Shown here: in pieces, positions 1 through 64,000 of the stretch | Position numbering within the stretch: the first letter of the stretch is position 1 | Layout: each line of letters opens with the position of its first letter | NCBI GenBank assembly: GCA_018389105.1 | Contig: JACATO010000985.1 | Coordinates: 402,001 to 466,000, forward strand | Origin: Nautilus pompilius | Taxonomy: Eukaryota; Mollusca; Cephalopoda; Nautilida; Nautilidae | Direction of reading: 5' to 3' | Length of the DNA stretch: 64,000 nucleotides | The notes under the pieces: generated by a model | Databases searched by the model: none | The model's input: only the letters and a program-made list of their open reading frames with translations | What the model was told of the DNA's origin: nothing | Made by a program: the position numbers and the translations under genes

Positions 1-752
1 ATCAAGTTTTTTTTATAAACAATTTTATTTCAACTAAACTAAATAAACAAATAACATACGGTCCTCGAAGAGATCGATGTATTTGGTGACTTTCACCAAG
101 CTTTTTAATGTTTGGGAACATTTTTGTTAGGCACAATCGTAAGTCACCCCGTTTAACGATGGATAGACGACAGCAAGAGAGTCGCGGCTGAAAATCCTTC
201 TCCGACTAAGTAGGAAGTCGGATATGAGAGGATCCATATTCTTACTTCGTTCCACGTGAGCGGATATTTCTCAGATATCTTGCATCAAATCAAATCATAT
301 CAATCCTCATCATTTTGTAGGTCGACAGATTCATCTCGAAGTTCAGTTATAAAACCGAATTTCAAATAAGTACCGTCATATTGACGTAATCCCACTCTTT
401 TAATCTTCTGGATTTTTTGGCAACTTTGAAGGTGGTGGGAACGACCCATTATCTTCCGATGAGGAGGACATATTTTGAGGACTTCTAAAAGCACTAATTA
501 TAATCAATCAATAGGCACTCTCGTCAAAAGAAAGGAGTTTTACACTTAGCAAGAGGAATAAGGCAATAGAATGAGCTAGAAAATAACATGAAGTTTATGA
601 AAATCATTAATGCAATAAAATCAAAATAAAATAAGAAATACTTACATATCTAATATGGCGAAAATTTAAATAACGTTTATCTCTCTTTCGTCCCCAAGGG
701 GAGTGGGTGGGGTGGGGCGATATCGCCCACTTTGAGAACTACTGATCTAATG
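1..752 (-). mobile_element. Internally deleted hAT (ZBED/SCAND3-like) transposon relic, running off the left edge
   Basis: Read on the minus strand, the element begins at 744 with CAGTAGTTCTCAAAGTGGGC, the type of terminus found in hAT-Charlie elements. An 8-bp flank (ATCTAATG, 745-752) is the expected target-duplication position. At about 411-300 the translation contains QYDGTYLKFGFIT, matching the stretch just before the BED-type zinc finger of ZBED5/SCAND3-like transposases. At about 280-40 it contains SYPTSYLVGEGFSAATLL and then, after a frameshift, GDLRLCLTKMFPNIKKL, which correspond to the C-terminal hAT dimerisation region. The catalytic middle is missing, so the element is an internal-deletion derivative and also frame-disrupted. 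The other terminal repeat must lie outside the window. Family assignment is from remembered conserved motifs. Confidence 0.75.
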
Positions 753-3700
753 TTCGTGCCATTTTCCCCATCGCAACCTTCTCGTAAACAGCGATTTCGA
801 CAACATTGATCCTGCAACAATTGTGACCTTTTCTAAGGCGTAGACAAGTGGCGCCATCTTATTGGCCCTTTTTTTTTCACCCAATGACGTCATGTCAAGT
901 GGGGAGGAAACGTTCTGGGAACCTCCAGGCTACTTTTAATACCTGGAGCGCAGAGAGGGTCATCTTGATAAAACAACAGAGTTCATGAATATTATTTGCA
1001 CCCATGTATTGGATTTTACATTCTGAGGATCATAAACTGGACGCTATAGAGATGATCTTTACCAATGTGGCTGGCTGTGACCTGGTCATTGACGCTAGCA
1101 CTAAGCTGTCCACCGGGCATCGTGTTTTCTAGAAAAAGTACTGTTAATATTAACGAAAACAACTATAATTATCATATTTTGAAAGCTGAGTAATGAACCT
1201 AAATACCGTTTTTTTCATCCTTATCGTTGAAACATTATTAAAATATTAAATCGTTTTAGTTTAACATAAGAATGTAGCGATGCTATTTGTGGAGGCTACA
1301 AGCGGCCCGAACTAGTCTCTAACCAGAGGCCTGCCAGTCGTTAAGCTATCGCTTCCCATAACCCTCGACCTCTCGGATATCTCGCGGTTAATGAGGTGAT
1401 GGAGGACGCCCCAGCCAACCACCTGCCTTTTCATTCTAATTTAGATCATCGCAGTTCCAGATGCATCCAATTAAAATGAATTTAGAAATTATCGTGGAAT
1501 AATGACTAAAGCAGTGCGCTGCCAACCATTCCCGGCTGCTATCCATCCTGCCTCCTTGCGTTGATGCGAGGTAAGGAGACAGTGAAGCTACTGATCAGGC
1601 AACAGTCGATGTACAAAAAAAAACAACAACAAAAACAAAGGATCTCGAGTCGGCCCCAGTTCAGAGCCCTTTAACGCAGACAACCTTCTAGGATGCATAA
1701 AGGAATTAGGAAGCGATATATTTATCATGCATCAATGATTTCGAAGAAAGCATCTACTCGGGAGAACCTGGGGAGTGCGTCAGGGAGACACTTACATTGG
1801 CGTCAATTCGAAGCACTACATCTTCTTTATTGTTCAAAGGCTATTGATAGCGAACTCGACCAGCTAAACGCGATCGCTTTACCTCTATTACGCACACTTT
1901 TCAAAAAGGAATTATCATTATTAGACCCGCGTTCACGCGAAGAACCTTTAGCATTCTCCGCTGTCTTATCAAACGCTGACAGGATGTCACGACACAATTA
2001 GACATCCAAGTGGATTTAGACGGCCGAAGGCCGAACCACTCACCGATGCGTGGTAATCGATGATTTCGCCTCGGGATTCCGCAAAACCCTAATCATTTCC
2101 TGCCTGTTTAGCTTCTAACTAAACGTACCTTGGAGAGTGACCAGCACCGGGTCGGGCGGGTGTCACCCATTGTTTGTGTAATGACGTAAGTGTTTGCGGA
2201 TCGGAAGGCAAACGGACAGTCTTCGTCGACGTCCGCCAGCGGGGCTTGCGTGGGTTCGATCGAATCAGTTTTGTTCCTCTCGGTGTCTGTAACAAACAGT
2301 TCGGAACACGCAACAACCTTTAATGTGACAAAGCCCCTCGGAGCACAAATTTGCCTCTCGCGCCCACCCCGAAGCAAGAAAGCTATCTCGGTAGTGATGT
2401 CGGGTACCCGTACTTCTGACCCGCGGAAATGCAGACCCCTTTCCGTTCTCGCCGGGCTTTACTCGGCACTTAGACTCCATCCCCGCTTTGCACGATCTGC
2501 GGAAATCTTATCGCGTATCTTTCTGGGGGGGAAACAAGCAGAGGTCACAAGATTCGCCCTTGCCAAGCGCACACCACACGCTACGGGAAAACAATCGAGT
2601 TCCGGGTAATTTTAGCAAACTCTCCTTTCTTTCTTCCTCACCGTCGCTCGCATCTCGACCGTTTCCAGGTAACAGTGCACGGAAAAGATAGCGGCGTTAA
2701 ATATACCCGCTCGGCGCTGTGTACTTTCGGTGGGAGGATCTGGCGAGGTTTTCGGGGGTAATTAAGAGTCTTTAACTGTGTGGACAGTTATTCGGTCATA
2801 GAATTTTATCGCGTGCGTTGTAAGACGCAACCTGTTACTCAATGCCGCCGTGACTATCAGAGCGTTCAAACAGCCGGCTCCCTGATCTCTCAGAATTATC
2901 ATCACTCACCTCCTCACAGCAGCCAGTAAACAAAGAACAGAGGGCGGAACTGAAACCGCTTTTGTGATTTCGTGTTTCGCCACAGACTTCACGCCCGTAA
3001 TTCTTCCGCAGCTGCCTCTCGTTACCTCGAACCAAGAACTTCTTAGACAAATGTCTGTGCGCGGGCGATGGATTCAGAAAACTTCCAACCATCCAAGCCG
3101 AGCCGAGCGATCAGTGGGAAGCAGGTAGTTTAAACAAAGCATACGATGGCTTAACCCTCCAAAAGGCAGTAAGCGTTTGGCTCAGGTATATTACACATAC
3201 ACAATACCGTATAGTTTCTCAGAGCGGCTTCTGGGTCAGATCAGGAACAATCATTTCCATTTGACCTGGATACAAATGAACACCTTTACCTGAAGACAAA
3301 GTCTCAAATGTAGGCCACTCAATTTGTATTCGCCTCGTCACCATAGAAACGGCAATATTTACCAAATTAAATGCAAATGTTTTTTGGTAAATATTCCTCA
3401 ATCGTCTATCCGCTTCAGCTAACACTTACGTCCATTTTGATTGTATTTCTTGTCCCGATGCCATTTTCTTTATCAGTGTCAAACCTATAAGATGTCATTT
3501 CGGAAAATTCAATTTTAAAATACTACATATTTTCCAAAAAATTTTTTTTGAAGTTGGATCTCACAAAAAATCACGACATTTCAGTCTTAATGATTAAAAA
3601 GATAACAACTTCCGAGTCTTACTTTTCATCCATGTAACTTTACTGTCTCGGGGCTATTATACACCGGGGAATAAAGAGTTAACTCCGTGTAAAACGATTT

Positions 3701-4600
3701 TTTGTTTAATTTCTAGATGGTATTTCAAGAAAAAACTTCGTGTATCGACAGACGAATAGTTCGGCTTGTATTTATCAATAAAGATATTTTACTTTTTAAA
3801 AAAAAAATGGCGTAAACTTACATTTTGATGCAGAAGTCCCCTTAAAGCTGTAAATCACAAGTATAACGAGAGAGAGAAATTACTTCAGAAAAACGAAAGT
3901 ATCTCCAGCCAGACAGTGGGAGACGACGAGACGCGGTCTGCTGGGACTATATGGAGGGGGGGTCGTTTGCGGGTTTGATACCTGTCGGAAACTGACTTGG
4001 TTCGGCGAATTTCCCATAGAATGATGTCGACCCGCTTCTCTGTACCAGTCCGTCGGTGGGTGTGCTTTTCCCGGGTAGTCCGATTGCTTCCCAAGGCCGA
4101 CCTTTCAGCCATTTCCTGCTGAAGACGCTTAACCTCGGCACTCGCCCGCCCTCTTCAGGTCTGTCTTTCGTTGTAGGCGATTTTCGTCTAATTATGTACG
4201 TCTGGCGATCCTTGCAGGAGAGCATTCCGACTTTGAAATAGTTTTAATGGGCAGTAATGGCGTAAATATTATCATTTGAAAGCCAAAGATATTTTTCTTT
4301 TAATGGTTGTACTTTGATATATATATATATAAGTTGCTGGAAGATAGTCCCCTCCCAAATCCACCAGACAAGCAGACGGGAACATGAAGAGGTTGAAGAT
4401 AGTCTGGGTCTCTACGAAAAAGTATTCAGAAGAACCACATTGGTAGCCTGTGTGTTCTCTGCTAACTGTTGGCCTCACCGGCCGTTTGCGAAGGACGAGA
4501 ACTCTAACCGACTGAATAGCAAAACTCCCACCTCGAACCCGACCTTTTAAGACCAATAAAAAAAAAACAAACAAAAAACAGCCAATCAGATTAACATGAA
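753..4600. other. No gene resolved; CpG-rich stretches and unrecognised ORFs
   Basis: This stretch is more GC- and CpG-rich than most of the window, especially 1960-2760 and 3880-4220. It has several overlapping ORFs of 60-140 codons on both strands. None matches a family I recognise, and the overlaps in opposite frames suggest chance openness in GC-rich DNA. The least unlikely is 1693-2001 on plus (102 codons, no recognisable domain). The CpG richness could mark a promoter or first exon of a gene extending beyond the window. An (AT)n run lies at 4317-4331. Confidence 0.4.
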
Positions 4601-4755
4601 AAAATATAAACTAAACGTTCAGTAAAAAATATCATCCGTAAATTTTAGGATCGGAAAAGTTGCACACTACTAACTAAAATACATACAATTCTGATACGTT
4701 TATACCGGCAAAGGACTGCGCCCCCTCCCGCGCGGGTTATCCCCCCTGATATCAC

Positions 4756-4816
4756 GCTTTACGTCACAACCGGCTCCAGGGAGTATTACGTAAGGTGCGT
4801 ACAGTCACGTGACACA
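4756..4816. promoter_or_regulatory. Cluster of palindromic bZIP/bHLH-type sites in a CpG-rich region
   Basis: Within 55 bp there are a CRE-like TTACGTCA (4759-4766), a perfect palindrome TTACGTAA (4786-4793) of the C/EBP or PAR-bZIP type, and GTCACGTGAC (4804-4813). The last is an exact match to the CLEAR/E-box consensus for MiT/TFE factors. The surrounding 4690-5090 is CpG-rich, which fits a promoter. I could not find the gene it would serve. Confidence 0.4.
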
Positions 4817-5202
4817 GCACGTTTCGAGTGCGGTCCACAGAGGTGTAAGGAGGACAAAATGTAAGACGTTTTCAGCCAGATAATGCTACTGTCATCTGCT
4901 CCGCGAAATAAGTGATTCAGCAGCTTCGAGATCCCTGCTCCCTAACCCTGACGTGGGCGCCCCAACTTCTTCAGCGCTGGTTTATTATAGTCCCGCCGCG
5001 GTTCTCACACGGAGGTGGGGTGGGGGCGCTGCCGTCGTTCACCGACCTCGACGACGTATAACCCGCACGCGGTAGGTAAGCCTGGTGACCGATGTCGGGT
5101 TTTTCCCATTACCGCCCAACGATTCTGTTAAAAACAATTACCAAAAAAGAAAAAGATACCTCGTGAACAGCGTGGACATTTGTTTATAATAATTACTATT
5201 GA

Positions 5203-5213
5203 TATTGATGATG

Positions 5214-5245
<32 letters not shown>

Positions 5246-5246
5246 G
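5203..5246. repeat. (GAT)n microsatellite
   Basis: About 14 trinucleotide units of GAT with a single GGT interruption. Confidence 0.9.
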
Positions 5247-6154
5247 TGACTTAGCGATTTCAACGAAATGGTGCACAAATATATATACAAACAAAGCAAA
5301 TGTTTGTTTATTTTTGTTTAGTATTTTTCTATAATAATATTTATTTAATGCTAAATTTGACAAATCTTATATTATTCTTGATTTCATGGACGTAACCCGT
5401 TCCGCCTCGTCTTGGAGACTGGATTTAATGAGGCAGGCCGCCAGATCAAATCGGCAGGACCCTCCTTTCTCGTCCAGGTAGTCTGGCATAACAAATAACA
5501 ACTTCCAACCTACTCGCAGCAGCAGCAGCAGCTGAACGAACTGATGGCGGTCTGACCATGAGCGATGCGATTGGTGAAATGAGCGAGCGGGTACCGATTT
5601 CAAATTAATATTAAAGTTTTCAGCCACACGCAAAACTTCCCGCATCTCTGACCTTCCATATCTATAAACACGTGCCGTGTGTACAGAACCATATATATAT
5701 ATATAAACACGTACCGTGTGTACAGAACCATATATATATATAAACACGTACCGTGTGTACAGAACCATATATTATATATATATTAATAACCGACTTGGGT
5801 TGCGTGAGAAAATCTGCGTCAATAACGCGTAAGTTTGGCTTCATTTAGAAAGTTTTCAGACTGAAGCATTTATAGATCAACAATCACTATACATACACGG
5901 TACATGCTGCGCACAAGTAGGGGTCGGTTACTCCCCCCTGGACGATTATGATGAACTCCCCCTTCCACCCACGATTTATTACAAACACATTCAGAGAATT
6001 ATTAATTCTACATTAAAACATTTTTTTTACGTCAGAATTAAACCTAAAATGTATTTCCTGCGTAAACCTACGTCATACGACGAATCCCTTTTAATTATAT
6101 GCCACAGTATTCAAAATTCCAATGTCTACACTGGAAACATAGAAGAGACGTAAA

Positions 6155-6186
<32 letters not shown>

Positions 6187-9100
6187 AAAAAAAACTTTTT
6201 TGTAAAAACGTCTAGCACTCATTCCACGATTATCAAAGCTTCTGTTAGTTCCATAAATAAAATTTTCGACTATAATTGGTTTCTTAAAAGCATATTTTTT
6301 TGTGGTTACACAAGTTCTTATTTTTTTGAACATGGGGGGGGGGGATTACTGTGGAATGTTGTTGTTTTTTTTAATTTTAATTATTGCATTTTACATTTAA
6401 AAAATAATTTTCCAAATGATTCTTAAAACTTAAGTAAAATTATGTAAAACAAAGCCAAATCCTTGCTAATGCGTAATTACAGATATGACAAATTATTACA
6501 GGATTAGTGAAAAATAAGTACCCAAAAACAAAGTTATCACGAGTTATCTCCCCGTTATTTATTTTTCTTTTTAATATAAAGGAAATCTGATAAAGGCTTT
6601 GTTAAAAGTACATTTGTTGGTAATGCTGAAGGCTTTTGAGACTTAGGCTACAAGAGACTGGCAACTGTCGTGATGTACGTAAGATCGGCGTATTGAGAAA
6701 CAAGCCCTTATCACTTACATTCACCATCACATCTCGTAAAATCACGGGTCTCAGCTTCCCAAGATTGCTGTTGAACGAATACATGCAAGCTTATATAAGT
6801 TGCATGATGTAACGTAGCCATATAAATTTACAACAGACTAGCAGAATTATTTTCTCTTTCATTCTGTAGACAGTAGACATTCACCTGCTGCATAAAGAGA
6901 TTCTTCAGATACAAATTTGTATAATTGCAGAACAGTGATATTTGTTTTAGAAGGTGAATACAAATATCAATGCATTAAAAGTTTTCTCTGCATCAGTAAT
7001 TTAAATAATATTTATTTTTCTTGTATTCTCTGGAAATAAAACACCCTGTAACCAAATACCAAGCAAAGCAGCTTGGCAATAACACAGCCCTGGGAAATTA
7101 TCATGGAGCCAGTCACTTATCTGCCTGATAACAATGGAAAGAGCAAAAGTATACAACAACATAACGTGATAGTTTACAACGCAACCACTGCATTTCAACG
7201 TCCTTCATCTTTCAAGGTAGCAGCTTTATCATCTTCCAAAAGATAACCCAGAACCTCAGGATTTACTTTACCAAAACAAAAATATTTTTGACTATTAAAC
7301 TGCTATTTGATTTGCATACAAAAATTAATTCAATATCAATTGTTCATTTTTTTTAGAATACATTAAATCAAATTTCAAAATTTCAGAGTAAAAGCACACC
7401 TACAATATGCCTAACAGAGAAATGAACAAATTATATTTTTCTTGTACAGAGAAAATACTAATAATACCATTAATGCAATTAGCTTAGAACTAACCATAAT
7501 TACACCCTTAAAAGTCAGATTACACAGGGAGGGGAGATAGCTCCAAAGAGACCTTATGTGAGGTTATAACCATTTTTCAGAATTCTTTAATAAGATTACT
7601 TAAAATATAATTTATCCTGTAGCTGTGTATGTTGCAAAATAAACTAATCTTTCTATTATTGCGCATGTATTAACTATGGACCACTCTCGATCAATTTGAA
7701 AAACTTACCACATTAATCCCTTTACTTAGTCCCTTTGTCCTAACTTAAGGCTGCACACAAAAAAATCACATGGGAGATAAATATAACAAGAAATATGTAC
7801 AACTTGATATAGTCCTTTCTAAAAGCAATACTAACAAAGTGCTATCTAAATTATTCAAAAAAATATAAGCATACAACAAAAGAAAAAAAAATATATATAA
7901 GAACACAATTGTGTGTAGTGTTTTGTTTTTCACATAAAAGCTATTTATCCAATTGTGTATATATACACACACATGGTATATTGTTTAGACAGTCTGGTTA
8001 ATTTTGATGAATTATACAATAATTTCTTTTGCTTGTATTAATTTACTGCTGTCACAAAACAAAGTTAGATGATGTGTCTCTCTTCTAGTTCATCCTGATG
8101 TTTGCAAATAAACACCCTCAGTTTAATCCATAAATATAAGAATTTTTGTAGTAACTCACCTGTCATTTAAAATTAAACCTTTGATACCTTTTATTACTTT
8201 ATGGGCAATGCCGTAACTCTACTATATGACAGACTGCAGACTATGTGCAAAATCTGTCTGCGCATGGTGCTGTATGAATGTGTCATAGTTGTGCAAGCCG
8301 CTGCTACGTGGTGTCGCTGTCGGTCCCATTGTGATTAAAAAAACAAGATGCAGTCTCCCAAGTATCAAAATTTAATTAGTTTATAAGCATTTCATAATTA
8401 ATCGGAGATAGCTTTACTGTGTATATTTTATGGTTTATTATTTCTAAATATGCTTAATGGAAAATTCAAAAAGGTTGTATATTGACTATTTTTAGTTCAC
8501 TTTTACTGTTCAGACCATTCTGACTTCATAATTATCTCACACCATCCCACAGTATGCGGTGTCCATCAACTTTCTGACAACGTTGCACATCATACTGTTT
8601 ACTGCATCAATCCATTAATCCCCGATATACACACAAAACAAAGAAAGAAAAGAATGGATACATTTCCTTTTTCTAATTTTATATCAGCACCAATAAATCC
8701 TTTTAAAAATTGAGATTTAAAAATATCCTTTACCTGGAGACTGCATAGTTTCTATGAAAATATCCAAAAAGACAGTTGGTTATACAATTTTCTTGGCACA
8801 TCTGTCTATATAACTGTTAGACCACATCTGAACCATCTAGTTCAATTTTCTAATAAAGGGAGATAATCTCCTTAACAGTTTTCTGTACTAACTCAAGAAT
8901 CATTTTGCATCCCAATACATTTTCGACATTTATATTCACACTTTCCAAAAACTTAAAATCCTTCCAAATATAAATAAAATTTTGTGTATACTACTTTTTG
9001 TCCTGAATCCATCAAAATAATTAGAATGAAATTGTTTATGTATTATAATTACTCATGAAAGACATTGCACAGGGAAGGAAGATAACTCCTAAGATACTTC

Positions 9101-9270
9101 ATAACAATCTCTCCTAAGAAAAATATAAACATGGTTTAACTGTTTTGATTTCATTATAGTTTTATTTCTGCCCATGGGGTTGACAAGAGTTTTGATGATT
9201 GATTTCAGTATAAAAAGAAAAGAAAAATTGACTTAATTAAACTCACAATCTTTCTTTTCTTATTTATTAT
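5247..9270. other. Intergenic DNA downstream of DECR1, including its likely 3' UTR
   Basis: The region is AT-rich with no convincing coding exon. A minus-strand ORF at 5367-5768 runs through a short tandem repeat and was not recognised. AATAAA signals on the minus strand occur right after the DECR1 stop (9266-9261) and at 9166-9161, so the DECR1 transcript probably ends in this area. There is a (TA)n/poly(T) stretch at 6154-6186 and a G-run at 6333-6343. Copies of the dispersed GGGAGATAA-type motif are at 6543, 7528, 8857 and 9072. Confidence 0.5.
5660..5790. repeat. Three tandem copies of a 37-40 bp unit with (AT)n spacers
   Basis: The unit contains AAACACGTACCGTGTGTACA followed by GAACCAT and an (AT)n spacer of variable length. 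Copies begin at about 5665, 5705 and 5742, and the first carries a G for A in the core. The core CACGTACCGTG is near-palindromic. Confidence 0.85.
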
Positions 9271-19529
<10,259 letters not shown>

Positions 19530-22500
19530 CTCGCTTAAAGATGCAGGTATAAAGTATCACTTTAAATAAAGCACCCCCACAGATCAAATTTGTGGATCTG
19601 GAGAAGAAAGGGGTCGCTTACGTTGTTTAGGGTCCAGTGTCTTCTCGAAATCCTTGCAACCAATAACGACATAGCTGTCGTGGTTCACCGGAAGATGTTC
19701 TGTAATAAGGGCGACAACTCTGATGGTCTAGAACGAGGGGAAGCAACATATATATATATATATAGTATATGATAGAAACTGATACCTACATTGTTTAGCT
19801 AATTATTTCAACGCCCCTAGTATAGCATACAAATATATAGCAAAGAAAAATATTTTTCATGTTTCTTGTCTACAAAAGAAATCTTAATTTTAATATTAAA
19901 AAAAGTTTTGAGTGAATTTTTAAACTTTTTTATTATTATTAATTATAAAATAAGTTTATAGCAATTTATTTGTTCATTATTCCCCCTCAGCCATTCAACT
20001 CTAATCATTTAGCACATTAATCTAAAAAATGATCAGAGATTAGTAAATTTAGTTACATTTCCAATGAATCACAGTAGTTTTTCTCTCATATTTGGAATAC
20101 TGAGCCAAGTGTTAGAAAAATGTGCCAAACAAGTCACTAGCAGAAGTGCGTACATTTACATAAACCTATCAGAAACTTTGCTTAGCTTTACTTTTCCATG
20201 ATTTAGCCATTTTCTTTAGCAAGCAATCAAAAGGGTTTAGCTTTACTATTTGTAATTCAAGCGTCACGTGCTGATAAATAGAGGTACTGTCCTCAATTTG
20301 ATCCATTAACATCCATAGCATGTTATCTGCAGCCATCATCAGAATCAAATGTATCAGCACTCTTTTTTTCGGATAAAGTTTTGCAATGTCACAATGCCTG
20401 CCTGCTGTTTGATAGCACACTCACCATTTTTAAACTATCATTCAAGTTTCATCTCACTACACAATGACCTTTCATGACTTTTCCTATTGTTTCTATCCAA
20501 TATACTGCTGCTCAACAAATATTCAGTCACTTATACACCAGTCACTGCCTTTCAATACTGTAGATCAATTTTACTTTTGCTAACTCACATGAAGCCATGC
20601 AATAAAATTTTATTAGTTTCAGAGGCTACTGTTTACTCTAAAATAAACTTTAAAGCATTCCTCTAAAATATAAAATAGATGCAATTAAAGAAAGAACTAA
20701 AGCATCCCCAAAATGCTCTTATGCAAAAGTATACTATATTTTCACAACTAAAAGATCTTTTCTATTCTTTCTTTACACTAAACAAATTACAGTATCCAAA
20801 GATTATGCCCAGTTTTAACTAATCTATTTAAAAAAATGATTAAATATCCTGGTTAGCTACTTTCACTCCAACAAAATCATTCATAAGATATTTCAATCTC
20901 AACCTATAAATATGAAATTTTTATTTACATAATAATGAGTTTAAATTGATGTGCAAACTAAACATTAGAGCACTGTAGTTGCTGTCCAATGCACGTCTCA
21001 TCACAAACACGTTCTGGGATTTATCTCAGAGGAATGACTAAGCCATGGGAGAGATTTGTTATTTTCCTTTTGACAATAGTTTATAACTATTCTTGCATGA
21101 TGAAAACTTGTATTATCATCCTTGAAAATGAAATGATTACAGAAAAATTTTGTGACCACATAACAAAGTACCCCAGACTAGACACCACCATCTCAAAATC
21201 AGTTTCTCTAAAACATTAGTCAACATAACATTGATTAGGTTCCCAAGCACAAACCACCAGCAAAGTGAAGGGTGAATTTACTTTCATCAAAGATGAGAAT
21301 CTGGTTCTAGTCTGCCTGCAAACAAGTCCTAGGCCACTCCAATCTCAATCTATATTCTAGTGGTAGGAATGTAAAATACTGGATGTCCAGTGTAGATTAG
21401 TTGAGTGTATCCTATTTTTATACAGTTTAGTCAGAAATACAGGTCCCACAAATGGTGCAATTCATTCTTGATGGAATGTGCTGAGATAGTTCAATTACAT
21501 CAAGCCAGATGGATGATGCAGCAGTTATCATAACAGTCAGTACTCCTATGGCACCCACTGCCAAATCTTACATGAATTGAACTGACCTCACTGTATCTCT
21601 GTCAAGGTTGCCTTATGACACTGCATTGCACTAAGTTCAGAAGCTACATCTGTTTATCTCTAGCTATGGCTAAGGTATCACTACTCATCATTAGTTATCA
21701 TGCAAACATCATACATTCACTGTTCAGTAACTTCATGCTGTGAACACTTATAATAAGTTTTATATCCAACTTGATGCTTGTTAAGCATATTTAGAATTTA
21801 GAATCATCACCTGACAGTAATGAGACTTTTGTGGGAACATCCCACACAGAGAGCCACTTAAAGCAATAGAAGTATTGCATAACTCAAGCCTTGAGTTGAC
21901 AGAAAGGTGAAGAATCACAGTACTTTCTACAATGGCCATCAGGACTGTAAACAGTCATATAAATATCCGTATATTTTGTTTGGTGTGTATTGCATGTCAA
22001 TTTATCACATTCAATCCTTTGTTCTGGTTGTTTTCTTGCAGTTTTACACAATTCTACAGAAATATCTCTTAGCTCTTTTAAAAGAATTTATTCAAAATCA
22101 GTTTGCTTTGCATTGAAATAGAAAACCAATCTTTTAAAAAAAAACTTATATTGCTATGGTAATAATTTTAATAAGTTGCTTAATCATTTCAGCAAGGTGT
22201 GAGGCATAATATAATAAAGAAAATGTAAAGTTTATTCTTGCAATATATACCAATTATTATGAAAACTTTCAGAAACAAGACTGGATCTCTAGTCTTACCT
22301 CTCAAATAATTTCTTCTTAAACAATTTTCTTTCCAAGACAATCATAATATTTTCATGAAACTAAAACAAAAACCCCAAAACAATGTGAAATTACATTCTG
22401 AAGATGAAACAGATTGACAACTTCATTTTTGGAAACAATGCTGTGCTGTTAAGTGATGTATAGCAAAAGTTCTGGAAATTACACAGGAAAGAAACAGTCC

Positions 22501-22646
22501 TGAAGTGGCATCTAGTTCTGGAGTTGTAGAGGTCTATTCAGGCAAAACGTAACCAACCACAACAAAACTGTTCATTAATAATCCAATATGGATCTGAAGA
22601 AAGGGTATTTTGACTCTGGCTGAAAGCTGATGAATGTCTATACAAA
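19530..22646. other. Intergenic DNA between the DECR1 start and the PDCD5 stop
   Basis: The first few hundred bases upstream of the DECR1 start codon are CpG-richer and likely hold its promoter and 5' UTR. An (AT)n run follows at 19750-19764. The rest is AT-rich. The only structure recognised is a Tc1-like relic at about 20960-21380. The 3' UTR of PDCD5 probably occupies the region just below 22647. Confidence 0.5.
20960..21380 (-). mobile_element. Tc1/mariner transposase relic
   Basis: On the minus strand the pieces appear in the right order for a DD34E-type transposase. First is RLEWPRTCLQAD (family RLEWAREHLHWTxxxW). Next is FDESKFTLHFAGGLC, with the first Asp of the second catalytic motif region. 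Then comes FKDDNTSFHHARIVINYC (family FQQDNAxxHxA), followed by SLPWLSHSSEINP (family LPWPAxSPDLNPIE). Stops and frame changes lie between them. Confidence 0.75.
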
Positions 22647-25600
22647 TCAAAAATCTTCATCTGAATCATCCATATGAACTCTTCTTCTATCAAACTGAAA
22701 ATAAAAACAAAAGGTTGAAAAGAGAACTGTTTATACAAAAGAGTAATGCAGATATAATTTGTGAAAACAGCCAGTTAGTGTAGCATGCTTGATCACTTGT
22801 CAAGGTGTTGGCTTCTCCCATTCTTTAGTCTATTCTGTGTAGGTTTCCTCCCTTTTCTAATAGGTTTTCTTTGCTAGGATGGGAGAAAACACCTTAATAT
22901 TCACCACTTTTCTGGTGGTATGTACTCCCTTTTCACACCACTGGCTAGTGTTCTTGGTCTGACCACCGGATGCCTACCTCCTTGGGGTAACAATTAACAA
23001 TGATAAATTGGAAGTATGGATGAAACATGCTTTGAATATCACTCACTCACGCACACAAACAAACAAAAGTTGTATTGTTATTCTGTTCAACAAGAATTTA
23101 AGATTTTATTAACACTTAAATAATCTTATTTTTATTGATGTTTCTGCAAACTTTTCCTGCTGAAATCCTCAGGATATTGACAGGACTGTTTGGTTGCAAA
23201 ACTGATTGAAGACTTCGTGATGGAGATGGTCCGGTTAGTTGTCAAGAGTACTCTGAAATATTCTTCAAGGGCAATCTCCATCAAGTATAAAGTTAACTAA
23301 TCCATTGATTGGCCTTGCAATCAAGCACCTCTTATCAGAACTATGGAGACAACATTTTTTTCCCAAAACATTAATAAAAACAAAAAAATAAAATTAAATT
23401 AATTATGTTAGACACAATGACAAGCATTACACAAATTTCTCAGAATATCTTGAGAAGTGGTGTTTTCATTAACACACTGTCAGAGCAAGGATTCAATGCA
23501 ATGACTAGAACTCGGATGGTTTTGTCAACGTGACAATCTTTCATGATGAAACTTCAGAAAAAGTAGCCCACTTTAGTATAAACAGCTTTTGGCAATGGGG
23601 AGGTGACTGCAGTCTGGCTTAGAATAAATCCCTTCAAGAACACTTGGAGACAAACTGATTATACCACATTACCAAATCAGTCCAACCTTACTGTAGAATT
23701 ATAGATTTCCATAGCAGAGAACACTAAAATAAACATTAACTAGTTCACAAAAAAAATCCTACTTCTGAAAAGATAATATAAAAATGTAAACTTACTGTCA
23801 CTGTGGTTTTGCGCTGAGTTCTTTCACTAACCTGTTCCAATAATTTAATAAGGTGTTCTTCACTAAGCTAAAATATAATAAACAGATTTCATAGTAAACT
23901 GATTCTACTCACATAAAATTTACATTACCAAAAAAACAAAAAAAATCAATTATGCTAAATTATTAAATTGTATTCAGTGAAAAGCTATTAAGCACTAAGA
24001 TCTGGTTCTTGTTAGATATAAAAATTCTTTTTTTGAAAAATTAGTGTCCAGATAGCCAAAAGATAAGCTGAAAGTGATGAGATGTGAAGAAGGTTGATGG
24101 CATTGAATTATTTAGACAACAGTGTACTTGAATAAAAGTTTTTGTAATGTAATTTAGACAATTGAATCAAATAACTGGTGAAACATTCTGAAAATTGACT
24201 TCAAATAAAAGATTTTTACAATTAAAAAATAAATAAAACTTAACAAATACTTCCATTTGTTTCAAAATTCAAATAACTTATAAAAACTATCTATATACCC
24301 ACACACTCTCTCTCTCTATTCACAACTTTTATGTGCTACGTATAAGTTTGTTTATATAAAACTAGCTGATGTTATTTCTCTCCCACAAGTTTTTGTTGTT
24401 ATCATTGTTGAGGGTGGGTTTTTAGACAAATGTTGGAGATCATAAATACAAAATTCTTCAAATCTTGCAATTAAAACTATATAATTAAAAGTTTTGTTAG
24501 AAGATTTCTTCAACTCATTATTTTGGAGTTTACTTGCTTGTTTTTGTTTTTTTTTTCATGTAAGAAAGAAAAAATAATAATCCTGTTCATTAAAACCTGA
24601 GGCCGGGGGGGGACTAATGGCAGAAACACTGATTCAATCCTATTCTCTGTCTCTCTTTCTCACATACACTCATACATGGTTAAAGGAAAGCCATCTTCCG
24701 AAGCAACCAGCTGGATCTGGGATTTTATTTTCATTCTTAAAGAAAACTTTGACTTTCTTAAGTTTCCAAATGAATGAGCAAAGGTATCAAAAAGTAGTCT
24801 AACTATAAACAAATGTTTTTTTTTCTAACAATGAATGAGCATACTTTAGATGGTAACTGTCCCATTGTGGCCATTTGAATGAGCATGTTTTCAACCATCT
24901 GGGCTTTCTCTGGCTTGGCAACTGCAATTGTATTCACTGAAAAGAAAATTTGAAAACCATTATAAAGATTAACTCTTCCTATGAGTGTGTCAAGAAAAAC
25001 AATTCGAAAGAACAAGCATAAAGTAACTAAATTATATATATATATAAACAATGTTCTTTTCTAAAAAAGATCTCTGTAATAGCATTGATCATATAAGAGT
25101 TGCAGATAACAAAATTATTTAGAAAAATTAATAGTTATTAAGGACTGCTGTCAATGATCTATGCTTGTCTACCCATGGCATAAAGATAAATAACTAGCTA
25201 TATATACTTGGTTTCAGTGTGTTCCAGGAAGTATAATTACAATGATATTAATCACTGAACCACTAATGCAAGACTATGAAGTTGAAATCCACATGCATTC
25301 GAATGAAATTTTTAAAAAGTGGTTATGTGCAATATTAGGCATTAATAACATAGTAAATGTAGTGTCAAAAGCAGAATCTATAAGCATTTATATCTGTAAT
25401 AAATAATAAAATACATTTGCAGTTTAAAAAATTTGTCTTAAGGGAGACAATTGTTATTTAATAAACAAAAGCAACACTTTCTATCACCATTATTACTGGG
25501 GTTCATTCATATGCATTAAGTCTATAATCTAGTGTGTGCATGTGTTTTTTTTTTTTGTGAATGAAAAAATCATGACTAAGTGAGCAAGAGAGAGAAACAG

Positions 25601-26732
25601 ATATTTTCCCAGTACTAATAGAAGTTTAAGATACTAAAGGTAACTATGATCTGCAGCAGAACGGGTAGAAGAGAATCAGCAAGCCCCACTGTTGTCATTG
25701 CCTGTACTTACATCTGGCACGTGCTGATTGATTGAGCACCTGAGATAAAATAGAATTCTTTATTTCAGAAGCCTGTCTTGCCTTTTCTTCTTGCATTTCA
25801 GCATTGTTAGCCCCATCTTTATTCTAGTTAAAAATAAATCCAGAAGAAAAAAAAAAACATAGAAGGAAATTTCATGTGTGAAGAATACAGTGGTTGTTTG
25901 TTTGTGTTTTTTTTTTCTCTTCATTCCCAGTCTTAGATTAATTTTTTTTTTCTTTTCTCCTGTATAAATCAATGATTTGTGACGATCTATGACACCAACA
26001 ATGCAACAGGGATGTAACAACATCCTTACAACAAAAAAAATAACAGAAATAAAATTTATATGCATGTGGCATAGTGAGAGGGGTGTCCACAGCCACACCA
26101 GGTAGCAACTTGTTGGAACCTGGTGCCGAGCGGCCCTTACATCGCCCAGATATGTGAGCATCAAACGTTGCCATGGGTTTGTAACTTCATTTTTGACGAC
26201 TGTCACATACATGTTACTATTCCTTTATTATGCCACAGACGACCTGGAAAGTGTTTGAATGTTTAAAGGCACAAAATCTGAACCCAAGGGACGAGAACAC
26301 ACCCCCCCCCCCCCTCTCACACGCTTGTGTGAACAGTGTATCTCCTGATGAAAGTGTACGACATCTTCTGTTCTTGCTCGGTGTACGGTTATTTACCGCG
26401 GTACAAACACACGGCGTAGATTACCCGTCCAGGAAGGGTCGGTGACAGCCAAATCTCACTCGAACTCGACATACAAACCAACATTTACTCTCGTGAACTA
26501 TAATCCAGACAATCAAATCCAAGACCATAACCAGGGGGGGGGGTTGTTTCTTTCCCCTTCGCATTCCTGGTTCAGATCATTTTTAAAAAAGGATCGATAT
26601 TATGAAATAACGGTTTAAATGCATGATTTTTTTTTCCCCCGACCACCAAAGATCGCCTGACCTTACCCCATACTCTTTCCCAAGCTCAGCCATTCGCCGG
26701 GCCCGAATAGCATCTAAATCAGTGTCCGCCAT
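22647..26732 (-). CDS. PDCD5: Programmed cell death protein 5
   Basis: PDCD5 is a small, mostly helical, DNA-binding-fold protein of the TFAR19 family, implicated in apoptosis and in chaperonin/TIP60 regulation. Five coding exons join in phase: 26732-26667, 25823-25712, 24936-24845, 23867-23796 and 22694-22647. They give 129 aa; the human protein is 125. Visible hallmarks are the start MADTDLDAIRARRMAEL, the core ILSQVLNQSARARL, then VAKPEKAQMVENMLIQMA and GQLPSK, the VSERTQRKTTVTFDRRR block, and the acidic tail MDDSDEDF. All junctions are GT-AG. Its start codon is 477 bp from that of CCNDBP1 on the other strand, so the two probably share a promoter region. No damage is seen. Confidence 0.96.
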
Positions 26733-27209
26733 TTTCCCCGCCGCAATAAGTCAGCGCGGAATTATCTCCCCCTGACATCAGGTTCTATTATTGTTGCTGC
26801 TACTCGCATTAACATCACTATTATTAAGCACTTTTGAAAAATGTATTTCGGAGATGGAACAAACAAACAAAGAATGCATCTCTGCTTGCACGTCGTGTAT
26901 TGACTGTTGTATTATTCGTATCCAGCAATAATAATAGCAGTAAATAATATCACGTGTCTGTATGGTTAAAAGGCCATTAGAAGGGAACAGGTTTCCACCC
27001 CACACCAAGAATACTCTGTTTTAATTTTTTAAATAAATAACTAAAAAGTAAATTTTATACAAAAAAACAATTAAATTAATAAATTACTTTTTAAGAATCG
27101 ACTTTTAATTCGTAATAACAAACACATTATTTTTTTTTTTTTTTTTTAAATTTCTTTTCGTTTATATTTATAGTGAAGATTTTTGGTGAACGCCATCAGA
27201 CCTAACAAC
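26733..27209. promoter_or_regulatory. Shared upstream region of PDCD5 and CCNDBP1 (bidirectional promoter candidate)
   Basis: Only 477 bp separate the two divergent start codons. The PDCD5 side carries GC-rich sequence and AATTATCTCCCCC (26760-26772), a copy of the dispersed motif. The middle is AT-rich with a long T-run (27128-27147). A TATA box in a convincing position was not seen. Confidence 0.55.
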
Positions 27210-30200
27210 ATGGCCGCCTCCATGGGGAATGGAAACGTGTTCGGTTACTTCTTAGAAACTCTGGGTCTTCTCGTGAAAGAATTAGATGGTGCGTTGGTGC
27301 TGTTCAAGAGATGCATTAGTTAGAAGCGTCTCAAGCGTAATATTTGGTAGCTGGTTTGTAGTAGTAAGTACGTTACCGGTAGTAGTGGTGGTGGTATTTA
27401 CTATTGCTTTAGAAGAGGGGTAGATGAATCGTTTACCGAGAGTTGCTAGATCACCGGTGAGAGACAGTAATGTTGTTGTGCTGACATAAGCAGAATCTTT
27501 TATGCTTACAGATGAAGACTATTTACATTATTAACTTACTATATAATAATATTCAAAAACTATTCTAATGAATTTCTGCGTGACATGCAGTATTATCAGG
27601 GGTTCATAATACAAAACGCACCCAAGTGAAGTATCCTAAATGTTTTCTGTGTTTGGTGATATATAATATCGAAGAATTGAGATACAAAGTACGATGTATG
27701 GCCAAGTTTAGCTGGTCCAGTACTTCATTACACAGCAGAGTTCTGACATCGTAGCAAATTCAGACCATCCATTGCCTTGCTCTGAATTCAGACAAATTTT
27801 ATGCCTTCAGCTTCATTTTGAATTGAATTTAAAGCATCGTGAGTTTTTGGAAGTTAACTAGTTTTTGTTAATGGAATGGAAGGAAGCAGATACAGAATTT
27901 GGGTTTCCAAATGCACTCACCAACACACAACCTCATTCATAAAAACCTATCAAACTATCTCCTGAAGTATCTCACTTTACTCCTTTTGCTTTCAAAACTC
28001 TGCATTGGGCATGTCAGAATATCAGTATCTAATGCAGCCCTGATCTGTCTCCATGCAATTTGTTGTTTTCTTTTTCCATTCATAGTTTCTGAACTATGAT
28101 AGTAGTGAAGAATCCCAATTAAAAATATATATCCTATTGTAACTGGATATTTATCATAAACTACTTTTAAAAGCTGCTAAACTGCCCTTCCTAGTGCATA
28201 AAGGGGAATATCATTGTTAAACTAAAAATTCCTGTATCATTTCATTTTCAGCTATTTGTTGTCTGAAATATTTTGTTTAAAATAATACAATTTTTTATTT
28301 TTAATATCTTAAAGATGGGGAACCCAAACATAAAAAATCTGAAGACTTTAAGGCAAATGAATACTGGAAAAATTCAGGTAATTAAAGAGGATGGTTATTT
28401 CTTTGTTTTGCTTGTAATTTTATGCAGGACTATTTACAAAATAATGATGTATAATGTGTCATAAGGACCATGACACTGTTGTTTCATCGAAAAATATAAA
28501 GAATGATGATGAACAGTAGATTTTACTTATTTAACCTGTATATGATCTTCATTTCTATTGCTGCCTCAGATTTTAAAAAAACTCTTTTCTTTCAAAATAA
28601 ATAAATTTAATGTTTATTTGGAAATCTTAAGAATAGTAGCTAATAGCAGAGACAACTCATTCGTTCCTATTCATAACCACTCTACTTTGACCATGTTAAA
28701 GTTGTGTGTTGTTCTGTCATATATATAGAGTAGTTGCTATTTAAGTTTACCTGTCTTTTTTTTTAAACAGAAAAAATCAGCCAGTTATTGTCACATGAGG
28801 TTACGAAGCTGTCACTGGCTTTTTCTAAACCACCTTTTCCATCATCTGAGGTTAGTGTGACATTTATCTTTTACTCTTCTAACTTTATTTACATAAATTG
28901 TGTGCTGTGTGGCTATTGAGAATTGTGGTACATTTGTGATTTTTTTTAAGTTTGTGGGTTGACTTAAGTGGATGCAATGTTTAATGGGTTTCAAGATAAA
29001 CCTTTCAATAAGTTTTCACATTAGCAAATAATTATGGCAAGTAGAGTCACTACTTCAATTTAAGTATGAGTATCTTATATGTTCAAGTATTCCTTAAGGC
29101 ATTTGATGCATGTAATGGTTGGTCTTTAGTAGTTTGTGGAAAGATGGTTTTATAAATGTCTAAAAAAGCTCTTGACAGATACTTTAGGTTTATGGCGTTT
29201 CTTATAGTCACATGTTATCAAGTGTAACTTGATGTTTCTGATCATCCAACTTAAAATGATTTAATTTGTGTTTTATTTTGTATCAGGAGACATGCAAACT
29301 CCTCAGCAACTTGGAAGCTCTGATATTGTCTTTGGTGTCAGGATTTTATTGTCTGCCAAAAACACAAGGTAACTTGAGAGAGACTTTTTTGTTTAATTTT
29401 TTTTTAATGTTCCAGAAACACTCATTTTTGTTGTTCACTTATAGCAATTAAATTTCAACTTTACTCCTTGCTTACTGCTACAATTATTTAACCTCTTCTG
29501 CTGTGAAAGAGCTACAGATGGTAACATTTAAACATCTCAGCTGATTGTGCTGAACAATTTAAAATTCGATGTTATCTCCCCTTGTTTTAAAATAATTATT
29601 TTATTTTGGGAATTAGAATTTTGCCATTTCATGGTGTTGCTGCAATAAACTTTATACATATAGACCAGAAAGCTTATGGAAATTTTGGTATGAGAGAAGG
29701 TCTCTCTTCATATCTTTTCTTCGAATTTACGTTGCTTTATTTCTGTCTTGAAGTTTCAGTGCCCTGATTACCTCTAACAAGCATTGCCATTTATTCACCT
29801 TATGAGGTCTGGCACTTACTTCTTCCATAGGAGATGGAAAGCTTAGTTATTGGAGGAAACCCACAATGAGAAATTCTGGTTCAGAAGACTGAGAAGAAAT
29901 TATATTAGATTTGCCAAACCAAGTCAGTTTCCAGTTGGAATGAAACTCGAGCCCTTTGCCACACTGAGATAGTACACTGTACTCTGCCATCCACTAAGTT
30001 TCTGATTGATCTATAGTAGTGAAACAATGGCACTACATAAATATATTTGCTTAAGTTTTGATAAACTGAAAGTTTAAAAATGTTTTTATGCAGTATATTT
30101 AACAAAAAATTTTTTCCTTGGGTATCTGGTGGTTTGCTGTTTGGATCCATATCTTGGCATCTGTCTACCTTGCTGACCAAGAAGATTATCTGGGTGTGGC

Positions 30201-33200
30201 TGGAAGCTCTTAAATGGTGGTTATGATGCCAACCAGTCAAGAGCTGCTTATGGATCTGCCATCACAAGTAGCCAGAAAATCTCTGCTAGAACTTTCTGTT
30301 TTTCCAGATGTTGGAGGAAACTGGAGCACCTGAGAAAACTCGTATGGCCAGCTGGTGAAGAAGCAAACAGAAACCATTCTGGGAAGATATGTTAAACTGA
30401 GCCAGTCCCAACCAGTATTAAAACTTGGGGGTGGTGCTTAGCCTTAGCAGTGCAGTGGTCTACACTGGACCACAATGTCAGAAAATAAATAATTTTGTGA
30501 AGGCATCTGAATATTTGCAAGACAACAAGGATGATGGGAGTAAAAGATTTCTACTTTCCTTTTAGCAATTAATTTTATTTCTTTATTTACTTTTCCGTTA
30601 TCAGTGCCATACCTTTAGGGGCTTTATGTAAGTGTATGTTCTATGTAGGTGATTTTAAGTTGTTGGCTATCAAGTCATCGTCGTCTTTTTCCCATCTAAA
30701 AATACTTTGACCTCCTGTGCCATTTTCCCAATAAGAAACACATTCAACGAAAAACGTGAAATCTCTGACCCAGCTAAAGTGTACCAAAAAGAAATCAACT
30801 AAGCAGCCTACCATTTGAAAGCAGTTTCTTTGTGTAATAATCTTGCTATCACACGGTCTTCATGACTACAGAGCAGCTGTCAGTTTCCAAAGCCTTAAAA
30901 ACGTTTGATGTGGCAAATTTTTCATCAGCTTCTAGATAGCAATTGCCATGGTCACGAGTTAGAAACCACCAAGTAGGAAAGGATTTTTGAATGATCAGTT
31001 TAGTAATTCTGCTCTTGTAACATGAGATTGGTGTGTGCACGCATGCACAACACTCCCAAATAGATAATAGCAATAATGATTTTAAAAAATGATGTTGTGT
31101 TATTTAAAAATATTTAAAACTTTTTGATGTTGTTTAAACAAAATTTGTAGGTCTTTTATTGAGGAATTTGTATCGAAAGACAATATTGAACCTTCTGAAA
31201 GGAGTTCATACACACACAGACTGTATTCGCACAGGATGTTATGGGTAAGTATGATGATACTTGCTTTACTTCTCTTGACAGAGGTGCTTCTACATTAACA
31301 TATCTGGCTAGCATAAGAAATTAACTGTCTGATGTTTTTTGTAGGCATATATCTCTGGTTTTTTAAAGACTAGAACAGATTATGAATATATTGTTTATTG
31401 GTTTTCTGTTTGTGAATTTTGATTCTAGAGTAACTGTTATGTATTCTTTCTTTTTTTTTCTGCTTCGATGGTCTGCTGTTGTTGCTAAAGAGAAAGTAGA
31501 AATCTGTCATTTTAATTTTATTGTAATTTCTTAGCCTGAATAACATTACCATATTTGTTTTTAGATTACCAGCACAGCTTCAAACTACAGGCATAGTTTG
31601 GGAACATGCAGACCTATTTGCTTCTATGCCAAAAGGTAGGTAAACATTGCCAATGAAAGTTTTCACTTTGCAAATTTTGTTGGAAATAATCAAAGAATAC
31701 ACTTTTCTTAAATGAAATCTAGTAATTAACAGACTTAATTTGTAAAAAAAAAAAATAATAACTTACCCTTATCCTTTATGAATATGTCATGAAATTTAAA
31801 CTTGTAATGTTTTTCTTCAAACATGTATGGGTGATGCCATGGCTCTCCTGTCAAGAAGAGAGCGAATAGCTTCAAATGTGTCACAGTTGTGCAAGATTAT
31901 ATGTTGTATTCATGATGGGGTTGGATGCTACTCTAATTTCAAAAGAGTTGAAAAAAAAGATAATGCACTTTCAAAAAAATTTATATGCAGATAGTTAATT
32001 ATTTTATATATACATTTGGTGATTTTTAATTAGTAAATTTTTTATTAAAAACAAATCCTGAATAATAGTGATATATCACATTTTTTGGAGGATAAGATCA
32101 GCATCATAAGAGTAATATTACAATAACATGTTGCTTTTAAAGGTTAGTAAACAAATATGTTGCTTAATTTTAAAACAAAATAGATGATGTTTTGCTACAG
32201 AACTCAATGCAGTATCAGTAACTGAGTTAGTATTTTTGTCACAAGTAGAATGATGTTTTGTATATATGTGTTTTCAGTATATGAAGATACTGTAGACAGC
32301 TAATGCTGATGCTAGGATTTGAACCAGGAATGCCCCTGAACTCAGTTGGTAGTACACATGGGTTAGCAACCAGAGATTCCTGTTTCAAATCCTAGCATCA
32401 GTATTAGCTGTCTACAGTATCTTAAGATAGCATGTGCACACGCGTGCACGCACACACACAATAGATGATATTTGAAACTGTTTTGATCAAAAGTGAATTT
32501 AGGAATTTTTTTTCCCTTAGAATAATCAATGCTATGATTTGTTTTCACTACTAGAATTTTCTAATTACAATTAATCAAATGCATATAAGAAAGAAATAAA
32601 TAATTATTTGAATGCAGATACTTCAGAGGCTGCTGTAGTGAGAGTACAAAAATAAGTAATGTCCGAACCCATACAAATGCTGTACAGTACACCATCTTAC
32701 ACATTTATCACTCGGATGTACACAAAATTGTTTGTTTTTTTGACAGAAAAGCTCTGTTGTGCATGCATGTTTGAAAAGTATAAAATGTGAAAATTTTGTG
32801 GAATTTCTTTGTAATTAAAGACATTAGTAAGTTATTAGTAAAAATATTTTTAGTTATGGAATAAATAAAGTAGTCAGCCTCTTGTTCCGTTAATTTTGTA
32901 CACCTCAACTGTTACAGTTTGACTATTTAAATTGGCTGCCTGTATATTCACATGCGATTACTTCTCATGTATTTCAGGTGGCTTGTAATTGAGGAGCAAA
33001 TTCAATAACTCCAAAGTTTTGTTGTTTTTAGATTTTGGAGATTGACAGAGATTATGGCCACTGCTTCATCAGTTTCTGGGTGGCAGGTGCCATGGTCACT
33101 AGTACAAGCATCTAAAATTCTGCATGTCCATACAGGACACCTACCATTGATGAAATACACAAATGATTATCGATAAATAACCTGTAAATCATGGCAGATG

Positions 33201-36200
33201 GTTTAAAGATTGTTGTTTTCAAAAATAATGGATATGTACGTATATATTTAGTGTGTTTAATATGAAAGTGTTACAGAAAATAATTATAGTGTAGTGAAGC
33301 CTATAACACAACACAAGCATCATCATCACTCATGAAAATCAAAAGCCAGAGAAAGAAGAACAGTATTCACACAACATAAAGAGACTTCAAGGCATAATTT
33401 CAAGTTGTTTTACCACTACCCTTCCTAATCATATGTTGGTCAGTGTAATCCAATCACATGCCTGGTGCCAGAATTGCTTTTCTAAAACTACAGAAATGCC
33501 TCCCAAAGCCAGTATTGGCATCAATAAGCTTACAGTGGAGATGGAGAAATACGTTCTTTGCATAATCCATTTTGCTCGTTACTCACATAGTGCATGACTC
33601 TTGTTTAGAGCAGCAGCCTTAATGGTAATTTTCAAAATATATTTTGCTGTTTTCAGTCTGATTGCTTTGATTTCAGACAATAAAAGTGCACTGTTGGTAC
33701 TTATGAAGCAGTCTCTGGATTTAGTGAAAGATGCTATAAAAGAAATAGAAGAGGTAAAGGAATATTTAAAAAATAAACATTTTTTATACGTATGGAATTT
33801 CTAATTGTCATACCTAACATTGATTAATCTATGAAATTGGAATGTTTTATTTATGAATGCAGAATTATGGCTTGCATCAGTCTGTAGATGCTGCACTGCT
33901 AGAATGCTTGATTCTGCCATCAGAGAACAGCTACGTATTTAATGACAGTGAGAGCTAAAGAGGGTGCTCACTACTGTTGTTGATCAACTTGCCATGTATG
34001 CTCATGTATTTGTGTGGTGGAAACAGAATGTTTTCTCTGCTCACCAGAAGCAAATAAAAGAATAGTATGAAGCAACCATCATTAGTCTTTCTGGCCTGCT
34101 AACCACAAGCTGTGTTCTGTGGTGTAGCTAATGAAAATGTAGAGAAATTCATTTAGCCGATCTTGGAGTCATGGGAATTGTGGCACATTCAGAAAATCGA
34201 CAGGATGATAAAACTTAAATTGAACAAAATTATTGCAGTTAGAAAATTGTAGCGCACAGTGCACCAAATACCATGATGGAGAAACATGTTTTCACACATA
34301 CCGAAGTGAGAAAGAATCCAGTGAAAACAGTCTCTGGTAGTCAGCATTTCTTGAGTCGGGATAGTTTTACTTTTCATCTGAACACCACTGTGTGAACACA
34401 GTGGCACTGTAACCTGCCCTTGTGGCTGCAAATTACCACTAGGGGATGCATGTATTGTTTTGAAGGGGTTATCCGATGCAGATGAGTAGATCATTACTAC
34501 TAATATAAATGAATTGTTTAATGATTCCTTCATTTGCTTCTGATCTTGCATGATTCTGCTAGAAAGCAACTTAATGAAAAACAAGTTTTTTTTTTTAAAT
34601 TAGGAGTGTTCATCTGCTAACTTGACTCAGTCAGAATCTCTCTCTGTCTCTCTCTCTCTCCCCCTTGAGGCTCACATTCACCCAGAAACTTCCAGGCTGA
34701 TTAAAGTCATTTAAGCAGGCTTCATTGATTGACCTGTTGGCTACTAGGGACATTTGAATCAAACCTGGCTGTAATAGCATTTTTGTAATGATATCTGGCC
34801 AGGTTTAATTTGAACACCCCTAGTAGTTTACCGAAGAAAGTTGGGAAAGTTGAGATTGTCCTAATCTTTCACACACGACATGGGGTTGCCAGGTAACAGA
34901 ATTTAGAGATTTTTTTCTTGCATCAGATTACATCATATGCATTAACAGTAGTCAACCCATAAGTCCAAAACAACACAACCAGATTGTTTTTTTAGGTAAT
35001 CATTGCTTTCTTTGTTTTTTTTTTCCATGCACTCTTGGTCAAGTTGTTTTTTTTTTTTTTGTTTTAAAATTTGAACAAGAATCAGTTAACAGAGATTTGG
35101 AATAGACTGATTATTGTGTTCTATTCTGACAGGCATCAAATGACTGTGGTCAGTGCCCTTATTTGAGCAGTAACCTGGAAAATGAAAATGACAGCAGTCT
35201 GAGCAATAAGGATGAGTGGACGGAGGCTGAAAAACAGTTGCTGAGTCCATGCCTGGGCCTTATAAAAGTAGCAAGATCATTACTCAAGAAATCCATTGAC
35301 GTAATAAGGAAGAATGGCAAATGTGACACTGAAAGCCAAATCAGCCAATTTGATGATCTCAGTGACCATGTGAAGCAGTTAAGTCCCACTGTGGACAATT
35401 TAGCTTCCTGCCTCTATCCACCCATGCATTATCATATTGTTAGCAGTAATGTATGTTCATCTTCTGTTATTCTATTTCACTTTTTAAAGTAATGGGGGGG
35501 ATTTATTTATTTATCTATTTGGCTAAAAAAAGTTAATGTTGTCTACATACATTAAAATTAAACTGATCAACTTATGAAACTAGTTTTTTAAAAATTAGAT
35601 TAAATCCATATTGTTTTCTGATCCAAGGTTTATAATTATATTGTTGTAAGAGAGATAACTTCACATTTAATGATCATTTTCAATCTCTCAGTTTGTATCC
35701 ACTCAAAAATCTGCTCTTAGAATGAAGTTTAGGACATGAGATCTGCTGGTTAAATAAGTTATCAGTATACACACTCTGTGAGCCAGGTGATATTCAGTAC
35801 AATTCTCCACTAGTATTATTATTTAGAAACTATGCCAACAGACTGATAAGAACAAAGATACTGCACTACCAAGTTTACTAAACATTACTCATCAGTTTAA
35901 AACTTTCATATTAAATTAAGTGTATAGTACTAGAACAATAAACTATAATGCAAATGAACAATCTGTAGCCAGTTTAAATTGATTTTTTATTTGTTTTTTT
36001 CAGGCTCAACACTTGGCAACACTCGAGATGAATTTATTAAACCGTATCTGGTAATTATTTACTACTTTCTCAATCTAAAGACTCACTTGCAACATTTTAA
36101 AATGGCAGCATTTTTACAAGTTCAGCCACATCTGATTGTGGGGACTATTCTGCAGCTTGAGCTTATGTTGCCAAAAGCAGTTGTTTTCCACAAAAAGTGT

Positions 36201-36878
36201 GAACGACTGTCTATAAAATGAACATCATCTCAACTCTACCAGTGTTGAGATCAGGTTTGTTATGTTAGATGAAGGCTTTTCTGAGATAGATAAAGATTTT
36301 CAGTTTACTGTCATCTGCAAGGAAAGTTTGCAGATAGTTTTGCCATCTCAATATGACTGCTGTGAACACTAATTTTAGCGGTACATGGGCACTGTTCTGC
36401 TGTTTTCTTTCCTCTACTATAGCAACATAAACTGTGCCTTTTGTTCCAGCAAGATGTCTCCAAACAGCAGTTACAAGCTTTTTTTTTATGGAAGAACAAC
36501 AACATTGGTATTGACTGGCCTGATATCAACCTTATCAAGCATATTTTGGATAAAATAGAGCAGAAACTTCCACTAAGATACAGTGAACTACACCAGTCAA
36601 ACCATAGATGGCAAAAAATGACTATACCAGATACCAATTTACTAAAGCCCTGGTGCCATCAAACTTCATTTTTTTCCAGATTTGACATTTTGCTTGTTTA
36701 TATCATTAGATAACTAATATTGTGCTACAAGACTCCTTTTTTAATCAGATTTATCTGTTCTATCTTTTTTAGTCATTGTCATGTAACCACAGAATCAGAT
36801 ATTCAATGGACACAGTTTCTTCAAAGTGTGAGGCAGCATAACCTTGGAAAAGTTCTAGATCTGACCAAAGATGTATGA
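27210..36878 (+). CDS. CCNDBP1: Cyclin-D1-binding protein 1 (GCIP/DIP1 family)
   Basis: In vertebrates this protein binds cyclin D1 and bHLH factors and dampens Rb phosphorylation and E2F activity. Ten coding exons join in phase: 27210-27288, 28315-28377, 28771-28850, 29287-29368, 31151-31244, 31565-31635, 33677-33753, 35133-35450, 36004-36050 and 36773-36878. They give 338 aa; the human protein is about 360. Family matches include SLAFSKPPFPSSE, FYCLPKTQG, TGIVWEHADLFASMPKDNKS, LLVLMKQSLDLVKDAIKEIEE and SPTVDNLASCLYPPM. Exon 8 holds an acidic, Ser/Asn-rich linker (ENENDSSLSNKDEW), as in the human protein. An AATAAA lies at 36909-36914. The weakest junctions are the exon 1 donor (GTGCGT) and the last, divergent exon, although phases agree throughout. 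Introns carry Tc1, MITE and SINE-like debris. Confidence 0.93.
29760..30000 (-). mobile_element. SINE-like repeat in CCNDBP1 intron 4
   Basis: On the minus strand, GGATGGCAGAGTACAGTGTA is followed by a box B-like GGCTCGAGTTTCATTCC. Then come ACTTGGTTTGGC and GTGGGTTTCCTCC, which also occur in the same order in the plus-strand element at 54672. No precise ends were found. Confidence 0.45.
30870..30985 (+). repeat. Dispersed repeat, copy 1 (CCNDBP1 intron 4)
   Basis: It shares a block of the form TTCATCAG(C/T)TTCT...GCCATGGTCAC with a copy at 33060-33135 in intron 6 of the same gene. The family was not recognised. Confidence 0.4.
33060..33135 (+). repeat. Dispersed repeat, copy 2 (CCNDBP1 intron 6)
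   Basis: Contains CTTCATCAGTTTCTGGGTGG and then GTGCCATGGTCACTAGT, parallel to the copy near 30920. The flanks diverge. Confidence 0.4.
34741..34826. mobile_element. Palindromic MITE, copy 1 (CCNDBP1 intron 7)
   Basis: An 86-bp near-palindrome. The left arm begins CTACTAGGGACATTTGAATC and the right arm ends in the reverse complement of CTACTAGGGGTGTTCAAATT. Both arms continue into AAACCTGGC. The TA at the ends fits a Tc1/mariner-type insertion site, though that is inference. Confidence 0.75.
36360..36665 (+). mobile_element. Tc1/mariner transposase relic in CCNDBP1 intron 9
   Basis: An open frame from 36441 reads MFQQDVSKQQLQAFF (family FQQDNAPxH), then WKNNNIGIDWPDINLIKHI (family NNIxVLDWPxxSPDLNPIEH), then LDKIEQKLPLRYSEL. 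The spacing and order match the end of the DDE domain. The catalytic Asp of QQDN is kept, but SPDLNPIEH has lost its acid and several residues. The open frame is coincidentally intact for 90 codons. Confidence 0.75.
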
Positions 36879-36908
36879 AGATGAAAACTTGAATGTAAAT
36901 ATCTCGTG

Positions 36909-36914
36909 AATAAA
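36909..36914 (+). terminator. Polyadenylation signal of CCNDBP1
   Basis: AATAAA, 31 bp after the CCNDBP1 stop codon. The 3' UTR would be very short. Confidence 0.6.
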
Positions 36915-38000
36915 GGTCTGTCATTGACACTTCCACTGTTTATTGACAGTAAAAGCTAGAATGGAAAAAAAATTGGCTTGTATTTCAGACTACTAATTAC
37001 CACTTAACATTACAAAAGTGAGTGAGGACTCGGTTTATACAAAGCCAGCAAAATTTATAATTCTTCCAGTTTATTTTTTTCTTAATACATTATTGTCTTC
37101 CTTCTCAATTTTTCTCAGGAGCCATTACTTTGTAGGAAGAAAAACATTGTTCCAGTTCCTTTATTTAGTTACCTATGTAATGTCCCCCCTGTTATTTACA
37201 TCATATAGTATCATTATTACTCAGGTGGCAGCACAGTAGCCATTACAGCTGGAGTCTATCATGAAACAGCTGTGTCAGTTGCTCATGAAAAATAGTGTAA
37301 TCCATAAGAACATGTCCATGGGAAGCTAGAAACAAAGTCTTTAGAAAGTGACACTCGGGCAAGCCACCAAGTGCTGCAACACCTGACATTCAAGGATTTG
37401 AGGATTCAAACTATTTCTATGGGGTTTTGCATTTTGAGAGAAAATCAGTGGTTTTCTTATAATTAAGGCTCATTACTTTCAGTGTGACCCCCTCACACAG
37501 CTCCCTTTGTAGGTATCAACATCAGTCACTTTGATAACAAAACAAAACTTTTTCTCTTAACACTAATATGCATTTTTAGCTGTGTAAAAAAAAGTGAAAA
37601 TCTTTAAATACACTGCTTTATTATTTTATAAAAGCCCTCTCAATGTAAACTACAACTTGAACCAGACCAAAATGTGGTTAATGTCTGTTTTTCTTTTCCT
37701 CTCCAAAGCAAAATATCTCACAATTAGGTCAGATTTTAGTATTTTATTCAAGATAATGCAGAGTCTGGAATGACAAACTTGGTAAACCCCGAAATGGGGA
37801 ATACTTTCATAACATGTATGCATACATACAAATACTTTTCCTTCCTTTAGCAAGTAAAACACCATTACAATTTAACACAGAAAATAAGATGCTATGCTGT
37901 CAGATTATCCAGTTTCACTGGATTGTCTCAAAGCTTCCTTTCAAAGAAATGTAAAAATCAAAATCAATCGATGCAAAAACCATGTCTTTTAACTTTAGTA

Positions 38001-38079
38001 CTAGAGACTTCCAAATGAAGCCCATCCAGATACCATTACAGCAGTGCTATTTCAGCCAGGATTCATTTGAACACACTAG
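38001..38079. mobile_element. Palindromic MITE, copy 2
   Basis: 79 bp, starting CTAGAGACTTCCAAATGAAG and ending GCCAGGATTCATTTGAACAC plus ACTAG. The interior CCAGATACCATTACAGCA resembles the copy at 38641. Confidence 0.7.
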
Positions 38080-38640
38080 CAATGAAAGGAGGTAGAAAGG
38101 CTTATACAAGGAAACCATGAAGAACAATGTTCTTTTAATGATTTACTAGATCACCCTTAATTGATGTTGCCAGGATTTTATTCCATTTACAATTGTTTTT
38201 CTAACAAGACAGGTCGAAGCTAGCCAGTTTTGGATAAAGATTTTACTACTGAACAGCTCAAAATGTCTCTCTCCTTAAATACAAAATGGATTTGTGTAGT
38301 CTATATTTTAAATGCAAGTTGAGCCCTTCCAAATTGTTGCCAAAAAGAAAATTCAAAATTGGTAAATGTTCTAGTGTCCCTGAACAATAACTTATCATTC
38401 TGACCCAACCCATCCAATTTTATATCTTTTGAACAATCCTAGCTTCAGTAAATGTGGACAATGAATGTTATTAATAACATTACTTTAAGAAAACTTTTAA
38501 AATTGTTATACAAAACTATTATTACTAATTAAATATTGATATTATTGCCAACTTTGCTAAATCAATAAGGTGATTCTTAAATCATTTTTAGATTTTAAAT
38601 TAAATATCTTCATGTAATAAATCTATTTTCTTCATACCCA

Positions 38641-38712
38641 TAGGGACGTTCAAATGAAACCTGGCCAGATACGATTACAGCTTTTCTATTTTCAGTCTGG
38701 CTTTATTTGACC
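38641..38712. mobile_element. Palindromic MITE, copy 3
   Basis: Starts TAGGGACGTTCAAATGAAAC and continues CTGGCCAGATACGATTACAG. The right arm is CAGTCTGGCTTTATTTGA, a decayed inverted copy. The right end is truncated compared with copy 1. Confidence 0.7.
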
Positions 38713-39404
38713 TTCCTTATTACTGACTAATTCATTTATTCCATTTTTATGATTAAGTACAATACAGCTGCACATTTTTAAATGTTTGAAACTTAACAAA
38801 TCAGAATTTCCATAAAACAGCAGTTCAAGTCTGTTACCCTTTCTAAACATTTTCTTTTCACTTAATAATTCAAACCTTTCAACTTAAATTCCACTCCTAG
38901 TTTTTGATTTGCAGCTTTTTCTTCTCTTTTTGGTGGGGGTCTGGGAATTATGCACTAGGAAACACATCTGACAATTTAAAATAGCATCCTGGTATTCTCA
39001 GAAATGATATGAGCAGCACTGCGGGTCAATTTGCTCATTGAAACAATATGCATGACTGACTATATATGACAGACTTTTAATTTCTATGATTAGAGTAAAT
39101 AATGAAATTATGTAAAAATAACTATGAAAATGTTTTTAAAAACGTTTTTTTTTTTAAGTACCAGAGTTCAACCCTTCTTAAGTAATGCCAATCTTAAAAA
39201 AACCCTTCATTTTACACACATCTGATTTCATTCAAAAAGTTTCTTCCCTTAAATTGGTCAAAATCAATAATCTGAAAAAGGTATAATTTAAAACGTATAT
39301 ATATTTTTTTGTTAAAATGAGAAAATCTTTATATAAAGGAAGCTGAGAATGCACATTACAAATCATTTGCATACAAGTTTGGTTGCATATCCACATGGCT
39401 AGCA

Positions 39405-40841
39405 TTATGCCGGGTGCAATTTATCAGCTGCTGCTGCCTCTTCAGTTTTCCCCAGATACCAGAAGAAAAACAGACAAACAGCTGTAATCACCATCAAGAA
39501 GGTGACACAGACCAATACCACTTCCTGAGAAACAAGAAAAGAAAAGAAAAAAAATAAAAATAACAACATACTAAAGAGGAAATAATTAGTCAAAACTCAT
39601 TAGTGTTTTAGCATATACATTCATATCGTCGTTTGATAATCTGGCAAAAAAGTAACAAAATGATTACTAGTTTTCTTTCATTCTGCCATGGTTGTCAGCG
39701 GTGAATAAATAAATATAAACGTTTCCATTTGATTGTTTTGTTGTTTTAAATGTATAGATGAGCTCTTCCTTCAGTGCCAGAAATACATTATCTTACAGAA
39801 ATTAATAAAACATAGATGTAGAATAAATTGTTTATTCTGCTAATATTAGAAATCAAATTAAGAATATTTAGTTTTTTTATTGACTCTTCCACCTCAAAGT
39901 TATTTTGCACTCATAAGAGCGAGAGAAATAAAATTGTGAATACTAACCTTAATGGTCATTGCTGACTTCTTCTTGTCTGCTCTCATCTTCATTTCCTTCA
40001 TATCCTTTTTGCTTTTCTTAGCATTTTGCTTTCCTAAACATAAAAGTAAAATCAAACTTAAAATTATGAACAGAGAAACAATAACAATGGTTTGTTTACA
40101 TAAAACCAGTGCAGCTCCAACATATTAGAGACATGCAGATGAAAACTAGTTGGGGTGGGTGGATGGGTGGGTGTATGGTAATGCTATAGCAGCCATGTTT
40201 CATTCAGACAGTCCAAAGTTTCAAGGACAATGACTTCGCCAGCAGTTCTCTCCATCATTCACCATTTAAAGGTTTTAAAGATTGTACTGTGGTTATAAAT
40301 TAGAGGAATTTTCTTTAAACATATATAAAGCACAAATTTAAGCAGAATTATTCAGCTTATATCCAATATTCAGAATGGGCGACTAGAACTGTACACCCAA
40401 TATTTGAAAGTTACTTTCCAACTGCAATAATTCCTTAACAAATTAAACAAGCTTAATTATCTATGGACTTCATCCTTAGGTGTAGGAAAAACTACCTTTA
40501 AAATAACATCTTTTTGCTTTGTTTTGTACAGAGAATTTAAATGAAGAACAGCAACATTTTCATCTCAACATCAAACATTAAAATAATATTTCTATACAAC
40601 ATTAATAAGCTGGTAGAGTTGATATTATAATTGAATGTCGTCAAGTGATGCAAACCAAAAAATTGGTATGAAAGACACAGCATTACAATAAACCAGAGTT
40701 CATCAATGTTACAGAAAACAAAAATAAAGTATAAATCAATCAAAAGCAGCTTATTTTTCATAGTCATTCCCACTGACCAACTTGTTTCCGGTGATGGTCC
40801 ACAGGCGAATCCTGAGACGCATTTGCATCTTTTTTCCCCAT
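39405..40841 (-). CDS. TRIQK: Triple QxxK/R motif-containing protein
   Basis: TRIQK is a small, conserved single-pass membrane protein of the endoplasmic reticulum with little known function. Three coding exons join in phase: 40841-40778, 40033-39948 and 39524-39405. They give 89 aa; the human protein is 86. The N-terminus MGKKDANASQDSPVDHHRKQ matches the vertebrate start and its VDQYRKQ block. A lysine-rich stretch (KKSKKDMKEMKMRADKKK) leads to a hydrophobic segment at about residues 51-74, EVVLVCVTFLMVITAVCLFF and onwards. The tail is short and hydrophilic. Of the three QxxK/R motifs, two are present (QVGK, QNAK) and the first reads HHRK, with Gln replaced by His. Non-coding 5' exons probably exist upstream, because a GC-rich promoter-like region lies at 41180-42260. 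Confidence 0.88.
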
Positions 40842-41007
40842 CCTTTTCATCAATGATTACTTCTAAGTGGTGTCGAATTTTATGAATCGTGTAGAGTTCT
40901 GGCTGTATCAGTCCTTATCTATTTAAGTCATAGCTTCAAAACCTGTATTAAAATAAGAAATTAATTATTACGCAATGTGGAAAACATTTTTACCTGGTAG
41001 TGTAGTC

Positions 41008-41015
41008 TAATTAAC

Positions 41016-41045
<30 letters not shown>
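41008..41045. repeat. (ATA)n microsatellite
   Basis: About 12 AAT/ATA units just upstream of TRIQK coding exon 1. Confidence 0.85.
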
Positions 41046-41046
<1 letters not shown>

Positions 41047-41179
41047 TGTATACCCGGTGAACGAATTCTGCTGGAATTTCTGCTTCAAAGGAAAATAAGA
41101 AGCAAAAACTCACCCTTAATCAAGAAATTTATCAGAAACCAATTTTAAGAAATACAAGTACAAATTTAATCTATTTTAA

Positions 41180-42260
41180 TAAACTACTTCCGTGGACCCG
41201 GGTCGGGGGAGGGCCCCCAGAAGGGAAATAACCGCTCCCTGCTCCTCCGCATACTTACAGTTCAGCCAGCGTCGGTGGATCCTTATTTTTTTCCCGTTAG
41301 TTTATCTAAAGAAAAATTATTATTATTTTTTTCTTCAAATTTTCGGTTCTTAATATTTAAAAATATTTCTCGAATACAGAGAATTACTGCGTTTACCGCC
41401 TTGAGAAATAATAATACCTCCCTTCCCCCCCCCCTCCGGGGTTGGGTGGGGAGGGGGGCTCTCCACCCCACCTCCCCCCGGACCGCTTACTCTGTTTCAT
41501 CCTAGAACTAAAGGATCCAACTGCTCCCGAAGGCTGTGATCCAGGCAGGGATTTCCCGGGGCCATTGCAGACCCTGAAATTAAAGATATCAGGCGCCTAA
41601 ATCCGTCGTAAATAATTTAAAAAAAAAAAAAAAACCACCACCATCATCCACTGGAAGAACGCAAACGTGTCGACCACCAGCAGCACCGGGGTCCGGGAGG
41701 GGACACGAGGGTCCTCGGCGACCGTTTTCTGGTGGGAGGGGGTGCAGACATTCCTCGCCAGTGCGGTTTAGTCGACGACGGCGAAGCGAACTCGGCCGCC
41801 GTCCGTCTTCCTAACAACTACGAAAACTCGAACCTAACTAAACCAGGCCCGATTTCCCCGGGTGTGTACTCGCCCCCTCTCCCCGAGGGGGTGGGGTGGT
41901 GGTGACGCGGCCGTAAGGTCCCAAGGGAGCAGGAGCACGGCAAACCTCTGTGGAGCGGTTAACCGTAGTAAGGCATCAACGTGGCAGGCAGCGGCAGCTG
42001 GCTCCGTCCTGGGCGGCATCGGTATATAGCCCGCGCAGCCCCGCGGGAGCCGCTCCCCACGCGCCGAACAAGAAACCCCGGCGATCCCGAGATCTACCCG
42101 CGGAGAGTGAAGTGGTCAAAGCAAGCCGTCTGCTCACCAGTACCCGTGAAATCTCAAATGAAATTCCCTCCAAAATGCATAGTCAGCAACCGCTTCCAGA
42201 GGACGACCCATCATGGACTCGACAGGTGACGGCTGAGTTGTCCACCCTTTAAGATGGACG
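41180..42260. promoter_or_regulatory. GC/CpG-rich region, probable promoter and first exon of TRIQK
   Basis: This is a sharp island of GC and CpG in AT-rich flanks, with C/G homopolymer blocks (41424-41460, 41873-41895). It lies upstream of TRIQK on its transcribed strand. ORFs on both strands overlap and are not recognised. Exact transcription start and any non-coding exon cannot be fixed from sequence alone. Confidence 0.45.
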
Positions 42261-45200
42261 AGTTCTTTTTCAGCCTGGGATGGAGACGGGGGGGGGGGCA
42301 CTTCCGCCTTAACAACTCACTTGCTAACTTTTAACGCTCCCGAGCCTAGAATTATATAAATTAGCAATGTCAGTTTTTCTTGAAGACTTTCCTCAAAATA
42401 AATTTTTTTAAAAGAAAACCATCTACTTATTATTATTATTATTATTATTAAGTATAATATAAGGAAATTTACATCAGGCATAAATGTTTAATGTTTTGAA
42501 TTGTTTAAAAGATTAATAATATTATTATTATTAATAATAATAATAATAATAATAATCCAGCATTGGTTTCTTTCTTTGGCTCCTAATAGACATTAGGGAC
42601 AGAATTTTTTAAACAATATTTATTAATTATCTATAATAATAATAATAAAAAAGAAATTATATCAGGAAGCTGGAGAGCTGTGTTGAGTGAGTATCAAAAT
42701 GATACTATATGTAAAACTAGTTATCATAATCTTTGCATGCATGCTAGTAATCAAAGCACACTAAAAAAAAAAAAAAAAACGATGATATTTCTCTCACTTG
42801 TTTTTCTATATCTAAATCTGCCTGCCAGTAAGCAGAAACACAGATAATTAAATAAATAAAAAATAATAAAACCTAATGTTTCAAATCAATATAAACAATT
42901 AGGTACAAAGCAAAGAGAAACAACAAAACTATGAATTCAGAAAGTAAAATAAGTTTATTTTTGTAAATATACAATTTTTTTTTAAATATACACAAATGCA
43001 TGCATTAACAAATATTTTTTTAAATTATATAATTTTTTTCTCTTTATACGCGAAAATAAATTAACAATAACTGTAACAAACTATAACAGTTTCTTTTACA
43101 TAAAAGACAATAATCCTTAATATTATATAACTGCCCAAATGCATTGGTTGTCTTCAAAGTTATAAGGAAATATGCCTTGTTTAATGTACATTTAATGTGT
43201 CTAAGTTAGTTGTCAAAAACTGATTGTTTTTATCAATTACAGAAGCTGATTATCAGCTATCAGTGGACTCTGAAGGCAGCTGTCATTCATTTGGGTGACC
43301 TTATCTTGAACTGACCAACTGTTTATTCAGTCTTGTAAATATAGATGGTTATACAGAAGCCAGATATCTACAATATTTACATGGCTTGCAATTAGCATAA
43401 TAATTATATTAGTAAAATAATATATGTGCTAGCAAAACGGTGAAGTTGCTAAGATCACTCTCAAGAAATTAAAAAGATTTAAATCCACCTTTTAACAAAA
43501 ACTGCACTCTTTAACCCTTCATGTGCCATGCCAGTTTGTACTATACTTATTTTACCTATGGTGCATTTACATACATTCAAAAAAGTCTCATCAAGTTTAT
43601 CAAATGGTTGAGAACATTGTCATGGGAATATGCTTTTAAGAACTGTGCCACCTCAAACACAGATCCGGTTTCTGCCAGAGACCAAAATCTCACAAACAAT
43701 AAAAGACTTGCTCCAAAATGTTGTGTTGATAACACAAATTGCCAAATTTAAAAAAGTAAAGTTTAACCAATCTGAGAGGCCTTGTTTGATGAATTAACAA
43801 GCTTTATAGAAAAATCAGTCTTTTCAAATACTTAAAATCTCCGATCGTCAAAATAAAAAAAATGACAAAGCAAGCATGTTAAATAGTTTGTTGGAAAAAT
43901 CATAAGGGGAGTTAATTCATGATCTGCTGCATTCTCAAATTTAAAAAAAATTTTAAATTCTCCATCGTTTTGCTAAAACCAAGTAAAACCTGGCACTTTC
44001 AAGATGAATATTATATACAGTATGAAATGCAGTTACATAAGACAAAAAATTAAATGCATTTAAAAAGATACAGTTTGACAGTTTAATGTTTCTTTTTTCT
44101 TTTAGTTTACATATCTAACTGTTAATACTTCACCAATGAAAACAGTTTCTATGCCAACTTATCTATAATACTATCACTATTATGCTAAAATACAAGCTAA
44201 GAATTTTTAAAGAAATGTTGTAGTAGTATCATCAGTAAACATACATATAACATCTGTTTATAACACTTGTCCAACAGAGAAATTCAACTTTTAAAAAACC
44301 AGATTCTTCTTAGTTTTGTTGTAGATAAAATAAAACTGTTTGCTGAAGGTATGTTTAACAGAGTTCTTTTCAATAAAGTTTCTGGAAAAAAAAAAAAAAA
44401 CTACAGGATTCCTTGATAGTATTTATAGCCAATTTTGCTAAAACTTTTTAACAAACTTTAAAGGGATCTTTGTAGAAAATGTATAAATACATAATAATAA
44501 TTTTAATATATTTGTCCTGCCTCAGTAATCATTCTTGTATGGCCAAATTCATACAGTAAATTATCAAAACTAATTTTCAACAGCAGCTTGAGATGCACAC
44601 ACATTCAGATAAGTCTTCCTTAAACCAGCTAGGCATTCACTTAGAACTAGGTTTCTATTAACAATTTTTTAAAAATCCTCCAATAATGCAATGCTACAAA
44701 AGTCCACAATTGCCTACAAGTCCGTAAAATGCATGCCAGTCTTTAAAAAAAGTATGTCCAAAATTAATTCTTTTGCTATCCTATTTGTCAACAAGATACT
44801 TTTTCTTGAACATTCTACTTCAGTTACTGTACTGATTTGATAGCTGTTAAATATTCAGAAGCTTCAGCAATCATCAAAAACCTAATCATTAGTTTTTCGT
44901 AACATTATATTGTGGAAAGGTTTTTTTAAGTTATCAGGAGATACAAACAAAATTCATATTGAGTACACAGCTGATTTAAAGAAATTCTTTCATAGGATAA
45001 CAAGACAGACAGACAGCTGTGTAACCATGCTGACTGATACTTGGTTTTACACTATGACCAGATTTTTTATAGTAAGGACCCTAAGATATCTAGATTCTTG
45101 AGATTCATACATGCTACTTCCTTTTAAAATATTTTTAAAATTAAAAATATATATAAACAAAGAGATTCAGATATTCTGATAATTTAATGCATCTACTGTA

Positions 45201-46541
45201 AAATTACTTGTTGATTAATAGTTACATGAGGTTTGATGCAAGCTGTTTAGAGTTGATTTTAAATGCATAAACACAAACAATATAAACCAGATCAATATTC
45301 CTCAAAGGTACATTTTAAAAAAAAAATTGTTGTTAAAAGTTCATAAGACTTAAACAAAAGTACTTTAACCAATTAATAAACACAAAATTTGTTAGGGTTA
45401 CAAACCAAAAATATGTAGTGCCATAGATCCATTATTTTACAATGGTTAGCCAAGATACTAGGGATGGAAACCCATCTAAAGTAACATGAAATTGGATTTC
45501 AATGATGACTGGCTTCAGTGCGTATTTTGGTGTGAGTTTTTAGCAAGCTAGAATTAAATGTAAGAGCAATATTTGCAAAAATATGAAAGCATCTTTCAAG
45601 TGCTGTACCCACAAGAAATGTTATAACCATCATGCTACTCATTTTCCTTTACTGATGTACAATTCAAATAAGAAATTTCAATTTGATTGGTTTCAAAGGC
45701 AGAGGTACAGAAGGGAGTTTACTGCCTTCGCTACTGCCCCCGTGTTCAGATAAATGGAAAATAACTAAATTTGAGAATTTTAAATCTCTAAACTCATTAC
45801 AATACATCCAGTGATAACACAGATAATTTTGTTACAAATTACATCTTTAAAAAACTTATTTGTCTGCTTGATCATGGGGAAATACAAAATAATTGGAAAA
45901 GAAACATTTTTAGTAGTTACAAAAATGATATTAGAAGCAAGTTGTGTGTAAATGCAATTCTGCTTATTTTTAAAGATTAACTAGAAATTCCAAATTCTAA
46001 CTTTTTAAACGAACAATTGAACAAAATTCAAATAGCTGCTGAAAGAGATTTTCATCAATAATTAGAAACATGACAAAATATTTAGTTTATATGATAAAAC
46101 AATCATTTATTTATTATATTTTTTTCTTTAATTTAGTATTCTGCAAGAACAACAGTAAATAAATTAGATATAAAGCTACCTTTTCTCTTGTCAAGGCAAG
46201 AAAAACACTTTTATCTTGTTAAAAATACTATATAATCCTGGAAAACTTTAACCAAAAGGCAAATAAATTAAAGAAAAATGAAGGTATAAAATTAAACAAA
46301 CAGACCTTTATATCTTGTAATTTTCTAGAATGCTTCATGCATTCATTTAAAAAGAAGTAAATGCAGGTATTTACAATTTCTCTTTCAATAACTCCAATAT
46401 TTATTTCATATATCAATTGTCATGCAGTTACCTTTAATAGGTAAACAAATCTGAAACAGACAGAAGACATCAACCATTAAATAATTTTATCCTAAGAAAA
46501 AGACAATTGCTTTTTGTTGTTTTTTTTCCTCCCTTTCTTTC
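42261..46541. other. AT-rich intergenic DNA; probable long 3' UTR of the MARVEL-domain gene
   Basis: About 4.3 kb without a supported coding exon. It has (ATT)n/(AAT)n runs at 42427-42450 and 42516-42556, which are inverted relative to each other, plus A-runs at 42762-42780 and 44386-44400. The part just below 46542 should hold the 3' UTR of the minus-strand MARVEL gene. Confidence 0.5.
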
Positions 46542-49126
46542 CTAATACTTTGAATCCTCATTTGTTGCAGGTAATCTCTGTGACCTCTGCCAAAAGCACC
46601 TTTCTCCAGAATTCCTCCAGTCTTTGTACTTTATGTAAGCAGTCAGGCAGATAACTAATGTGAGGATAAATCCAAGTGCCTAGAAAAAAATTTAAGTAGC
46701 ACTTGGTTTAGTTCTTTAGTCAGAGATTTTTGCAACAAAAATATCTATATGTACAGTGAAGAGTTTTAGAGTGAAAGTGACCAGGGAAACATTGAAAATG
46801 CAACTTTATGAAAACAAACAAACATACACTAACACCCCAAAGGGTTAATATACACTGGCAGTCATAAGTATGAACTCACCAATTAAATAGACCAGGCAGA
46901 AATGAAGATATTTCAATGAAAAGCAATCAGATGAAAAAAATTTTCAAAATTAAACTTTTTTTTAAAACATGTGGATTTTCTAACAAAACATGTACAATAT
47001 AATGTTAATGATTAAAATAATCCAAGTGCAAAATTTGATTTTTCTAAAATAATCTTATAAAGATTTGTTTGTTTAAAATGTATATACTCACTGACGAAAT
47101 TTGAAACCCAACTTTTCCGCAGTGTTGTGAAACAACCATAATTGAAGATATCAGCAAGCAGAATGCATTCACAGCACACCAAATAAATTCCTTTAAAAAA
47201 TTTTTTTTAAATAACAAAATGAATTGCTTCAAATCAGAAAGAAAGAAAAATAAAGATAGATTTTGGGAAAGTTATAAGTTTGTCCCCACATACCACTGTC
47301 AACAAAGTTCAGTTGTTGCCTTTTACCACAGCAAAAAATAATGTTGATATCTATCCAAGTTACAACCATATAATATATATATATCAACAGAGGTAATTCT
47401 AAATTCAGAGAATGAAGACTAGCAGAATTTCTCATATAATATGTAAGTTTGTTTGCTTTTGTATTCAAATTTTAAAAAAACAGTAATTCAAATTTGTAAA
47501 TGGAATTTTAAGCAAGTAAGCTTTACATAACTGTTTGAAGTTAGTGAGTCTATTTTACTTACTGTCATGTGCCAGGCTATACATGGAATTTTTTTATAGA
47601 ATTTAGTAACAAAAAAGAAGTACAACAGCATGTAGGAGATGAAAATGTTCAACATCATGGACATGAAGAACCCATATGGAGATCCATACACCTGGCAGCC
47701 CCAGGAAGGAGTTGCTATTACAGCAATAAACCCAATAAATGCAATAATCTGAAGAGAGATAAAACAAAACACTCAAGCGAATAAAGACATGGTAAAACAA
47801 GGAAGGGGGGTACAATATTACACACAACAAGTTCTTGAAATATTTATTAACTGTACTCTTTCAAATACCATTATCACCACTTACAGTATTTGCAAAATTT
47901 CAGATTTTGAATTAGACAAAGTTCTAAATTGTTATTGTTTTTATCCCTACACAAATATCTCCAGTTATTACTAATTATAAAACAAAAATGCTTCTGATGA
48001 CTGTTATAAAGATCTTTACTACAGTAGATACCTCTGTTGAGCTGTTTTCAAAGCACCAACCTAAAAACATTCCTTCCACATTAGTAAAAATCTAGCCTAT
48101 TTTTTAAATGTTTACTGCTTCCACTATATGGTTTGATAAACAATTCTAAATTTTATATGTAATATAATTATTAAACTATGCATCTAACTGGGAACATTTC
48201 TTATTCGCACACCTACTGATATATGATGTGCCACTCAAAATGTTATCCATTATGACTTCTAAATCCTTTTCTAATAGAACTACAATTTATTCACCTAATT
48301 TCAGACTAAGAACTTGCGTCCTCACCTACCATTTGGGGGTTCCAACCAGGTTCCACGCCCTTTTTGGGTGTGGTCACTGGGAGTCAGCCCTGGTGGGTGG
48401 GGGTGCTTCCGCTGTGAATGGGTCCACAGTTGGAAAGTCCTCCACTCGAAAGTGGGGTGGCCAGGGACGCTTTTTGCCCTCAGCCCACCATCTGGCTGGG
48501 AAGGTTAGGCATTCGTTCAGTCCGCAATACGGTCTGAACACGCTGAGGCTTCCTCCCTGAGGGTTTTGGCTGGGGAAGCAATCACTCGATGGAAGTTTCT
48601 TTCTGCTTGGTTATTGCCCCCATTCTACGGGATGTCATGGCATTCCGGCCTCCTTGGGACCAGGCTTGGTATGTCTGGTCTCAATAGTGGAGGCATAAGG
48701 CCTTCACACAAGGGTTACGGGCTGACATCCATCTCTAACAGGAGTTTTTCAAACTCCATTAGACTTCGGCCTACTAACAGGAACTTTCGTTCCGCCAAAG
48801 TTTTGGCCTCCAAACCCACTCCTTTCTCTTCAGACATGCACACACAACCAAATTACATGCACATACACAAGCCCACACCACCAAAAAAAAAAAAAAAGTT
48901 AGCACTTGGAAAGATTTAATATGTTAGTAAAAAGAAATATTCTATATTCCATAACCTATGCTGTGTTGTAACTTACTATTTTTGTTGCTTTCAATATTCC
49001 AATGGTACTTGTAGCATAATTCTTGTGAAAAGGTAAGTGCACACACAAGCAGTTTAGGGTTCGCATTTCAGGATCTTCGTTTGTTGCTTCTTCATAGGAA
49101 GGTGGGTATTCTTGTACCACTGCCAT
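46542..49126 (-). CDS. CMTM-like MARVEL-domain tetraspan membrane protein
   Basis: Four coding exons join in phase: 49126-48977, 47748-47563, 47190-47092 and 46679-46542. They give 190 aa. Four hydrophobic segments fit the MARVEL fold: about residues 41-64, 77-98, 113-134 and 146-166. The block FYKKIPCIAWHMTEFIWCAV resembles the IxW(P/N)LTE/D region before the third span of CMTM proteins. MARVEL proteins organise membrane traffic and junctions; no specific role can be assigned. The cytosolic N-terminus has a PPSY motif (residues 8-11), a potential WW-domain ligand. The chosen ATG has A at -3. The frame is open upstream to the splice acceptor, so a longer N-terminus is possible. An ATG exon at 51515-51462 ends at a good donor but is one phase out, so it is either 5' UTR or needs another exon. 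CMTM7/8-like is my best guess. Confidence 0.85.
46848..46912. mobile_element. Possible solitary Tc1-like terminal repeat
   Basis: TACACTGGCAGTCATAAGTA, then TGAACTCACC, resembles the TACAGTGxCTTGCxAAAGTATTCAxxCC ends of Tc1-like elements. No partner end was found. It lies in an intron of the MARVEL gene. Confidence 0.3.
48310..48898 (+). mobile_element. GC-rich insertion with poly(A) tail in an intron of the MARVEL gene
   Basis: About 570 bp of distinctly GC-rich sequence in AT-rich intron DNA, ending with (CACA)-rich sequence and A15 at 48883-48897. This architecture fits a retroposed copy, either a non-LTR element 3' end or a processed transcript. Two plus-strand ORFs inside it (48228-48560 and 48566-48919) are not recognised. 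No target duplication could be seen. Confidence 0.45.
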
Positions 49127-50069
49127 TTCTAACTTGTTATTGACCCCTTTTTCATCAAGTCTAAAAAATAGTAAAACATTGTTAACAAGTATACCCGAAC
49201 AGATTTTTAAAGGGAATATCAAGGAATATAGAGCATGGAAGTTGATTTTGATTAATTTACCTGATTTAATTATTAAATTAGTTTATATAGTTGTTATTAT
49301 AATTTTATCTAATTCTTTAAATTTCAAGTGTTTTTTTCTTTTTTTTTTATCCACATAAAATAGCTACTGAAGAAATGGCACAAATGACAGGTGGCTCTTA
49401 GAGAAAACAAGGCATATCTACCTAATTAAAAACATTTCCTGAAGTTACTCCTTTACAGAAACTTCTCAAGTCTATTCCAATGGAAGAACTCCAAAGGTAG
49501 TCAGTGTTATTTTTTTCCCCCCAAGTGAATGCTGAGGTTGAAAAAGTCATGTTAGTTTTGCTATTGATGCCAACTTAATGATTTTATTCACATTTTCAAG
49601 AAAACTTGAGAAAAGCAATGTTCCTACTAACTTTACTGAAGCTGCTAATTCCTGCAATAACACTGTGATAATCAAGGCAGCACAAAGCAATTTTGCCAGC
49701 TATTCTCACTAAAGGATGCTATTTCCACTTAAGGCAGACCAATATACAAAATTCAGATTGTGAGTTAACAAATAGCTTTGATAGAGGGACATTACAAAGA
49801 CAAACTCTCTGCTAGAGAGAAAAACTACATCAGCCGGAATAGTGTAGTGAAGAAATCACTATTTCAGCCATCCTGATTGGCAAAGAATTTGGATTTTTCT
49901 AATGCAGTACATGTTCTTTTGACTATTAACAATGATGTTTGCATTTGGAAGCTTTATCATGAGAGATCATATTGCACCATTAATACCAGAACATATTTAG
50001 AGAGTTATTAATACTAGTAACCATAGATTCATTTTTTTGCTTCAAGGTCATGTGTAAATTTTCTGCATA

Positions 50070-50750
50070 TAACCATAATTACATCGGCAATACATTAGTT
50101 GTATTTTTGTCAGACAATAATGCTAAAATGTTTTTGGACTGGTTAAAGCATGCTAACTTCAGTTTTACTTTGGAGACAGAAATTAATGGCAAACTACCAT
50201 TTCTAGATACTAAATAATAGAATGAACCCAGACACTGCAAATATTAATATATATCAAAAACCTATTTTTACTGGTTTATTCATGTAGTCCTCTTTTCGCC
50301 CCACTTTTATTTGAAAACAATATTGTTTCCATCTTGACTTTTAGTTAGCATTTAAAATTTGCTCACATTAAATTTGATGAACACAAAGCTGAGAATCTTT
50401 TGAATGGACTTTCGTCTGCATATGTAAAGATTTTATTAATAAAATGTTCCACTGTGAATCTGTGATTCAAGATTTAACTAAATATACAATGCATCTGACT
50501 ATTCCACATCTGAGTCATCAGTTTGAAATCGAAAACACCTGACTAAATTACCTCAAAATCATTTTCCCAAATCACTTTTAATTTTGGTTTCTATACAAGT
50601 TCCTGAATTTGAAACTTTTTTTTTTCCATTTAAAGGCTGAATAGCACATCTGACAAATCACACATTATAGATAAAATTAATTGTAGGAATTATAGTTCTG
50701 TACACACAGGAAAAGCGATATTCAAGAGTAACTTGCAAATGGTTTTTCCG
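50070..50750 (+). mobile_element. Penelope-like reverse transcriptase relic
   Basis: The plus-strand translation gives YIGNTLVVFLSDNNAKMFLD, then WLKHANFSFTLETEINGKLP, then FLDTK. This matches the Penelope-like pattern of a YVDDT catalytic box followed by FTxExExNxxLPFLD. Downstream, after a stop, IYQKPIFTGLF matches the YRKPTFTGLY block. Later pieces, including IPHLSHQFE, follow in order with frameshifts. The catalytic DD of YVDD is replaced by GN, and stops occur, so it is inactive. It lies upstream of the MARVEL gene's coding exons in antisense orientation. Confidence 0.75.
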
Positions 50751-51099
50751 AGGATGAAGATTTGGATTCACTAAATCATACTGCTATTCTATGAGTTTGG
50801 TTTGGATAATAGATAGAGGTTTTGACCAGGTCCTGTACTGATTTTAAATTAAGAATATGAATAGAGATTTCAAAACACTTTAAAAAGGGAGGAGAGAGAA
50901 AAGTGAACGAAAGTCAGCCAGAGGATGACTAGCAGAAGTAAAATATCCAGGTACGCAGTTAACAAAGTCCAAGACCACTTTGGAGTTAAAGATCTGGTAG
51001 AGAGAGAGAGAGAGATTAGGGAAAGGGAAGATCGTTGATAAACCCGTATGCAGAGTTAACTTACTACTATACACTAATGAAGTAATGGATGATAACCGT

Positions 51100-51950
51100 A
51101 TGACAGGGCGTGGACGATAGCGGCCCGGGGGTGGATCTAGCAATACGCGGCACCTGTGGCACAGTTTCCCTGTTATTAATCAACTGCCGTTTTTGTTTTT
51201 AAAAAGAGGAAAGAAAACAATACTCAGAATCAGAGAGAAAGGTTCCGTGTTTGTCCTAATCCGTGGGGTGGGGTGGGGTGCATTCCAATGAGAGAGGTAG
51301 CATCATCATCACGAAGGCCGGCCGCCCCTCGTTTATCTCGCCGCCCTCCCACCAGCCCAGCCTCCCTCCAAACCGCCTACTACTGGGTTGATGCAAGTCG
51401 GAGCGGGCAGACGGTAAGGCAAGGCAGGTCTTGAACAGAAAGAACCAAATCCTCGAGTTACCTGGTGAGACTGGCCTGCTCGATTGTAATGGTCGCTAGA
51501 CCTTGACCTTGCCATCAGACCCTTTTTTTTTTTTTATAAAAGTGCCTAGGAACTCTGAAAAGTGCGGGCGGGGGGGGAGGACATTTTTATTTTAAAAAAA
51601 TAAGAAAAGGTTTTACCCTATTTTTTAAAAAAAAAAAAGGAAAAAATACCCGTCAGTATTTATTCGCTCGCTTCGCCTTTAGCCGACCCGCGGCGGCGTC
51701 TTGGCCGATGTCGAAACGAGGCCGCGTTCCATCACCCACCATTTTCGCTTTCGTCCGCCATTTTTCCTACCCCTTCATCTCTGCTCTCTTCCGCGATTTC
51801 CCTCGTCGAAAACGAAGGGATGCTTGTAGGCGTCTGATTCGCCGCGATCCTCCACCACCCCTTCTTTCGGTGACTTTATATATAGCATCGCATCTGCTCT
51901 CCAAGTCCCCCCCCCCACCCCGCCGGTGAGACGTGACCAGATACAGCAGC
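51100..51950. promoter_or_regulatory. CpG-rich region, likely promoter/5' exon of the MARVEL-domain gene
   Basis: A CpG-rich island with a minus-strand ATG exon candidate (51515-51462) ending in CAG|GTAACT. It lies about 2.3 kb upstream of the first certain coding exon. (GA)n at 51000-51015 and G- and A-runs at 51570-51640 flank the island. Confidence 0.45.
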
Positions 51951-52205
51951 AGCAGGGGGGACGGATAGAAATAATACAGTTTCGTTCTAAGTACTTGTTT
52001 CGAAACAACTGGGATGGTTAGCTTCAGAACGGACCGAAGTACCTAGAGGAATTTAAGAAAAAATAACCATCCACCATTGCGATGCTTTGTTTCAGATAGG
52101 CTCAATGCTGCATCTTTGTGTAGTCTCTAATAAGAATCCAGTGTTGTGGCTGTTTTGCATTTATACAAGGCAGCAGAGGGTTTTATTCTCATGCATACAG
52201 CAATC

Positions 52206-52487
52206 TCAGGTGCAAAAATGCCTCAAGACTACCACAACAGACGATTCTTTAAACTGAAGTGATGTATCTGTCACCATGCCATCTCTGGTAAGGAACAGGT
52301 AGCGCACACTAAACAGAATCAGTTGGGACTGCTGCACCACATCTGCAAGAGCGAGTCTAGATATAGCAAGAGGTTTCTTCGAGTTGCTTGCATTCTGGAG
52401 GGAAAGTCCTGAAGATGGTTGTGCAGATCTGCCAACTAATTTATAAACATTAAGCTTTTCTCTACCACTAAATCCAGCCTTTGCCAT
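52206..52487 (-). CDS. Unrecognised 93-codon ORF
   Basis: Starts MAKAGFSGREKLNVYKLVGR, stays open for 93 codons, and has an even, non-repetitive amino-acid composition. No domain is recognised. There are no obvious splice sites, and it is flanked by AT-rich sequence and the MARVEL gene's island. It could be a lone exon, a retroposed fragment or chance. Confidence 0.25.
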   Translation of the reverse strand: MAKAGFSGREKLNVYKLVGRSAQPSSGLSLQNASNSKKPLAISRLALADVVQQSQLILFSVRYLFLTRDGMVTDTSLQFKESSVVVVLRHFCT

Positions 52488-52499
52488 TCTCAATAGAAT

Positions 52500-53203
52500 A
52501 GGACATTAAAATGGGTGTTTGGTGCTCTGATCCCAGTCCATCTACACAAAGAATTATTTGGTCTTTACCACATCCTAGCAACACGCAGACCAAAATGTTG
52601 TAAAGAATAAGTTAACCACTAAAGCTTTAATTTTGTCACTGCTCAAATTATGCTAACATTTCACCAAACATATTTTTAGATATATAATTTTTAAAAATGT
52701 GCATATTACTACAATTTTCATTATTTTTATGAATACTCACTCAAAATATTGTGAAAACAGTTGTAGTGCAAATTACTGTCTTCTATGGAATGCAAAAATG
52801 TTTTAGAATTTGAGTGCATTTGTGATTCTGGAGAATGTCAAATATGTGCAGTCAATGTATTCGTCTAATTCATTTTGATGAACTGTACAATAATGGCTTG
52901 TTTTTCCATATTAGATTATTTCCAGATTGCTTCACTTTTACTTATGTTCTTAATCATTACACTGCTTCTTTTATCCCATGGCTATATTTCTTAGCTAATT
53001 TAACAAGCAACAGAACAGATTTGAAAACATCTCCAGATAAAACTGTTTTAGCATTACTGTTACTCATCACAATTTTTTTTTCCTTTTAGTATGTCTAACA
53101 TTCCAGTTAAGTAGATAGACATTTTTGTTTTGTTTTTACCTTTTAAACTTAAAAAAAAAACAAAAAAAAACAGCCATTTAACTGCCGTAGCAAGAGACTT
53201 ATA
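52500..53203. other. AT-rich intergenic DNA
   Basis: Nothing supported. The ORF at 52835-53089 is low-information, and A-runs occur at 53151-53170. Confidence 0.4.
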
Positions 53204-53675
53204 ACACTGGTCAACACAATATTTTTGGCAGGAAAAGTGAGACTGGTTTCTGGGGTTTTCAAGGGCGCTGAATCCGAATCTGACATTTGTTTTTTCAAGT
53301 TGGCTCTAGTTTTGGAGATATCACAGGGGGGTCGTTCGTCTGAAATCACCCATTCGCGACCATAACTAAACGTACAAAAAACGGCTAAATAGTGCAAAAA
53401 TGTCAGATATTGATTTTTATGATAATCCAAAACCACAAAGACAGTGTAAAATCTCAATCTAACAAGTTAAGTTAGATATAACATCATTTCATTTATTAAT
53501 AAATGAACACTTTTCATATATTTCGAGAATATACAAAAAATTTGCTAAAAATTTGCTGAATTTTAATTCTCCAAGGGAAAAAAAACATTTACATAATCAG
53601 TTATATATCATAAATTAATGCAAAGCATTATTATACACTAGATTCTTAGTTACAATGAACACACAAAACAATATT

Positions 53676-54238
53676 TTATTCACAAAAGTGAAATTGACGT
53701 TTATACGATTTTCGCTTGTGAGCAACTTTCGGGCAGTCTCTCAAAAGGTTCCAGCAGTAGTCTGCCATCATGTGCTCATCCCATTTGCCTTGATACCTCT
53801 CTTCCATTGTTTTGATGTCTTGATGGAATCTCTCTCCTTGCTCCTCACTGTAATCACCAAGATTACCAGGAAATCTGTCGAGGTGGCTAAACAAGAAATG
53901 AACTTTGATGCTCACATTTGCCCCTAGTTTTTCGTATGCAGTAAGCATCTTACGGACCAATTGCTTGTAATTGTCAGCTTTGTGATTTCCCAAAAAGTTT
54001 GTCACTACATCTGTGAAGGACACCCAAGCATTTAACTCAACCATGTTCATATGATTAGTGAAGTCAGAATCCCTCATGAGCGTTCGAATCTGAGGTCCAT
54101 CGAAGATGCCACCTTTAGCTTTTTCGATGGAAAGACCTGGAAATTGCCTGCATATGTACTTGAAGCAATCCCCATCTTTGTTCAACGCCTTAACAAACTG
54201 CTTCATGAGCCCTAGTTTTATGTGCAAACTGTTTTAAA
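53676..54238 (-). pseudogene. C-terminal part of a multicopy invertebrate transposon-associated protein
   Basis: An open frame of about 187 codons starts at a splice-acceptor-like TTTTAAAACAG and reads LHIKLGLMKQFVKALNKDGD, then FKYICRQFPGLS, GGIFDGPQIRTLMRD, ERFHQDIKTMEERYQGKWDE and HMMADYCWNLLRDCP. From memory this is the end of a protein family found in many copies in arthropods and other invertebrates, whose longer members carry KVLLPPLHIKLGLMKQFV. Everything upstream of that point is absent here. The remaining frame has no stop until the natural end, so decay is recent or the fragment is constrained. The enzymatic function of the family is not known to me. Confidence 0.65.
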
Positions 54239-54266
54239 AACACTACATACATAATAATTATTATGT

Positions 54267-54334
54267 ATTTTCTGATATTATTGAATCATTATAATGATTA
54301 TAATCATTATAATGATTCAATAATATCAGAAAAT
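54267..54334. repeat. Perfect 68-bp palindrome
   Basis: Two 34-bp arms meet between 54300 and 54301 with no spacer; the arm begins ATTTTCTGATATTATTGAAT. It lies immediately beside the truncated 5' end of the ORF in the inverted-repeat unit. Such a sequence can extrude a cruciform. Confidence 0.95.
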
Positions 54335-54671
54335 TATTATTTACTGCTTCTATATTGAAGTATTTCAGGGAGAATTTTAGCAGTTTAGGCTTATTTGAGG
54401 CTATCAATATCTTCTAAACTAGAGCCAATCAGACAAAACCAATGTTATATTCGTAATCAGCGACCTTCAAAACCCCAGAAAACACTCCTAGATGGTCTGC
54501 CAAAGAAAAAAAATAAAAATTTGTTGACCAGTGTAATTCACTACTTTGTCAACCTTGCTTGCTTTAAATTGAATAATCTGCAGTACTTACTGCTAAACTC
54601 AACAGAGAAACAAACGTGGGAAACAAAACCACCTTTGCTGGACATGTGTTTCGGACTGCCTGTTCTAATCC

Positions 54672-54900
54672 AGAGGGTGGCCGATGGCCCAGGGATTAGA
54701 CTACTGGATTGCCGAGGTTTAGAAACAGAATTTGATTCTCAGTCGAAGTCAGCTTGGTTTGGTCTTCCCTGGCATAGTTTCTTATTGCTAATTGCATGGG
54801 TTTCCTCCCACCTCTTAAAATGAAGAATTCTAGTAGGGTTTTCCCCACTGAAGTCAGTGGTGCCAAGCTCCTCGTGGTGAAATATTGGCAACACAAATAG
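54672..54900 (+). mobile_element. tRNA-derived SINE-like element
   Basis: A box A-like GATGGCCCAGGGATTAGAC is followed by a box B-like GAATTTGATTCTCAGTCG. Then come AGCTTGGTTTGG and GGGTTTCCTCC blocks, as in the minus-strand element at 29760-30000. Confidence 0.5.
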
Positions 54901-55583
54901 ATAACCACAGCACTATGCTCCCTCACCAGGGTCATCTCCATTGTAGCGACTGGTGAACACAAAAGCAACAATAATCCAGTAAAAGTTCTATATAAATATG
55001 CAAGGCAATTCAGCAAAAATTCCTACATGAGATTTTTTTTTTAAAGTGTAAATGGTCATTTGATGTTCATAAACCAGTTTTGTGGGATACCTGTTGTGCC
55101 TCACTTAAAGATTAAAGCCTCAAATATTACCAGATGCAGTTTATTGTTATTGAATACAGATTAATTACCAATATAAATAAGCTTCTTTATTAACGCATCT
55201 CCCCCATCTCAAGACAAATTGAAGAAACTACAGCAAACAATACTGAGTAAGTGCTCTCATTTCAAGGAACATTTGGCAATGGGCTAAAATGTCCAACAAA
55301 TGTGTTAAGCATTGTACAAAGAGAGAATTTTAAAAAACAACAACAACAGGTGTCTTTTCAGAACATCATTTTTAACATCCGACAGTACAAAGAAAACCAT
55401 CTTCTGCCTGTACCATTAGGTAGTGTGATAGAATCAAAGTGTGGATGTATATAATAGAATAGAATCAATGTCAAGAAAACAAATTGGTAATGTTGTATAT
55501 TTTCATCAAACCACCAAGCTTTCTTTTACGTGTCATGATTTTGAGAGACCCAGAACATCTGTACAAAATACACCAGGTGCAAA
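54901..55583. other. Intergenic DNA and probable 3' UTR of UBE2C
   Basis: AT-rich with no coding exon. The part adjacent to 55584 would be the UBE2C 3' UTR. Exact polyadenylation site not identified. Confidence 0.4.
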
Positions 55584-58500
55584 TCATTTCTGTATTTTTC
55601 TTACTTCTTTATCATATTTTTCGTGCAGGTATTTCTTGTAGGCTACCTGGTTTGTCCACAGTTCAGCAGCACATGTATTTAAGGGACTGTCTATATTGGG
55701 TTCTGCAAAAAGAAATATGATTTAACAGCTGACTATAAAAATTTAATAGGTAATGTAATAATTATCTTGGCATGTTGCAAGTCCAAAATAAAATTTATTA
55801 TGCATAAATTGTTTTAAACTACACATTTTTTTTAAAAAAGTCCCTTTGAATTTCAATGTACTTACTTCACAGACATAAACAATACAGGTTGAGATCTCAT
55901 TAGAGATGAAAAGCAACACTGACTCAACAGATCAGTGACACCTGTTATGGACATTGCTGGTTTGGTCCGAGAAACTAAAGATGGAATTCCATCTAAAACA
56001 TTGCAAACAAAATGCAGTGATTCAGCATGCCACTGTTTGTTTGTTTGTTTTTAGCAAAGCGTAGTACTTGGAAATGGTAGTACCTGTCTTTATTAAATTT
56101 AATAAAATACACACCACTAAACTTTTGTGACATATTACATAGCACCAGCAAACTGTTTAATAATGTGTTGTATTTACTACATATTAAAAATCCGATTTTA
56201 AGTTTGTCTAGAAACCCTTGTTAGACCACTAAGCTGGGTGGCCCTAATGTATACCTGCTTCAATCAACTTAATGAAGCAGCTCATCAAAAAAAAAGACAA
56301 AAGCTACAGACAGCATCAGGCATAGTGCCACATAGTGTTACAGCACATCATCAGGACTGACACTACATCATGTACAGAATCACAAAACAGCTGCAACATT
56401 GACTATAGGGACACCAGCGATACCAATACATTATAGATTAAATATAACGGCCATACAATGGAATCATTAAATTAAAACTGCATTCACTGTCATACATTTT
56501 CAAAAATTTTGTATTAGGCAATCAAATCATATGCTTCTGGACTTTAAGAAAAATATTTAAACAACTTTAGAGTATATTATCATAAACTACTGTATTTAAT
56601 GATTGCAATATGACCAAAATGTCTACAATCCTTTTTTCAAAAAGATTATCTAAAAGGAAGAATTCATTGAATACTTAATTGTTTTTAAATTGAAGAGCAC
56701 AAGTTCCTTTAGAAAATAATAAACATGATCATGCTATTATTATCTGTAACTACACTCATGTATGACAATATTAGCAATTATTGTATAATTTATAAAAGCA
56801 TAATAGAATATATGACAAAACCATCTGAATCATGAATTTTTGCAAGTAGTACTCTTCAAATGCAAGTTATTTTATTTTCTTCTTATTTGACTGGTGCTAA
56901 TTTTGAAGTTCAATTATTTCAGATTTACCAAGACTACAGAAACATTTGTAGAATTCATATTATTAATAAAATGTAATAAGCTTCATTCAGGGGACCACTC
57001 TCTAAATTTAAATAACTGATGATTTTCCAAATGAAAAGATTACTTGCTACTTTTAATTGTGCAACATTTTTTCTTCTGATTCATATGCAAGAATACTGTT
57101 ACAAGCATGAAACCCAGTCTTTGATTTATATTTAAGAAATAAATAGAAAATCGTTTTTAAGATACTGTTATGTTGTGTGGCATGAAATGGGTCCTGAATT
57201 TCATGGAACGCATCACTCACCTGCTAATAAACTCTGGATGGATAGAAGAATTGTTCGGACATCATACAAAGCAGACCATTTTTCTTTCAAAATATCCAAG
57301 CAAATATTGCCATGGTCATCAACATTTGGGTGGAAACAGGGTGTATCAAACTTGATTGTTGGAGCTTGGTATGGGTAACCACTGGGAAACTGAAGAGACA
57401 GTTTATACCGTAAACCATCATAAGCCTGAAACAGGAGGAGGGGGAAAAATCTTTCAGACTCAATAATTTCACTTTTGAAAGAAAGAAAAAAACAAACTTC
57501 CATAATCATGCTTTATAAAAAAAATTCCATTGTTTATAAATAATTTTAGAAAATAAAACTTCAAGATGCATTTCTTTAAAAAGACTTAAATTATACATAA
57601 ACTAAGACTTTCTGATGAAACTATGTGCAAGTTAGTAGAGATTGAAGTAATGAAAAACCTACCATTAAAGTATCAGCCAAAGCCATTTTATCTGCTCAAA
57701 CAAGTACTTTTTTCATTAACTTGGAAACATACTAATAAAATGGATGCTTACATCCCATGTAAATCTAGAAGCATGTGACTAAATAGCAAGGATTCCAAAG
57801 CATTTTATGCAAAGTCCCCCAGTAGATCCAGCTTTATTTATCCAAAGCAAATGGTCCAGACTTCTGCATTAATTTTTCAGCAGATTAAGATTTTGCGCAA
57901 GTGAATAAAATATGGTCACAAAGTTTAATGTACACATCTATCTCACTGGTAAAGCTCTTTGGACCTATATATTCTCCTGCTTTTGATGACACTGTGTACA
58001 AATATATTTCTAGCTTCCCAGTAAGAGCAAGCCAAACATACTCTTATGAATTTTACTAACTGGTAGATTATCTTAGCCATTTCAATAATTGACACATCTC
58101 TAGTTTAAGCAATATTTATTCCTGAGGACTGGCTTTTGAGTGCAATGACATCAATTTGCAGTAGACATTTTTACTCTTTTTCATGCTACAAGTGACTTGA
58201 AGCCATAACCTGCTGCTTAGTTCTGATAGACTTCAATCTGGTTTTCTCCCTATTCTTTCTTTAGAGCCACAACTAAACTCTCCAGGAAAAGGAAGCTCTA
58301 CTGGTATAAATTAAAAAAATTTTTTAATGATTTGTGCTATCACTATTAACCATGCCCACCAGCAATTTATCCAGTTTATTTGTAATTCCATTAAAACAAA
58401 TATTCATAATGTTTAACCATGTTGAAACCTCAGGCAATTTATAATCGTTCCTCTAGTTCTCCTTTCAGTGACTTTTCATTTGTTTTTATTTATTTCTATT

Positions 58501-60170
58501 ATTATAAAAAATGTATTCCCCATTTTCGATTTCTGGACATCAGGGAAATGCCAAATCACTTTCACAAAAATCTCAGTGTAAAGTTCCATATTTGCCAAGG
58601 ATGCTGCCCAAGCTCACCGTTCCTGGAGCACCTTCAATGGTACCAATCCACTTGAAAAGATTGTCTGCTTCAGGAAATGCAGACACTCTACTGTCACCAC
58701 AAGACTACAGAGAATACAAAACAAACAAAAAACAGTAAATTGTTAGTACAGAAACAAGAAGTTCAAATCTTATTCAACTTTTGTGTTGTGATGTTATTTA
58801 TCATCTTACAATTTATATATTAGAAACAAACAACCTTGGATGCAATAATATTAGCACTGTACATGTTTATAGTTTAGGTTGTTTTCATGTAAATTCTATC
58901 TGCATTATAATCTGATTCCAAGTTGAAATTTTAAATTAATCAGCGAATGTAACGTGACTAATAATAATAATAATAATAAAGCCTACATACCAAAACAGTC
59001 ATCAGCTCTTGCTGTAACCTGGAAATAAGACAGTAAAAAAGCTACATTATCAACATAATAACTCAAATCTTCATTATCTTCTCTTTCAGCATTTTTTCAA
59101 AATACTGATCCAGTTAGGTTGGATAAAACTCTACAGGTGTAATTCCTAGGTTATGGGAAACGTTGAATGCTTCTGCGCGGAATCGTTCTTTAGAAAAGGA
59201 TCAGTAGATAGGTATGTGGAATAGGCTATTTTGAGAGGGAAGGTTCTGGTTTATTCGTGTTCACCGAATTAACCAGACCAAGTTTCCAAGCTTATACTGC
59301 ATGCTATTCGGCTGAAGTTATATTACTGCTCATGTTCAGGTTCTATATCGTATTATAGCAAAGTACAATCGTGGCATTAACTGAATTGTTTGTTTGTTTT
59401 TTTTTAAATATTAATATTAAAACAAAGTTTATGCTATTTCATCTACTTGTAGTTTAAGCAAACATTAAACCGTGAAAGATCGCCTTATTTCGGTAATGCG
59501 AACATTCCTTTTCCTCCAACAAGGAAGAAATGATCCAACTCAAACGGTAGCAATGGCATTCGAAACAAACGTAAACGATGCTGCTTTTATTTTTTTTAAG
59601 GAAAAACCTGTCTCACTATTTTGGCAAAAGTTACAGACACAGGAGAGCAGCAGCAGCAGCTCCTCCTTCCACCTTGTCCAGCTCATCCTTTCACGTAGTA
59701 GCAGACCTCGGGCACATTCCACGATGATCGCATACACGTTCGCTGTCCCGACCAGACCGGGGGGGGGGAGAGATACACATACCTGTCTCTCAATGGAAAA
59801 AGAAACCTAGAACACGAGGAGGAAGGGGCCACCCCGTTCACAGCCCTAACGTCGACAAAAGAGGGAAGTAGCTACATGCCAGGCTTCCAGCAGGCCCCTG
59901 TCAGACCCCCGAGGACCGACTGGAGCAGCGTTCCCTTTCACCTATTAAGTCTCCGGGCTCAAATGTTCAAAACGGCGGACGTTAGAAGGCGACGAGGAGC
60001 CGCGATATCCGACTCTCAGTCCCTGGAGGGCAGGGTTAGGGAGAGGAGGGGTCCTCCTTCCCCACTCACCTCTTGCTCACGGAATGATTATCCTTCGCCG
60101 TCGCCGAAAGGCTGTCCGACCCTTTCCTCCGCGAGTTGGAAGCAGCCGGGTCCATGTTCTGGGAAGCCAT
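55584..60170 (-). CDS. UBE2C: Ubiquitin-conjugating enzyme E2 C (UbcH10), APC/C partner
   Basis: UBE2C is the E2 that starts ubiquitin chains on anaphase-promoting-complex substrates such as cyclin B and securin, driving mitotic exit. Five coding exons join in phase: 60170-60070, 59018-58991, 58704-58618, 57425-57221 and 55702-55584. They give 179 aa, the same length as the human protein. The start [11 protein letters not shown] is diagnostic of the family. Exon 1 encodes the family-specific N-terminal extension, [10 protein letters not shown] begins the UBC fold, and the HPN motif is at 104-106. The catalytic Cys114 ([20 protein letters not shown]) falls at the human position. The end [10 protein letters not shown] and AAELW are also typical. 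A (GA)n stretch sits directly before the start codon. The 28-nt second exon is unusually small but its phase is correct. Confidence 0.97.
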
Positions 60171-60428
60171 GTCTCTCTCTCTCTCTCTCTCTTTCCTTCC
60201 CCTCCCTCCCTTTTCCAGGCGAGAGCTGCGGGAGAAAATCTTACTCCGGACGAGGAAATTAAGGGGCGACAGCAGGAAACGATCGCGGGGATCCGTCTGG
60301 ACAAGTTTGAATATGCTGCAAGCCGGATGAACTGACCAATCGGCTGCCGCGGAGCGTTTCGCGACTCCGGAGCCCGGAGAGCTCCGCCGCCCCGACACAC
60401 ACGTGCTTGTTGGGTGGCTGGGTCGGCG
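60171..60428. promoter_or_regulatory. CpG-rich shared upstream region of UBE2C with CCAAT and CHR-like elements
   Basis: CCAAT is at 60336-60340 and TTTGAA at 60306-60311, about 25 bp apart. In vertebrate mitotic genes, including UBE2C, NF-Y-bound CCAAT boxes sit at a similar distance from a CHR (TTYGAA) that recruits DREAM/MMB. Both motifs are on plus here, so they read as ATTGG and TTCAAA relative to UBE2C. A possible plus-strand gene starts at 60429. Confidence 0.5.
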
Positions 60429-60528
60429 ATGGCGATGGCGGGCTGCGTGAGGATGACAGCCGTACGCGCTGCTTCTCCCATCCTGAAGGAGCTTAAAAAC
60501 TTCCGGAGAGATCGGCCATCGGGATTAA
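60429..60528 (+). CDS. Candidate first coding exon of an unidentified gene divergent from UBE2C
   Basis: ATG at 60429 opens 33 codons and ends at a good donor (TTAA|GTAAGA). The peptide MAMAGCVRMTAVRAASPILK, then ELKNFRRDRPSGL, is basic with few acids, which would suit a mitochondrial import sequence or a small LYR/FMC1-type assembly factor. That family suggestion is weak. A possible downstream plus-strand exon near 62540-62600 ends at a GTAAGC donor but did not give a convincing continuation. The position beside a CpG-rich shared promoter is the main support. Confidence 0.35.
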
Positions 60529-60617
60529 GTAAGAAAAATCCATTTCTGTCCATGGCTGTAGTAGGTAGAAACGGACTTGCTGCTGCTGTTCTCTCTGTCG
60601 GAGTGAAAACGATACTC

Positions 60618-60654
<37 letters not shown>

Positions 60655-60712
60655 TTATTATTATTATTATTATTATTAATATTATTATTATTAATATTAT
60701 TATTAATAATAA
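60618..60712. repeat. (TTA)n microsatellite with inverted (AAT) segments
   Basis: About 25 TTA/ATT units. Toward the right end short runs flip to AAT, making local inverted repeats. Confidence 0.9.
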
Positions 60713-63444
60713 CCTGCACCATGCCTGCACCTAGTTTTAGCGCATAATATTAATTTAACTCCGTGTGTCGAATGGAGGGGGGGGCTTTGTGTGTTTGCGG
60801 TGGCTGTGAGTTTGTTACTGGTGGGAACCTTGTACTCAAGTCCGAGCTCTGTGACACGAAAAGTTCTTGAATCCAGTTTTACTTCGAAATCTTCCATTTA
60901 GTCGTAATGGTGGGGGGAGGGGGTGTACACTAAGCTGCCTCGAGTCGGGGCTTGTTGAACTCGTGAGGCCTGGTGAATCGGAGTCGGAGCGATTCTGTGG
61001 TCAGGACAACAGCACCAACTGATTAGCTGTGTTGGTGGCCGAGGAGATCTACTGTAACTATACATTTTCTAACCCCCTGCCTCTTTCGGACTCCACTAAG
61101 GGTTCTCTCCGCCTCAAGCTCATTCTTATAGATGTCCCTTAGTTGGCACGGGGATTGGATGCTGTTCCGTGCTGATTTTCACTTGGTACGTAGAATAGAG
61201 CCGTGGCTTGTGCGAACAGTGACCAAGGACATTACACTCCTTGCTGCATTCGATATTTTCCTGGCATTTTTTGCTCTCCCCCCCCTCATTCTTCTTCTTC
61301 TTCTTACAGTAAACCTATAGCTTTCTGCAAATTAATGTGAACACCCCGGTCAATGCATCATAATGTGGTGCGATTGCATCATTTTCTCGAAATTGCAGTA
61401 TACGTTAGTCTGGCTACAAGCTCTTGACTTTAAACAACTCTTTATTTCTTCGAAACTATGTTATTTTCTTACTTTTGGATATGGATATTAAGGCCAGAGA
61501 GAGATGGGGGGAGGCATAATTGTTACACATTGGTGTCAGACCTACGCTGTTTCTTGACAGATAGTTTTGAAGTGCAGTTCCCAGGTCCAGTGAAGCAGTA
61601 CGCCCATCAAGCCAGCTAGAAGACCCATTGCTGCTCATAACAATCAGTGTGTGAAACACCCAAATAAGAAGACGCTTTGGGGCTGGTTCGCTCATTCTAG
61701 TGGAAGGCATGAAGTACGTCTGCGTCCTATAGAGGTTCCTCATTTGGCTAGAATCAATGGGAGAAAGTGAGGCTGAGAAAATTAAATTGTACTACTGCCA
61801 TCAGTCAAGTCTGGTTTTGGTGCCCTGAAATTAAAAGTATATATGAATGTTTGGTGGACTCCATGCCAGAACGTGTTAAAAGGCAGCCATATTTTGTACT
61901 AACTCTTGGAAGACTGAGTATTATTGAATAAATGCCATTTCAACAACAAATTTGAATGTGTTCACATTAATTTTCATGAGATTGTATATATCTGAATTTG
62001 GCTGCTTGAGAATGATTGAGCGTTATCTTCAGTTCATATCATTCTTAGCTGATGACAGAACTTCAGATTTCTCTATACTTATCTTCTAGTCATGTTGCCC
62101 ACATTGTGTGTTCCACTTCAGTGTGTTACATTGCAATTTTTTGCTGTATTTCATAGTTTTGGTACTTGCTGAAAATATCTAGTAATAGATTGGCTAGCTC
62201 ATATGGTACCAATGCATGTGATGAAGGGTGTGCATTCTTGGCTTACACCAAATTTCACCTTAAAACTATCAGAATTTTCCTTTGACCCTTACTGTGCCTA
62301 GAGATTATAGTGTATGATTTTAACACTTCTTCAAGTGTCCTGTATCAATGATTAACATCTCTATTTTTTCTTTTAAAAATCTTTCATAACTGAGAAATGC
62401 AATTATTAATAATCTGTTATTTTACTTAGAAGATGCCATCTGTATATCATGTTTATTATTCAAATCCTATCTGACAATTGCTAAGCTGAAGTTTGGCAGC
62501 TAGTCTCAGTTTTTCTTTTCCTTTTCTTTTTTTCCAAGATATTTTCTTGCATTTTCCTCACCTGGCTAAAATGGAGAATCAGATTTACACGTGCTAAGGT
62601 AAGCTTTCATTGTGCCATACTTAGATCACTGTGTAATAACAAAAGGAAGCTGACTGACTACTCGTATTTATTGGATCAGTAAAAACTATATTGTTAGCAA
62701 AAGGTCTGAAAACAGGAAGTAAACAAAGTATCAACAACAATTCTTGTGTTTTATTTTTGGTTTTTTTTCCATTGTTCACTGTGTTACGGTTACCATGTGT
62801 TATTTCACTCTCTTAGCTGCAAGTCACTTCTTAGAGAAGTACTATTTTCTTAGAGCTCAAATGTCTTGGATTCTTTACTTGTTCCTGTTTGTAATCACGA
62901 ATAGAGATCTATGATGTGTATATGTACATATGTCTTAAAGAAGGCATGGTTGGTGTAGTGTGTAGCACAATGGTAATAACTATAGTTTGGTACTGGGATG
63001 TGTTTGGTGTCCAGCCAGTGACATGTTTTCTGATCCTCCCTCTGTAATAGCTCATTCTACCTGAGTTTCATCTCACCTCTCATCAGAAAAGTTTTGTTAG
63101 GATGGCTGAAGTTGGTGCAACAGCCTCTTTTTGTCTTTTTTTTGTTGCTCTAGTTCATTATTTCAGTGCCATCCAATTCCCCCTTTCTCTTTCCACTTTC
63201 AGCTATCTGAACTAGTATAATAATATTTCCTTTATAATTATTTTATTAGTGCACATGTATCATGACTGCTAGAAAACATATAAGACAATATAGGTTATAG
63301 TAAGCCTGTTGGACCTCGGATCACAGCTGAAATTTGAATAGTGATTAGGATATCTTTTCAGCTGTTCTTTTGAAGAACAGAGGACTAAGATGTACATGGA
63401 TTTTATAGCAGAGCAAACCTTTTTCTTGTTTGTTAGTTCTTTAC
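60713..63444. other. No gene resolved
   Basis: The first 600 bp are GC-richer and belong to the UBE2C upstream island. Further right it is AT-rich. ORFs at 61132-61320 (plus) and 61456-61743 (minus) are not recognised. A SINE-like element lies at about 62943-63110. Confidence 0.4.
62943..63110 (+). mobile_element. tRNA-derived SINE-like element
   Basis: GGTTGGTGTAGTGTGTAGCA looks like a box A region, and GGTGTCCAGCCAGTG occupies the box B position. The tail contains CTCATTCTACCTGAGTTTCA. Family membership with the other SINE-like copies is uncertain. Confidence 0.35.
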
Positions 63445-63535
63445 CAGCTGAAACTGCTCCAGTACAATAAATTACAAATAGCTGGTCATCTGGAGTAGGC
63501 AGAGTGCTTGCCAGGAAAGCATCCACAAATACATT
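63445..63535 (-). CDS. Candidate internal exon of an unidentified gene at the right edge
   Basis: A strong acceptor (TTTACTGTTTTTTGTAG) precedes 30 codons, NVFVDAFLASTLPTPDDQLF then VIYCTGAVSA, ending at a donor (CTG|GTAAAG). It joins in phase 0 with the candidate exon at 64000-63967. The FVIYCTGAVSAG end is reminiscent of the FxxxTGSKDxxG strand before the WCPDC active site in TXNDC17/TRP14 thioredoxin-like proteins. I did not find an exon with that active site downstream, so this remains a guess. Confidence 0.4.
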
Positions 63536-63719
63536 CTACAAAAAACAGTAAATAACGTGGCAATTATTGGAAAGTCTTAAGCAAATGTTCTCTTTATCAG
63601 TATGCAATTATCAGCTGACCACATTTCTACTGCTTGAAGCTCCATCTTCAAGATGACCATCAAAGAGGATGTTAGTTTGGTTGGTTCAGTAACTGCTTAC
63701 AAGTCCCATCTTAGGCGAG

Positions 63720-63900
63720 GAAATAAAAAAAGTTTAATTTGGAATCAGGAGTACAGGGAATCCTCGGTCAACGAGCAAGACTGGGACCAGAAAATGTGTT
63801 CATAAGCCAATTGCTCAAAACCCATATTGAATTTCTCCATAAGAAATAACTAAAATGGAGGGAAAGGTTCCATCAGACCCCTAAGGTTCTTCTTTTGAGG
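63720..63900 (+). repeat. Possible dispersed repeat
   Basis: AATCCTCGGTCAACGAGCAA, then ACTGGGACCAGAAAATGTGT and TCATAAGCCAATTGCTCAA, has the look of a short repeat seen in many animal genomes (…GGGACC…TTCGTAAGCCGAATTG…). This is from memory and no second copy exists in the window. Confidence 0.3.
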
Positions 63901-63966
63901 TATTTTCAGGAGAAAATTATATAAATGACAAGTAAATGTATTGTACAACATCATTTAGTACTCTAC

Positions 63967-64000
63967 CTTGGATCCTGTTACTGCTGCACACACAGGAACT
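63967..64000 (-). CDS. Candidate exon (3' end only) cut by the window edge
   Basis: Encodes VPVCAAVTGSK and ends at AAG|GTAGAG. It runs off the window and its phase fits the exon at 63535-63445. Confidence 0.3.

Follow-up and report, generated by a model that had tools for sequence, protein, structure and literature searches.

A probable Chapaev3-type transposon with an internal deletion, and its longer relatives, in the Nautilus pompilius genome

In a published account of the Chapaev3 group of Chapaev transposons (PMC4079192), all elements examined have a 3-bp TWA target duplication that is always preceded by A and followed by T; the group is further described by 5'-CAC...GTG-3' ends and by a transposase in which the motifs are C(2)C, LH and H(4)H. 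The same account describes Garfield of the silkworm as a 2,289-bp element with a 556-aa transposase encoded in two exons, most other Chapaev3 transposases as apparently single-exon, two lamprey elements with >254 and >249 copies, and MITEs derived from Chapaev3 elements by deletion (PMC4079192). Here we analysed a stretch of 64,000 nucleotides from Nautilus pompilius (the window), which contains a 1,329-bp terminal-inverted-repeat (TIR) transposon. Judged from its sequence, this unit is non-autonomous and very likely derives by internal deletion from a cut-and-paste DNA transposon of the Chapaev3 type (CMC megafamily). The features of the locus are given in Table 1.

Table 1. Features of the transposon copy in the window
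Feature	Position in window	Strand	Basis
Chapaev3-like transposon copy with internal deletion, 1,329 bp	53205..54533	- (transposase strand)	exact inverted ends; identity to three copies
Target site duplication TAA, left; A precedes	53202..53204		junction reading
Target site duplication TAA, right; T next	54534..54536		junction reading
Left inverted arm; outermost 12 bp CACTGGTCAACA exact	53205..53321	+	blastn
Right inverted arm	54407..54533	-	blastn
C-terminal piece of probable transposase (P0001), 185 codons + stop	53676..54233	-	ORF translation
Internal deletion junction	54228..54306		alignment to longer copies
Perfect palindrome, two 34-bp arms, at junction	54267..54334		inverted-repeat and copy comparison

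Limits, ends and target site of the element

Exact 13-bp inverted ends are present at 53204-53216 and 54522-54534. A blastn comparison of the element with the window aligned the arms, with gaps, over about 120-130 bp, including an ungapped 81-bp core of 81% identity (E 1.6e-16). The original prediction, made from the letters of the window, had described exact 13-bp termini, arms alignable over about 125 bp and an intact 3' portion of an open reading frame (ORF) between them, and all three were found. It had also placed the unit at 53204 to 54535; an element does lie there, but the outermost letters (A and T) of the 13-bp ends are part of the target duplication, and the element proper is therefore CACTGG...CCAGTG. 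All 10 junctions that were read (two in the window and eight in the loci L001-L008) have the form ATWA/CAC or GTG/TWAT, each 4-mer class occurring in the window at a frequency of about 0.019. Matching 3-bp duplications flank four of four complete copies (two TAA and two TTA).

Two other inverted repeats were observed in the window. A hairpin-like repeat at 32278-32429, with 54-nt arms that are 93% complementary and 44 nt apart, is possibly a small MITE, and 24-nt arms with 92% complementarity lie at 30545-30568 and 31482-31505, with 913 nt between them. An inverted-repeat search and inspection by eye found no element at a near-TIR site at 33434.

Copies in the host genome and the internal deletion

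Genome-wide counts were made in the host assembly of 727.6 Mb, using the 13-mer pattern read backwards as a control. Exact copies of the 13-mer ACACTGGTCAACA number 2,510 (1,241 forward and 1,269 reverse), compared with 40 (29 and 11) for the reversed control. Of the first 100 listed places, 66 can be joined into 33 pairs, every one of them inward-facing, whereas about 0.27 pairs within 3 kb are expected by chance; the other 34 places are unpaired, and no neighbours in any non-inward orientation were found within 6 kb among these 100. The inverted-end signal is far beyond chance. Measured end to end of the 13-mers, these 33 pairs are 1298-1364 bp (n=10), 1570-1638 bp (n=4), 1731-1801 bp (n=15) and 2317-2385 bp (n=4) long. 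One of the 15 pairs at 1731-1801 bp (C7:83854) belongs to a second family, and the 2,510 genomic ends stem from at least two families.

This second family, represented by L008 (C7:82354-85366, with the element from 83854) and L001 (C1, with its end at 740240-740252), has an identical 13-bp end. Over 810 bp, L001 and L008 share 97.7% identity. The blastn comparisons of the second family with the window family (L008 with the window and C5:466554 copies, L001 with C5:466554) gave no match. The C-terminal piece encoded by L008 shows 47% identity to P0001, with E131, E134 and both histidines of H(4)H conserved. Its N-terminal ORF is Cys-rich (FCYVCG...SACSNG...CYFC), and a profile search with that ORF gave nothing above the cut-off (PIP49_C, E 0.0033; zf-AD, E 0.24; phrog_18095, E 0.26).

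A genome search with the window ORF gave 5,900 first-look candidates, 150 of which were scored, and the copy number is therefore at least 150. Identity to the query is 100% in 148 scored matches and 99% in two, and the open frames around them range from 185 to 572 codons, the 572-codon frames (lengths taken from stop to stop) being found in two matches (C131:971865 and C643:1063559). Twenty-seven of the 150, the window copy counted, begin at query residue 1 and thus carry the deletion-junction residues; 26 of these have the same 185-codon frame as the window copy. The remaining 123 start at query residue 3, within longer open frames. Four of the 33 end pairs, all 1744-1754 bp long, enclose a scored match, with frames of 256, 353, 353 and 354 codons, and none of the four longest pairs encloses any of the 150. 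From their size, the 572-codon frames probably belong in pairs of 2.3-2.4 kb, four of which were located by their end positions (C13:299185-301569, C29:507902-510259, C36:270288-272604 and C52:754385-756757).

Three complete copies flanked by target duplications were compared with the window copy. Identity to C5:187328 is 99.1% over positions 1-1024 and 99.5% over 1123-1331; to C5:466554, 98.8% over 1-1024 and 99.6% over 1104-1331; and to C6:8746, 99.6% over 1-1024 and 99.5% over 1123-1331. Because both sides of the deletion align to these three copies, the arms and the ORF form one element; the termini do belong to the ORF, as had been proposed, at 98.8-99.6% identity. The arms thus occur elsewhere and surround the ORF in three further copies; their being found only here, or never around other copies of the ORF, had been named as an outcome against the prediction. 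The predicted occurrence of many copies with a constant 3-bp duplication, some longer and with a longer ORF, is borne out as well (2,510 ends; duplications in four of four complete copies). The window copy holds just the end of an ORF, which would also be expected if the tail of a host gene had been caught by an unrelated inverted-repeat element, but each of the three other complete copies that were read has the same tail enclosed by the ends seen in the window copy, and longer frames containing it exist, which makes such a capture exceedingly improbable.

No more than two substitutions (0-2) in about 1.2 kb separate the window copy from each of the three others, and this near-identity points to a very recent burst of transposition. 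Gap openings number 0-11 and substitutions 0-1 per aligned block, so that nearly all differences are indels. This surplus of indels over substitutions may reflect assembly error rather than age, and such errors would account for the frames of the three copies breaking at different points.

The match between the window copy and the longer copies ends at 54227 and restarts at 54307 (C5:466554) or at 54326 (C5:187328 and C6:8746). In the palindrome at this junction, a 28-bp part of the right arm is found in the plus strand of C5:466554, and a 28-bp part of the left arm corresponds to that stretch of C5:466554 in inverted orientation. What had looked like a splice-acceptor-like start of the ORF is thus the junction of an internal deletion, at which some of the element's sequence is duplicated in inverted orientation. 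Likewise, the full-length gene had been expected to contain an intron, but two copies have a single open frame of 572 codons. Since 27 of the 150 scored copies carry the junction residues, the deleted form itself appears to have multiplied.

Two other explanations of the junction were tried and rejected. A splice acceptor with an intron is ruled out, the reading frame continuing through that point in C5:187328. A separate nested MITE is likewise ruled out as the source of the palindrome, the right arm of which is mostly the element's own sequence and the left arm mostly an inverted copy of it.

Transposase motifs and assignment to Chapaev3

P0001 retains the LH motif (LHIKLG, residue 3), the H(4)H motif (HFLFSH, residue 112, in the context KVHFLFSHLD) and, at residue 129, SEEQGERFH, the region in which the last catalytic Glu presumably lies, with E131 and E134 as the candidates. 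Both Asp motifs and C(2)C are absent from the window copy, and the motif map therefore predicts that this copy is unable to make a working transposase. The missing motifs are present in longer copies. The raw minus-strand frame of C5:466554 reads WRLFIDSSKASLKV, with the Asp motif LFIDSSK, and one 84-codon stop-free stretch of a minus-strand frame in C6:8746 contains CVDLK, CFLC and PPLH, with CFLC lying 19 residues past the Asp of CVDLK. The presumed DDE triad, which in Chapaev3 sits on an RNase H fold, would then consist of the Asp residues of LFIDSSK and CVDLK and the Glu in SEEQGERFH, the whole set (D, D, C(2)C, LH, H(4)H and E) being pieced together from the frames of different copies.

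Based on these motifs, the ends and the copies, it is very probable that the ORF serves a TIR DNA transposon as its transposase, one of the two roles (cargo or transposase) originally suggested. Searches of the fragments against the Pfam, NCBIfam and PHROGs profiles gave nothing above the cut-off, the best sub-threshold profiles for the window ORF being Glyco_hydro_18 (E 0.02) and SbmA_BacA (E 0.076). Of two PDB sequence searches, one gave three matches (E 0.49-1.5) and the other none, with no RAG1 or Transib chain in either. No relatives were found in the collections viral_contigs, genome_contigs and phages, and a literature search with the letters of the TIR gave no paper with a transposon title among the matches listed. 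The protein family of P0001 is presumably highly multicopy in arthropods.

The original prediction had assigned the element to no superfamily. We compared it with the published description of Chapaev3 trait by trait, and membership is argued from motifs, ends and target site rather than from a tree or an alignment to a named protein. The TWA duplication was found in four of four complete copies, insertion between A and T at 10 of 10 junctions, and 5'-CAC...GTG-3' termini in the form CACTGG...CCAGTG; C(2)C and LH are represented by CFLC and PPLH in C6:8746, and LH and H(4)H by LHIKLG and HFLFSH in P0001. Since all the testable Chapaev3 features fit, a new superfamily is unnecessary. The fragments match no library model above the cut-off, and with no named Chapaev3 protein aligned to them, one could suppose a TIR superfamily as yet unrecognised that resembles Chapaev3 in its ends and target site alone. 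We consider this very unlikely, because the agreement extends from the duplication, the neighbouring A and T and the termini to three protein motifs of the published Chapaev3 description (PMC4079192).

The 3-bp duplication, the CACTG start and the TWA target could also point to PIF/Harbinger or to EnSpm/CACTA sensu stricto. PIF/Harbinger elements, too, make TWA duplications, as the window family does, and they have a Harbinger-type DDE transposase plus a Myb-like second ORF. However, Pfam scans of the fragments gave no match above the cut-off to Transposase_21, the EnSpm/CACTA transposase, and no match to a Harbinger-type transposase or a Myb-like second ORF. To our knowledge, C(2)C and H(4)H have not been described for Harbinger enzymes. 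Furthermore, TWA lying between A and T, as seen here, is what has been reported for all Chapaev3 elements examined (PMC4079192), and the chance that the family belongs to either of these two groups appears very small indeed.

With the Chapaev3 assignment, an ORF piece that had been left unplaced receives a likely identity, and a false lead to a new superfamily is removed. Uncharacterised proteins of this kind are presumably abundant in invertebrate genomes. If the assignment is confirmed, similar proteins annotated as uncharacterised in invertebrates should be masked as remnants of Chapaev3 transposases and not counted as genes.

Proposed mechanism and comparison with known systems

The longer relatives, with a frame of up to 572 codons and a probable length of about 2.3-2.4 kb, most likely supply a DDE transposase, and this enzyme would carry a RAG1-like zinc site built from C(2)C and H(4)H. 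It would bind the CACTGGTCAACA ends, excise the element and insert it at ATWAT, thereby duplicating TWA. The portion of the window copy that encoded C(2)C and both Asp motifs was probably deleted through abortive gap repair with template switching; inverted duplications at the junction are expected when gap repair is interrupted after excision. The deleted form would then have been multiplied in trans, making the window copy a passenger of the longer copies.

Because substitutions between the compared copies are nearly absent, the host is a candidate to supply a recently active element from a group related to RAG1. We also consider, as a doubtful proposal drawn partly by analogy, that transposition of the family continues in this species at present, with intact autonomous copies and many near-identical deletion derivatives whose open C-terminal frame might yield a truncated protein that modulates transposition. 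The analogy is with the P element, the transposition of which is modulated by the KP product; the truncated protein here would hold LH, H(4)H and the Glu region.

In comparison with RAG1/Transib, the spacing from Asp to Cys is 19 residues here, as in RAG1, where D708 and C727 have the same spacing, but the window family differs in its 3-bp TWA duplication and in its ends. EnSpm/CACTA shares the 3-bp duplication, the CACT start and membership of the wider CMC group, whereas the window family has a TWA target between A and T at 10 of 10 junctions. The closest likeness is to Garfield, Merrow and Conan of the Chapaev3 group, which share with the window family the TWA duplication set between A and T, the CAC...GTG termini and the three motifs C(2)C, LH and H(4)H. 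The longest copies and the longest frame are also of similar length there, and non-autonomous deletion derivatives occur as well (PMC4079192). The window family comes from another host and, as compared with published families by description, is a new family, abundant and recently spread in the host genome. The two lamprey elements are given >254 and >249 copies (PMC4079192), compared with 5,900 first-look ORF candidates (150 scored) here, and, unlike published Chapaev3 elements, the window family has many medium-sized copies of 1.3-1.8 kb among the first 100 places listed.
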